Shown here: piece by piece, positions 1-45,646 of the stretch
How the letters are laid out: the number at the start of each line of letters is the position of its first letter
Position numbering within the stretch: the first letter of the stretch is position 1
DNA from: Candidatus Jordarchaeia archaeon
GTDB taxonomy: Archaea; Asgardarchaeota; Jordiarchaeia; Jordiarchaeales; Jordiarchaeaceae
DNA: 45,646 bases
Assembly (NCBI GenBank): GCA_018383815.1
Contig: JAHAWU010000010.1
Span: 1 to 45,646 of the forward strand
Reading direction: 5' to 3'
Program-made: the position numbers and the translations under genes
The notes under the pieces: generated by a model
Told to the model about the DNA's origin: nothing
Seen by the model: the letters and a program-made list of their open reading frames with translations, nothing else
Databases searched by the model: none

Positions 1-186
1 CCCCCAGTGTGTGGGGAGGAGACCTCAGCCATCATGTATAGCATCCTTAATGAGCCTCCGCCTCCTATTGGTGGGATTCCCCGAGAGCTGGAGGGACTCA
101 TTTTCAGGGCCCTCTCCAAGAGGAAGGAGGAGAGATTCAATAGTGTGGACGTAATGTTGGACAAGTTGGAAAGATTGGTTTTTTGA
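1..186 (+). CDS. C-terminal end of a Hanks-type Ser/Thr protein kinase (partial)
   Basis: The gene enters from the left edge in frame 1 and stops with TGA at 184-186; 61 residues are visible. The end matches the C-lobe of bacterial and archaeal Hanks-type kinases: a GEETSAIMYSILNEPPPP stretch, then PRELEGLIFRALSKRKEERF and a short helix, the usual 'L-x-K-x-x-x-x-R-[FY]' close of the fold. ATP-binding and catalytic loops lie outside the window. There is no sensor domain or membrane segment after the kinase fold, so this is its natural C terminus. A pyrimidine-rich, oligo-T stretch follows. The family call rests on these 61 residues only. Confidence 0.72.
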   Translation, partial: PPVCGEETSAIMYSILNEPPPPIGGIPRELEGLIFRALSKRKEERFNSVDVMLDKLERLVF

Positions 187-211
187 GCCTTCTTAAATTG
201 CTTCTTCCCTA

Positions 212-241
212 TATTCCTCACTTTTTCTGTTTTGCTTTTTT
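212..241 (+). terminator. Oligo-T archaeal-type terminator after the kinase
   Basis: Three T runs (ttttt, tttt, tttttt) within about 30 bases start roughly 30 bases after the kinase stop. Archaeal RNA polymerase terminates at such T clusters without needing a hairpin. The call is inferred from position and composition only. Confidence 0.4.
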
Positions 242-307
242 AGCGGGTATAGTAATTCGAAAAGTTTTTTGACATTCATATGTTCAAACAGGGCTCCTTA
301 TGACTGG

Positions 308-421
308 TTTTTGTGGCGTTTCGCCCTAGTCCGGTTGCTTCTGCATGGCCTCCAGCCTCGCATTTTATACATTTTTGTGTTAAAAATGAGGGGGCTTCCC
401 TTCAAGAACCCCGCCACAAAA
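308..421. repeat. Inverted repeat bounded by TTTTTGTGGCG / CGCCACAAAAA
   Basis: TTTTTGTGGCG near 308-318 is matched by its reverse complement near 410-421, enclosing about 90 bases without a convincing gene. It could be an RNA hairpin or the remains of a small inverted-repeat element. It does not match the two MITE-like families elsewhere in the window. Confidence 0.4.
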
Positions 422-585
422 AAAGGGGAACCCCCATAAAAAGGGAGTGCAGCTTAAACATATGGTTGACATTTGTTTTCCTGGAGAAAATGGGTTAATG
501 TAGTCTTCTTTTCTCAAAAAAAGGCGTTTTTGCCCTCCTTTTTCGTGGAGACCAAAATACCTAATGATAAAAAATTTTTACGATT

Positions 586-694
586 GCCATGAAAAACTTT
601 TTCATGCTTTATCTGAAACGCTCTAGCGTGTGTTGGTTTGCCGTGAAAAACTTTTTCATCTTTTATCTATAACGCTTTCAGCGTATGTTGGTTT
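586..694. repeat. Two tandem 54/55-bp units, each with an internal palindrome
   Basis: Unit 1 is 586-639 and unit 2 is 640-694. Each begins GCC[A/G]TGAAAAACTTTTTCAT, a 15-base palindrome around a central C. Each then has a TTTATCT stretch, a small hairpin (AACGCT..AGCGT) and TGTTGGTTT. The two differ at scattered positions, so the duplication is not recent. No ORF explains them. They could be protein-binding sites, a small RNA or decayed element ends. Confidence 0.7.
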
Positions 695-842
695 GTCTAA
701 GCTTATGTAGTTTTTTATATCATGTGTGTGATAATTTTGTTGTGGGAGTGGGGAAATGTGTATTCTTTGCATAAAATTGGAGAAAAACAATTATTCGTAG
801 CACTTATGGGTAATGCATAGAATTTTGTAGGGAGGTTGGATT

Positions 843-986
843 GTGGAGGGTGGAAAAAGCGGGGATTTTGAGGGGTTGGGTGAGTTGGAGGTTTGGTTCA
901 GGAAAACAGAGGGATTGTGTGAGGAACTTATACCCTTTTATTGGGGAGGACGGGAGAGTTGGGGGGTTAATAGATTTGATGTCTGA
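843..986 (+). CDS. Possible 47-residue small ORF
   Basis: A GTG at 843 follows a good GGAGG (831-835) at 7-base spacing and opens a 47-codon frame ending at TGA 984-986. The product is acidic, with WFRKTEGLCEELIPFYW in its middle, and resembles no family I recognise. It lies 20 bases before a broken antitoxin-like gene. It may be a real small gene, or a remnant whose ribosome site has survived. Confidence 0.25.
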   Translation: MEGGKSGDFEGLGELEVWFRKTEGLCEELIPFYWGGRESWGVNRFDV

Positions 987-1006
987 TAATAGTTTGGTGT
1001 TGGGTG

Positions 1007-1246
1007 ATGCCTTCCTTGTCTGTGGATGTGAAGGGTGAGCTTGTTAGACGGGTGCTGATTGGTGCATTGGCTGGGGAGTGGGCTCTTGCTAGAAACTCCA
1101 TAGGTAGAGCGGAGAAGCGGCTGAAGTAATGTGAGCGGAGATACGGAATGAAGACGGAAGAGTTTCACGAGAGGTTTAAGTCCGGTGAACTTGGAGATAT
1201 GGATGACTGCGTAGATTGGGCGGGGGAGTACGAACCCCTCAAATAG
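1007..1246 (+). pseudogene. Broken VapB/RelB-like antitoxin gene with one in-frame stop
   Basis: Reading from ATG 1007 in a single frame gives a protein resembling small archaeal antitoxins: a short beta start (SLSVDVKGELVRR), a long helix rich in A, R and E, then ERRYGMKTEEFHERFKSGEL with GD and an acidic C terminus, ending at TAG 1244-1246. The frame is interrupted once by TAA at 1127-1129, exactly where the helix should continue into the GMKTEEF segment. No frameshift is needed. Homology continues on both sides of the stop, so a nonsense mutation is the simplest reading. No intact toxin follows. A 222-bp MITE-like element begins about 60 bases downstream, where a partner gene could have stood. 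Confidence 0.5.
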
Positions 1247-1307
1247 GGCTGTGTTGAACAATTTTAATTTTTTCAAAATATGGGCTGTTTTTCTGAAAAT
1301 TTTTCGG

Positions 1308-1529
1308 GCGTAAAAAGTTTTTAGTGCAAAGCCGCTGGAGTCTTCGGACCTGGGGCTCTGTGTTTTCTTCTTCTGGTGTGGTTTTGGGTCTCCCCACTTA
1401 TTCCTTTTGACAAAAGGGAGCCCTAATAGAGCTTCTCTCCGATTGAAGTCTAACCCCCCTTTTTCTGGGGAACATTTGTCTCCAAACATGCTCCAAATAC
1501 CAAAAATGCACTAAAAACTTTTTATGCCC
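1308..1529 (+). mobile_element. MITE-like element, family 1, copy A (222 bp)
   Basis: The left end CGTAAAAAGTTTTTAGTGCA (1309-1328) is matched inverted at the right end (1507-1528, read as TGCACTAAAAACTTTTTATG). The interior matches, in opposite orientation, the element at 17959-18181 over nearly its full length, including GGAGTCTTCGGAC, GGTCTCCCCA, AAGGGAGCCCTAATAG and TTGTCTCCAAACA-like blocks. It has no ORF of its own, so it would depend on a transposase elsewhere. No clear target-site duplication was seen. Confidence 0.75.
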
Positions 1530-2069
1530 AAGAAACTAATATCAACAAGAACTTAAAAATGTGCAAAGGAGAAAGTAAAACTGGAAAAAACTTATGTTGC
1601 ATTAAAATGGGAAACGCTCATAACCAAGAATTTTGTGGTTGTCTCATTTTGCAGGCAGACTTGAATTGTTCAACTTATTGTGGGGGGTGTTCTTATTAAG
1701 GCTTCCTTTTATAAGGCTGGAATTTATGAAGTGGTGAATTGAATAAATTCGCGTTGCTGATAGTCAGACAATAAATCTTATTTAAGAGCGAACAGGTTTT
1801 GGAAGGATATGTTTATAGGAAAATGTTTGGGCAGGATATAATTATTGTTAGGAAGCGGGGATAGTGTGGTTGCTGGGTAAGGATAGGAGGTAGTTTATAG
1901 ATGTTATACTAGAAGGGTACCAAAGACTTTTTATGTCTGTACATTTTTCTAGAATTCCAGCCGAATAATCAAGTTGTTTGGTTGTATTAATGGTACCTCA
2001 ATTTTCTCTGACTAGAGGTTCTAGGGATAAGAAGTGTTAAAAAGTTGAATGTGGTAGAGGTTGATTGTT
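1530..2069. other. Gene-free stretch before the ACD alpha gene
   Basis: I see no supported gene here. It holds AT-rich sequence and a GGTACCAAAGACTTTTTAT motif (about 1916-1934) that recurs loosely near 11067. Its middle resembles the family 1 element ends, but the match is too short to call. Confidence 0.4.
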
Positions 2070-3479
2070 TTGAGTGGAAATCTTGATGTGGTTTTTTATC
2101 CTCGGTCTGTTGCCCTTGTGGGTGCTTCCAAGGATGTGGGTTTCTACATAAATCCTATTTCTTCTTCTAAGTTGAGGGAAAAGTTTTTTTTGGTTAATCC
2201 TCGGGCTAGTGAGGTTTTGGGTTTGAAGTGTTATCCTAGCATTTTGGATGTTCCTGAGACTGTGGATTATGCTATTTTTGCGGTTCCGGCCAGGGTTGTG
2301 CCTGAAGCTTTAGAGGAGTGTGGGAGGAAGGGTGTTAGGGTGGTTCACATTTATTCTTCGGGTTTCAGTGAGACTGGGCTTGAGGAGGGGCGGTTGCTTG
2401 AGGAGGAGGTTTTAAAAATTGCTAGGAGCTATGGGATTAGGGTTATTGGTCCGAATTGTATGGGGGTTTACTGTCCAGAGTCCGGCTTGTTCTTTTCACA
2501 CGACCTGCCCTCCGAGTTGGGGCCAGTGGCTTTTATTTCTCAGAGTGGGGGTCAAGCTGTGAACTTTGTTTTTGAGGGATTGCGTCATGGATTCCGTTTT
2601 AGTAAGGTTGTGAGTTATGGTAATGCTTTGGATGTGGACTTTGTGGAGCTCGTGGAATATCTGGCCGAGGATCCCAAAACCAGCATCATTGGAGCCTACG
2701 TGGAGGGCTTAAGAAAAACTGAGGGACTGCTTGAAACTTTGAAAAGGGCCTCGGAAAAAAAGCCATTGGTGATTCTTAAAGGAGGACAAACAGAGGATGG
2801 AGCCCGAGCCGCAGCCTCCCACACTGGTGTTCTGGCAGGCTCAACCAAAATTTGGGAGGGCCTCATAAAACAGGTCGGGGCTGTGAGTGTTGAGACTTTT
2901 GAGGATATGGCGGATTTTATTGTGGGTTTTCTCTACGCCCTTCCACCTAAGGGTAGGGGGGTTAGCATAGTTACCACTTCGGGTGGCTCTGCAGTGGTTC
3001 ACTCGGATTTGTGTGTTAAGGAGGGTTTGAGGGTTCCCAGATTCTCTGAGGAGACCCAGGCGGAGCTTAGGAAAATTGTTCCCATAGCTGGGGCAAGCAT
3101 TAGAAACCCTCTGGATGCCTGGATGGCTTTTCAGTCAGGCATACTGCCAGAAGCTCTAAACATTGTCTCTCGGGACACAAGCATACATTCACTAATCGTG
3201 GAGGTTCAGCCCGCAGGATTCAAAGTGTACACTGCGCGTGACCCGAACGCGGTGGACAAGTTTACATCAGTTTTGGGCGAAACATGCAAAAAGATAATGA
3301 GTGAGCAGGGTAAACCCACCATGATTGCTGTGACCAAAAGCATTTATCCAGAATTTGAAGCACAAATTAGGAGCAAGTTTCAAAGCATGAATCTACCCGT
3401 CTACCAATCAATATACGAAGCAGCGAAAGCCCTCTCCAAACTATACTTGTACAGGCAGAGCAGAGAAACACAAGAATAG
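2070..3479 (+). CDS. ADP-forming acyl-CoA synthetase, alpha subunit (CoA-binding/ligase domains)
   Basis: This enzyme class interconverts acyl-CoA, ADP and phosphate with acid, CoA and ATP, giving archaea substrate-level ATP in fermentation. An N-terminal CoA-binding Rossmann domain opens with FYPRSVALVGAS. Two succinyl-CoA-ligase-like domains follow (FISQSGGQA; the stretch after VSIVTTSGG). The phosphohistidine is visible in ASHTGVLAGS, about residue 251 from this start. The beta (ATP-grasp) subunit is not fused and not nearby, so it must be encoded elsewhere. TTG 2070 is preferred over TTG 2061: the GAGG at 2057-2060 abuts 2061 but sits 9 bases from 2070. The first 600 bases are rich in G and T and the rest in A and C on the coding strand. 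The acyl substrate cannot be read from sequence. Confidence 0.85.
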   Translation: MSGNLDVVFYPRSVALVGASKDVGFYINPISSSKLREKFFLVNPRASEVLGLKCYPSILDVPETVDYAIFAVPARVVPEALEECGRKGVRVVHIYSSGFSETGLEEGRLLEEEVLKIARSYGIRVIGPNCMGVYCPESGLFFSHDLPSELGPVAFISQSGGQAVNFVFEGLRHGFRFSKVVSYGNALDVDFVELVEYLAEDPKTSIIGAYVEGLRKTEGLLETLKRASEKKPLVILKGGQTEDGARAAASHTGVLAGSTKIWEGLIKQVGAVSVETFEDMADFIVGFLYALPPKGRGVSIVTTSGGSAVVHSDLCVKEGLRVPRFSEETQAELRKIVPIAGASIRNPLDAWMAFQSGILPEALNIVSRDTSIHSLIVEVQPAGFKVYTARDPNAVDKFTSVLGETCKKIMSEQGKPTMIAVTKSIYPEFEAQIRSKFQSMNLPVYQSIYEAAKALSKLYLYRQSRETQE

Positions 3480-3811
3480 AAATATTCCCTTTTTAGGGAA
3501 CAGGCTTATTTTAGATTCACAAAATCACCAGGGAAGTCCCACCCTTCACATTGTGGAGAAATCGCTGAAAGAATATTTGAAACTCTTAGTTAGCAGGGTT
3601 CTACACTAGGTGCGGAGGGTGATGCTAAAACCGTTAGTCTGCCTGGGAATTGAAAATCTTATAAGAGAAGGTTCCTTAAATGGTTCACAGACACAAAGGA
3701 TACAAACAGGGAAATAGGTGAAAAAAGGGCCCATAAGTCCCATTGAGATGTATCCAGCGCAATTGCTGCGGCCTTCCGAGGAAACTGGTGAGGATGGTTG
3801 AGCCTGTAAAA
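3480..3811. other. Intergenic region without a supported gene
   Basis: About 330 bases between ACD alpha and the ttuA promoter. Short frames are broken by stops and I recognise no protein, tRNA or repeat. Confidence 0.45.
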
Positions 3812-3821
3812 GTTATAAAAT
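3812..3821 (+). promoter_or_regulatory. TATA-like box for the ttuA gene
   Basis: GTTATAAAAT lies about 80 bases upstream of the preferred ATG (3904), placing a start of transcription near 3845 and leaving a leader of about 55-60 bases. It is the best TATA match in the gap. Confidence 0.45.
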
Positions 3822-3903
3822 TGCGTTGCCAAAAATTGGGTGTGGGAATTTAGGGGTCTAGAGTTGTTTCATGTCAAGTTTTGTATGGGTTGGTGATTTT
3901 TTG

Positions 3904-4845
3904 ATGCTTAAGCAGTGTAAAATGTGTGGTGAACCCGCTTCTGTTAGGGTGCCCTACGCCCGGCTCTCCTTGTGTTCCAAACATTTCACGGAATACGTTG
4001 AAAGGCATGTGAGGAACACGATTAGGAGGTATAAACTGATTAAAAGTGGAGACCGGGTAGTTCTTGCCATCTCGGGGGGCAAGGACAGCCTGGCCCTACT
4101 TCACATCCTCAATAATCTGAAGGGGGAAATTGGCTTCGAGTTATCTGCGCTCAACATAGATTTGGGCATCAAAAAGGATGATTACTCTCTGAAAGCCATG
4201 CAAATCTCTGAAAAGTATTGTAGGGAGCTTGGGGTCAAACTTTCAAAAGTAGATATGAAGAGGGATTTCGGCTTCACAATAGACGAAGTTTTCTCCTCAA
4301 AAAACGTTAGGAGACCGATATGCTCTTCTTGCGGCGTTATAAAGAGGTATGTGACCAACAGGGTGGCAGTGGAATTGGGGGCTAGCAGTCTTGCGACTGG
4401 GCACAACCTTGACGATGAGAGCACAGTGCTACTCTCAAACTATGTGAAGGCAGACATTGATCTCTTGGTTAGGTCTGGTCCGATACTTCCATCACGTGGA
4501 AAGAGGATGGTTTCCCGAATAAAGCCACTCTATGAAACCTCCGAAAAGGAGACAACCCTATACAATTTTTTTAAGGGAATACAGCATCTGGAACAAAAGT
4601 GTCCATATGCCTCGGGCGCATCCACACTGAGACTCAAAGAAGTTGTAAACGCCCTAGAAGAGGAATGGGTGGGGTCCAAGATCGCCCTGGTGAGAAGCTT
4701 TAACAAAAAAATAAAACCCATACTTGCAGAGCACTATTCCAACAATTCCGGGGATATTGAACTCTGTGAAGTGTGCGGGTATCCCACTTCTACGAAAATT
4801 TGCTCCTTCTGTCGCTTAAAGAAAAGCGTGTCCAAAAATCGCTAA
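3904..4845 (+). CDS. ttuA: TtuA/Ncs6-family tRNA 2-thiouridine synthetase
   Basis: Adenylates U54 (or wobble U34) of tRNA and replaces the oxygen with sulfur, drawing sulfur from a ubiquitin-like carrier. The N-terminal zinc motif has C5, C8, C24 and H27. The PP-loop SGGKDS is at about 57-62. RPICSSCG and the GHNLDDES segment mark the Fe-S/catalytic region. A C-terminal CxxC...CxxC zinc ribbon (CEVCG, CSFC) completes the TtuA architecture, and about 313 residues is typical. ATG 3904 is preferred over ATG 3871 because it follows a GGTGA at 7-base spacing and starts right at the first zinc motif. It converges with the DUF488 gene on the opposite strand, 54 bases apart. Confidence 0.9.
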   Translation: MLKQCKMCGEPASVRVPYARLSLCSKHFTEYVERHVRNTIRRYKLIKSGDRVVLAISGGKDSLALLHILNNLKGEIGFELSALNIDLGIKKDDYSLKAMQISEKYCRELGVKLSKVDMKRDFGFTIDEVFSSKNVRRPICSSCGVIKRYVTNRVAVELGASSLATGHNLDDESTVLLSNYVKADIDLLVRSGPILPSRGKRMVSRIKPLYETSEKETTLYNFFKGIQHLEQKCPYASGASTLRLKEVVNALEEEWVGSKIALVRSFNKKIKPILAEHYSNNSGDIELCEVCGYPTSTKICSFCRLKKSVSKNR

Positions 4846-4899
4846 AAAAATGTGAAAGGCCCTTAAACTGGGCGACAAAAGTTTTTAGTCTCATTCACT

Positions 4900-5478
4900 T
4901 TATTCTCCTCCTTCGCCAATGGAGTTCAGTGTTTGGAAGCGTTTTAGGGGATAGGTTATTTTCCCGTCTTCTATCTCGGCGAAACTGGTAAGAACGTGTT
5001 CTCTAACCTCTCCTTTATCTATTATGTGGGTGACTCGGTGTCCCGAGGCTTTTAGGTAGTCGGAGATGATTCTTCGGTGGCAGCTCCAATAAAATTTTTC
5101 TGCACACATGATGGCGACTATCTGTTTTTCTGCGATGCTCAAAAGTTTTCCTATACCATCCATAAACTCTTGGGTTAGGGTGTGGTCTGCATAATTTCTG
5201 AATCCTTCGCTGGTCCAGGCTTTGTTGGGAGATTTTTCACCCAGTCCCTTTTTCCTATAGCCGCCCAGCTCCTTCCCCAACCACACATACTTTATACCTC
5301 TGTCTTCCAAGCTTTTCTGCAGATTTTCGCGTCTGAATTGGGGGTAGCGTTTGGAGCTGGGCCAGCTCCGCACGTCGACCAAAACCTGAACATTATTCTC
5401 TTTTAGAAGGTCACAGAAATCTTCAATGGTTCTCATGGAGTGCCCCACTGTAAATAGATGAATTGACCTTCCAACCAC
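4900..5478 (-). CDS. DUF488 family protein
   Basis: The protein follows the DUF488 pattern: an LFTVGHS start, VLVDVRSWP with PQF, a GIKYVWLGKELGG block, and MCAEK...SCHR near the C terminus, where conserved Cys and His suggest a small-molecule or metal site. The biochemical role of the family is not established. GTG 5478 is preferred over GTG 5523 because GAAGGA lies 6 bases upstream and the product then starts close to FTVGHS, as in relatives; the longer form would add 15 weakly conserved residues. It stands alone on the minus strand. Confidence 0.75.
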   Translation of the reverse strand: MVGRSIHLFTVGHSMRTIEDFCDLLKENNVQVLVDVRSWPSSKRYPQFRRENLQKSLEDRGIKYVWLGKELGGYRKKGLGEKSPNKAWTSEGFRNYADHTLTQEFMDGIGKLLSIAEKQIVAIMCAEKFYWSCHRRIISDYLKASGHRVTHIIDKGEVREHVLTSFAEIEDGKITYPLKRFQTLNSIGEGGE

Positions 5479-5644
5479 AACTAATCCTTCTGACAACTTC
5501 GATGAAAAGCTCTTATTTCCCACTTTTAGACTATCTTAGTTATTTGTATTTTCTCTGGAACCAAATCCCTTAAGACCAATGGTTATTTTATCCTTCTAGA
5601 TAAGGCATAATCCCTTTTGGTTAATGGTTATTTTTGGTTTATGG

Positions 5645-5905
5645 TTATCCCCAGCGGTATTTTCTTCCTGTTCCGCCTTTGGGCCATGAGAACTTTATGG
5701 CTCCGATGGTGCACACAAACCAGCATGATGCACACTCGCAGCAATTCTCGTACTTTACCGCTTTGGCTTTGCCGTCTACCATGCTGATTACTCCTCCGGG
5801 GCATACCTTGACGCAGTCTCTGCATCCTGTGCAAACTTCTGGGTCAATATTGATGAATTCGCCGCCTGGCGTCCAGCTTGTTCCTTCCAACATTTTATAC
5901 TTCAT
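5645..5905 (-). CDS. fixX: FixX-like ferredoxin (copy 1)
   Basis: An 86-residue protein with a CTGCRDCVKVCP cluster and a second CCECASCWFVC cluster, ending FSWPKGGTGRKYRWG, a tail typical of FixX ferredoxins that serve ETF:quinone-oxidoreductase-like flavoproteins. Its ATG overlaps the stop of the FixC gene by 4 bases (ATGA), so the two are translationally coupled. The second FixX at 16626-16904 ends the same way (FSYPKGGTG). FixAB/ETF subunits are not in the window. Confidence 0.85.
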   Translation of the reverse strand: MKYKMLEGTSWTPGGEFINIDPEVCTGCRDCVKVCPGGVISMVDGKAKAVKYENCCECASCWFVCTIGAIKFSWPKGGTGRKYRWG

Positions 5906-7209
5906 TTTGTCACCCCTGCAAGCATCATAAGTTCGTTAAATACCATTGGAAGCTTCCTATAGAGGAAGGGTCCTATGTATCTTATTAGGGGTAGGAATCC
6001 GCTTATTAGCAGCATTAGGTCTGAGGGTTTAGGCTGGTCAAACGCGCTTCTGACTACGTAGTTGGAAATTGTGGAGCTTACCTGAACAATTTTTTCTCCG
6101 CCCATCTTTGCGATGACGTCTCTTCTCCAGGGTCTTTGCATTAGCCTCCAGATTAGTCTACTTTTATACTTTTGCTCATAGATTGAGAGTCCTTCTTCTG
6201 AGACGTTGCCTTTGGATATGGATTCGGCTGCGGCTTCTCCTGCAAGCATTCCTGAGGCCATTGCGCCGTAAAAGCCTGCACAGGTGAAGGAGTCTAAGAA
6301 CCCTCCTGCATCGCCTGCCACGAGTATTCCGTTGCCATAAGTTTTTTCTAGCATTTTCTGATCTCTGTCCAGTGCTGACCATAGGGGAACCGTGTTCCAC
6401 ATCCAGGCTCTGAATTTTGCAACGTCCTCAAATCTGTCCTTCCAGAGATGTGAGTGTAGAAATCTCTCCATGAAAATGGTGGGACTCTTCCTGCTTGAAA
6501 CCAGTGCTCCCACTCCCAAGTGAAAGCTTTCTCTGTAGGGAAATATCCAAACATAGGATCCTATGTCTGCGGGGGTTAGGGTTCCCCAGTAAACTTCAAA
6601 TGTGTCCGCTAGTCCCAGTCTTTTAATTTCCCTCTCTGGTATTGTGAAGTCTAGAACCACACAGTTTTCCACATTTTCCGGCGGGAGCTTTCTTCTCACT
6701 CCTGCTCTGATTCCTATAAGTGATTTTGCTCCATCGGCTGCCACCACCACTTGGGAATTGATTTTTTCTCCCTTCTCCGTGACAACTCCCTTAACGTAGC
6801 CGTCCTCCTTTATAACATCTATAACAGTGGTGTTGTTTCTGAATTCGGCTCCAGCGTTCACCGCGAGTTGGGTTAGCCACTTGCAGAAATCGTAGCAGTA
6901 AATGGTATATCCTACTCGGCTGTCATCTGTGCTCCTAAATGTGAGTTCGAGGGGAGCTTCTCCCTTCTCGTTGGCCATAATCCACCTAACACCCTTAAGT
7001 TCTCTCTCCAGTGGAGCCTCCTTTAAAAATTCTAATCCGGGCTCGGTGAATGCGTCGTGTGTCAGGATACCGCCAGAAACAATTTTTTCTCCAGGTTCAG
7101 TTGACCTCTCAAGAAGTAAAACTTTAAGCCCTTTTTCCGAAGCGGTCTTTGCTGCAACTGCACCGGCAAAAGCTGAACCAACAACAATAACATCATACAT
7201 TCTACCCAT
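5902..7209 (-). CDS. fixC: FixC-like / geranylgeranyl-reductase-family flavoprotein (copy 1)
   Basis: An FAD flavoprotein of the ETF-QO/FixC and geranylgeranyl reductase superfamily. It has a dinucleotide fold (YDVIVVGSAFAGAVAA), an E ending the second strand (LLLERS), and GILVAGDAGGFLDSFTCAGFYGAM for FAD binding. The third glycine of the first motif is alanine. Pairing with FixX favours electron transfer over lipid saturation, though related enzymes reduce archaeal isoprenoid lipids. ATG 7209 is preferred: GGAGGTG sits 8 bases upstream, whereas a GTG at 7218 would lie inside that ribosome site. The C terminus (LMLLISGFLPLIRYIGPFLY) is hydrophobic and may attach to the membrane. Confidence 0.82.
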   Translation of the reverse strand: MGRMYDVIVVGSAFAGAVAAKTASEKGLKVLLLERSTEPGEKIVSGGILTHDAFTEPGLEFLKEAPLERELKGVRWIMANEKGEAPLELTFRSTDDSRVGYTIYCYDFCKWLTQLAVNAGAEFRNNTTVIDVIKEDGYVKGVVTEKGEKINSQVVVAADGAKSLIGIRAGVRRKLPPENVENCVVLDFTIPEREIKRLGLADTFEVYWGTLTPADIGSYVWIFPYRESFHLGVGALVSSRKSPTIFMERFLHSHLWKDRFEDVAKFRAWMWNTVPLWSALDRDQKMLEKTYGNGILVAGDAGGFLDSFTCAGFYGAMASGMLAGEAAAESISKGNVSEEGLSIYEQKYKSRLIWRLMQRPWRRDVIAKMGGEKIVQVSSTISNYVVRSAFDQPKPSDLMLLISGFLPLIRYIGPFLYRKLPMVFNELMMLAGVTK

Positions 7210-7218
7210 AAGGTCCAC

Positions 7219-7655
7219 ACCTCCTTATTTATGTAAGAGAGCATAATAGTTATAGAAATTTTCCCCACTAAAAAATATGATACCCCTCATTAAAGTTACT
7301 CCCACCCTCTTGGCTTAAATTTGGATCTGCCGATTCTCTCAGCAGGGGGCATATTACTTTTTGGAAATCTGTGGCTCCATTTCCCCTACACCTTAGAGGA
7401 GAATTTTGTTGTTTTGTCCAATAAAGTATGCCTTGCTTCTCCCTCCAATTTTTCCCGTATATCAGCTTCTATGCGGAGGAACGTATAACGTATATCTTAA
7501 TTCTAATTGGAGGTGTTCTCTTCAGGGTTGCTGTGATGCTTTAGGGGGCTATTTAGGAAATTAGCAGAAACAAGTACAAAATTTTAAAAAAGCTGTGATT
7601 CGGACGAAGCTGTGAAAATTTGGGAAAAGAAAAATTCTGGTTTTTATGCATGTCT
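7219..7655. other. Intergenic region, no gene seen
   Basis: The region holds the FixC upstream sequence at its left (TATA-like ATAATAGTTATAGAAAT near 7241-7257 on the plus strand) and otherwise scattered AT-rich sequence. I see no RNA gene, repeat or coding signal. Confidence 0.4.
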
Positions 7656-8834
7656 CTAATACTTGTAGAATCCCCTACCGGCTGCTTTACCCGTCCATCC
7701 CTTTTTTACATATTCTTCGAAGAGAGGGCATGGCTTATAGATTTCTAAACCATACTCCTGATGTAATTTTTTAATTGTATTTAACAGGTTGTCTAGGCCC
7801 ATAGCGTCCGCCAGTTCACATATTCCCACAGGTGACCTAAAGCCCAGCTTCACAATTTTGTCTATGGTTTCTGGATCAGCCACTTCCTCCTTGATAATCC
7901 AGAAGGCTTCGTTGGCTGCACCCGCTATGGCTCTGTTAACATCATACTTTCCTGCAAGGCTCATATCAATTACTGGGGGTCCCTTACTCCAATCATAGAA
8001 TCCTTTGCCGCTCTTCTTTCCCAGCCTTCCTTCTTTGGCCATGGATTCAAGGAGTCCGGGTGGGGGCTGGAAGCGTTTTCCATAGGCTTTAACGAAATGC
8101 TTGCCTAGGGCGAGTATGATGTCTACTCCTATTATGTCCACGGCTTCAGCGAAGCCCATGGGGAAACCTATGGCTCTGAGTGAAGCGTCAAGCTCCTGTG
8201 GCGTCACCTCTCTCCTATGGATTGCCCACAGGGTTTCCAGTCCCGCTCCCACGAGAATTCTGTTGTTCACGAAACCAGGAACATCCTTTTTTACCATCAC
8301 TGGAACTCTTCCAATCTTTTCGGCTACTTTTGATATTACTTTTATTGTTTCTTCGCTGGTTTTTTCTCCCTTCACCACTTCCGCCAGCTGGCTTAGGATG
8401 GGCGGGTTTGAAAAATGCATGCCTCCGATTCTCTCAGCGCCCTTCAACCCTTTGGCTATGTCAGTGACTGTTAAGCTGGATGTGTTTGTGGCCAAGACCA
8501 CATTCTTGGGTAGTTTATCCAGTTCTGCAAAAACCTTCCTCTTTACCTGTAAATCTTCGGCTACCGCTTCCAGTACGAAGTCCACATCTTTTATTTCCTT
8601 CAAACTTTCGGCGATAGTGATTTTGTTTCGGACCTCGTCGTAGGTTTTTCGGGTTATTCCCATTTGGCGGAGCTCATCCATACTTTTCTTTTGCTTCTGG
8701 GGTAAAGCGTCTAGAACTGCTTTTGACTTGTCTGTTACAGTGACATCAACATCGTAGAGGGCGAAGAGCAGTGAAAGGTCGGAACCCATTGTTCCCGCTC
8801 CAATCACAGCCGCTCTTTTAACTTCTTCAGCCAA
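7656..8834 (-). CDS. 3-hydroxyacyl-CoA dehydrogenase
   Basis: Oxidises 3-hydroxyacyl-CoA with NAD+, a step of beta-oxidation or its reverse. An NAD fold opens with AAVIGAGTMGSDLS. NTSSLTVTDIA and GGMHFSNPP (catalytic His), followed by VPGFVNNRI, mark the active site. The C-terminal helical domain is present twice (GKKSGKGFYDW and GKAAGRGFYKY), as in two-domain archaeal forms; no crotonase is fused. Translation starts at TTG 8834, 6 bases after a strong GGAGGT. With ACD alpha and the FixCX pairs it suggests acyl-CoA metabolism, although no thiolase or crotonase is in view. Confidence 0.9.
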   Translation of the reverse strand: MAEEVKRAAVIGAGTMGSDLSLLFALYDVDVTVTDKSKAVLDALPQKQKKSMDELRQMGITRKTYDEVRNKITIAESLKEIKDVDFVLEAVAEDLQVKRKVFAELDKLPKNVVLATNTSSLTVTDIAKGLKGAERIGGMHFSNPPILSQLAEVVKGEKTSEETIKVISKVAEKIGRVPVMVKKDVPGFVNNRILVGAGLETLWAIHRREVTPQELDASLRAIGFPMGFAEAVDIIGVDIILALGKHFVKAYGKRFQPPPGLLESMAKEGRLGKKSGKGFYDWSKGPPVIDMSLAGKYDVNRAIAGAANEAFWIIKEEVADPETIDKIVKLGFRSPVGICELADAMGLDNLLNTIKKLHQEYGLEIYKPCPLFEEYVKKGWTGKAAGRGFYKY

Positions 8835-9057
8835 ACATATACCTCCATCAAAGATTTAAAGCAACAAAAAAGTTGTTACCAAAGCAGTTAGAACAATTAG
8901 ATTTTTTTACAAATATTTAAACATTTTTATAAATTAAATCCGCTCTTATAACCTATCCGAAGCCCCGGGGGCGAAAAAGGTAACTCCAGGCCTCTATAGA
9001 CCTGTATCAACAAAGTAGACTGGACATTTATTTTGAATTCCAATAAGCTTTTAAACA

Positions 9058-9834
9058 TCACTTATCGTTTTTTTGTTTGCTCCCTATTTTTCCCTCTTTT
9101 TTCAGTCTCAGAATTAGGGGATCCTCTATTCCTGCTTCCGCAAATCCTTTGGCTCTGAGTAAGCAGGAATCGCATTTGCCACAGGGAACTTCTCCCCCCT
9201 CATAACAGCTCCATGTCAACTCTAGGGGGGCGTTCAGCTTTATTCCTAGCTCCACTATTTCCTTCTTATTCTTGTAGAGTAGGGGGGTTTCTATTTTTAT
9301 ATCTACATTGTATTTTGTAGCGATTTTGCTTGCGGCCTTTAGGAGTTCGTTGACTTTCTCGTAATATGCAGGTCTGCAGTCTGGATAGCCTGAATAGTCT
9401 AACACGTTGGCGGCTATGAAGATTCGCGCCTCAATCTCCTCTGGTTTAATGCCTTCCCTCTCTATTTTATAAAGGATTTCTGATTCCAGGTATGCGGCGG
9501 CCAGCACAATTAGGAATGTGTTCCTCATGGGGACATATGTTATTGGAATGTCTTCTGCCATTCTATCCACACTTCGCTCTTTTGGAACGGGGAACAGTTC
9601 AGGGTGGGTTAAGGCGCTGTACCATGCAACATCCTTGAATGGCGAAATGTCCACAACCCTGTGTTTTATGCCCAACTTTTCCGCTATTTGTTGGGCGCAT
9701 CTAACCTCTTTGCTCAGCCTCTGCCCATAGTGAACTGTGAGTGCATGGATTTCCCAACCCAAACTCTTGGCATAGGCAGCTGTGGTCGTGGAATCTAAAC
9801 CCCCACTCAACAAAACCACACCTATCCTAAGCAT
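9058..9834 (-). CDS. queC: 7-cyano-7-deazaguanine (preQ0) synthase QueC
   Basis: Makes preQ0 from 7-carboxy-7-deazaguanine with ammonia and ATP; in archaea preQ0 feeds archaeosine in tRNA. The PP-loop SGGLDSTT is at the N terminus. HYGQR, the VPMRNT motif and a C-terminal zinc site with four cysteines (SCYEG...CGKCDSC) match the family, as does a length of about 258. ATG 9834 follows GGTTG at reasonable spacing; TTG 9843 upstream is possible. No queD, queE or tgtA lies nearby. Confidence 0.9.
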   Translation of the reverse strand: MLRIGVVLLSGGLDSTTTAAYAKSLGWEIHALTVHYGQRLSKEVRCAQQIAEKLGIKHRVVDISPFKDVAWYSALTHPELFPVPKERSVDRMAEDIPITYVPMRNTFLIVLAAAYLESEILYKIEREGIKPEEIEARIFIAANVLDYSGYPDCRPAYYEKVNELLKAASKIATKYNVDIKIETPLLYKNKKEIVELGIKLNAPLELTWSCYEGGEVPCGKCDSCLLRAKGFAEAGIEDPLILRLKKEGKIGSKQKNDK

Positions 9835-9907
9835 AGGACTCAACCAACCATTTCAAGACTCTTTACACAGAACGCTTAGAACACCCACTATGGATTCATT
9901 GGCTCCC

Positions 9908-10615
9908 TCATATTTCCCTCTCCTCTATTTTCATTTCTCCCTTTAAATTCATAGTCGATATTACGGCTTTAGATTTGTCATGAGTCACTATGAATACCAG
10001 TTTGGCCCACTTAATGGCCTGGTTGGAAATGTATTCTTTCTTTAACCTTTGTACCTGCTCAATTGAGCTAATTATACTTTTTCTCCTCTTTTCATACTCT
10101 TCAAATGAATCGTAGGGGGAGTAGAAGCGACCCGAAACTACTGTCTTAACTTTTGGGTTTCGGAAGTCCAGATAAAACATGTCTGCATCTTCCGACAAAA
10201 AGATTACGCCCAGAAGCCAATAAACCCGCCAATCTTCACTGGGCAAAAGATTAGGCGACCTAGCGTATCTCAAATGGTCGTTCGGCCAACTAAATTTAGG
10301 AATTATGTCAATGGTTCTAGCCTTAGTTACATATCCGGGTGGGGGAGGAGAAGGCGGGGTTATTTCAAGGCTGTAGCGCAGACCGGGTACTTCATCCAGT
10401 GCCCTTATCAGATCCTCCCTAAACTTCGCTATATTTTTTGGCGTTTCATCCATACGCCTAAACTCTTCTCCTCGATAAAGGTAAATAACCCTGTCACCCT
10501 CCACCAAGTCTTTTTCGTCGGGCATGTCCTCTATGATTTTCCTCAAATCTGCGCCCAACTGTTCATTAAGATTCCCTACAACACTCCTATCAAGATCCCA
10601 ACCTATATCTACCAT
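9908..10615 (-). CDS. Unknown protein, 235 residues
   Basis: I do not recognise this protein. It is soluble by composition, with no signal or membrane segment. It has an acidic N terminus (residues 1-45), a central proline run (TPPSPPPPGY, about 86-95), a SWPNDHLRYARSPNLLPSEDWRVY block and a basic coiled region (EEYEKRRKSI...QRLKKEY). The tail, KAVISTMNLKGEMKIEE, looks like beta strands. It ends 64 bases upstream of queC on the same strand, so they may be co-transcribed. A family 2 element starts 89 bases upstream of its ATG. Confidence 0.6.
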   Translation of the reverse strand: MVDIGWDLDRSVVGNLNEQLGADLRKIIEDMPDEKDLVEGDRVIYLYRGEEFRRMDETPKNIAKFREDLIRALDEVPGLRYSLEITPPSPPPPGYVTKARTIDIIPKFSWPNDHLRYARSPNLLPSEDWRVYWLLGVIFLSEDADMFYLDFRNPKVKTVVSGRFYSPYDSFEEYEKRRKSIISSIEQVQRLKKEYISNQAIKWAKLVFIVTHDKSKAVISTMNLKGEMKIEEREI

Positions 10616-10703
10616 TTTTAGGCATCCTACAAACTAATTCAGAAAACACTCCACTTTTATTAGAATACCAGAATCTTATAAAGGAATTGAAAAAAGAGAG
10701 GGC

Positions 10704-10806
10704 GATATAGATTTATTCGGTTCCATTTCCCTTAAAAAGCTCTAAATTGCGAAAAGAGATTTGTAAACGCCCCTTTTTTGAGGCATAACCGAACCATTCT
10801 ACATCA
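10704..10806 (+). mobile_element. MITE-like element, family 2, copy 1 (103 bp)
   Basis: Starts GATATAGATTTATTCGGTTC and ends ACCGAACCATTCTACATC, imperfect inverted ends. The same layout, with a poly-T/GAGGC block in the right half, recurs at 20149-20250 (same orientation) and inverted at 23433-23536 and 23760-23861. It has no ORF. It is the most diverged copy together with 23433-23536. Confidence 0.7.
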
Positions 10807-11185
10807 CTAAAAAGAGGGTACGCTGTCTTATTGTAGTGACAGAGCCACCCAGAAAGATGTTTAACTCAGCATTAGCTTCTATTTTTCGAGCTTCCCTATA
10901 ACTTGTTTCTGAAATGCGGTCTCATTTGAACTTCCAGCTTTTGCCCAGCTTTAATTGGGCTTATCCCTTCTCTTTTTGTTTAATGGAGACCTTCTGTAGC
11001 TTTCTCTGCATTGAAACCTAGACCTCCTAAAAGTAGTCCCCCATAATTGAGCGAGGCTTAAAATAGGGGTGTACCAAAGGCTTTTTACTTCCATTTTTCA
11101 TGTGAAAGGTAAGGTTCTCAACTAATTTGACTTCGTGGAGTGTAATAATTTTTGTTCGGTTATGGTCTTCTTGAGGTGGGCTGCT
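10807..11185. other. Intergenic region upstream of XPF
   Basis: I see no gene. A TACCAAAGGCTTTTTACTTC motif (about 11070-11090), which loosely resembles one near 1918, sits where an upstream promoter for the XPF gene could be. Confidence 0.35.
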
Positions 11186-11851
11186 TTGATTCTTGTCGAT
11201 CACCGTGAAAAGAGAAGCATGATACCTGCAAAGTTGCAACAATTCGGTGTAGAAATCAGGTTTGAAGATTTACCAGTAGGCGACTACTTGCTTAGCGACA
11301 ATTTATGCGTGGAGAGAAAGGAAATAAACGACTATATTACCAGCCTGACTTCCGGTCACCTCCACACACAGCTTTACGAGCTTAGCACTAACTTCGAAGT
11401 AAGCTACCTCATTGTGGAGGGAATAATATCGGAGGCCCTAATGTACCGCAAAATAAAAAGAGAAGCCTACCTATCATCACTTGCAAGCGCCTCCCTCAAG
11501 AGAAGCCTAGAAGGGAAGAGGGGAATCGTGCAGATAGTTAATTTGGAAACGGCTTTTGACACTGCCCTTTTCCTCAAAAGTCTAGATGAACATGTGGGAA
11601 ACGGAGAACCCCGCATCCCCCCATTATCAAGGGTTAAAAAGGGCGTAAAAGACCAATTAGTATTTATAGTATCCTCGCTTCCCGGAATCGGCGAAATCCG
11701 AGCCAGAAGACTCCTGGAACACTTCGGCGACTTGAAAACCCTGGTCAATGCAGACTGGGGAGAAATCGCAAGCGTTCCCGGGATAGGCGCAAAAACGGCC
11801 AAAGAGCTATACACCCTATTTATAAAAAAATACAGCGAAGAAACGCAATGA
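11186..11851 (+). CDS. xpf: XPF-family 3'-flap/ERCC4 endonuclease, short form
   Basis: Cuts branched DNA next to duplex-single-strand junctions during repair and fork processing. The ERCC4 nuclease domain shows the ILVDHREKR start, GDYLLSDNLCVERK and a following D, the GDX(n)ERKX3D signature. Tandem helix-hairpin-helix motifs follow (LPGIGEIRARRLLEHF and VPGIGAKTAKELYTLF). There is no helicase, so this is the short TACK-type protein that works with PCNA rather than euryarchaeal Hef. I see no clear C-terminal PCNA-binding box. TTG 11186 is chosen because GAGGTG lies 7 bases upstream and the protein then begins at ILVDHRE as in relatives; an ATG at 11135 would add 17 unlike residues. Confidence 0.88.
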   Translation: MILVDHREKRSMIPAKLQQFGVEIRFEDLPVGDYLLSDNLCVERKEINDYITSLTSGHLHTQLYELSTNFEVSYLIVEGIISEALMYRKIKREAYLSSLASASLKRSLEGKRGIVQIVNLETAFDTALFLKSLDEHVGNGEPRIPPLSRVKKGVKDQLVFIVSSLPGIGEIRARRLLEHFGDLKTLVNADWGEIASVPGIGAKTAKELYTLFIKKYSEETQ

Positions 11852-11943
11852 GTAAAGGCTTTAGCCCTCATTCCTTCTGTTCATAGTTACATGAGCACCC
11901 GCGCTTCAAAAAGATGTCTAAAGCTCTTTTCAGCCTCTCATTT

Positions 11944-12921
11944 TTATATGGATGGTGCAAAGGGCATTTGTCTCCTGTAGTTGGCCATGGTAAGAGTGTT
12001 TTGAACTCTTCTCACGACGCTTTCTTCAACTTCTAGTTTTTCAACTATTTCGTGGGTCTGCATTCCACGTTCCAAACAGCATAGTATAGAGTCCAATTTA
12101 AGATAATCCATACCTATTAGGGCTTCGTCGGTAATTAGGGATCCTAAGATTAGGTCGGGGGTTGAGGGTTTATTTAGTATGTATTTTGGAAGTTTTAAGT
12201 GGTGAGCCAGCTGTCTAACTTGTGTTTTATAAAGGTTTTTAAGTGGCGCAATTTCGCAGGCTCCGTCTCCATGCTCATCGTAGGTGCTTGTTACATATTC
12301 TGACTTGGTTATGGTTCCCGCGACAAGCAATTTTCTGAGGCAAGCGTGATAGTAGAGCATGATACTTCTCAATCTAACTTTGGGGAAGGTGAAGCAGTAG
12401 CCCCGCCTACCGGATTTAATGTCAATCATTTCTATCTCCGAAGTCTTGTCCCTTAAGGTGAAGGAATAATCGCCGGTAAAAGAGTTGGGATCCACTATTG
12501 GTAAATCTACGGCTTTGTGTTCAAACACGCTCACCCTATACGCTTCTCTTAGTTTCTCGATAAACAATTTCTTATTTTTTACGATACTATCGGGAAGTAT
12601 ATCGTATATTCCCATCTTCCTCAATATTGGGGTCAGATCTATAACGTCATACTCTATTTTCAGACTGGAGGCCAGCCTTTTTGCGTCTCTAATATTTTGG
12701 GGTTCACTATCTCTTTCTGGCATAATTAGGCCAAACACACGGTCGGGGCCTAAGGCTCTCACACTTAAAGTGGCAACGGTGCTCGAATCTAGTCCACCAC
12801 TCAAACCCACAATAACGCCCTCTTTCTTAAGTATTCGAACATAATTTCTAATAAATTCCTCAATCTTTTCAGACACGACCTCATAATCCAGTTCCAACAT
12901 CTCAACCATAGAAGATTTCAT
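11944..12921 (-). CDS. NAD synthetase-like protein, copy 1
   Basis: A member of the NH3-dependent NAD+ synthetase family, which amidates nicotinic acid adenine dinucleotide using ATP. The PP-loop GLSGGLDSSTVATLS, the MPERDSEPQN..DA block, GTITKSEY and HGDGACEIAPLKNLYKTQVR are present. TDEALIGM replaces the usual WPGQTDE form. A C-terminal HTH-like helix pair closes the protein, as in archaeal NadE. It is clearly paralogous to 17004-17912 but carries about 23 extra residues (VDPNSFTGDYSFTLRDK and on) before the GYCFTFPKVRLRS block. ATG 12921 aligns exactly with the start of copy 2. No glutaminase domain is present. Upstream on the same strand, 480 bases away, lies the GvpD/KaiC-like ATPase. 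Either a second NAD synthetase or a repurposed member is possible. Confidence 0.82.
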   Translation of the reverse strand: MKSSMVEMLELDYEVVSEKIEEFIRNYVRILKKEGVIVGLSGGLDSSTVATLSVRALGPDRVFGLIMPERDSEPQNIRDAKRLASSLKIEYDVIDLTPILRKMGIYDILPDSIVKNKKLFIEKLREAYRVSVFEHKAVDLPIVDPNSFTGDYSFTLRDKTSEIEMIDIKSGRRGYCFTFPKVRLRSIMLYYHACLRKLLVAGTITKSEYVTSTYDEHGDGACEIAPLKNLYKTQVRQLAHHLKLPKYILNKPSTPDLILGSLITDEALIGMDYLKLDSILCCLERGMQTHEIVEKLEVEESVVRRVQNTLTMANYRRQMPFAPSI

Positions 12922-13401
12922 ACATTTAACCCTCACTGAGTTTTCAGAATCATAATAGAGTGTTTTTGCCAGCTGACACTGCAGTTTATTGGGCGGAGAG
13001 TAAAAGTTTCATTCTGCAACTAGCTTGGGTGTACTTTTTGGGTCGCTTCTGTCTTATGATTTTTAATCTATCCTATCACTACTCTTTTGCTCAAAGGAGT
13101 CCTTTTTGTCGCTCCTTTTATGTTGGTCCTAGAACATTTTGTGGGAAATTTTTGTCTACAAGTATTGCTCCAGATCTGTAAAAGCGCGCTAGAGACTTTG
13201 GTCATGAAAAATAGAGATTTTTTTCTCTAATAATACCTAATAATATTCCTATATCTCGTAACTATTACGGCTTGGCATCTAGGTTCTGTCTAAATTCTTT
13301 TTAGGGGTAAGTTTTGTAGAGTTTCTTTCCCAATCCAGAAAACCAAAATAAGAGGCAGAAATTGGGGTGAATTTAGATCGATATCGAGATTATTCTAAAA
13401 G
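12922..13401. other. Spacer between nadE-like copy 1 and its ATPase
   Basis: About 480 bases with no supported gene. A TTTTGTCTACAAGTATTGCTCC stretch (13149-13170) resembles the TTTGTCTCCAAACATGCTCC segment inside the family 1 element, so a decayed copy may lie around 13090-13200. The match is weak. Confidence 0.3.
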
Positions 13402-14838
13402 TCATTCTATGGATAAAAGTTTGGTTTGTATACTTCTCTCAGAGATGTTTAAACTTGGTACGTATATTTGGGTCTTGGGAATTTCTCCAAAAAACACTAT
13501 GTTACCGCCGATGTTTTCCAGTTTGAAGTAGGACTTTGCCAGATGAGTGGGTAGTTTCAAAGTTTCGTGTCCGAATTGAAACATAACCATTACTCCATTG
13601 AGCTTTTTTATTTGTTCCATCCAGGTTTGTATAATCTTTAAAAGGTCCCCTGTTCCGTAAACATATTCCATGGTGTCACTTGCCATGGTAACAACCAGTG
13701 TTTCGGCCTTAACCTCTTCTAATACCTTTTTGGCTAATTCTGTAAAGTTATTAAGGTCTTCTTTGGGATTTTGCCCCTTCAAATGGTGTGTATTATAAGT
13801 TTCAGTAGGGCTTGGATGATTTTCTGGAGTTAAAAACACATGGAAACATTTCTTCAAACGGTTTAAGGAATCATCACCTAGCGTAGACACTAGCTTTTCA
13901 TTTAAATCAGATGTGGGGACCATTTTTACTACGTCAGTGGAAAAAAGGGATTTAGAAGGTATGCTAAAGACTGGATAACCCTGAAGAACGATGTTAAAAA
14001 ATATGGGGCTGAAAATATAGAAGTGAGCCATACCCACATTTTCCCCTATCTCAAATATGTTGAAGGATCCCTTTTCGAAGCCCCCGCCCAATATTTTGTC
14101 CAGCTCGGGAACCAGAGTGGGAATTTTCCTTCCCTCCTTTTGCTCCAACTTAGTTTCTCGAGGAATAAAGTTTATTTGTAAACCATTTTCGAAGCACCTA
14201 AATCTTCCATCTTTGAGTGTGAAGAGATACATTGGGTTCTCTATCTTATTTCTTCTAATTTTTTCAACGTACAGTTTTCTTATAAGCCTCTCATTCACTA
14301 TGTCTCTCTCCAGCCTTACAACACCGTCAACCAGATAGTCTAACTTACTCTCCTCACATGTTTCGCTTATGAAAATCACATTTGCGTTTACCCTCTCCGC
14401 CATGTCTAGGATGTCTCGTTCCACACTCAAATCTTCCTGCGGAATTCTAAGATTCGACTTTAAATAATCCACGCTATCCGCGATAATTGCTAGGTGTTCT
14501 CCCTTGGCTTCCAGAACTCTAGAGTAGAGGTTTTTTAAGAAACTCGGCCTATCAACGTACTCAAACAGAGTCTCTTCCCTAGTTTGAAGATCCAGGCTGG
14601 TGTTCGCGTCCAGAATGTTTTCTTGGTGAAGGCAGGTTTCAGACCATGGAAACTGGTTATAAAGCCTGCTAGGAGAGACACGAGTGGACAAATAAATCGC
14701 GGAGCAATTCATATAGCGTACCAGTTCGAGAGCCATAGTTGTTTTGCCCGTACCTGCACTACCCTTAATGTGGAGGGAAAAAGTAGGAGACTCTAGAGCC
14801 TCTGAGATTTCTTTCGGAAGGGTAGTGGCTAAAACCAT
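13402..14838 (-). CDS. GvpD/KaiC-like P-loop ATPase, copy 1
   Basis: A RecA-superfamily ATPase, best compared with GvpD and KaiC-like proteins. The first domain has Walker A GSAGTGKT (26-33), the STRVSPSRLYNQFPW segment (51-65) typical of GvpD-like proteins, and a hydrophobic Walker B-like strand (HLAIIADSVDYL). The second domain begins like KaiC (IPTLVPELDKILGGGFEKGS, 239-258), but its Walker A is gone (IGENVGMAHF lacks the GKT). It is strongly similar to 18536-19954 along the whole length. Each copy stands upstream of a nadE-like gene on the same strand. ATG 14838 follows GGGGGT at 7-base spacing. It has no membrane segment. GvpD regulates gas vesicles in haloarchaea, but no gvp genes are present, so the name marks homology only. 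Confidence 0.72.
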   Translation of the reverse strand: MVLATTLPKEISEALESPTFSLHIKGSAGTGKTTMALELVRYMNCSAIYLSTRVSPSRLYNQFPWSETCLHQENILDANTSLDLQTREETLFEYVDRPSFLKNLYSRVLEAKGEHLAIIADSVDYLKSNLRIPQEDLSVERDILDMAERVNANVIFISETCEESKLDYLVDGVVRLERDIVNERLIRKLYVEKIRRNKIENPMYLFTLKDGRFRCFENGLQINFIPRETKLEQKEGRKIPTLVPELDKILGGGFEKGSFNIFEIGENVGMAHFYIFSPIFFNIVLQGYPVFSIPSKSLFSTDVVKMVPTSDLNEKLVSTLGDDSLNRLKKCFHVFLTPENHPSPTETYNTHHLKGQNPKEDLNNFTELAKKVLEEVKAETLVVTMASDTMEYVYGTGDLLKIIQTWMEQIKKLNGVMVMFQFGHETLKLPTHLAKSYFKLENIGGNIVFFGEIPKTQIYVPSLNISERSIQTKLLSIE

Positions 14839-15231
14839 CAGCTTTACCCCCTATTTGCACCATCAATTCAATTTTTAATAGAGACAGTTTGATAGAGACG
14901 GAAAAAATTTTAGGAAGTAATGTATTTTTATAAACCTTTTTTGCAAGTTACCCAATTAGATTTGAGGATTCTACAAATATCGCCACAGTTCTTAGATATT
15001 ATTATGAAGTGTTATTTATATAAAGCTTTTTATTTTCATCTGGGAAATTTATCATATCAAAAGCCATTACCATAATAAAGGTCTATTTCTAGTGGAAATT
15101 CAGCATCACAAAACTACAAGAACAATGTCCTCGCATTTCAAACGCAAAAATAAAAAGCACAACAAAAAAATAAACCTATAGATGCACCTTAACAAAAATT
15201 TTAGGAAATCAAAATTTTAAGAGGAGTAAGA
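14839..15231. promoter_or_regulatory. Divergent promoter region, ATPase copy 1 / FixC copy 2
   Basis: A very AT-rich 393-base gap between divergent genes. TATA-like candidates are TATTTTTATAAAC near 14922-14934 and AAATAAACCTATA near 15168-15180. The motif AAAATTTTAGGA occurs twice, near 14904 and 15194, once next to each gene, and could be a shared binding site. GAGGAG (15220-15225) is a strong ribosome site for the plus-strand gene. Confidence 0.4.
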
Positions 15232-16623
15232 ATGGTGAAGTATGACGTAGTTGTGGTGGGCGGCGGACCCGGCGGCTCCCTAGCAGCGAAGACTGCAAGT
15301 GAAAAGGGCTTAAAGACGATAATGATTGAGCGTGGAAGAAAAATTGGCGACAAATCCTCCTCCGGATGCGGCCTCGCTCCCAGAATTTTCCGCGACTTTG
15401 ACTTCATCAAAAAAATGAACATACCCGGAGTAAAAATCAAGTACCAATCCATGCACATGCTCGATGAAAAACTGGAGGAACGCTTCATGATACGCTGGTC
15501 CACCAGCGATTTGGCAGAGTACCCAGAGGCCCGAGAATTCTTCCAATTCGACGTGTACCGCAGAGATTTTGACCGCTTCCTAGCAGAATTAGCTTCCGAA
15601 GCTGGTGCAGAGATAAGAACGGCTACCCTAGCAAGTGGAGTCCTGAAAGATTCCCAGGGCCAAATCAAGGGCATAATTACTGATAAAGGCGAAAAAGTGG
15701 AGGGAGACATAACCATCGCTGCGGATGGAGCTGTCTCAAAAATTGCCTATCAAGCGGGTCTCAGAGACAAATGGAGACCGGACGAAATTACCCTAGTAGT
15801 AGACTGTGACTTCCAAGCCTCAAGACAAAGAATGGATGAACTCATTGGTCCTGAAGAATATTGTAACCAAGTTTATGTATCACCTCTATATCCTGCCACT
15901 TATGTGGCTATGATGCCTGAGGGATTTCATGTGGGTCTGGGTCAGTGGGTGGGCAGATTTGCCTCAGGTTTCGGAGAGCGTCCCTACGAGTATTTCAGGC
16001 GGGTAATTAGTTCCGGTACACTGAAAAGGTTTATTGATAGACTCCAAGCCAGGCCCAGAGAGTTTCACGCGCACCTTCTTCCCTGGATGCCTAGGATGCC
16101 TACAAAAACCTATGGTGGTGGGATAATGCTGGTGGGTGACGCAGCAGGGTTTGCCTGTCCCCTTGAAGCTGAGGGTATTCACTATGCCATGGTTTCAGGA
16201 AAGTTTGCTGCTGAGGTGGCTGCAGAAGCCATATCTAAAGGAGATGTATCTGCTTCGGGTTTGAGGCTCTATGAGGAGAAGTGGAAAAACTCAACTATAG
16301 GGGAGGAGTTTTCTGCAGCTAGGGAATGGGCGGAGTTCTGGGCGGGCATCTATTTTGATCCTAGCCAATGGACTAAGATTACTCCCTTGGCCAATAACTT
16401 AATGTTCTGGGCGAGCTGGTCAAATCCCCACATACGTAATCTTCGAAGAGAAATTTCCCGTTACTCAGAGGATGTGCCCTTCATTTTGGAATTCGTCAAA
16501 AGCTACATTTATCCATTGCTGCAAAAGTCTCAGGTTCCCCTGTTTAGAAGCCTTTTGAAGTTGGGCTGGATGTGGCTCAGAGCCAAAAAGAGGAAGGGTA
16601 TACAATTGGAGGCGGAGGGATAA
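15232..16623 (+). CDS. fixC: FixC-like / geranylgeranyl-reductase-family flavoprotein (copy 2)
   Basis: The same superfamily as 5902-7209 but clearly diverged. The FAD fold opens YDVVVVGGGPGGSLAA with a full GxGxxG-type loop and an E at IMIERG. A second FAD motif reads GIMLVGDAAGFACPLEAEGIHYAM. It is followed, 2 bases later, by a FixX ferredoxin. The pair sits on the plus strand between the two minus-strand NadE-like/ATPase modules. The first part of the gene is A/C-rich and the last half G/T-rich on the coding strand, with a change near 15840. A GAGGAG 6 bases upstream supports this ATG. The electron acceptor may be quinone-like or another carrier; a lipid-reductase role cannot be excluded. 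Confidence 0.83.
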   Translation: MVKYDVVVVGGGPGGSLAAKTASEKGLKTIMIERGRKIGDKSSSGCGLAPRIFRDFDFIKKMNIPGVKIKYQSMHMLDEKLEERFMIRWSTSDLAEYPEAREFFQFDVYRRDFDRFLAELASEAGAEIRTATLASGVLKDSQGQIKGIITDKGEKVEGDITIAADGAVSKIAYQAGLRDKWRPDEITLVVDCDFQASRQRMDELIGPEEYCNQVYVSPLYPATYVAMMPEGFHVGLGQWVGRFASGFGERPYEYFRRVISSGTLKRFIDRLQARPREFHAHLLPWMPRMPTKTYGGGIMLVGDAAGFACPLEAEGIHYAMVSGKFAAEVAAEAISKGDVSASGLRLYEEKWKNSTIGEEFSAAREWAEFWAGIYFDPSQWTKITPLANNLMFWASWSNPHIRNLRREISRYSEDVPFILEFVKSYIYPLLQKSQVPLFRSLLKLGWMWLRAKKRKGIQLEAEG

Positions 16624-16625
16624 AT

Positions 16626-16904
16626 GTGGTTAAGGAAGAATTTGATTTGAGAAAACTTGTGAAGCGTAGTGGAGAGACAGGGGAATTTATTCGTCACAAT
16701 AAGGCTCTGTGTACTGGGTGCGGAAGATGCGTTAAAATATGTCCGATGGAGCTATGGGAGCTAAAGAAGAGTAAGGCTTTCATATCGCCGGAATATGTGG
16801 AGAAATGCGTGGAGTGCGGAAGTTGCTGGCTGGTCTGTGAATCAAACGCCATCGAATTCAGTTATCCAAAAGGAGGTACGGGTGTCGTCTGGGAGTACGG
16901 TTAA
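16626..16904 (+). CDS. fixX: FixX-like ferredoxin (copy 2)
   Basis: Two cysteine clusters (CTGCGRCVKICP and CVECGSCWLVC) and the FixX tail FSYPKGGTGVVWEYG. Starting at GTG 16626 gives 92 residues, with GGAGGCGGAGGG just upstream inside the end of the FixC gene. An upstream ATG at 16572 would overlap FixC by 52 bases and add unlike residues. It presumably passes electrons to or from the adjacent flavoprotein. Confidence 0.84.
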   Translation: MVKEEFDLRKLVKRSGETGEFIRHNKALCTGCGRCVKICPMELWELKKSKAFISPEYVEKCVECGSCWLVCESNAIEFSYPKGGTGVVWEYG

Positions 16905-17003
16905 CCATTTCCAACCAACATAGCTTCCTGTCTTTAGGAGGCCCCTGTTTTGCTGTAAATTCGTTTTTTGAAGCTAAATCGTCCTCTCCAAATTTTTTTA
17001 TGT

Positions 17004-17912
17004 TTATGGGTGCGGTGTGAGGGGCATTTCTCTTCTGAGTTTTGCCATTTCCACGGTGTTTGCTACTCTTTCTACAGTATTCTCTTCGACGCCTAGCTCT
17101 CCTGCTATTTCGCTGATCCCCATTCCTCTTTCTAGGCAGTATAATATGGAGTCCAGTGTTTCATATTTCATACCTATTAGAATCTCGTCTGTGACTACTG
17201 CGCCAGCGATGAGGTCGGGACTTGAGGGTTTCGTTACTATGTTGTTTGGGACTCCCAAGTACTGGGCGAGCCTTCTTACCTGTGACTTGTAAAGATTTCT
17301 GAGCGGCGCAATTTCGCAGGCTCCGTCTCCATGTTCATCGTAGGTGCTTGTTACATATTCGGACTTGGTTATGGTTCCTGCAACCACCAATTTTTTAAGG
17401 CAGGCGCGATAGTAGAGCATTATGCTTCTCAGTCTTACTTTTGGGAAAGTGAAACAGTAACCTAAGCTTCCAGATTTTATGCCGATTATGGGAAGGTTTG
17501 AAGGTTTGGCCTCAAACGCTGAGACCCTCTTTGCCTCCCTTAACCTCTCCATTAACAGTTTTTTGTTTTTCGCAATTTTATCTGGAAGTAAATCATATAT
17601 CCCCATTTTTCTCAGTATTGGCGTTACGTCTAAAACCTCATACTCTATTTTTAGCATAGAGGCTAACTGCTTTGCGTCTTTGAAATTTTGTGGTTCGCTG
17701 TCCCTCTCAGGCATCAAAAGTCCAAACACTCTATCATTCCCGAGGGCTCTGACACTCAGGGTGGCCACAGTACTTGAGTCTAAGCCCCCACTCAGGCCGA
17801 CAATAACACCATTTTTCCCTAGTAAATCAACAGATCTCCTAATGAAGTCCTCAATATTTTCAGACACCCTCTTATAGTCCAATTCTAACATTTCAAGAAC
17901 TAATCTATTCAT
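17004..17912 (-). CDS. NAD synthetase-like protein, copy 2
   Basis: A paralogue of 11944-12921 with the same motifs: GLSGGLDSSTVATLS, MPERDSEPQNFKDA, GTITKSEY and HGDGACEIAPLRNLYKSQVR. It lacks the 23-residue insertion of copy 1 (IGIKSGSLGYCF here), giving 302 residues, nearer the usual archaeal NadE length. ATG 17912 aligns with the copy 1 start. Frames extending to 18011 would read into the family 1 element and are unlikely. The element ends 46 bases upstream and supplies a TATA-like ACTTTTTATGCCC. It converges with FixX copy 2, 99 bases away. If only one copy is a housekeeping NadE, this shorter one is the better candidate. Confidence 0.83.
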   Translation of the reverse strand: MNRLVLEMLELDYKRVSENIEDFIRRSVDLLGKNGVIVGLSGGLDSSTVATLSVRALGNDRVFGLLMPERDSEPQNFKDAKQLASMLKIEYEVLDVTPILRKMGIYDLLPDKIAKNKKLLMERLREAKRVSAFEAKPSNLPIIGIKSGSLGYCFTFPKVRLRSIMLYYRACLKKLVVAGTITKSEYVTSTYDEHGDGACEIAPLRNLYKSQVRRLAQYLGVPNNIVTKPSSPDLIAGAVVTDEILIGMKYETLDSILYCLERGMGISEIAGELGVEENTVERVANTVEMAKLRREMPLTPHP

Positions 17913-17958
17913 ACACAATCCTTCACCCAACAATCGTAGGACATAGATAAAATTAAAA

Positions 17959-17970
17959 GGGCATAAAAAG
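17959..17970 (-). promoter_or_regulatory. TATA-like sequence at the MITE end, for nadE-like copy 2
   Basis: On the minus strand CTTTTTATGCCC, the terminal inverted repeat, lies about 47-58 bases before ATG 17912. That predicts a transcript start near 17938 and a leader of about 25 bases. The assignment is inferred from archaeal TATA spacing. Confidence 0.4.
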
Positions 17971-18181
17971 TTTTTAGTGTATTTTTGGTATTGGGGCGTG
18001 TTTGGAGACAATGGTTCCCTAGAAGGGGATTAGACTCCAATTGGAGAGAAGCCTATTAGGGCTCCCTTTTGGCAAAAGTGGGGAATAGATGGGGAGACCC
18101 TAAACCACACACAAGAAGACAACTCGAAGCCCCAGTCCGAAGACGTCCTCCAGCGGCCTGCACTAAAAACTTTTTACGCGC
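17959..18181 (-). mobile_element. MITE-like element, family 1, copy B (about 222 bp)
   Basis: Read on the minus strand it begins CGTAAAAAGTTTTTAGTGCA and matches copy A (1308-1529) through nearly all its length, with scattered substitutions and short gaps, ending in TGTCTCCAAACA, AATACCAAAAATACAC and TAAAAACTTTTTATGCC. It is non-coding. It lies between the second nadE-like gene and its upstream ATPase, so it widened that spacer after the module formed or was copied. Confidence 0.78.
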
Positions 18182-18535
18182 AATTAAACAATAATCAAAT
18201 ATGCTGAAGAAGCTAATAAAGTAACCCACAGGTTAACTCCACTTTTAGCCGCCTTTGATGAGCATCCTTCCGTTTTAATTGTCGCTTCTTTTATCTGCCA
18301 CTACCTTACAGATGTTGGATGAAATATAAGAGGCCATGAAAAGCAGGTTAGCTCAGCGAATCAAAATTCAGAGGCTTCTCACATTTCTGAGAAGACGCGA
18401 TGAACAAGTCTACTTTCTGCTCACAGCATCTCCAACATAGTTAAGAAAAGGAACTCTGACCTGGGGTGGAAGAAAGCGGAAGAAAATAGAAGGTTTATTT
18501 GGTATTTTGTTGTTGCTTCTCTATTTTAGTTCTGG
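18182..18535. other. Spacer between ATPase copy 2 and the MITE
   Basis: About 350 bases with no supported gene. GATGA and CTGA-like motifs near 18255-18400 were checked for a C/D-box RNA, but the spacing of C, D' and D boxes is not convincing. Confidence 0.35.
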
Positions 18536-19954
18536 TCACTCTATTTGAGTAAGTCTGGTTTGTACGTATTTGTTTGAGATGTCTAGACCCGCCACATACA
18601 GTTTTGTTTTGGGGTTCTGTCCATAAAATAGGATGTTGCCGTACATATTTTCTACTTTGAAGTAGGATGATGCAAGGTGGGTTAATGATTTTAGAGGGCT
18701 GTGTCTGAATTGGAATAGGATTATGACGCCGTTTAACTGTTTTATTTGGTGTATCCAAGCTTGAACTGTCTTGAGCAGGTACTTTGAGCCGTAAATGTGT
18801 CCCATTGTGTCGCTAGCTATGGAAACGATTGGGGTGTCGGATTGTGTCTCATTCAAAACACGGCAGATAATCTGTTTTAAACGGTTTAGTTCTTCCTCTG
18901 GGTCTATTCCCTCAAAAAAGTAGTTGTTATAGATATCAGTTGTACGGGGGATAAATGTTGAGGGACGTAAAACATGGAAATATCTCCTCAGTGAATCAAA
19001 GATTTCTTTTTCCATGACCGATTGAGGGATGTATCTTAGTAGATCCGTGCTATAGATACCCTTAGAGGGCATGCTAAAGACCGGATAGCCTTGACGTATA
19101 AAATTGAAGAACATGGGGGTCAAAAGGTAAGCGTGCTCCACGCCCACCCCGTTGCCTATATCGAATATGTTGAGGGAAACCCTATTAAAACCCCCTTGGA
19201 GTACATTGTCTAGTTCGGGAATTAGAGTTGAAATCTTTCCCTCCCTTCTCTCCACTTTTGGAAAATCAGCTGTTGTAAGGTAGGTTTGAATGCCCTTATC
19301 AAAGCATGTGAATCTGCCATCTTTAAGTGTAAATAGGTAAACTGAATTCTCAATTCTCATTCCGCGAATTTTTTCGATGTACAACTTTCTTAAAAGTTGA
19401 CCATCTATGAATTCTTTTTCCAACCTAATAATACCGTCAACCAAATAGTCAAGTTTACTTTCTCCATCTGTTTCACTTATGAAAATCACATTCACATTTA
19501 GTTTTTCCGCCATCTCTAAGATGTCATACTCTATGCTGTAATCATTCTCTGGAATTTTAACATTATGCTTTAGGGATTCTAAACCATCCAAAATCATAGT
19601 GATGTGCTCCACTCCCGCCTCCGCAACTCTTGAATATAAACTTCTAAAGAAGCTAGGTCTATCAACATATTCGAAAAGAGTGTGCTCTTTATCCCTAGAA
19701 AGAATATCGCTTTTCACATCTAAAATATTCTCCAGGGGAATATAGGACTCACACCACGGAAACAGCCTATAAAATTTCTCTGGTTTTACTCTAGCAGATA
19801 GATATATGGCCGCTCCTCCATCCAGAAACTGCCTCCCAAGCTCGAGAGCCAAGGTGGTCTTACCAGTACCCGCACCACCCTTAATATGGAGAGAAAATGT
19901 TCCAGATTTGAATGCCCCAGCTATCTCAGAGGGAATGTTTGTGGTTAATATCAC
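18536..19954 (-). CDS. GvpD/KaiC-like P-loop ATPase, copy 2
   Basis: A paralogue of 13402-14838. Walker A GGAGTGKT lies near the N terminus; IYLSARVKPEKFYRLFPW, LFEYVDRPSF, NVIFISET and SKLDYLVDG blocks are shared with copy 1. The second KaiC-like domain (ISTLIPELDNVLQGGFNRVS) again lacks a Walker A (FDIGNGVGVEH), so the loss is conserved in both. GTG 19954 is preferred: GGGGTG is 6 bases upstream and the start then lines up with copy 1. Longer reading to 20017 would add a Cys-rich stretch without a counterpart. It is the upstream member of the second ATPase/nadE-like pair. Confidence 0.72.
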   Translation of the reverse strand: MILTTNIPSEIAGAFKSGTFSLHIKGGAGTGKTTLALELGRQFLDGGAAIYLSARVKPEKFYRLFPWCESYIPLENILDVKSDILSRDKEHTLFEYVDRPSFFRSLYSRVAEAGVEHITMILDGLESLKHNVKIPENDYSIEYDILEMAEKLNVNVIFISETDGESKLDYLVDGIIRLEKEFIDGQLLRKLYIEKIRGMRIENSVYLFTLKDGRFTCFDKGIQTYLTTADFPKVERREGKISTLIPELDNVLQGGFNRVSLNIFDIGNGVGVEHAYLLTPMFFNFIRQGYPVFSMPSKGIYSTDLLRYIPQSVMEKEIFDSLRRYFHVLRPSTFIPRTTDIYNNYFFEGIDPEEELNRLKQIICRVLNETQSDTPIVSIASDTMGHIYGSKYLLKTVQAWIHQIKQLNGVIILFQFRHSPLKSLTHLASSYFKVENMYGNILFYGQNPKTKLYVAGLDISNKYVQTRLTQIE

Positions 19955-20396
19955 CAACCACACCCCAATTAAACAGTTATTGAAACAATTTCTAGGACAA
20001 CAGATAACACAAAACACTTGTAGATTAGAAAGTAAAAAAATTTTTTTGAGGAAACTTAATACAATTTAAAGAGACTATAGCAGTAAAATCTGTTTCTAAA
20101 TAAATAGTATTAACAAAAATTTATATTTTTATCTGGCCCCAGACTGGCGATGTAGATTTATTCGATTCCATCTCTCTAATAAGGCTTCAAATCGTGAAGG
20201 AAGTTCTACAAACACCCTTTTTTTGAGGCGAAATCGAACGATTCTCCATCACCTCTACGGTTCTATGGTTACTCTTTTATAGGAAATTATTTTAGTTTAA
20301 AGCACGGTTGAAAATATTTTTGGCGTGGAGCAGTTTGCCTTTATCTTGTCGGAATGGGAATAAATTCAAGCATTATGTTTTGGGTGAATTTGGTAA
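19955..20396. other. Divergent intergenic region, ATPase copy 2 / GH94-like gene
   Basis: AT-rich, with a T/A run near 20036-20047 and the family 2 element at 20149-20250. No coding gene was seen. Confidence 0.4.
20149..20250 (+). mobile_element. MITE-like element, family 2, copy 2 (102 bp)
   Basis: Begins GATGTAGATTTATTCGATTC and ends CGAACGATTCTCCATC. It is nearly identical, inverted, to 23760-23861, apart from about ten differences in the middle. Non-coding, with imperfect inverted ends able to pair over the first and last 20-25 bases. Confidence 0.78.
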
Positions 20397-23033
20397 ATGT
20401 CAAATTATGGTTGTGGCCACTTTGGTGAGTGGATTGTTGATGGTTATGGTTTGCCGGCTTATGAGTACACGTGTAATCACGAGGTGGATCCTAGGGCTCT
20501 GACTTTTACGACTCAGGGTGGTTCCCGTAGCCACTGGCACCAGATTGGAAATAGTCGTTTTAACGTTTTAGCTTATAATTCGGGTTTCGTGGAGGTTTTA
20601 GAGAATTCGAGGGGGCCTCAATGGCTAACCTATAGGAGCGAGAAGCAGAAAACTTTGGGCGGAGGAGTAGCAGTTGTGGTTGAGGGGGATGATTATTGGT
20701 GTGACCTTTTCTCTCAGAACCTCTATCGTGAGGGGTATAGGCGCATTTTTGGTATGGGCTACTTCCGAAAAATTTCAAATCACAACAATCTAAAATTGGA
20801 TCACATTGTCTTTACACCGGTGTCCGATGACCCAGTGGCCGTTTCAGAGATAACTATTAGGAACGAGTCAAATCGGGAGAGAAGCATTACTCTTTTTAAT
20901 TATTGGGGGATTAATCTGCGCTATGTGTCAGAGTCCCTAATATACACCAGTGGGAGAAGGACGGAATACGGCGTTTCCTTATTGAACTGGGTGGGTAGAA
21001 CCTATGGTTTTCTGCGTCACCTTCTTAGGTGTGATACTGAGCAGGGGCGCACATCCTTCTCTAAAAAGTTTATTTACCATGCGGAGTACGATGCGGAGCG
21101 GGGCTTGCTCATTCTTGTTCCAGAGTATCTGGGCAGAAAGCCTCCCAGACAAGTTCCCTCCCCGAGAAATTATTATCCCAAGTCTTTGTTTCTCAAACTG
21201 CTAAACGGCAAGGCCACCTACGCTTTAAGCTCGGCTGAAGAATTTATAGATGGGCGGGGCAATTTTAAATTTGCAAGTTTTTCCTATGCTCCTAAAACCC
21301 CTGTGAAGAAAAGTCCTTGCCTCTGCCTAGGAGTGAAGCTCACAATTCCAAGGAAAAGTTCGCAAACCTTTACTTATCTATTTGGCTACGCGGAAAAAGA
21401 GGAAATATTAAATCTCACCTTCAATTATGAAGAAAAGGCTAGAAGAAGCCCTCTAAGTGAGGGTATTAGGGACTGGAAAGAGCACACTGTCAAGTTTAGG
21501 GGTGGTGAGGACTGGGTTTCACGGGAAGCTGCGTGGCACTCCTACTATCTTAAGAGTTCAACCCTTTACGACGAATATTTTGAAAATCACTTTTTGCCCC
21601 AGGGGGGTGCCTATGTTTACCTTCAGGGTTTGCATGGAGGCCCCCGAGACTTCTCATTATACATTGTTCCCACGACCTACCTGGATCCAGAACTGGCCAG
21701 AGAAACGTTGGAATATGTGTTGCGCTGGATGAGGCCCAGCGGGGAGTTGGCATATTCTGGAAGCGGCTATGGAAGGCTTGGTGGAGCAGTTGTACATAAT
21801 AAGCCCTCCGACCATTACCTATTCATACTTTGGGCCATCACAGAATACATTTTTGCCACTCGCGACTTCAAATTTCTAGAAAGAAAAGTACCCTTCTATC
21901 CCCGCCAGAAGGGATTATTCTCCACGGTTGCTGAGAGGATAAAACTCTCCCTAAAATTTCTCTTTGAAGAAATTGGTCTCGGCGAACACGGCTTGCTTAA
22001 GGTGGGCGATGGGGACTGGAATGATGGAATCTCACTTATGGTTCCCAACAGGAGTAGATTTCTAAAACACGGTGAATCAATTTTCAACTCCGCCCTCGCC
22101 CTCTATGTTCTCCCCAGAGTAATAGATTTATTTAGAGAGCGGGACTCCACTTTCTGCGAATTTCTACAAAAAAAACTTGAATCTCTACGTAAAGCTTGTC
22201 TCGGTTCTTGGAATGGAAGGTGGTTTTACCGAGCTTGGGATGGGGGCGGAAACCCTGTGGGCAATGGAAACCTTTTCCTTGAACCCGTCCCATGGCTCCT
22301 TCTCTCGAAAGCCCTACCCGAAAAAATGGCGGAAAACCTCTTGAAAAACGTTTACGAAATACTGGATAAGCCCTCTCACTTCGGACAATACATTGTGTAT
22401 CCCCCCTTGCGAACTTTTCTAAACTATCTTGAGAAGGGCTGGGATGTTAATGGTGGAACATGGTTTGCCATAAACTTCCTTCTCACCTGGGCCTACGGAC
22501 TATATGATGCGAAGAAGGCTTGGAACTCCCTGCTGAAAAACTCAATGGCCCACCATGCAAGCCTTTACCCCAATCTATGGTATGGTATATGGAGTGGCCC
22601 CGACGCCTACAACGCAGATTATTCTAAGCGTCCCGGTGAAACCTATTACCACCTCCCAACACCCACAACGGACTTCCCCGTTATGAATCTTAATCTGCAC
22701 GCCAATTTTCTCACAGCTCTCATTAAGCTCTGCGGCATAGAACCAGATGCTGAGGGTTTGACTATTGCTCCCAAGCTACCGTTTCAAAACTTTAGTTTGA
22801 AGACGCCACTAGTTGAGCTTCAGATGAACGAGTACCAGGTTGAAGGTGTGTATACTCCTCAATGCTCGGGACCCCTTTGTTTCAGATTTAAAAAGCCAGT
22901 TCACTGGCGTCACCAGATTCGCTGCTACATAAACGATGAGCTTATAAAATATAATTTAGAAGACTCCACAATTGCAGTAAATTTAGATGTTGATAAAGGG
23001 TTTAGATTCCGAATTATTCACATTGCACCCTAA
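20397..23033 (+). CDS. GH94-like glycoside phosphorylase (cellobiose/cellodextrin phosphorylase type)
   Basis: Enzymes of this class cleave or build beta-glucosidic bonds with phosphate. An N-terminal beta-sandwich (about 1-300, including the GHFGEW and TTQGGSRSHWHQIG segments) precedes an (alpha/alpha)6 barrel. The barrel carries VGDGDWNDG (about 537-545), the motif holding the catalytic Asp in GH94. Near the end are WSGPDAYN and HANFLTALIKLCGIEPDAEGL. The length of 878 is in the GH94 range. The specificity loop differs from textbook cellobiose phosphorylases, so the sugar is unknown, and a related GH family is possible. No transporter or sugar-phosphate enzyme lies beside it. No signal peptide is seen, so it is probably cytoplasmic. 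Confidence 0.75.
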   Translation: MSNYGCGHFGEWIVDGYGLPAYEYTCNHEVDPRALTFTTQGGSRSHWHQIGNSRFNVLAYNSGFVEVLENSRGPQWLTYRSEKQKTLGGGVAVVVEGDDYWCDLFSQNLYREGYRRIFGMGYFRKISNHNNLKLDHIVFTPVSDDPVAVSEITIRNESNRERSITLFNYWGINLRYVSESLIYTSGRRTEYGVSLLNWVGRTYGFLRHLLRCDTEQGRTSFSKKFIYHAEYDAERGLLILVPEYLGRKPPRQVPSPRNYYPKSLFLKLLNGKATYALSSAEEFIDGRGNFKFASFSYAPKTPVKKSPCLCLGVKLTIPRKSSQTFTYLFGYAEKEEILNLTFNYEEKARRSPLSEGIRDWKEHTVKFRGGEDWVSREAAWHSYYLKSSTLYDEYFENHFLPQGGAYVYLQGLHGGPRDFSLYIVPTTYLDPELARETLEYVLRWMRPSGELAYSGSGYGRLGGAVVHNKPSDHYLFILWAITEYIFATRDFKFLERKVPFYPRQKGLFSTVAERIKLSLKFLFEEIGLGEHGLLKVGDGDWNDGISLMVPNRSRFLKHGESIFNSALALYVLPRVIDLFRERDSTFCEFLQKKLESLRKACLGSWNGRWFYRAWDGGGNPVGNGNLFLEPVPWLLLSKALPEKMAENLLKNVYEILDKPSHFGQYIVYPPLRTFLNYLEKGWDVNGGTWFAINFLLTWAYGLYDAKKAWNSLLKNSMAHHASLYPNLWYGIWSGPDAYNADYSKRPGETYYHLPTPTTDFPVMNLNLHANFLTALIKLCGIEPDAEGLTIAPKLPFQNFSLKTPLVELQMNEYQVEGVYTPQCSGPLCFRFKKPVHWRHQIRCYINDELIKYNLEDSTIAVNLDVDKGFRFRIIHIAP

Positions 23034-23046
23034 AGCAACACCATTT

Positions 23047-23346
23047 CTAGAACACTTCTTTTAGAGCAGCTGCGGCCGTATAAGCACTACCTGCCCCACA
23101 AACGTATAGAGCCACTCTCAAAGCCTCCGCAATCTCCTCTTTTGTAGCTCCAGCCTTCATTGCCATATTAGCTAAAGCTCTAACTCCCTGAACTGCTCCA
23201 TGAGAAGCATCCAGTGCCATCGCTATTAAAATTTTAATCTTAACCGGAAGCGCTCCTTCTTTGAAAGCGAAAGCCCGCATATTCTCGACCTGTTTTCGCA
23301 TCTCTGAATCACGTTTTTCATAAACCTTCAAAGGATCTTCAGCCAT
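23047..23346 (-). CDS. AhpD/carboxymuconolactone-decarboxylase-like protein lacking CxxC
   Basis: A small all-helical protein of the CMD/AhpD superfamily: ILIAMALDASHGAVQGVRALANMAMKAGATKEEIAEALRVAL is read across residues of the core helices (here given in pieces: ILIAMALDASHG, MKAGATKEEIAEAL, YVCGAGSAYTAAAAL). The usual redox CxxC before the His is replaced by DASHG, so a peroxidase-type mechanism is unlikely. A lone Cys remains in the last helix. ATG 23346 follows GGTGG at 6-base spacing. It converges with the GH94-like gene, 13 bases apart. Confidence 0.75.
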   Translation of the reverse strand: MAEDPLKVYEKRDSEMRKQVENMRAFAFKEGALPVKIKILIAMALDASHGAVQGVRALANMAMKAGATKEEIAEALRVALYVCGAGSAYTAAAALKEVF

Positions 23347-23432
23347 TCGTACCACCCAAAATCCTTCTACAAATTTTAGGCCTACTCTCGTGGTTACTAT
23401 TCTCCCTAAAAATCTTTAGCAAACAGTAGGAT

Positions 23433-23536
23433 GATGTAGAATAGTTTTGCCTATGCCTCGAAAAAGGGGGCGTTTACAAATTTCATTTCACGGTTTAAAG
23501 CCCTGCCAGAGAAATAGGTACAAATAAATCTACATC
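23433..23536 (-). mobile_element. MITE-like element, family 2, copy 3 (104 bp)
   Basis: In inverted orientation it starts GATGTAGATTTATTTGTACC and ends ACTATTCTACATC. It shares the GTAAACGCCCC and CGAGGCAT blocks with copy 1 rather than copies 2 and 4, so the family has at least two subtypes. Confidence 0.68.
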
Positions 23537-23759
23537 GCGTGTGAAGAGCGTGAGGAAAACGCTTAAGGCGCAATTAACTGGTTGCCACTTTTGGGTGTAT
23601 ATTTGTGATATGCCGTGTATCTCTTGGATTGAATTCTGTTTGTGGTTATTCTGCGGGTAAAAACGAAGCATTTTAGGGGCGTGAAATCCGAAAAGCACAC
23701 TGCACAAATCAGGTAACAATAAGTTAGTTATGCCGGTTTTGTTCTAAAAGTCTGGGGGT

Positions 23760-23861
23760 GATGGAGAATCGTTCGATTTCGCCTCAAAAAAAGGGTGTTT
23801 ATAAGGCACCCTTCACGATTTGAAGCCTTATTAGAGAAATGGAATCGAATAAATCTACATC
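23760..23861 (-). mobile_element. MITE-like element, family 2, copy 4 (102 bp)
   Basis: The inverted counterpart of 20149-20250: the first 50 and last 40 bases agree almost perfectly. Copies 3 and 4 are only 223 bases apart in the same orientation. Confidence 0.78.
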
Positions 23862-24170
23862 ACCGAACCGTAGAAGCTCATGAGAATCAGAGCTGGGCTT
23901 GCGTAGTGTTGCGTGACGCCTTCACTTTTTTGTCAGCCGCCCACATCTCAGTTAGGGGTGAATGTGCCTCCTCACCTTCAAGGGCTTATTGCCTCTGCTT
24001 TTTCCAGTGACACACTCAGCCTGTATATCTAGCTGCTGCTTTACCGTGATTCTATTTAAAGATGCCTTCTACCTTGGAACTGCTGGTGTGGATTTAAATA
24101 TTTGATGAAGACATGTTTTAATAATTAGAGGAGATAAAGTGTTCAGGCTTAAAACAGTTGAGTGGATCTT

Positions 24171-24614
24171 ATGAGTGAAGTAATAGAAATGGATTTTGAT
24201 GTGCTGAGAGAGCCCTGGAACATGTACCAACTTGAAGAGGGCCCAATACTCAAAATCAAATACGTGTTGACAAGGGTGATAAAAAGAAGGGAGGACGGGG
24301 AACGGTTCGGTTATGCCTTTAAGGGTCAAAATGTGGTGGCCTTTTCCCACATTCCACCTGAACTTAAGGGCGAACCATCACGTGCAATTTATAGTCCAAT
24401 GGAGCTCCAAGCCTCCATAGTAACCGAGGACATCCGATACACAACCATAGCTGAGGAGTGGAACGAGTACCTAGCCGAAGATGGAACCAAAATAAGGGTG
24501 AAATTAACAGTTGTCAAAGTCTCCAGAACAAGTAAAAAGGACATGGAAGGTGAACCCATATACCTGGTTCAAACATCCCTGCTACCCCAAATACAACCCC
24601 CCAGAAAAAAGTAA
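24171..24614 (+). CDS. Unknown small soluble protein, 147 residues
   Basis: I do not recognise this protein. It reads as beta-strand-rich: MDFDVLREPWNMYQLEEG, ILKIKYVLTRVIKR, a FGYAFKGQNVVAFSHIPPEL loop (given here in part), then RYTTIAEEWNEYLAEDG and IRVKLTVVKVSRTSK. Short strands with acidic loops fit a small beta-barrel or chaperone-like fold. No cysteine, signal or membrane segment is present. ATG 24171 is preferred over GTG 24162, with GAGTGG upstream. The next gene (24838), 223 bases downstream on the same strand, is also a beta-rich unknown, so they may act together. Confidence 0.65.
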   Translation: MSEVIEMDFDVLREPWNMYQLEEGPILKIKYVLTRVIKRREDGERFGYAFKGQNVVAFSHIPPELKGEPSRAIYSPMELQASIVTEDIRYTTIAEEWNEYLAEDGTKIRVKLTVVKVSRTSKKDMEGEPIYLVQTSLLPQIQPPRKK

Positions 24615-24837
24615 AAACCTACATAAGCTACGTTTCTTAGACAAAGAAGGAAAACACGTTTTCATAGCAAAATTATTAAACCCACTATGCAAATCCCACA
24701 AAACACCCTATCGCCAACAAGAAAATAATAATAGACTCCCAACGCTTATTTTATTTATCAGAGAAAAATTCTAGAACGAAAAAGCCCTTTTTTCATATTT
24801 TCTTCTGGTATTAGATTGATTGGTTTGAGGTGAGTTT

Positions 24838-25515
24838 ATGGCTAAGAACAAAGAAAAACAATCTGCAAGTCCAGAGAGAATCACAATTGTCGAGGGGCAT
24901 ACTGTGGACATTTGCGGTTGGCACGTGAGCCTCTCATCCATCTGGATTGACAATGACTCAATCAAAGCAGACCTAGCCATGTGGTCCGACAAGCTCAGAA
25001 AACCCCTTTCAGGCGGTTACCCAAAGGGAAGCGAAGTAAAAATAGGAACAACAAACTGCACCTACTATGTGCACGAAATCAAAAAATTTGGGAAAAACAG
25101 CGAGAAGCCAGGTTACATAGTCCTCAGCACCCAAAAGCTAGAAACCCTCACAACTAAAAAGTGCCAGGAAACGGAATCAATTGAAGCCACAACTAGAGCC
25201 CGAATCGGAGACGTGGATTTCGGTTTAGGCCTCGTCTACAAAGAAAAAAGTGGAAAAATGGCCGCGGCCATTTGTCCCCCACTCAACAGTCCACTTGGAG
25301 AAGATTTTGATGTATACGAGGGCGACACACTCTGGGTCGGAGAATGCGCCTACAAAGTCGAAAAAATTGCCGAAGGCTACAGAAAACCCGATGGAAGATA
25401 CGAGAACGGCTACATAGTACTAAAAAAACACAAAAAACTACTCACAGACAAAGGTCCAACGATCCTTGGGCAATGGATATCGCAGCCTCCTACAGCACCC
25501 AAAGATGTGCCATAA
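24838..25515 (+). CDS. Unknown protein with two internal repeats, 225 residues
   Basis: Not recognised. After a lysine-rich tail (1-11) the protein contains two related halves: about 20-101 and about 119-201. Each has a strand pair, a PLSGGYP / PLGEDFD turn, G-D/S-x-V/L-x-x-G, then YYVHEIKKFG / YKVEKIAEGY and a closing GYIVL followed by K-rich residues. Only single cysteines are shared loosely (TNCTYYV / GECAYKV), which could be structural. ATG 24838 follows GAGGTGA at 4-base spacing. No signal peptide. The repeat suggests a duplicated small beta domain; its function is unknown. Confidence 0.7.
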   Translation: MAKNKEKQSASPERITIVEGHTVDICGWHVSLSSIWIDNDSIKADLAMWSDKLRKPLSGGYPKGSEVKIGTTNCTYYVHEIKKFGKNSEKPGYIVLSTQKLETLTTKKCQETESIEATTRARIGDVDFGLGLVYKEKSGKMAAAICPPLNSPLGEDFDVYEGDTLWVGECAYKVEKIAEGYRKPDGRYENGYIVLKKHKKLLTDKGPTILGQWISQPPTAPKDVP

Positions 25516-25577
25516 TGTTGGGAAATTGTTGAAAACCTTTGCTGCCCTCTTGGAAAGATTAGCATAAGAATTTTTTG

Positions 25578-26003
25578 TCACATTTGGAATGTTTCTTCTA
25601 TGAACTTTTTGCAGAGGGTGTGTACCCTTTTTGCTTTTTCTAAGGCTTCCGGCGCATAGTCTTTAAAGTATGTTTCATCTATCCCCTCTTCAAATCCGTA
25701 GCCTGCAAGTCCCCTTTGCTCAGCAAGTTCAGCAACCATGTCCGCAATTGAGCCGATTTCTATCCTAAACCATTGGGGCAAGTTGGGAACTTCTTGGATT
25801 TGCAACAAAGCGTCGCTCACATCATGCTCTTTTGGAAAATCTATGCCCAGAGAAATCAGGACGGCCTTAGCTGAGTGTTCCACCGCCATCTGTGAACTAT
25901 AGACTACATCGTCCCAGCGTTCATCTTCAATGGCCCTCTCGGCACTCTGAAGCCACCTTGCGGCCCTGCCTATCCCCCGCTTTGCTATACTAATATTTTT
26001 CAC
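25578..26003 (-). CDS. HEPN-domain protein of an MNT/HEPN pair
   Basis: An all-alpha HEPN protein: an AARWLQSAERAIEDERWDDVV start, SSQMAVEHSAKAVLISLGI, EHDVSDAL, and a C-terminal helix. In toxin members HEPN carries an R-x4-6-H RNase motif. I cannot find one here, so this copy may be a non-catalytic partner. Its start overlaps the end of the nucleotidyltransferase gene by 4 bases (ATGA), giving tight coupling. Together they form the classic two-gene defence/TA layout. Confidence 0.82.
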   Translation of the reverse strand: MKNISIAKRGIGRAARWLQSAERAIEDERWDDVVYSSQMAVEHSAKAVLISLGIDFPKEHDVSDALLQIQEVPNLPQWFRIEIGSIADMVAELAEQRGLAGYGFEEGIDETYFKDYAPEALEKAKRVHTLCKKFIEETFQM

Positions 26004-26755
26004 AGTTCGAAAACCTCCCCTGCTTTAACCTCCTTTAACTGCCAGTAGCTTTTTCCACCTGCCGTAGTTATTCGCCTAGCTCCGAGCTTTGAGAGCTTTT
26101 CCCTGAATTCTTCCAAAACCTTTGATAGGAATCCCTCCCTCTCATAAAGGACTATTCCCTCCATGCAGGCATCAATATATATTCTGCGGGGCTCCAAGGC
26201 TTCAGACTTGCTTAAAGGATAATGCTGAATAGCCGTTGGAAAGCCTCGCTCCACCAACCTCTGGTACTCCAATGTTTCACGCATCCTCCTCCTCAGCTTT
26301 ACAAGCTCCCTTATTCGCTCCCAAACCGGCTTATCCCAACCCTCAACCACCACAAGCAAATCAATATCAGAGTCCCTATCCCAGCTTCCCCTAACCAACG
26401 AACCAAAAACAAGAACCCCAACCAAGCGCTGGGAGAAGTGCTGGTAGAGAACCTCACAATACCTAGATAAAAAATCAGCATATAGGCAAGGCAATCTTTC
26501 AAGGTTTTTCAGACTGATGCCAGAATGTAAAAGCGATTCAAAATTCTCAAGAAGGCTCTCAGCATGTTCACCCTTCTCTGAGAGAGAGTAAAGCCTATTT
26601 TCGGAGATCACGAGACCACTGGATACAAGCATTTTCAACCTTTTGCTCAGAGTTTTGGGATTATGCACAATTTGGCGTAGCTCCCTGAAACGCGTCTTGC
26701 CCTCTCTCAACTTTTTCAAAATCCTGATAGTATACTCATCAATCAAGGCCACCAC
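26000..26755 (-). CDS. Winged-helix plus minimal nucleotidyltransferase (MNT)
   Basis: The N-terminal winged helix (residues 5-60, FRELRQIVHNPKTLSKRLKM as recognition region) is fused to a polymerase-beta-like nucleotidyltransferase. The GS motif is at 118-119 (FGSLVRGSWDRDSDIDLLVV) with catalytic-type Asp130 and Asp132. MNT enzymes of MNT/HEPN modules AMPylate the HEPN partner. The fused winged helix suggests that it also represses its own operon; two 14-base direct repeats overlap the promoter (26766-26800). It starts at GTG 26755. Confidence 0.82.
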   Translation of the reverse strand: MVALIDEYTIRILKKLREGKTRFRELRQIVHNPKTLSKRLKMLVSSGLVISENRLYSLSEKGEHAESLLENFESLLHSGISLKNLERLPCLYADFLSRYCEVLYQHFSQRLVGVLVFGSLVRGSWDRDSDIDLLVVVEGWDKPVWERIRELVKLRRRMRETLEYQRLVERGFPTAIQHYPLSKSEALEPRRIYIDACMEGIVLYEREGFLSKVLEEFREKLSKLGARRITTAGGKSYWQLKEVKAGEVFEL

Positions 26756-26765
26756 AACAAAATAG

Positions 26766-26800
26766 TTTACAAAAATATATAAATACTTTACTAAAATATA
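26766..26800 (-). promoter_or_regulatory. Operator-like 14-bp direct repeats over the MNT/HEPN promoter
   Basis: TTTACAAAAATATA (26766-26779) and TTTACTAAAATATA (26787-26800) differ at one base and start exactly 21 bases apart, two helical turns. A TATA-like TTTATATATTTTT on the minus strand overlaps the first repeat. A dimeric winged-helix protein bound here would block the promoter. Confidence 0.5.
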
Positions 26801-26973
26801 CCAAAAATGATGCGGAACTGTTCAATTCCACCTCCCAAAGCGTTTATACGGCTTCCTTCTCAACTAAACCCTCAAAAATAAGGAATATAACCGAACATCT
26901 CCAAACCTTCATATATCTATGAAGGTGGGGAAACAAAAAAAGGGAAATATGGAAAAAGAAAAAATCTGTTATG

Positions 26974-28170
26974 CTAGGCTAAATTGTCCGCCACCAGCTC
27001 CACTATATCTACAACCCTAATTTTGGAGCCGAGAGCCTGCACGGCGTCCTGAAGATTCTTTACACAGAAGGGACAAGCTGTCACCAAGTATTCTGCCCCG
27101 GTTTCCTCCGCTTCCCTTATCCGATCCTTAGCTATCTCGACAGCCAGTTCTGGAAAGCCACTCTTAACGCCTCCACCTGCGCCACAGCACCAGGAAGCAT
27201 CCCTTATCCTTTTCATTTCCACAATCTCGACTCCGGGAAGCATTTCGAGTATCTCTCTGGGAGCTTCATAGATTCCCATGTGTCTACCCAGGTGGCATGG
27301 GTCGTGATAGGTCACTTTTACATTTGCCTTTTTTGTTTTTAGTTTGCCCTCCTTCAACAGGTCTCGGATGAGCTCCACTGCGTTAACCACTTCGAATGGA
27401 AGCTTGCCAAAGAGCTCCACATAGTCCTTGGCAATAGTTCTGAAACAGCCAGCACAGTGGATTACAACTTTTTTGGCTCCCGAAGCTTTTAGAACCTCCA
27501 AATTGTGCTCAGCTAGTTCCCTAGCCAAACTCCTGACTCCTGTCCTGAAAAATATTGAGCCACAGCACCATTCATCAGGGTGCACCATGCCAAAATCCAC
27601 ATTTCCATCTTCCAAAATTTTTAGAAAAGCTTGGGCAAGCTCCGGCATCCGGTAGGGCTCTGTGCATCCCACAAACCATATTAAATCTGCCTTCTGGGAA
27701 ACAGTTTTGCCTGCAGGTAACCATTTTAAGCGGTCCTCATGTTTCTCCATGTAGGGGTTATGCTCCCTTCTAGTCCACTCCACTATTTCTCTATGTCTGG
27801 GCATGGGTCCCAGCCCTTCTTCCACAAGGTCCGCCCTCATAGCCTCAAAGAGCTTAGTGTGATCAATAAACCGCCCTATCGGTAACACAATGTATTCACA
27901 CATAGTTTGGTGACACACAGAATGGCAACTCCCACAGGTAGTACACTGGTAAAGCACCTTCGCCAAACCCTCGCTGGGCTCAAGCAACCCCTCCAAAAGC
28001 CCCTTAGCGATGCGTATTTTGCCCCGGGCATAGAATGGGTCAAACTGGGGAGAATGCTCCAGAACCGGGCAGACCCCATATCTGCCTACAGCCCACCTAT
28101 AAGCTATCCTACAGTCACCAATGCCGGAGCAAGCGTAAACCATGTCTGAAAGCTTTTTTGTGTTTTCCAT
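26974..28170 (-). CDS. (Fe-S) oxidoreductase with two CCG domains, GlcF/HdrD-like
   Basis: The Fe-S partner of FAD-linked oxidases. The N-terminal cluster set is unusual (C14, C20, C34 followed by Pro). The second has CTTCGSCHSVCHQTMC (76-91). Two cysteine-rich CCG domains follow: WCCGSIFFRTG with CAGC, then YHDPCHLGRH, WCCGAGGG and CPFC. It follows the FAD oxidase by 20 bases as the last gene of a four-gene minus-strand operon. GGAGG sits right after the upstream stop but 16 bases from this ATG, long for a ribosome site, so the start is uncertain. The electron route is inferred from HdrD/GlcF relatives. Confidence 0.82.
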   Translation of the reverse strand: MENTKKLSDMVYACSGIGDCRIAYRWAVGRYGVCPVLEHSPQFDPFYARGKIRIAKGLLEGLLEPSEGLAKVLYQCTTCGSCHSVCHQTMCEYIVLPIGRFIDHTKLFEAMRADLVEEGLGPMPRHREIVEWTRREHNPYMEKHEDRLKWLPAGKTVSQKADLIWFVGCTEPYRMPELAQAFLKILEDGNVDFGMVHPDEWCCGSIFFRTGVRSLARELAEHNLEVLKASGAKKVVIHCAGCFRTIAKDYVELFGKLPFEVVNAVELIRDLLKEGKLKTKKANVKVTYHDPCHLGRHMGIYEAPREILEMLPGVEIVEMKRIRDASWCCGAGGGVKSGFPELAVEIAKDRIREAEETGAEYLVTACPFCVKNLQDAVQALGSKIRVVDIVELVADNLA

Positions 28171-28190
28171 TTTGGCTATGGTGATTCCTC

Positions 28191-29672
28191 CTAGAGGTAG
28201 AATTTTCCTGGGCTGATGATCCTGTTTGGGTCTAGAGCCTGTTTTATGCTCTTGAGAAAAGAGTAGTAAGCCCCATTGAAGGCCTCCGTATCTATTAGGC
28301 CCTTGCTGTATATTTCTCCCAACATGTAGGGCATGCCGCCCTCTCTTATGAGCATCTCAAGTTGGCTCTTCCAGAGTTCCAGGTTTTTCGCCCGGTACTG
28401 GGGTTTATCCCAAGCCAAAAGTCCGGCGTCAACTTCCACAGTAGTGTGTCCGCAAAGAAGGGCAGTTGATATTCCGGACTGCATTCCTCCATTGGCGTCA
28501 AGCTCAGCTTTGTGTGCTGCTTCCCACTCCTCAAGTTTATGAGCTATGTGGGGAAATCTGTGGATGGGAACGTGGACTTCGGTTGTCAAGGGTATAGAGC
28601 CCGGCCCCATTCCTCCCCATATGCCGTGGAAGGTCAACCAGTGTCCCTGCTCCTCGTAGTGCCACTTGGCATAGTTTCCGTCTTTAAGCTCTGGGCCCAA
28701 CTCTGTGCAACCATTCTCCTTACATATTCGGTCCACAATTTTTATGTTGGCTTCCAATTCTTCCTCTGTTTCGGCCTCCATAGTGTAAAAGAAAACAGCC
28801 TTCGTCAATCCCACCCAGGGCTTTATCTGCGGCACATCTGTTAATAGCTGGGTGCCTAGAACCATTGTTAGTGTCCAAAGTTGTGAATCAAATATTCCCA
28901 GGTCTCCTCTCTTTCTCCATGCTAGCCAGATTTTGGCCGCGTTTTCTGGTGAGGGCTCCTCTATGGTGAAGGTTTTAGCCGCATGGTAGGGAGGTTTGGG
29001 GAAAATTTCCAGGGTGGCTTTGGTCTTGATTCCCAGAAGCCCATTGTCGCCCAGAAACAGTCCAGTTAAATCCGGGCCAAAACCGAAACGGCAGAATGGC
29101 TCCTTAGTGTATACGCTGGCGTTGGAGCCGGTGTTTATTATTTCCCCATTTGGCAGGACGACCTCTAGGGCTACGCAGTGCTGGGTGCATGTGCCGTATT
29201 TTGCTCCTCCGCCTCCCCCCACACTGTGGTGTGATAATCCGCCACCAACTACTGCTGATATTCCGCTTCCTGGACCGAGGTTTCCGGTGTAGTAGCCTAG
29301 CTCGTTGAGTTTGGAGTTAAGCTCTGCCCAGGTTATTCCTGTTTCAACGGTGACTGTAAGGGTGTTTTCGTCTATGTTTAGTATTTTGTGCATTCTGGCG
29401 GTGTCTAGAACTATGCTCCCTTTCTCTATGGGTTTGGAGCCTCCCAATAGGCAGCAGCCTCCGCCGCGGGGAACTATGGGTATTTTGAATTTGTTGGCTA
29501 TTTTTACTACTTCTGCCACTTCTTCGGCTGTTCCCGGTTTCACCACGTAGTCCGGAGGATTGGGAGGTAGGGCGCTGTCTATGCCTCTAGCGTAGGCATA
29601 AGTTATGAAATCCTCATCGGAAACATACTCTTTACCCACGGCGTCTTGTAAAAGTTTCAAAACCTTACTCAT
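28191..29672 (-). CDS. FAD-linked oxidase, GlcD/D-lactate-dehydrogenase-like
   Basis: A PCMH-type FAD-binding domain (VPRGGGCCLLGGSKPIEKGSI in part; ITWAELNSKL; GPGSGISAVVGGGLSHHSVGG in part) and a C-terminal substrate domain ending in LDPNRIISPGKFYL, the usual close of the GlcD and vanillyl-alcohol-oxidase families. It oxidises hydroxy acids or related alcohols and passes electrons to an Fe-S partner, here the gene 20 bases downstream. Upstream by 54 bases is the TIM-barrel gene. ATG follows GAGGT. The substrate is unknown. Confidence 0.87.
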   Translation of the reverse strand: MSKVLKLLQDAVGKEYVSDEDFITYAYARGIDSALPPNPPDYVVKPGTAEEVAEVVKIANKFKIPIVPRGGGCCLLGGSKPIEKGSIVLDTARMHKILNIDENTLTVTVETGITWAELNSKLNELGYYTGNLGPGSGISAVVGGGLSHHSVGGGGGAKYGTCTQHCVALEVVLPNGEIINTGSNASVYTKEPFCRFGFGPDLTGLFLGDNGLLGIKTKATLEIFPKPPYHAAKTFTIEEPSPENAAKIWLAWRKRGDLGIFDSQLWTLTMVLGTQLLTDVPQIKPWVGLTKAVFFYTMEAETEEELEANIKIVDRICKENGCTELGPELKDGNYAKWHYEEQGHWLTFHGIWGGMGPGSIPLTTEVHVPIHRFPHIAHKLEEWEAAHKAELDANGGMQSGISTALLCGHTTVEVDAGLLAWDKPQYRAKNLELWKSQLEMLIREGGMPYMLGEIYSKGLIDTEAFNGAYYSFLKSIKQALDPNRIISPGKFYL

Positions 29673-29726
29673 AACACTACCTCACAACTGATAGTTTTGC
29701 CAAAAATGATGTTGGGGATGGTGGTT

Positions 29727-30605
29727 TTAGCGTTTAGTCATGGGTATGCTTTTGAAGCCTCGGCATACTTCTGTTACTGCTTTTTCAACGGGTATTCTTT
29801 CAATGGATGAAGCTCCTACGAATCCTTGGGCGATAGTTTTTTCATATATGACTTTTGTGCTTTGGGGGTCGTAGAATGGTCCTCCGTGTATTAGGCAGAT
29901 TACTTCAGGGTTTACTTTTCTTGCGGCTTCGAATATTTCCTGTGCCCTCTTAAGTAGGGTGTCTAAATCTTCCAGTGCAGTGAATCCGGCTATGCCTCCC
30001 ATTGTTGGTCCCACGTGGGCGCATATCACATCTGCTCCGGCTTCAGTCATGTCTTTTGAGTCTGCTGCAGAGAAGACGTAAGCCATGGTAAAAACGTCCC
30101 AGTCGTGTAGGATTTTTACCATTTCTACTTCTCTGGACCATCCCCAGTGGGCGACTCCGTATCCAAAGGCCATGGACTCGTTGAATTTTCTGAGGGCCAT
30201 TCCTCCCTCTATGAGGTTCTCGTAGAGTGCTGTTGTGGGGAAGTTTATCACTCCGTTGAATCCTTTGTTGAGGAAGCGTTTTAGTAAGGCTTCTAGGTCG
30301 AGGCAGAAGCAGTCGTTGGCCTCTACGCCTGCGATTATGGGCTTGTTTTTGACGACGTTTGCTATTTCGTCGTACATTTCTAGTGTTATGGGGTTTGAGT
30401 TTCCGATTATGGTTGTGGGTAGTCCCATCAATCTGGTTTTTCCAGTGCTGTAAAGGATTATTAGGTCTGCTTGGCCGAGCTCGGCGCATTTTGCTATTAT
30501 TCCGGCGCTGCATCCTGCTCCCAGAATGGGTCTATTTTCACTAATTTCTTTGTGGAGTCTTTCAAGTATTTCCTTTCTGGTTATTTTTACCACCATTTTA
30601 CTCAT
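29727..30605 (-). CDS. TIM-barrel protein, phosphoenolpyruvate-hydrolase family
   Basis: It follows the family pattern: TRKEILERLHKEI, PILGAGCSAGIIAKCAE, LIILYSTGKTRLMG, IIAGVEANDCFC, NGVINFPTT, and GADVICAHVGPTMGG with an LIHGGPFYDPQS end. These TIM-barrel proteins often occur next to, or fused with, UPF0261 (Tm-1-like) proteins, as here. The real reaction in vivo is uncertain; the family name comes from limited work. Its ATG overlaps the stop of the UPF0261 gene (ATGA). Confidence 0.83.
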   Translation of the reverse strand: MSKMVVKITRKEILERLHKEISENRPILGAGCSAGIIAKCAELGQADLIILYSTGKTRLMGLPTTIIGNSNPITLEMYDEIANVVKNKPIIAGVEANDCFCLDLEALLKRFLNKGFNGVINFPTTALYENLIEGGMALRKFNESMAFGYGVAHWGWSREVEMVKILHDWDVFTMAYVFSAADSKDMTEAGADVICAHVGPTMGGIAGFTALEDLDTLLKRAQEIFEAARKVNPEVICLIHGGPFYDPQSTKVIYEKTIAQGFVGASSIERIPVEKAVTEVCRGFKSIPMTKR

Positions 30606-31843
30606 CTCCTTCCCTTGATTAATTCCTCAAAAGTTTCAACTACTTTATCTGCAAACAGGTCATCATTAATGTGGCAGTCAACCTCAACCACTTTAACCTT
30701 CTTTTCTACGTTTTCCTTTAAGGATTTAATGAATCCCTGGTCGGCTTCTGGATCATGAAGAGGGGCACCCTTTTTGCTGGCTTCAGAGAAACCGCGCAAG
30801 GGTATTATAATTGCTACGGGGCCCTTGGCTCTGTTCGCCCTCTCCGCAATGCTTTTTCCCACCTTTTCTAGTTCCTCCCTGGTGGTTCTCACCAATACTA
30901 CGCTTGGCCCATGCATAGTCCATTTGCGGCCCTTAAACTCGGAGGGAACCTGGTCTATTCCCGTTCCCGGAAATATGTGCATATCCAGGCCGCCGGGGGC
31001 GATTATTTGGGGGAGGGCTTTCTCGTTAGCACTTTCCAGGCGTACTCTCCTCACTTCGGGGGCGCCTATTAGCATTGAGATGTATTCTGGGGGGTAAAGA
31101 ACCATGGGAATGGTTTCAAAGGAGGTGACGTCGATGATTGCATCGATGTTTCCCTCTCTTATTAGCCTGTCCAGCATGGTAGTTTTTGCGTGGAATGTTA
31201 CAGCGTTGTATCCTCTTTTTTGTAGACGCGACATAATTTTTTGAACGCATGGAGTGGTGACTCCCAGAACGGTCATGCCCACAAGTGGTTTCTCCTCTGC
31301 CTTGGGAACCTTCTGTTCTACCATGCCTATAATTGCGCCCGCTGCATTTGTTAGTGTTTTCTTAACTATTTTGTCGAGTCCTACTAAATCTACGGGTGTT
31401 TGCATCACTGTTATGTCCTCGTCACCAATGGGTCTGGGGTCTATGAATGTGGTTACCAGTAGTTTGGGGACCCCTATGGGGAGTACTTTCATAGCTGCTG
31501 TTCCCAGTGCTGCGGCTGTGGTGCCGCCTAAACTCATTATGCCGTCCAGTTCTCCTTTGGAATACAGGTCTCCCACTATTTTTTTGACTCCCTCTATCAT
31601 TACTTTGGTGGCTTCGAATCTGTCGGCTCCCTTCTCGGCGGCTTCCACAAGTTCCTTGAGGCTTTTGCCGCCGGCTTCGGCGACCTTTTCTCTGGGAAAA
31701 TCTCCCCTAATTTGGGGTTTTCCCATGACTCCTGCATCCACAATTATTGCTCGGTGTCCTTTTTTCTCAATTATCTCCTTTAGATACTGAACCTCGTCTC
31801 CTCTAGTATCCAGAGTGGCTACAATCACAATTTTTTTAGCCAT
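30602..31843 (-). CDS. UPF0261 / Tm-1-like ATP-binding domain protein
   Basis: It opens with IVIVATLDTRGDEVQYL, then GVMGKPQ, GIMSLGGTTAAALGTAAM, FIDPRPIGDEDITVM and, in the second half, VGMTVLGVTTPCVQ, EYISMLIGAPEVRR in part, and GGLDMHIFPG. This is the full two-domain UPF0261 length (413). Tm-1 in tomato binds ATP and a viral helicase; the microbial role is unknown. It is the first gene of the operon, with GGAGG before the ATG. Divergent transcription separates it from the OYE-type reductase. Confidence 0.84.
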   Translation of the reverse strand: MAKKIVIVATLDTRGDEVQYLKEIIEKKGHRAIIVDAGVMGKPQIRGDFPREKVAEAGGKSLKELVEAAEKGADRFEATKVMIEGVKKIVGDLYSKGELDGIMSLGGTTAAALGTAAMKVLPIGVPKLLVTTFIDPRPIGDEDITVMQTPVDLVGLDKIVKKTLTNAAGAIIGMVEQKVPKAEEKPLVGMTVLGVTTPCVQKIMSRLQKRGYNAVTFHAKTTMLDRLIREGNIDAIIDVTSFETIPMVLYPPEYISMLIGAPEVRRVRLESANEKALPQIIAPGGLDMHIFPGTGIDQVPSEFKGRKWTMHGPSVVLVRTTREELEKVGKSIAERANRAKGPVAIIIPLRGFSEASKKGAPLHDPEADQGFIKSLKENVEKKVKVVEVDCHINDDLFADKVVETFEELIKGRR

Positions 31844-32232
31844 CTATTTATCCCTCCAACATAATATTCAAGGCTTCCAACCATATCCTAGTTTGTATTC
31901 TAAATTTCCAGTCCCAAAAAGAGGGGTGCTCTCCATCCTTGCCTAGGGCGCTTTTAAAGGTAATCATTGCTCTAATCACACCTCTCTTCCGGGGGAAAAT
32001 GAAAGATACGAATATGCATCTTTAAATATTATGAATACGCTTAATAGTTATTTAAATCTAATCTTGAAACCTTAAATATATGCTTGTTAGATAAAAAGAG
32101 CATCCCTGAATGGTAGGCCCTAAAAATGGTGTAAACCTGGAAAAGAACAAAATGAGAAAAAAATGTGTATTGATAGTAATTAATTAAATGGGTGGTAGTG
32201 GATTAGTAGTAAGGATTTGAGAGGTGGTTGGA
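31844..32232. promoter_or_regulatory. Divergent promoter region, UPF0261 operon / OYE-type gene
   Basis: About 389 bases without a gene. Three CTTTAAATA/TTTAAAT-like boxes lie near 32020-32085 (CATCTTTAAATATTATG, AGTTATTTAAATC, CCTTAAATATATGC). Their near-palindromic A/T cores can serve either strand, making this a likely shared regulatory zone. GAGGTGG at 32221-32227 is the ribosome site of the plus-strand gene. Confidence 0.4.
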
Positions 32233-34179
32233 ATGCCTGTTTTCAAAAAACTATTTGAACCCATAAAAATTGGGAGAATGGAGCTAAAAAACAGGATTGT
32301 CATGCCGGCCATGTGCTCCAAGTTTGGCACAGAGCTGGGAGCTGTAAACCAGAGGCTCATCGACTACTATGTTGAGAGAGCAAAGGGTGGAGTCGGCCTC
32401 ATAATAATTGAGAATACATGCATTGAGTGGCCCAGGGGGAAGGCTGGAGCAAGCCCAATAAGAATAGACGACTGGAAGTACGTTAGCGGTCTACACGACC
32501 TAGCAGAGGCCGTGCACTCCTACGATGCAAAAATTGCCACTCAACTACACCACACCGGAAGACAAAACTCTACGTTATGCACTGAGGGAGTAGAGCTTGT
32601 CGCCCCCTCACCCATACCATGCGCCGCAATGGGGGGCGAAATGCCCCGAGAACTGACCACGGAAGAGGTGGAACAATTGATTGACAAGTATGTTCAGGGA
32701 GCTCATAGAACACTATCTGCTGATTTCGACGCTGTAGAGCTTCACGGAGCTCACGGTTACCTCATAAGCCAATTTATGTCTCCCCTCACAAACAAGAGGC
32801 AGGACAAGTACGGTGGAGACTTCGAAGGACGCATGAGGTTCCCCCTCGAAATAATCGAGAGAATAAAAGCCATAGTGGGTCCCGATTTTCCAATAATATT
32901 CAGAATCAGCGGGGACGAGTACATAAAAGGCGGACTCACCATAGAGGACACCAAAAAAATCGCCAAAAGACTGGAAGAGGCAGGTGTACACTGCATTAGC
33001 GTCTCAGCAGGAATCTATGAATCTGAACCCTCCTGGTTTGCTAAAATTTATCCCCCTTCTGCCATGCCCAAGGGCTGCTATGTTCCCCTCGCTGAGGCAA
33101 TAAAAAGCGTGGTAAAAATCCCAGTTATCGTGGTGGGAAGACTCAGCGACCCCATACTCGCCGAGAAAGTACTGCAGGAGGGTAAGGCTGACCTCATAGC
33201 CATGGGTAGAGGATTGCTCGCAGACCCCTATTTACCGCAGAAAATAGCTGAGAATAGATTGGAGGATATTAATCCCTGCATCTACTGCAACCAAGGTTGC
33301 TACGGAAACCTTTTCAAAATGTGGAGCATACAGTGCGACGTTAACCCCGCACTGGGACAAGAGAGGGAATTCCAGATAGAGCCCGCCAGCGAGGTGAAAA
33401 AAGTTATGGTGGTGGGTGGAGGACCAGCAGGCATGGAGGCAGCACGAGTTTTAGCCCTTCGAGGACACAGGGTCACCCTATATGAAAAGGAGGGAGAATT
33501 AGGGGGACAGATCAGGGCTGGCTCTGTAGCAAGCTTCAAAGAACCAGTAGGAGACCTATTAAACTACTTCCGAACACAGTTGAGCAAGCTAAACGTAAAA
33601 GTAGAACTAAATGTTGAGGTGGACGCTAAACTGGTAAGTAAAGTGAAGCCCGATGTATTGGTTGTGGCTACGGGTGCAGTGCCTATTATTCCGGATGTGC
33701 CCGGTGTCGGTGGAGAAAATGTGGTTTTGGCAACTGATGTCTTGCTGGGGCGAAAATCTGTGGGTGAGCGTGTGGTTGTGATTGGTGGCGGCGAAGTCGG
33801 GGTGGAGGTCGCCATTCACCTTGCGGAGAAGGGGAAGAAGGTTTGCATAATTGAGAAGGGGTTTGCCCTTCTTCTAGAATTGAACACTGTTAATCGCCTG
33901 TATCTTCTTTGGAGATTGGCTCAGCTGGGAGTAGAAACAATCATTATGGCCACGGTTAAAGAGATAAAGAAAGACTCTGTAGTTATAGATAGGGCGGGCA
34001 AAACCGAAGAGATTAAGGCGGACAACGTTGTGCTGGCTGTAGGCTTCAAGCCAAACAGGGAACTTTTGGAAAAATTGAAGACCACAAACATACCAGTTTA
34101 CGAGATAGGCGACTGCAAAAAAATAGGTAGGCTTAAGGGAGCAATCCATGGAGGCTCAATTATTGCAAGGAGAATATAG
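32233..34179 (+). CDS. Old Yellow Enzyme family reductase, dienoyl-CoA-reductase/TMADH type
   Basis: A three-domain flavoprotein. An FMN TIM barrel (LFEPIKIGRMELKNRIVMPA; ELHGAHGYLISQF with active-site His residues) is followed by a 4Fe-4S site at C349, C352, C356 and C368. An FAD/NAD(P) domain pair (VMVVGGGPAGMEAARVL; VVVIGGGEVGVEVAIHL) completes it. Relatives reduce 2,4-dienoyl-CoA or other enones, or demethylate amines; the substrate here is unknown. The length of 648 is normal. ATG 32233 follows GAGGTGG by 5 bases. Base use changes abruptly near 33640 from A/C-rich to G/T-rich on the coding strand. It is divergent from the UPF0261 operon. Confidence 0.87.
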   Translation: MPVFKKLFEPIKIGRMELKNRIVMPAMCSKFGTELGAVNQRLIDYYVERAKGGVGLIIIENTCIEWPRGKAGASPIRIDDWKYVSGLHDLAEAVHSYDAKIATQLHHTGRQNSTLCTEGVELVAPSPIPCAAMGGEMPRELTTEEVEQLIDKYVQGAHRTLSADFDAVELHGAHGYLISQFMSPLTNKRQDKYGGDFEGRMRFPLEIIERIKAIVGPDFPIIFRISGDEYIKGGLTIEDTKKIAKRLEEAGVHCISVSAGIYESEPSWFAKIYPPSAMPKGCYVPLAEAIKSVVKIPVIVVGRLSDPILAEKVLQEGKADLIAMGRGLLADPYLPQKIAENRLEDINPCIYCNQGCYGNLFKMWSIQCDVNPALGQEREFQIEPASEVKKVMVVGGGPAGMEAARVLALRGHRVTLYEKEGELGGQIRAGSVASFKEPVGDLLNYFRTQLSKLNVKVELNVEVDAKLVSKVKPDVLVVATGAVPIIPDVPGVGGENVVLATDVLLGRKSVGERVVVIGGGEVGVEVAIHLAEKGKKVCIIEKGFALLLELNTVNRLYLLWRLAQLGVETIIMATVKEIKKDSVVIDRAGKTEEIKADNVVLAVGFKPNRELLEKLKTTNIPVYEIGDCKKIGRLKGAIHGGSIIARRI

Positions 34180-34198
34180 AACTCCATCCTCCCCTCCT

Positions 34199-34230
34199 TA
34201 ATTTTTTGGTAGGGTTTGACTCCTTTTTTG
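34199..34230 (+). terminator. Oligo-T terminator after the OYE-type gene
   Basis: Two T runs (tttttt and tttttt) follow the stop by 20-50 bases, upstream of the RNase J promoter. Confidence 0.35.
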
Positions 34231-34293
34231 GTCATGTTTCAAATGATTTTGGCTTTCCTCATGGTTTCTTTTCCAAAAAGGTAATTAGTGTGG

Positions 34294-34302
34294 CTTAAAT
34301 AT
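34294..34302 (+). promoter_or_regulatory. TATA-like box for the RNase J gene
   Basis: CTTAAATAT lies about 55 bases upstream of ATG 34355, predicting a transcript start near 34325 and a short leader. Confidence 0.45.
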
Positions 34303-34354
34303 AGTTTTCTTAAGAAAGTTTTGCAGTTAAGGGAAGTTTTTGGGTGTTTAAGTA

Positions 34355-35674
34355 ATGGTTGAGCTGACTTTTTATGGTGGGGTTGGAGAGGTGGGTGGCA
34401 ACATGTTCCTGCTTAGGGATGGGGATACCAGAATCTTTCTGGACTTTGGAATGAATTATGCTGCAAGGAGAAACTTTTACTCTTGGCCGGCTCTGCAACC
34501 GAGGGATGAGAGGGGGTTGCTGGACTTTGGACTCATACCCAATCTCACTGGAATATACCAGTATGAGGAGTCTGAGCCCAGTGTTGATGCTGTTTTCCTC
34601 ACCCACTCCCATGGAGACCACAGCGGGTATGTCTCACTAATTAAAAGAAGTATTCCTGTTTATTGTGGTGAGACCACTTGTCTTATAATGAAGGCTCTGG
34701 ACGCTACTGGTAGAAAAACCTTCGAGAAAAACTTGGAAGGAATTGAGTGGAGAACTTTTCGCACCGGGGAACATTTAAAAATTGGTGGTGTGGAGATTAT
34801 TCCCGTACATGTGGATCACTCTGTTCCTGGGGCTTATGGCTTCATAATTCATACTTCTGAGGGGGCAATTGTGTATACTGGGGATTTCAGGACTCATGGA
34901 ACAAAGCCCATGTTGACCGAGGACTTTGTACGAAGGGCTGCTGAGGAGAGCCCCGAAGCTGTTATTTGTGAGGGAACGAACATTATGCAGGCCAGAGTCT
35001 CAAGTGAGGCGGATGTGGAGGTGGAGCTGGACAGCGTGGTGGCTAGCACTCCCAAAATTGTTTTAGCCAGTTTTGGTCACAACGATATAGACCGTCTGAG
35101 AACCTTTTACAATGTGGCCAAAAAAAATGACCGCCACCTGGTGATTTCACTGAGGCAAGCCTACCTACTGAGGGAACTACAAAAAGACCAAAGATTAGAG
35201 GTTCCCGACGTTACTGGAGACAGGTTCATAATATTGGATGAGGAGGATAGAAGAAGTAGGTGGGAGAGGGAAGAGATTCAGAAATATGGCAATACTAAAA
35301 CCATTGCGGAGATTAGCAGAATTCAAGACAAAATAATTTATATTATGTCTCAGTTTGACCTAAACGACTTGGTGGAAATCAGGCCTGAGGCGGGTAGCGT
35401 TTACATCTATTCCTCCTCTGAGCCCTTCACTGAGGAGGGAGAAATGGACTTTGAACGGCTTAAAAACTGGTTGGCGTGCTACGGGCTGCCACTCTACCAG
35501 ATACACGCCTCGGGACACGTAATGCCCCACCAGTTGGCAGAGGTAATTAGAAGAGTGAAGCCCAAAAAACTAGTTCCAGTGCACACTGAATATCCTGAAA
35601 CCTTCAAAAAATACTTTGGAAAAAATGTCAATGTGGAGCTACCCACAAAAAACCAAACAATGAAGCTAATCTAA
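34355..35674 (+). CDS. rnj: Archaeal RNase J-like beta-CASP metallo-beta-lactamase ribonuclease
   Basis: A 5'-3' exonuclease family degrading 5'-monophosphate RNA. The metallo-beta-lactamase fold shows HSHGDHSG (H84, H86, D88, H89), VHVDHS and YTGDFRTHG in place. The beta-CASP part (KIVLASFGHNDIDRLRTFY) and the late HASGHV and VPVHTEYPE motifs complete the two-metal site. No KH or C-terminal dimer domain is present, so it is not the CPSF-like aCPSF1. The protein starts at VELTFYGGVGEVGGN, as expected. A GGGTG is 8 bases upstream. Confidence 0.88.
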   Translation: MVELTFYGGVGEVGGNMFLLRDGDTRIFLDFGMNYAARRNFYSWPALQPRDERGLLDFGLIPNLTGIYQYEESEPSVDAVFLTHSHGDHSGYVSLIKRSIPVYCGETTCLIMKALDATGRKTFEKNLEGIEWRTFRTGEHLKIGGVEIIPVHVDHSVPGAYGFIIHTSEGAIVYTGDFRTHGTKPMLTEDFVRRAAEESPEAVICEGTNIMQARVSSEADVEVELDSVVASTPKIVLASFGHNDIDRLRTFYNVAKKNDRHLVISLRQAYLLRELQKDQRLEVPDVTGDRFIILDEEDRRSRWEREEIQKYGNTKTIAEISRIQDKIIYIMSQFDLNDLVEIRPEAGSVYIYSSSEPFTEEGEMDFERLKNWLACYGLPLYQIHASGHVMPHQLAEVIRRVKPKKLVPVHTEYPETFKKYFGKNVNVELPTKNQTMKLI

Positions 35675-35706
35675 AAACAACCCTAACAACGCATCTCCCA
35701 ACAGGT

Positions 35707-36519
35707 TCACGGGATTCCTGCCAGAAAGTTCAGTATTTCTTGGACTGCTTCATCCATTTTTTCTCTCAAGAATCCATGGGGAGCGTCCTTAAACAATCTC
35801 AACTTGGCTCCGGGAATAAGTTTAGCTATAATTCTGGAATTTTCTGCAGGTACAATCAGGTCCTTTTCTCCAGCCATAATAAGGGTGGGAGCCCTAATAT
35901 GGGGTAAACGATCACAAGCATCAAAATTAAAAACTGCCTCCGCCTGTCTCCTTTTACCGGTAACAGTTGTGGGATACTTCACGGACAGAGCTCCCTTCAA
36001 TAGTTCATCCCGATGATCCTTCACATAGTTGGGAGAGTATACCAGGCTCCACCAAAGCTCCAACACTTCTTCCCTAGACATTTCTGGAGGCGGATTCGCC
36101 ACAATGAACATTTTCTTTTGCACCTCCTTTGAAACCGGCACACTCTTGGAACCGCCACAAGTTGCCATGCAGAGAATCAAACCCTTAACCTTCTCAGGAT
36201 AGTTAATAGCGAATTCCTGGGCAATCATGGCTCCCATAGAGGCTCCCAGTATGTGGGCTCTGGGAACATTTATGGCATCCATTAACCCCGCAAGATCGTC
36301 TGCCAACATTTTCATAGTGTAGGGGATGTCTGGCACACTGCTCTGCCCAGCTCCACGATTGTCAAATATGATGACCCTGTAGAATTTTGAAAATTTTCCT
36401 ATAAACTCGGGACTCCACATCTCTGAGCTATAACCCCACCCCTGAATCAAAACCAGCGGAAACCCACCCCCATGCATTTCATAGTAAATCTCAATATCGT
36501 TTACCTTCACTTTTGGCAT
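35707..36519 (-). CDS. Alpha/beta hydrolase
   Basis: A typical alpha/beta hydrolase fold: LVLIQGWGYSSEMW (oxyanion loop), FDNRGAGQS, nucleophile elbow GASMGAM, an acid residue at AGEKDLIVP and the His at APHGF. About 270 residues, no signal peptide. It resembles proteins annotated as 3-oxoadipate enol-lactonase and chloroperoxidase types, but the substrate cannot be read. ATG 36519 is chosen because GGGGGTG lies 9 bases upstream. It converges with RNase J, 32 bases apart. Confidence 0.86.
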   Translation of the reverse strand: MPKVKVNDIEIYYEMHGGGFPLVLIQGWGYSSEMWSPEFIGKFSKFYRVIIFDNRGAGQSSVPDIPYTMKMLADDLAGLMDAINVPRAHILGASMGAMIAQEFAINYPEKVKGLILCMATCGGSKSVPVSKEVQKKMFIVANPPPEMSREEVLELWWSLVYSPNYVKDHRDELLKGALSVKYPTTVTGKRRQAEAVFNFDACDRLPHIRAPTLIMAGEKDLIVPAENSRIIAKLIPGAKLRLFKDAPHGFLREKMDEAVQEILNFLAGIP

Positions 36520-36680
36520 CTTAAAATACACCCCCCACACCTACACGGCAGCTTTATTATAAAATTTTTTGAGCCACAAAGAGTAGGTGTTCTTATACCC
36601 TGGAAGTATTCCTTTGGAAGAAGGAGCATAAAACTTAAAGAACGATTCAGATCAATGATTTTTCAGTAGGTTGTGATTGT

Positions 36681-37772
36681 ATGGGTGAAGATGTTTATGA
36701 GCTTTTGAGGCAGAAGATTAACCGTTGGCCTGTGAAGGCTCCCAAAAGTAAGGATATGCTGAAAATTTTGAAAATGATTTATACTCCCGAGGAGGCGGAG
36801 CTCCTCTGCTCTGCTTTCAACGCTCCCTACGTTGATGCCAAGACCATTGAGCAGGTGGCGGGAGAGACAGGTAAGAGTGTAGACTATGTTAAGAGTGTTT
36901 TTGGGAAGTTGGCTCGGAATGGTGCGCTTTTTGAATTTACCAGCAGTAGGGACGGTAAAACCTATTATAGTATGTTGCCCTATGTTCCGGGAATTTTTGA
37001 GCTCCAAATGAATGATGGTGTAATCACCGACAAGAAAAGGGAGTATGCCAGGATACATGAGGCAATGTATCCCCACTGGGGAATGGAACTGGGGGCTTCA
37101 AACTATCCCTTAATGAGGGTGATTCCCGTTGAGGAGAAAATTAGCATCCAAGCAGAGATTCTCCCCTTCGAGAAGGTGAGCAAATACATTGAAGAGGCAA
37201 GAAGCATAGCTGTTAATCCCTGCGCCTGCCGCCTCTCAGCCAACAACTGTGACAAACCTTTGGAGGTCTGCTTTAGTTTCGACCGATTCGCTGAATACCT
37301 GATAAAGTACCGTAATGGGAGGAGAGTGACTAAGGAGGAAGCTCTAGAAATACTCAAAAAAGCCGAAGACGCAGGCCTCGTGCACACTGTAAGTAACCAG
37401 CAGGAGAGACCCAACTTTATCTGCAACTGTTGCAACGACTGTTGCATCCTATTGAGGGGTATAACACAGCTCCACAATCCCCGCTCCGTGGCGAAATCCA
37501 ACTTTATGCCCGAAATAAATCAGGAAAAATGTCGCCTTTGTGAAACCTGCGTCAAGTGGTGCCCCCTCCAAGCAATTTACCACCATTACCCCCACAGTGA
37601 AAATCTGTCAGATGAAAGAATTATGATTTTGGAGGAGAGGTGTATAGGTTGCGGGATATGTGCTCACAAGTGCCCCCATGATGCCATAAAGCTGGTTAGG
37701 GTCAGGGAAGAAATTCCAGAAAAGACGGGAAGAGAAGCCATAATGAGAATTGAAACTGAAAGAGTACATTAA
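36681..37772 (+). CDS. 4Fe-4S protein with an N-terminal helix-turn-helix
   Basis: A first, helical part (about 35-100) reads like a winged helix (AKTIEQVAGETGKSVDYVKS with a beta hairpin of FEFTSSRDGKTYY). A middle domain holds clustered cysteines (CACRLSANNC; FICNCCNDCC). Two classical ferredoxin motifs close it (CRLCETCVKWCP and CIGCGICAHKCP). Such proteins are frequent in anaerobic archaea and deltaproteobacteria, with unknown partner. It could be a redox-sensing regulator or an electron carrier. Divergent from the hydrolase by 161 bases. Confidence 0.8.
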   Translation: MGEDVYELLRQKINRWPVKAPKSKDMLKILKMIYTPEEAELLCSAFNAPYVDAKTIEQVAGETGKSVDYVKSVFGKLARNGALFEFTSSRDGKTYYSMLPYVPGIFELQMNDGVITDKKREYARIHEAMYPHWGMELGASNYPLMRVIPVEEKISIQAEILPFEKVSKYIEEARSIAVNPCACRLSANNCDKPLEVCFSFDRFAEYLIKYRNGRRVTKEEALEILKKAEDAGLVHTVSNQQERPNFICNCCNDCCILLRGITQLHNPRSVAKSNFMPEINQEKCRLCETCVKWCPLQAIYHHYPHSENLSDERIMILEERCIGCGICAHKCPHDAIKLVRVREEIPEKTGREAIMRIETERVH

Positions 37773-37826
37773 GCTCAGATAAAAAGGGTAATGGTAAGTA
37801 ATACTTGCCTCCTTTTTTGGGAATGG

Positions 37827-38831
37827 TTACATAAATTTTTCTAGATTTTCGATGAGGATTATTAGCTCCTTCTGAATTTTTTCCTTATTTTTGATGTCAA
37901 TTGGGGTGATGGTGCCTTCACATTTTTTTAGGTGTAACTCGTCTATTTCGCTTTTGAGTTTTAGGAAGTTGCTTCTAATTTTTTCTATCTCTCTGGAAGC
38001 CTCTACTTCTTCTATTGGTTTGCGGGTGACTCTTGAGAGTAACAGGCAGGTATTGATATAGTATTCTCGTATTCTTTTGTACTTGTTTTTAATCCTAGTT
38101 TTTCTGACTTCAAATTCTTCTTCACTAATTTTTCCATTCTTGAGCTTCGCCTCAATTGTATCTATCTCTGAATCCAAATTTTTAAGCTCTGCATAAAGCC
38201 TCGCCTTCTTCCTCCTTATGTTGGAAATTCTCTGCTTCTGAAGTTTAAAGGTGTTATTCATATTAATTACTGAAGAAATGATTTGGAAGAAGGATTCTTC
38301 AAAAATTGACGTGTCACCAGCCCAGCTCATAAGATTATTCCAGTGGCGAATTTCGGCAACACGCAGAAAGGTTTGCAGTCTCCGCCTAATCCATTCCTCC
38401 TCAGCCTTAGTGTTACCACTGGTTATACAGGTAACAGTTAAAAAATCTCCATCCTCCTTTATGAAGGTCCCAAACTCTGTTTCCAGCTTTTTCAAATCGC
38501 CCTTACGCATTTCAAACATAAAATCCTTTACCGCAGAAATGAAACCCGAAACAATGATGGTGTGTTGCTGCATTTCCGCAAAATCAAAAGCCCACAGAGT
38601 AACACCACTAGGCATGTGATCCACAATAATGTTCTCTAAACTAGCCAGAGCCTTAACGGGAATAACATGTTTCCTCCAAAGGGTAATCCCCGCAATTCCC
38701 ACCCCAAACGAAGACACAAGTAACAATGGCAGAATAAAAGGCACAAGATTTTGGCCCTGTAAGTTAATAGCCAGCAGGGAAACCGCCAAGAGAGTAACAC
38801 TTATGATTAGGAGACTCGGCTTCATCTGCAT
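37827..38831 (-). CDS. Two-helix membrane protein with a longin-like domain and coiled coil
   Basis: Residues 5-25 (LLIISVTLLAVSLLA) and about 30-50 (VPFILPLLLVSSFGVGIAG) form two membrane helices. A domain follows that looks like the roadblock/longin-type archaeal sensor fold (GVTLWAFDFAEMQQHTIIVSGF, LKKLETEFGTFIKEDGDFL). The last 150 residues are charged helices, likely coiled coil (NIRRKKARLYAELKNLDSEI and on). It probably works at the inner face of the membrane as a scaffold or sensor. It stands alone on the minus strand. Function is not established. Confidence 0.65.
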   Translation of the reverse strand: MQMKPSLLIISVTLLAVSLLAINLQGQNLVPFILPLLLVSSFGVGIAGITLWRKHVIPVKALASLENIIVDHMPSGVTLWAFDFAEMQQHTIIVSGFISAVKDFMFEMRKGDLKKLETEFGTFIKEDGDFLTVTCITSGNTKAEEEWIRRRLQTFLRVAEIRHWNNLMSWAGDTSIFEESFFQIISSVINMNNTFKLQKQRISNIRRKKARLYAELKNLDSEIDTIEAKLKNGKISEEEFEVRKTRIKNKYKRIREYYINTCLLLSRVTRKPIEEVEASREIEKIRSNFLKLKSEIDELHLKKCEGTITPIDIKNKEKIQKELIILIENLEKFM

Positions 38832-39131
38832 TGGCCACCCACCAACAATTTTTCCAAATTTTTTTCAGCGAGCCTTAATTATACTATGGTAACACTTCAT
38901 ATAAAAAAATATCTCAAAAACAAAGGAATCATATTGCGATATTCACAACAAAAAAAGAAAAAATTGAATTATAAACTACAACATTGAGAATATACCCAAA
39001 AACAAAGACAATTTTCTAAATGTAATCTCCTCTAAATTTAAAGGCTACCTACCCGCCCACTCCTTTGGCGTGAAGTAGCGTATATATTATTAACTCTGGA
39101 TATAAGGATAGTACTTAGAAGTGATTGGATT
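38832..39131. other. AT-rich gap upstream of the membrane protein
   Basis: 300 bases of A/T-rich sequence with no gene; a likely promoter zone for the minus-strand membrane protein. Confidence 0.4.
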
Positions 39132-39965
39132 TTAGCAGATTTTGGGGGGTTCAGGTGGGTTTCCCAGCATTTCCAGCATTATTTGTTGGAAATTGTCGAA
39201 ATGTCCCGGAAGAGTTTTTTGGACAAAAAACGCTTCAGCCGCCTTTAACTTTACTTTCTCCCCTATGGTGGAGGCCATGAAGCGTAAGAGTGTATCTGCA
39301 TGTTGAGACAGGATTTTCAAGTCCTCCGAGGTAACATGGGTAGGGTCAATATTTGGCGCAAATAGTCGGGCTAGGAGTGTGAGTGTGGCTTCAAATTTTA
39401 GGGCGGCTTTCACCTTTTTTTCCAGAGTTTGGGAGATGTCCACGAAGCAGTTTGGGGGGTGGCCCAGTAGTCCCATAAACCATACTTCAGAGCAGGCATA
39501 GGGTTCAATGCCCTCCCTGATTTGTTCTGGGTACAGGAGGGGGAAGGCTGAGAAGGCTGCTGCTTCTGAGGCCATCCTTCCCACGACTAGGTGGTCGGGG
39601 TGTACTTCGTAGGGTACCCAGGGGTCAAAGGTGACTACTCGGTCTGCTTTGTATTTTCTAACATGGTAGACGAGTTTTTCTCTTAGTTCTGGGGCGTTTA
39701 TGAATCCTCCATCGGGGTAACCCAGAATGAGGGTTTCCTTCACTCCCAGTACCTCGTTGGCGGCTCTGAGCTCTTTTTCCCTCATTTTGGCCACTTCCTC
39801 CATTTTTAGGTCGGTTCTCAGTGTTCCCACATTTCCGCTTGTGACGCATATGGCGTAAATTTTGTGTCCCTGTTCCGCCCACTTGGCCAGTGTTCCGGAG
39901 CAGAAGAATGAGAGATCGTCGGGGTGGGCAAAAATTGCCAATACATTCAAGGTTTTCGACGGCAT
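39132..39965 (-). CDS. PIG-L family deacetylase
   Basis: A zinc-dependent LmbE/PIG-L fold enzyme. AIFAHPDDLSFFCSGTL has the metal-binding His-Pro-Asp-Asp, and EVHPDHLVVG the third ligand. LGYPDGGF fits the active-site loop. Members remove acetyl groups from N-acetyl-sugars or similar conjugates. About 277 residues, no signal peptide. GAGGGTGA precedes the ATG. The substrate is unknown; no glycosyltransferase is near. Confidence 0.85.
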   Translation of the reverse strand: MPSKTLNVLAIFAHPDDLSFFCSGTLAKWAEQGHKIYAICVTSGNVGTLRTDLKMEEVAKMREKELRAANEVLGVKETLILGYPDGGFINAPELREKLVYHVRKYKADRVVTFDPWVPYEVHPDHLVVGRMASEAAAFSAFPLLYPEQIREGIEPYACSEVWFMGLLGHPPNCFVDISQTLEKKVKAALKFEATLTLLARLFAPNIDPTHVTSEDLKILSQHADTLLRFMASTIGEKVKLKAAEAFFVQKTLPGHFDNFQQIMLEMLGNPPEPPKIC

Positions 39966-40182
39966 CTAATCACCCTCTAACCGTTCCAAATCATGTTAAT
40001 GAATTATTCCTCACTGTTTACTAATAAAGTTTTAACCAAAAATGAATTTTCGGACTTGCAAAATGTTTATTATATTCTTAGTTGAATTAAAATGCTTAAA
40101 AGTCGTTGTTTTTCGATTAAATGGAGAGAATGTGTAGTTGTTTGATGAGGGAGACTAAAATTAGTTGTTCCTAGGTGGTTTG

Positions 40183-43155
40183 ATGAATGCGCTTAAAGAG
40201 TTGAAAAGTAACTTTTCGATTGGAATGTTTAAGCTTTCGTTGAGACTGATGGGGTTACTGTTCAGGATAAGTCCTAAGCTGCGTAAGGAGGTTTACAACA
40301 AGGAGACGGGTTTCATTTTCAATGCGAAGTACCAGTTTAAGACTCGCGACGGCAAAGTTAACATCTATGTGGTTTTTAAAGATGGCAAAATGAAGGTAAG
40401 TGACGGGGTTATTGATAATCCCAACATTACCATTTATTACAAGGATAAGGAGACCATGGCTAAAATCTGGAATAAGAGTCCTGAGGAATCCCTCAACTAT
40501 CTCTTAACCAACGAGATGAATTATGTGGGGAACATGGCTTACCTCACCAAGTTCTCCTACATGACCACAGTAATTAAGGGAGCAAAAATAAAGGGCTACA
40601 AGGGTCCTGGAAACAGGTTGCTCTACCCCATAGGGGACATTGATAAGGAGAAGAGGAAACGCCTCCAAAACGAGATACTGGGCCGAAAGGTTGACAACGT
40701 AAAGTTTCTTGAAGACCCCTACCTTGGGAAGTATTCTATTGATGATTTTCCACGCCTAAAATACCTGAAGAACCGCCGCTACGCCCTTAAACCCGCAATT
40801 TGTGTGGAAAGAGCCAAGCTTCTCACAGAGTACCACAGAGAGAACGGCTTCGAAGTTGACAAGAATGGAAAGCCTATTGACCCTGAACTCCGCCAAGCAA
40901 AGGCACTATATCACATATTGACCAACCGCAAACCCATAATCCACGACCAATACCTCATTCCCGGCTCCACAACCACCAAGGAGGTGGGCATACCCATCTA
41001 TCCCGAACTGATAGGAACCGCCATCTGGCCAGAATTGAGGACGATATATAAGAGGGAGCTCAACCCCAACGACATTTCTCCCCAGGATGCAGACATTCTA
41101 AACTTTGAAGTGTTCCCCTACTGGATGGATAGGAATGTGCGGGAATACTGCAGGCAAAAGTATGGAAACCCAATCTCCCAACAGTTGGAAGAGCGGTTCG
41201 TCCTATACTTCATGATGAAGAACAACGCCATATCCCACACTGTTCCCGGACTCCCCAAAGTACTAACTCTGGGATTTGAAAAAATCAGGGAAGAAGCGGC
41301 TCAAAAAGAGAAGGAGGCCAAATCTCCAGAGAAGAAGAACTTCTACAAGGCTGTCCAAATAGTGATTGATGGGGTTTTAAACCACGCCAAAAACCTAAGC
41401 AAGGAAGCTCTGAGAATTGCGGAAACCCTAGACCCCAACGATCCCCAGCAGGCCAGAAGAATAGAGGAGCTGAAGGAAATTTCCAGAATTTGCGCCAAGG
41501 TGCCAGCAAAGCCCGCGGAAACCATGCATGAGGCACTAACTTCCCTCTGGATTACCTGGACCTGCATTCACAGTGAAAACGCTAATTCCGCCATGTCCAT
41601 TGGAAGACTGGACCAGATGCTTCAACCCTACTTTGAAAAGGAAATGTCCCAGGCAAAAACAGACAAAGAGAGAGAAGAAATAATAAAAAGAGCCATAGAG
41701 TTGGTGGGGCACTTCTTCCTCAGGATTAACGACCACGACCCACTGGTGCCCAGCGTGGGAAACAAACTTTTTGGCGGCAGCTCCTCAGACGACACCGTAA
41801 CCGTGGGAGGAGTAGACAGAGAGGGAAAAAACGCAGTAAACGACATGACCTACATTATCCTCAAAGTGGCGGAGATGCTATGCTTCCAAGACCCCAACAT
41901 GAACGCCCGATACTACACGGGAATAAACTCTAAGGAGTACTTGAGACGTCTATGTGAAGTTAACATTAACATGGTTGCCTCACCCTCCATCCACAACGAT
42001 AAGGCAATGATTGAAGCCCTAGTCCACCAGGGAATCCCCATAGAAGACGCAAGAGACTGGGCGGCCACCGGCTGCGTGGAGCCCACAATAGTGGGAAAAC
42101 ACTTCGGCCACACCAACTGCATGCTCCTAAACCTTGTCGCCCCCCTGGAAATGGCCCTCAACAATGGAGTACACCCAGTAATGGGAGAAAAAATAGGTCC
42201 AGAAACTGGAGATGTTAGAAACTCATTTGACACCTTTGAAGACTTCCTCAACGCCTACAAAACACAGCTAAGATACCTGGCCGAAAAATCTATCGAAATA
42301 AACAATTACCTAGGATATGCACACCAATACATACATCCCACTCCCCTGCTCTCGTCACTATTTGAGGGCTGCTTGGAGAAAGGCACAGATGTAGTCAATG
42401 GAGGAGCTATCTACAACACTTCCGGAGTAGCGTTAGTTTCACTGACCGATGTGGTGGACAGCCTACTGGTCATAAGGGATTTAATCTATAAAAAGAAGGT
42501 TCTAGATTGGCCAACCCTAATGAACGCACTGGAAAACAATTTTGAGAATGGAACCGAGGAAGTCCTACGCAAAATCCAGAAGGTTCCCAAGTTCGGCTCA
42601 GATGAGCCTGGAACCAATGAGGTAGCCCAAGACCTAATAGATTACTGCTTTGACCTATACAATCCAGCCAAAAACTATCGTGGAGGAAACTATCTCGTAG
42701 GATACTGGTCCATAAGTTACCACGTGGGTTTCGGCATGCTCTCTGGAGCCCTACCCTCAGGGAGAAAGAAGGGGAAAGCCTTCACGCCCGGATTGACCCC
42801 CGCGCCTGGTCCCTCAGACCAGCTGCTCCAGAACATCCGCTCAATAGCGAGCATGAACTATCTGAAAATGCCTAACAATGCCTCCTACAATGTGAAGCTT
42901 GTGCCACACTCAGGAGATTCGCACAAGAAAACACTCGACTTGTTCACTAGCTATGTTCAGAGCTTCTTTGACCTGGGAGGAATGCAGTGGCAATTCAACG
43001 TAATAACGTCAGACACACTGAGAGACGCTATGAAAAATCCTGACGATTACCGCTGGCTGCTGGTTCGAGTATCAGGATACAATGCCTACTTTGTAAAATT
43101 GAACAAGAACATGCAGCAGGAAATAATTGAGAGGACAGAGTTCTGCGCAAGATAA
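40183..43155 (+). CDS. Glycyl radical enzyme with N-terminal SCP2-like domain
   Basis: The main part (from about 190) is a PFL/glycyl-radical-type enzyme. The catalytic Cys and its neighbour appear as GCVEP (C631, E633), as in dehydratases and lyases such as CutC and glycerol dehydratase. The radical Gly is G965 within RVSGYNAYFVKLN, 26 residues from the end. The first 130 residues form a separate SCP2-like lipid-binding domain (VYVV-type strands, GKMKVSDGVIDNPNITI, and YVGNMAYLTKF). That fusion is uncommon among known family members. ATG 40183 follows AGGTGG at 4-base spacing. The activating enzyme follows 39 bases later, so it is active only without oxygen. The substrate may be lipophilic; that is inference. 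Confidence 0.85.
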   Translation: MNALKELKSNFSIGMFKLSLRLMGLLFRISPKLRKEVYNKETGFIFNAKYQFKTRDGKVNIYVVFKDGKMKVSDGVIDNPNITIYYKDKETMAKIWNKSPEESLNYLLTNEMNYVGNMAYLTKFSYMTTVIKGAKIKGYKGPGNRLLYPIGDIDKEKRKRLQNEILGRKVDNVKFLEDPYLGKYSIDDFPRLKYLKNRRYALKPAICVERAKLLTEYHRENGFEVDKNGKPIDPELRQAKALYHILTNRKPIIHDQYLIPGSTTTKEVGIPIYPELIGTAIWPELRTIYKRELNPNDISPQDADILNFEVFPYWMDRNVREYCRQKYGNPISQQLEERFVLYFMMKNNAISHTVPGLPKVLTLGFEKIREEAAQKEKEAKSPEKKNFYKAVQIVIDGVLNHAKNLSKEALRIAETLDPNDPQQARRIEELKEISRICAKVPAKPAETMHEALTSLWITWTCIHSENANSAMSIGRLDQMLQPYFEKEMSQAKTDKEREEIIKRAIELVGHFFLRINDHDPLVPSVGNKLFGGSSSDDTVTVGGVDREGKNAVNDMTYIILKVAEMLCFQDPNMNARYYTGINSKEYLRRLCEVNINMVASPSIHNDKAMIEALVHQGIPIEDARDWAATGCVEPTIVGKHFGHTNCMLLNLVAPLEMALNNGVHPVMGEKIGPETGDVRNSFDTFEDFLNAYKTQLRYLAEKSIEINNYLGYAHQYIHPTPLLSSLFEGCLEKGTDVVNGGAIYNTSGVALVSLTDVVDSLLVIRDLIYKKKVLDWPTLMNALENNFENGTEEVLRKIQKVPKFGSDEPGTNEVAQDLIDYCFDLYNPAKNYRGGNYLVGYWSISYHVGFGMLSGALPSGRKKGKAFTPGLTPAPGPSDQLLQNIRSIASMNYLKMPNNASYNVKLVPHSGDSHKKTLDLFTSYVQSFFDLGGMQWQFNVITSDTLRDAMKNPDDYRWLLVRVSGYNAYFVKLNKNMQQEIIERTEFCAR

Positions 43156-43160
43156 AAAAC

Positions 43161-43184
43161 CTTTTTTTCTTAACTTTTTTATAG
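43161..43184 (+). promoter_or_regulatory. T-rich intergenic segment between GRE and its activase
   Basis: CTTTTTTT, then ACTTTTTTATAG, in the 39-base gap. This could be a weak terminator giving less activase than enzyme, or a TATA-like box for the activase alone. Sequence does not tell which. Confidence 0.3.
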
Positions 43185-43194
43185 TTGATAGGCG

Positions 43195-44094
43195 ATGACT
43201 AAGAGAACATTAATAGTGGATATTAAAAGAAACGCGTTGGACGACGGTCCGGGAATACGCACCCTTATTTTCTTTAAGGGATGCCCCCTTTCCTGTGTCT
43301 GGTGCCAAAATCCGGAGACTAAGAGTGCAAATCAGGAAATCGCCTTCTACCGGGAAGACTGTGGAGAATGTGGAAGATGCCTGGAAGCTTGCCAAAGGAA
43401 GGCCATAGACTTCTCCTTCCGGTACCGCATTGACCGCAGTTTATGTAATCTCTGCGGCGAGTGCATAGAGGTGTGTCCCAACGAGGCACTGAAATTTGTG
43501 GGCAGAGAATACCAGATAGGAGAACTGGTGGACATCATATTAAAAGACAAAATTTTCTTCCAGAACTCGGGAGGGGGAGTCACCCTATCGGGCGGAGAAC
43601 CCCTCTACCACATGGAATACGTGAACCAATTATTGAGGGAACTCAAAAAAGAAAACATCCATATCTGCATAGAAACCAGTGGACACTACAACCGCGAAAA
43701 ATTCAACGAATTAGTATTACCCTACGTGGACCTCATTTATTTTGATTTGAAGATATTTGATCCAGAACTACATTTAAAATACTGTGGGGTGAGAAATGAA
43801 AAAATTTTCAGCAATTTCGAAGATTTGGTAAAGAATCAGAAAGTAGAGGTTCTGCCCCGAATCCCACTAATCCCAGATATTACTGCCACAGAAGAAAATC
43901 TAACCAGATTAGCCAACTATTTGAAATCTTTGAGCATAGAAAAAATCGGCTTACTACCCTATAATCCGCTGTGGCTTTCTAAGCCCGAAAAAATCGGAGT
44001 GGAACCAGAATACCACCGCTCAGAATGGCTGAATAACCAGGAAAAAGAAAAAATAAAGACCATCTTCTCGGGTTTTGAATACGAAAATTTTTAA
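43195..44094 (+). CDS. Glycyl radical enzyme activating enzyme (radical SAM)
   Basis: Uses S-adenosylmethionine and a 4Fe-4S cluster to create the glycyl radical on its partner. The radical SAM motif C30-x3-C34-x2-C37 lies in FKGCPLSCVWCQNPE. Two ferredoxin-type clusters are inserted after it (CGECGRCLEAC, CNLCGECIEVCP), typical of activases for dehydratase-type enzymes rather than PflA. GGGVTLSGGEPLYH and ETSGHY follow. About 299 residues. It lies directly downstream of the GRE and in the same direction. Confidence 0.93.
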   Translation: MTKRTLIVDIKRNALDDGPGIRTLIFFKGCPLSCVWCQNPETKSANQEIAFYREDCGECGRCLEACQRKAIDFSFRYRIDRSLCNLCGECIEVCPNEALKFVGREYQIGELVDIILKDKIFFQNSGGGVTLSGGEPLYHMEYVNQLLRELKKENIHICIETSGHYNREKFNELVLPYVDLIYFDLKIFDPELHLKYCGVRNEKIFSNFEDLVKNQKVEVLPRIPLIPDITATEENLTRLANYLKSLSIEKIGLLPYNPLWLSKPEKIGVEPEYHRSEWLNNQEKEKIKTIFSGFEYENF

Positions 44095-44186
44095 CAACAT
44101 CACCTTAGATAAACAGCTAAACTTCGAACGCCTCAAAAAAATCACAAGTACATGAGTACAAATATTTGTTTATGGGGTAAGAGGAA

Positions 44187-44347
44187 ATGCTAGTTAAATT
44201 CGAGAGCCATAATGATGGTGAATACTGGGTGCTCGTGGAATTGGATTAATATTTTACTCAAGGTAAAACACTGGATGAACTAATGGAAATATAAAAGAGG
44301 CTGTTGAGTTATACTTCGAAGTTTTATCCTCGGGGGAAGATATCTAA
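44187..44347 (+). pseudogene. Degraded HicB-family antitoxin
   Basis: From ATG 44187, after a GAGGA site, the frame gives a HicB-like start (LVKFESHNDGEYWVLVELD), then a TAA at 44247-44249. After the stop the same frame continues YFTQGKTLDELMEI. A +2 shift at about 44290 restores IKEAVELYFEVLSSGEDI to TAA 44345-44347. These are the consecutive conserved pieces of HicB (GYYV.., TQGKTLDEL.., IKEAIELYLE). One stop and one frameshift make it non-functional. No HicA partner was found nearby. Confidence 0.65.
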
Positions 44348-44482
44348 AATTAAAATTAAGTTATATTTTGGTTATTAAACCACTCTATTCGACTCATTTT
44401 AAATTTCTTTTTTGAAAAATCGAGTAAAATAGTAGTGAAGGTTAAATATGTTCAGTTTCAAGCATTGGTTTAGGGTGTTTAA
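44348..44482. other. AT-rich region upstream of the nucleotidyltransferase pair
   Basis: No gene. A GGGTG ribosome site lies 5 bases before ATG 44483. Confidence 0.4.
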
Positions 44483-45010
44483 ATGTTTGAGTTTCATGAG
44501 GATTTTGAGGAATTGTTGGAAGTTTTTGAGAAATCTAATTATGATGTCTACTTGATCGGGGCGAGGGCACTAATTCTTCACGGTCTTCTACACAGGACAA
44601 CGAAGGACATTGATGTTATGCTGTCTGTTGGTGATGTTGAGAAACTGAGAGGCAAAATAACACAGGAGTTGAGGGGAAGGGGATTTGATGTTCAGTGGAG
44701 AAGCTGGGGACTTTCAATAAAAACTCCTGGCAGCAATAGAGTCGATGTAAATGTGCCTTTAATGATATATGATAACGAGTTCAGGGAGCACTCAAAAAAG
44801 ATTCGAGGTAATCTTTACCTACCATCCATAGAAGATTTAATAGTGACAAAACTAATGGCCTTTGGCCGAAGAGATTACGAAGATTTAAAAGACATCCTTT
44901 GGAGAGCTGAAAAAATAGATTACACACGCCTATGTAGAAGAGTTAGAGAAGCAGGTCTACTCAAAGAATTTAACAGATTATCTAAACGTTTGGGTGCCAA
45001 GCAATGTTAA
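44483..45010 (+). CDS. Nucleotidyltransferase, AbiEii/DUF6036-like
   Basis: A compact polymerase-beta-type nucleotidyltransferase: YDVYLIGARALILHGLLHRT with TKDIDVML (the catalytic DxD), then SNRVDVNVPL and SIEDLIVTKLMAFGRRDYEDLKDI in pieces. That is the pattern of AbiEii-type toxins and related solo nucleotidyltransferases. The length of 175 is near typical. Its stop overlaps the next gene by 7 bases, as in toxin-antitoxin operons. It lies beside a dead HicB gene and an unknown partner, which fits an accessory defence-type locus. Confidence 0.78.
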   Translation: MFEFHEDFEELLEVFEKSNYDVYLIGARALILHGLLHRTTKDIDVMLSVGDVEKLRGKITQELRGRGFDVQWRSWGLSIKTPGSNRVDVNVPLMIYDNEFREHSKKIRGNLYLPSIEDLIVTKLMAFGRRDYEDLKDILWRAEKIDYTRLCRRVREAGLLKEFNRLSKRLGAKQC

Positions 45011-45279
45011 AACTATCAGACGTGATTCCCAAAGAAGTTCTGAAAATTCTAGAAGAAAGGGGATTTCAACTTGTCGGACCCTGGGCCGAATACTACCAGC
45101 TCAAAGGAAACATTTTCAAAGTTTCCCACCTCCCCCTAAAAGTAGAATTTACGGGAAACGACACCTCAATACTGGAAGAGATAAAGCCATACGCCAAACA
45201 GGTAATACACGGAAAAAACAAAGTTGCCCTAAGGGTTTCAAGACGCCACTGGCTAGTACTCAAATTCACACAAAAATAA
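45004..45279 (+). CDS. Small unknown partner of the nucleotidyltransferase
   Basis: A 91-residue basic protein: a LSDVIPKEVLKILEERGFQ helix, then VGPWAEYYQLKG, FKVSHLPLKVEF and VALRVSRRHWLVLKF, alternating strands. The fold is not recognised. It overlaps the upstream nucleotidyltransferase by 7 bases, so the two are co-translated. A role as its antitoxin or helper is inferred from arrangement only. Confidence 0.6.
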   Translation: MLKLSDVIPKEVLKILEERGFQLVGPWAEYYQLKGNIFKVSHLPLKVEFTGNDTSILEEIKPYAKQVIHGKNKVALRVSRRHWLVLKFTQK

Positions 45280-45459
45280 TAAATAAAAATTCCAAACTAT
45301 GAACCCAAAAAATTGCCACGAATAAATAGTCTCAAGCAGTCGACACTCCCAGCAACTTATCGTTGCTTTCCCGCCAACAATTATTATGTAAAAGGAAGGC
45401 ATACCCAAAATGTGGTTTTCAAACCTCTATTAGACTTACTGTTTGGTTAATTTTTCGGG

Positions 45460-45480
45460 GCGTAAAAAGTTTTTAGTGCA
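45460..45480 (+). repeat. Solo end of the family 1 element
   Basis: CGTAAAAAGTTTTTAGTGCA (45461-45480) is identical to the left end of copy A, and the TTTTTCGGG before it also resembles copy A's left flank. No interior of the element follows. It sits about 46-66 bases before the ATG of the last gene, where a TATA box would be. Confidence 0.6.
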
Positions 45481-45525
45481 GGTTTGAACCGAAAGATTGG
45501 AGTAGTCCTTCGCTACAAGTAACTA

Positions 45526-45646
45526 ATGGGAAAAAAAATGAATGAAGAACTACTCCAGTTGTTTATTCTCGCTCTACCCATTTATGCTTTACTAACCGCC
45601 CTCATAATAACCCGACCTCTGGGAACAAGCCTAAACCTACCCCATA
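45526..45646 (+). CDS. Start of a membrane protein (partial)
   Basis: ATG 45526 (or ATG 45538 in frame) opens a frame running off the right edge. It reads MGKKMNEELLQ, then a strongly hydrophobic helix (LFILALPIYALLTALII) followed by TRPLG. That is one membrane segment with a short cytoplasmic N terminus. Too little is visible to name a family. Confidence 0.5.
   Translation, partial: MGKKMNEELLQLFILALPIYALLTALIITRPLGTSLNLPH

Follow-up and report, generated by a model that had tools for sequence, protein, structure and literature searches.

A clade of GvpD/KaiC-type ATPases and a divergent NadE-like protein form a recurrent gene pair in the Asgard genus Jordarchaeum

Introduction

Why would a relative of NAD synthetase be encoded twice, and in the same order, behind a gene for a GvpD/KaiC-like ATPase? 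The question is raised by a stretch of 45,646 nucleotides (the window; contig JAHAWU010000010.1, here C121) from a 3.79 Mb Asgard archaeon of the Jordarchaeum genus, for which a protein search returns Candidatus Jordarchaeum madagascariense, Jordarchaeia isolate RPF2 and Freyarchaeota isolate SQRJ_82 as close relatives. Archaeal KaiC-like ATPases are numerous and are thought to be signalling hubs, and few of their output partners are known. A first-pass annotation of the window had described an ATPase/NadE-like pair kept together by selection and had proposed for it a regulatory or defence role in which NAD is sensed or rebuilt. Throughout this report the genus set consists of four genomes, G000 (the genome that contains the window), G001, G002 and G003, and a fifth carrier, G184, belongs to another Asgard family.

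The two modules

Two minus-strand modules had been claimed, each with the ATPase gene first and the NadE-like gene second, and both are indeed found, 2.1 kb apart, with the following features:

11944..12921, minus strand: NadE-like PP-loop protein copy 1, 325 aa, the long form with an extra 23 aa
12265..12276, minus strand: EHGD motif of NadE-like copy 1, from the residue alignment and the alignment to 2e18
12784..12801, minus strand: PP-loop SGGLDS of NadE-like copy 1, the ATP pyrophosphatase signature, from the translation and conserved in the alignment
12922..13401, minus strand: gap of 480 bp between ATPase copy 1 and NadE-like copy 1
13402..14838, minus strand: GvpD/KaiC-family ATPase copy 1, 478 aa, from family matches, alignments and fold search
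14737..14763, minus strand: Walker A GSAGTGKTT of ATPase copy 1, from the translation and kept in all five other relatives that reach this region
17004..17912, minus strand: NadE-like PP-loop protein copy 2, 302 aa, the short form
17325..17336, minus strand: EHGD motif of NadE-like copy 2, from the residue alignment
17913..18535, minus strand: gap of 623 bp between ATPase copy 2 and NadE-like copy 2
18536..19954, minus strand: GvpD/KaiC-family ATPase copy 2, 472 aa from the GTG at 19954, in a frame open to 20017
19853..19879, minus strand: Walker A GGAGTGKTT of ATPase copy 2, from the translation

The best start of NadE-like copy 1 is the ATG at 12921 and not the GTG at 12936, and that of copy 2 is the ATG at 17912 and not the TTG at 18011; purine-rich stretches resembling ribosome sites precede most NadE-like starts. 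The distance from the ATPase stop to the NadE-like start, 480 and 623 bp in the window, is 153-529 bp in the other pairs of the genus, and with genes so loosely spaced within the module co-transcription is not evident. The gap at 12922..13401 contains no long open reading frame on the gene strand, and a search of the window matched no Rfam family or tRNA in either gap. The ATPase-proximal part of the 623-bp gap matches the orthologous gap of G003 at about 80% identity; a conserved element was considered here and rejected, since the identity between orthologues is about what synonymous divergence predicts.

Alignments of the copies bear out that both partners are paralogous along their full length. 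The accompanying description of the copies as having diverged a great deal suits the ATPases, at 52% identity, and is overstated for the NadE-like proteins, at 72%. Between orthologues, dN/dS is 0.13 (NG86) or 0.17 (YN00) for NadE-like copy 2, 0.23 (NG86) or 0.35 (YN00) for ATPase copy 2, and 0.12 (NG86) or 0.23 (YN00) for part of ATPase copy 1, and values this low (0.12-0.35 overall) indicate that both genes are under purifying selection. The idea that selection has kept the pair together is thus supported by the low dN/dS and weakened by the other neighbouring genes, which also keep their order in the genus. Over codons ~181-229 (window 12230-12380 compared with 17290-17370) the two NadE-like copies show 60-80% third-position identity, with a peak of 80%, compared to ~32-60% over most of the remaining length. 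This pattern suggests an old gene conversion over the active-site motif, which would have occurred before the split from G003.

Distribution and genomic setting of the pair

All four genomes of the genus carry linked NadE-like genes, three in G001 and two in each of the others. Wherever the upstream flank is sequenced (one G003 gene begins at a contig edge and was left out of this count), the NadE-like gene lies behind a same-strand ATPase gene, always of one clade, in 8/8 cases across the four genomes, although this adjacency is weaker than the count suggests because the surrounding genes, too, keep their order in the genus, and the four genomes are not independent of each other. Since the arrangement recurs in 4/4 genus genomes, chance can be excluded as its cause, and the pair is conserved beyond the window and is more than a local segmental duplication. 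On contig C32 of G001 a tandem ATPase-ATPase-NadE-NadE block (L018 3263-8981), in which it is ambiguous which ATPase pairs with which NadE-like gene, is accompanied by a separate pair upstream; the module therefore expands within the lineage.

A tree of 36 GvpD-like ATPases unites the linked ones with one G184 sequence in a clade with 100/100 support, and a second ATPase of G184 falls just outside it. We sampled 26 Asgard GvpD-like ATPases outside this clade, from the Jordarchaeum genus and other Asgard families, and none (0/26) has a NadE-family gene beside it, in flanks that usually extend at least 1.5 kb on each side and are shorter at some contig ends. An enrichment of such ATPases near nadE-like genes, as might be expected from the first-pass annotation, is therefore a property of one clade and not of the GvpD-like family at large. 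Of 228 Asgard genomes, five have members of the ATPase clade, and the linked NadE-like clade is represented in the same five, those of the genus and G184. In G184 only 61 bp separate the NadE-like gene from the contig end of C193, and the ATPase gene is cut by the end of C122, so that adjacency there is neither seen nor denied. Beyond the Asgards we used close-match patterns in one genome collection, a translated plasmid search and viral contigs, and the viral contigs held no relatives of the pair. As far as searched, the pair is narrow in distribution.

Conserved adjacency does not have to reflect a shared function, and the genes might instead be linked passengers, that is, accidental neighbours in an ancestor which were duplicated together and have stayed in a slow-changing region while serving separate functions. 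A convergent ERCC4 nuclease gene beside the NadE-like gene in 4/4 genus genomes (in the window an ERCC4-HHH nuclease gene at 11135-11851, plus strand), together with geranylgeranyl-reductase-like and ferredoxin genes near the pairs, likewise keeps its order, as would be expected of such a region; the gaps within the pair are wide (153-623 bp), and the ATPase and NadE-like trees do not match fully. However, the region has been rearranged between G000 and G001, with a GH94 gene inverted in G000, a QueC block moved and a pair of corrinoid-protein and methyltransferase-like genes inserted in G001 relative to G000, and every ATPase/NadE-like pair is intact despite these changes, which represent few independent events. 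The unit is moreover held in two to three copies per genome, and both clades are present in the same outside genome, G184. Taken with these points, linked passengers are a serious explanation that we nevertheless consider doubtful.

The ATPase

Both ATPases match the P-loop domain of GvpD (GvpD_P-loop, PF07088) well above its gathering threshold of 24 bits, with 59.5 bits (5e-16) for copy 1 and 49.0 bits (9e-13) for copy 2, and both match KaiC in Pfam (PF06745). GvpD is the haloarchaeal gas-vesicle regulator (PF07088/PF20440), and the similarity to the Halobacterium protein is whole-length, at 24.5% over 95% of the protein (E 5e-18). Copy 2 in addition has a weak match to GvpD_bR2 (PF20440) at 25.4 bits, under the gathering threshold of 27.9, and copy 1 is without a match. 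GvpD binds GvpE and causes its breakdown, for which the P-loop is needed, and the Jordarchaeum ATPase resembles it further in being encoded beside a protein that it possibly controls, as gvpD is with gvpE (PMC4390858). Unlike with GvpD, no gvpE-like neighbour was seen beside it, its partner is an enzyme and it does not carry the C-terminal RRR. The gas-vesicle family PF00741 gave no match in the five carrier genomes, and likewise none in the control genomes.

The first RecA-like half contains an intact Walker A, GxAGTGKTT, and a Walker A or GKT is absent from the second half in all copies compared. The protein is a GvpD-family double-KaiC ATPase with one intact nucleotide site and one inactive-looking site; KaiC domains that have diverged and may be inactive are known from other signalling proteins of archaea (PMC5847659). 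A predicted model of the ATPase has a mean pLDDT of 74.8 and a pTM of 0.49, and Foldseek finds double-domain KaiC along the whole model (E 9.6e-23 over 495 columns), with a TM-score of only ~0.32 because the arrangement of the model's two halves is uncertain.

Archaeal KaiC-like ATPases have been proposed to be hubs of signal transduction, a proposal of Makarova, Galperin and Koonin (2017) as it is relayed in PMC5847659 and PMC6393860. The ATPases described here share with them the KaiC fold, the two RecA-like halves of which one looks inactive, and membership of a large paralogous family. Their neighbours are also similar: the genes close to sister ATPases, both within the genus and in a further Asgard family, encode KaiC, a TackOD1-AsnC-type HTH protein and Ras-like GTPases, one of which carries a short adaptor-like domain at its N terminus, and this places the sister ATPases in a signalling setting. 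What differs is the NadE-like ligase as a constant neighbour. KaiC-like ATPases with partners are a kind of arrangement already known from archaea; in the literature outside the main KaiC-hub paper we found no record of a NadE-derived partner.

The NadE-like protein

Both NadE-like proteins match NAD_synthase (PF02540) strongly, at 4e-60 for copy 1 and 3e-57 for copy 2, each in two pieces around a long insert. They share the PP-loop fold family and the ATP/Mg residues with NH3-dependent NadE (NF010587, PF02540) and, unlike it, carry the long insert; with 227.9 and 227.5 bits they miss the NF010587 equivalog cut-off of 255. The insert is common to the linked copies, other Asgard paralogues and the PRK00876 NadE-like subfamily (NF002048; rhizobial plasmids), where it occupies the same place, and copy 1 is co-linear with NF002048 in one stretch (8-316 to 6-307 of 330). 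The linked copies are nevertheless well under the NF002048 cut-off of 313 bits (194.9 and 201.1) and have different gene partners. Identity to the canonical NadE of the same genome is 35%. A canonical single-domain NadE is encoded elsewhere in 5/5 carriers (contigs C160 in G000, C42 in G001, C273 in G002, C77 in G003 and C281 in G184), and G001 and G002 additionally have a two-domain NadE. In a tree of 38 NadE-family proteins, which has several long branches and in which deeper placements are unsure, canonical NadE is separated from the linked copies with support of 97/87, and the linked copies group with that of G184 in a distinct clade (100/99).

The ATP/Mg residues SGGxDS, Arg146, Thr166, Glu171, Asp182 and Lys195 (E. 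coli numbering) are kept in the linked copies, and the changes fall on residues that we take to contact deamido-NAD, the presumed roles of both groups being those of E. coli and B. subtilis NadE. Lys179 is Glu in 8/8 linked copies tested and Lys in 8/8 canonical single-domain copies, where it belongs to a T-K-x-G-D motif whose Lys position corresponds to the Glu of EHGD in the linked copies; unlinked single-domain paralogues keep this Lys. Asp186 is replaced by Glu in the genus and is Asp in the G184 copy, and His266-Lys267 has become x-Arg in the linked copies, with loss of the HK motif. The alignment to the solved structure 2e18 gives the same residue changes. The rhizobial plasmid copies of PRK00876 keep the canonical-site Lys and Asn, unlike the linked copies. 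An AlphaFold model of the NadE-like protein, with a mean pLDDT of 42.6, was too poor for inspection of the pocket.

One reading of these data is that the protein is a second NAD or NMN synthetase, placed under the control of a signalling ATPase that adjusts the supply of NAD. It would account for the strong NadE homology and for the retention of the whole ATP-pyrophosphatase site, and a precedent exists in Francisella, where NadE acts as an NMN synthetase (PMC3376133). At three of the changed positions, the two-domain NAD synthetases in this alignment carry Leu, Gly and Tyr; the pocket changes therefore argue against an NAD product, although not decisively. More difficult for a second synthetase is that every carrier already has a canonical NadE, joined by the two-domain enzyme in two of the genomes, and that the Lys-to-Glu change is fixed throughout the clade and seen in none of the other single-domain copies or paralogues, and we therefore regard it as unlikely. 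The spare canonical NadE in each carrier, the separate clade and the changed deamido-NAD site likewise speak against the role in sensing or rebuilding NAD that was first suggested for the pair.

Paralogues of NadE are also found in other surroundings. Sixteen other Asgard genomes (L086-L101) encode a second NadE paralogue, which shares the long insert of the linked copies and has no GvpD-like ATPase in the flanks retrieved, and those of the 16 that were checked have a better-scoring NadE-family match elsewhere. The nearest plasmid relatives, on two rhizobial plasmids, directly follow genes for asnB, acyl carrier protein and an AMP-forming ligase, in these clusters:

L031 8264-12999: asnB, acyl carrier protein, AMP-forming ligase, NadE-like
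L032 8220-12996: asnB, acyl carrier protein, AMP-forming ligase, NadE-like

By its gene content the plasmid cluster looks like an amide- or natural-product-forming set, and the position beside asnB, acyl carrier protein and an adenylate-forming ligase indicates that such paralogues occur outside NAD loci.

In prokaryotic immunity NAD is often targeted, which had made it worth considering that the pair serves defence or stress by sensing or rebuilding NAD in the course of an infection, but this is very improbable, as PADLOC gave no match over most of either protein (only weak hits, E 1e-4 and weaker, within the P-loop or a helix at the C terminus), the chromosomal neighbourhood with its metabolic genes is stable and conserved across the genus, and relatives are missing from the viral contigs. 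PADLOC also picked up the QueC-family homology of the ordinary queC gene in the window.

Discussion

The explanation that we tentatively favour is a lineage-specific functional pair, in which a signalling ATPase is joined by a PP-loop ligase that has been repurposed for a carboxylate different from deamido-NAD. It takes account of the pairing, the purifying selection, the two protein families, the retained ATP/Mg site beside a changed acceptor site, the presence of a canonical NadE elsewhere in each carrier and the signalling-type neighbours of sister ATPases. In such a pair, the GvpD-type double-KaiC ATPase would bind ATP in its first RecA-like domain, the second being inactive-looking, and the NadE-derived ligase would activate a carboxylate by adenylation with ATP, most likely followed by amidation, a ligation chemistry that follows from the conserved site and the family membership. 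The ATPase may control the activity, assembly or stability of the ligase, much as GvpD controls the stability of GvpE; alternatively, the ATPase and the ligase could act in one pathway. The substrate other than deamido-NAD, the physical contact between the proteins and the direction of control are what we infer from these comparisons.

In this lineage one ATPase clade has a constant enzymatic neighbour, and the substrate site of that neighbour has changed in the same lineage. If the link between the two is real, Asgard archaea would provide a defined pair of ATPase and effector, along with a case in which a NAD-synthetase descendant has a new substrate. A bolder proposal, which at present seems quite improbable to us, is a new archaeal signalling module in which a KaiC-type ATPase controls a ligase descended from NAD synthetase and the output is an amidated or adenylated small molecule, or a modified protein carboxylate, possibly one of the ATPase itself.

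Other features of the window

At 40165-44094 on the plus strand, the window encodes a glycyl radical enzyme followed by its radical-SAM activase, here in an Asgard archaeon; the enzyme has 996 aa, of which ~195 residues precede the PFL-like domain, and its score is under the TIGR01774 cut-off. On the minus strand at 9908-10615, directly upstream of queC, lies a gene for a 235-aa protein without a family match, and this gene and queC travel together between genomes.

Follow-up and report, generated by a model that had tools for sequence, protein, structure and literature searches.

The locus described here raises the question of why a glycyl radical enzyme (GRE) should be joined to a domain that resembles the SCP2 lipid-binding fold. 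It lies in a stretch of 45,646 nucleotides of a Candidatus Jordarchaeia archaeon (contig JAHAWU010000010.1), which was analysed as a whole and is called the window. Characterised GREs cover a limited set of reactions, and to our knowledge none of them carries a lipid-carrier domain. Among about 5.4 million open papers searched, no report of SCP2 tied to a GRE was found; the one match was a fungal genome paper on another subject. A preliminary description of this DNA stated that known GREs act mostly on small polar compounds. Some known GREs, BSS and MasD, already take hydrophobic substrates.

The gene starts with an ATG at position 40183 and ends with a stop codon at 43153-43155 of the plus strand; an in-frame TTG upstream, at 40165, would add 6 residues if it were the start. 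All the hallmarks of the GRE superfamily are present in or next to the 990-residue product (Table 1): the barrel, the Cys loop (ATGCVEP, residues 628-634), the C-terminal glycine radical loop and a cognate radical SAM activase, which begins 39 bases past the GRE stop codon. The earlier claim of an intact GRE with GCVEP and a C-terminal radical glycine is borne out by the PF02901 and PF01228 matches and by the positions of the catalytic Cys631 and Glu633 and the radical Gly965 within residues 190-990. A 98% identical copy of the gene is found in a second species of the same genus, and the closest named records are those of Jordarchaeia RPF2 (98%) and Njordarchaeum GB_154 (84%). An artefact or a chimaeric contig is ruled out by the 98% copy and by the many full-length homologs across two domains of life. 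The full-length AF2 model has a mean pLDDT of 65 and a poorly predicted barrel, and no placement of SCP2 with respect to the active site was read from it.

Table 1. Features of the SCP2-GRE gene and of the adjacent activase gene in the window.
Feature	Position	Strand	Evidence
SCP2-like domain, residues 1-133	40183..40581	+	AF2 model, Foldseek, weak Pfam SCP2 match; homologous to stand-alone downstream genes of relatives
Linker, residues 134-189, pLDDT low in part	40582..40749	+	
PFL-like GRE barrel, residues 192-851	40756..42735	+	PF02901, E 1.5e-169
Cys loop G630-C631-V632-E633-P634	42070..42084	+	Cys and Glu invariant across the SCP2-linked clade (alignments)
Glycine radical domain, residues 868-971	42784..43095	+	PF01228, E 7.9e-23
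RVSGYNAYF (residues 962-970), radical Gly965 at 43075-43077	43066..43092	+	Aligns with Gly763 of glycerol dehydratase
Radical SAM activase with 4Fe-4S insert	43195..44094	+	TIGR02494, 295.7 bits against a cut-off of 174; Radical_SAM, Fer4

The N-terminal domain is divergent in sequence. A sequence search of the PDB gave no match to it, and the fold search alone succeeded. Pfam PF02036 aligns with residues 47-125 at an E value of 0.0048 and 17.6 bits, under the gathering score of 21.3; it is matched by 15 of 27 homologous N-termini (best E 6e-4) and is the commonest match among those 27. For residues 1-165 alone, AF2 gave a model with a mean pLDDT of 81 and block means of 80-96 across residues 1-130, which displays a long helix and an SCP2-like order of alpha and beta elements. 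When this model was compared with the PDB using Foldseek, UbiJ-SCP2 was the top match (E 5.5e-6, prob 1.00), and the other best hits were to AF1534, to human SCP2 and to alkylsulfatases, SdsA1 among them, which carry an SCP2-like domain at the C-terminus. As modelled, the domain is a divergent SCP2 member recognised by its fold, and the prediction made earlier for the first ~130 residues held when the structure was modelled. In SdsA1 and UbiJ, as proposed for the window protein, an SCP2-like fold serves an enzyme with a long-chain or lipid substrate, although the catalytic domains are unrelated. The fold can also be read differently. SCP2 domains may act as ligand-free scaffolds, which counts against a lipid substrate, and UbiJ, the best fold match, belongs to a multi-enzyme complex. 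The domain could then be a mere docking module for dimerisation or for organising a complex, attached to an enzyme with a small polar substrate. UbiJ itself, however, acts in a lipid pathway.

The relationships of the GRE were examined in two trees, one of 86 and one of 43 proteins, in which the reference enzymes were identified by PDB alignments, annotated records or NCBIfam, and from which HPAD is absent. The GREs linked to SCP2 fall together in one clade, and no characterised enzyme lies within it (support 100 and 100/100 in the larger and smaller tree, respectively). The best trees do not show the tight grouping with a characterised small-substrate clade that would have spoken against the preliminary description, and joint clades with CutC (AU p 0.0075) and with glycerol and propanediol dehydratase (p 0.0066) are rejected. 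HypD and IslA/HpsG lie apart from the SCP2 clade in the best trees, with joint-clade AU p values of 0.075 and 0.087 that are above formal rejection. The window GRE scores far below the cut-offs of all the NCBIfam equivalogs compared, CutC, HypD, HpsG, HPAD, IAD and PFL; its highest score is 430 bits, where the cut-offs are 1000 or more. HypD and CutC are eliminase-type GREs with related activases, as the window enzyme appears to be, but their models give it 430 and 415 bits against cut-offs of 1100 and 1050. The best score of the window activase is to the HypD activase model, 304 against a cut-off of 425. Dehydratases and lyases that take small substrates are the best-scoring GRE profile families, as would suit a small polar substrate and a docking role for SCP2. 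The low equivalog scores and the rejected joint clades with CutC and with the glycerol and propanediol dehydratases argue the other way, and a scaffold alone leaves the lipid-type dehydrogenases beside the GREs of relatives unexplained. This explanation is regarded as quite unlikely.

Matches of a profile search that start within the SCP2 part, which give lower bounds, place the fusion in 33 or more of the 228 Asgard genomes. For the class of Desulfatibacillum alkenivorans the figure is at least 46 genomes out of 291, and for that of a Syntrophomonadaceae MAG it is one or two out of 63, where one match lacks the N-terminal end. Among named relatives, the full fusion is found in many Lokiarchaeota, in D. 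alkenivorans DSM 16219, in a Desulfobacterales MAG, in the Syntrophomonadaceae MAG and in others. Archaea and sulfate reducers share enzymes that are 65-75% identical to that of the window, the Desulfobacterales MAG protein being 72% identical. The architecture is not unique to this locus, nor is it confined to archaea. The suggestion that it would be a new twist of archaeal radical chemistry finds no support, as the fusion is equally common in Desulfobacteria and is also carried by a few Bacillota. Proteins of a second fused subfamily (42-45% identical) are present in Desulfatibacillum, Desulfobacterium and their kin, sometimes in tandem copies, and the cultured D. alkenivorans has two SCP2 GREs. 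The tandem genes adjoin in Desulfobacterium-type and other Desulfobacteria genomes (L093 7608-13548, L153 and L155), which suggests duplication that widened the substrate range.

The linkage of SCP2 to this GRE extends beyond the fused proteins. Among the distinct SCP2-linked GREs longer than 700 residues, 77 have an N-terminal SCP2 domain fused and 15 are unfused; one of the 15, L046, is cut at its contig end and was left out of the assessment of neighbors. The unfused members come from Desulfobacteraceae and from two Asgard loci, and a separate SCP2 gene of 135-178 residues lies directly downstream of the GRE gene, followed in most loci by the activase. Such a gene, recognised with a profile built from the fused N-termini, adjoins the GRE in all 14 assessable unfused members, in 13 of them directly and in L190 by a six-frame search that located it beneath an antisense ORF. 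At about 55 loci of other GREs, for which flanking sequence out to about 1.5 kb at most was searched, no SCP2 was detected. SCP2 comes after the GRE when separate and before it when fused, so that the linkage has outlasted a reordering of the two parts. The fused proteins constitute one clade (support 100/100), which fits a single fusion event. A DUF6765 (PF20551) gene is often found near the unfused GRE-SCP2 sets (L056, L057, L059, L184, L186-L188, L191 and L062); in L062 an uncharacterised protein of 816 residues sits between DUF6765 and the GRE.

Cys631, Glu633, Arg475, Asp477 and His352, the equivalent of His164 of glycerol dehydratase, are invariant in the alignment of the SCP2-linked clade, one row of which stops before Gly965. 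Trp842 is also invariant in the clade and was found nowhere else among the compared rows. The glycerol and propanediol dehydratases (PDB 1r8w and 5i2a) share with the window GRE the fold, the Cys-Val-Glu loop, this histidine and the glycine loop, but lack SCP2. Furthermore, His281, Ser282 and Asp447 of glycerol dehydratase, its glycerol-binding residues, are replaced in the SCP2 clade. A glutamate two positions after the cysteine is common to this clade, glycerol and propanediol dehydratases, CutC and HypD. Because it is also present in Archaeoglobus fulgidus PflD, the motif is no proof of elimination.

MasD (9o8u) and TutD (4pkc) are, like the enzymes of the SCP2 clade as proposed here, GREs for hydrophobic substrates from anaerobic sediments. 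The SCP2-linked enzyme might likewise resemble an X-succinate synthase, adding to fumarate an alkane delivered by SCP2. Of the solved structures, 2f3o of A. fulgidus PFL2/PflD matches the window GRE best; this enzyme has been proposed to act as an alkylsuccinate synthase, and Hermodarchaeota GREs resembling it have been named Ass/Bss (PMC8163825). Some carriers of the fusion, such as Desulfatibacillum, degrade alkanes and alkenes. PflD occupies the same broad part of the tree and has a GCVE loop; it lacks SCP2, however, and forms a separate branch, a joint clade with it alone being rejected at AU p 1e-7. A joint clade with BSS and AssA is also rejected (p 0.006). MasD and TutD have a Cys-Met-Ser-Pro loop where the window member has CVEP, and the arginine that binds fumarate (Arg492 in MasD, Arg508 in BSS; PMC12358834), expected at Cys+15, is missing, there being no arginine between C631 and C646. 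No small Fe-S subunit gene is conserved among the GRE neighbors of 80 residues or more, and D. alkenivorans holds MasD/AssA-type genes in addition to its two SCP2 GREs. Alkane addition to fumarate is thus an improbable reaction here. The loop and the missing arginine favor elimination, which, as far as active-site residues can indicate, is probably the chemistry of the clade. Such Asgard GREs should not be called alkylsuccinate synthases. A Guaymas study found pflD and assA hard to separate from other GREs, and some GREs that group with no known enzyme (PMC6258724).

The activase is the sole linked partner in the window. A PIG-L protein, a ferredoxin protein and an alpha/beta hydrolase near the window GRE were considered as partners and rejected, as they have no fixed recurrence beside the GRE in relatives. 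Among the distinct fused loci, 51 of 77 have the activase no more than three genes away, and 28 have a TetR gene on the same strand just upstream. Short-chain dehydrogenase (SDR) proteins lie beside 13 distinct fused loci; an extended and a classical SDR adjoin in some and form a single fused protein of about 624 residues in others, with OleD, a long-chain reductase, and PRK07201 as best NCBIfam matches, both below cut-off. A tungsten aldehyde:ferredoxin oxidoreductase is found beside 11, nearly all from Lokiarchaeia, although these and the Loki counts stem from closely related organisms and do not represent independent events. The presence of SCP2 in all assessable clade members and the lipid-type neighbors in relatives strengthen the earlier argument that SCP2 implies a hydrophobic substrate.

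An enoyl-CoA hydratase lies within three genes of 7 distinct fused loci, and several loci have CoA ligases, acyl-CoA ligases among them, or a CoA transferase nearby. These genes suit the lipid-like substrate proposed below, but they would also suit an eliminase for a hydroxyacyl-CoA or related thioester, all the more since fatty acyl-CoA is a known ligand of SCP2 proteins. These are, however, common genes with scattered links and no fixed operon, and we know of no GRE dehydratase that accepts a CoA thioester; a carrier-linked substrate is therefore considered unlikely. The resemblance of the partner SDR to the OleD (long-chain hydrocarbon synthesis) and HpnA (hopanoid-associated) families could, in turn, indicate that the enzyme remodels or helps to build membrane lipids or hydrocarbons of its own host rather than breaking lipids down. 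This appears very improbable indeed, in view of enzymes so similar in archaea and sulfate reducers despite their differing membrane lipids, of the patchy occurrence, and of the bacterial TetR regulators. The patchy spread, the shared enzymes and TetR form the pattern of an inducible catabolic gene that has moved between species.

It is likely that the substrate is lipid-like. The fuller proposal, an uncharacterised dehydratase-like eliminase acting on a long-chain or lipid-like molecule presented by SCP2, is given about an even chance. Against it stand the replaced glycerol-binding residues and the window itself, where the activase alone is linked. The domains, the intact catalytic residues, the clade, the SCP2 linkage and the neighbor genes are established; the lipid link is supported by context, and lipid binding, elimination, substrate class and pathway direction are inferred. 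In the proposed eliminase, the adjacent radical SAM enzyme would install a radical on Gly965, which would pass to Cys631 inside the buried barrel. SCP2, fused or, in some relatives, a separate neighboring protein, would hold the hydrophobic chain and bring its polar end to the barrel; this end is most likely a hydroxylated carbon, for instance a vicinal diol. There the thiyl of Cys631 would abstract a hydrogen beside the hydroxyl, and Glu633 would assist the leaving of the adjacent group, resulting in a carbonyl product. In bacteria this would be passed to the short-chain dehydrogenases and in Lokiarchaeia perhaps to the aldehyde:ferredoxin oxidoreductase, feeding CoA activation and then beta-oxidation. 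Fatty acid oxidation has been discussed for Jordarchaeia and Sifarchaeia (PMC9723677).

The existence of an SCP2-tied clade, common among Asgard archaea and sulfate reducers, points to lipid-like carbon of sediments being attacked anaerobically in a way so far overlooked, and suggests an unstudied GRE branch that attacks fatty or membrane-derived molecules and not small water-soluble ones. It is possible, although doubtful, that this is the first GRE lineage to take an intact lipid (e.g. alkylglycerols, ether-lipid fragments or long-chain diols) from a carrier domain, shared horizontally between Asgard archaea and sulfate reducers as an oxygen-free route into ether-type or hydroxylated sediment lipids. 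With the cultured D. alkenivorans as a host, the question of the substrate is open to testing now.

The genome of the window contains three more GRE loci (C221:54457-56262, C73:3-1091 and C181:31127-31927), one with a GCVYI Cys loop and two partial at contig ends. Two GRE matches in related Asgard genomes (L008 and L009) run through one stop codon (TGA and TAG, respectively), which is possibly terminal; stop recoding has been reported for Asgard lineages (PMC9723677). A GRE (32% identical) and its activase are plasmid-borne in Moraxella osloensis (AP031477.1, NZ_CP024189.1), an odd host for an oxygen-sensitive enzyme. Elsewhere in the window, positions 32224-34179 encode an Fe-S flavoenzyme like old yellow enzyme and BaiCD (558 bits against a cut-off of 825).
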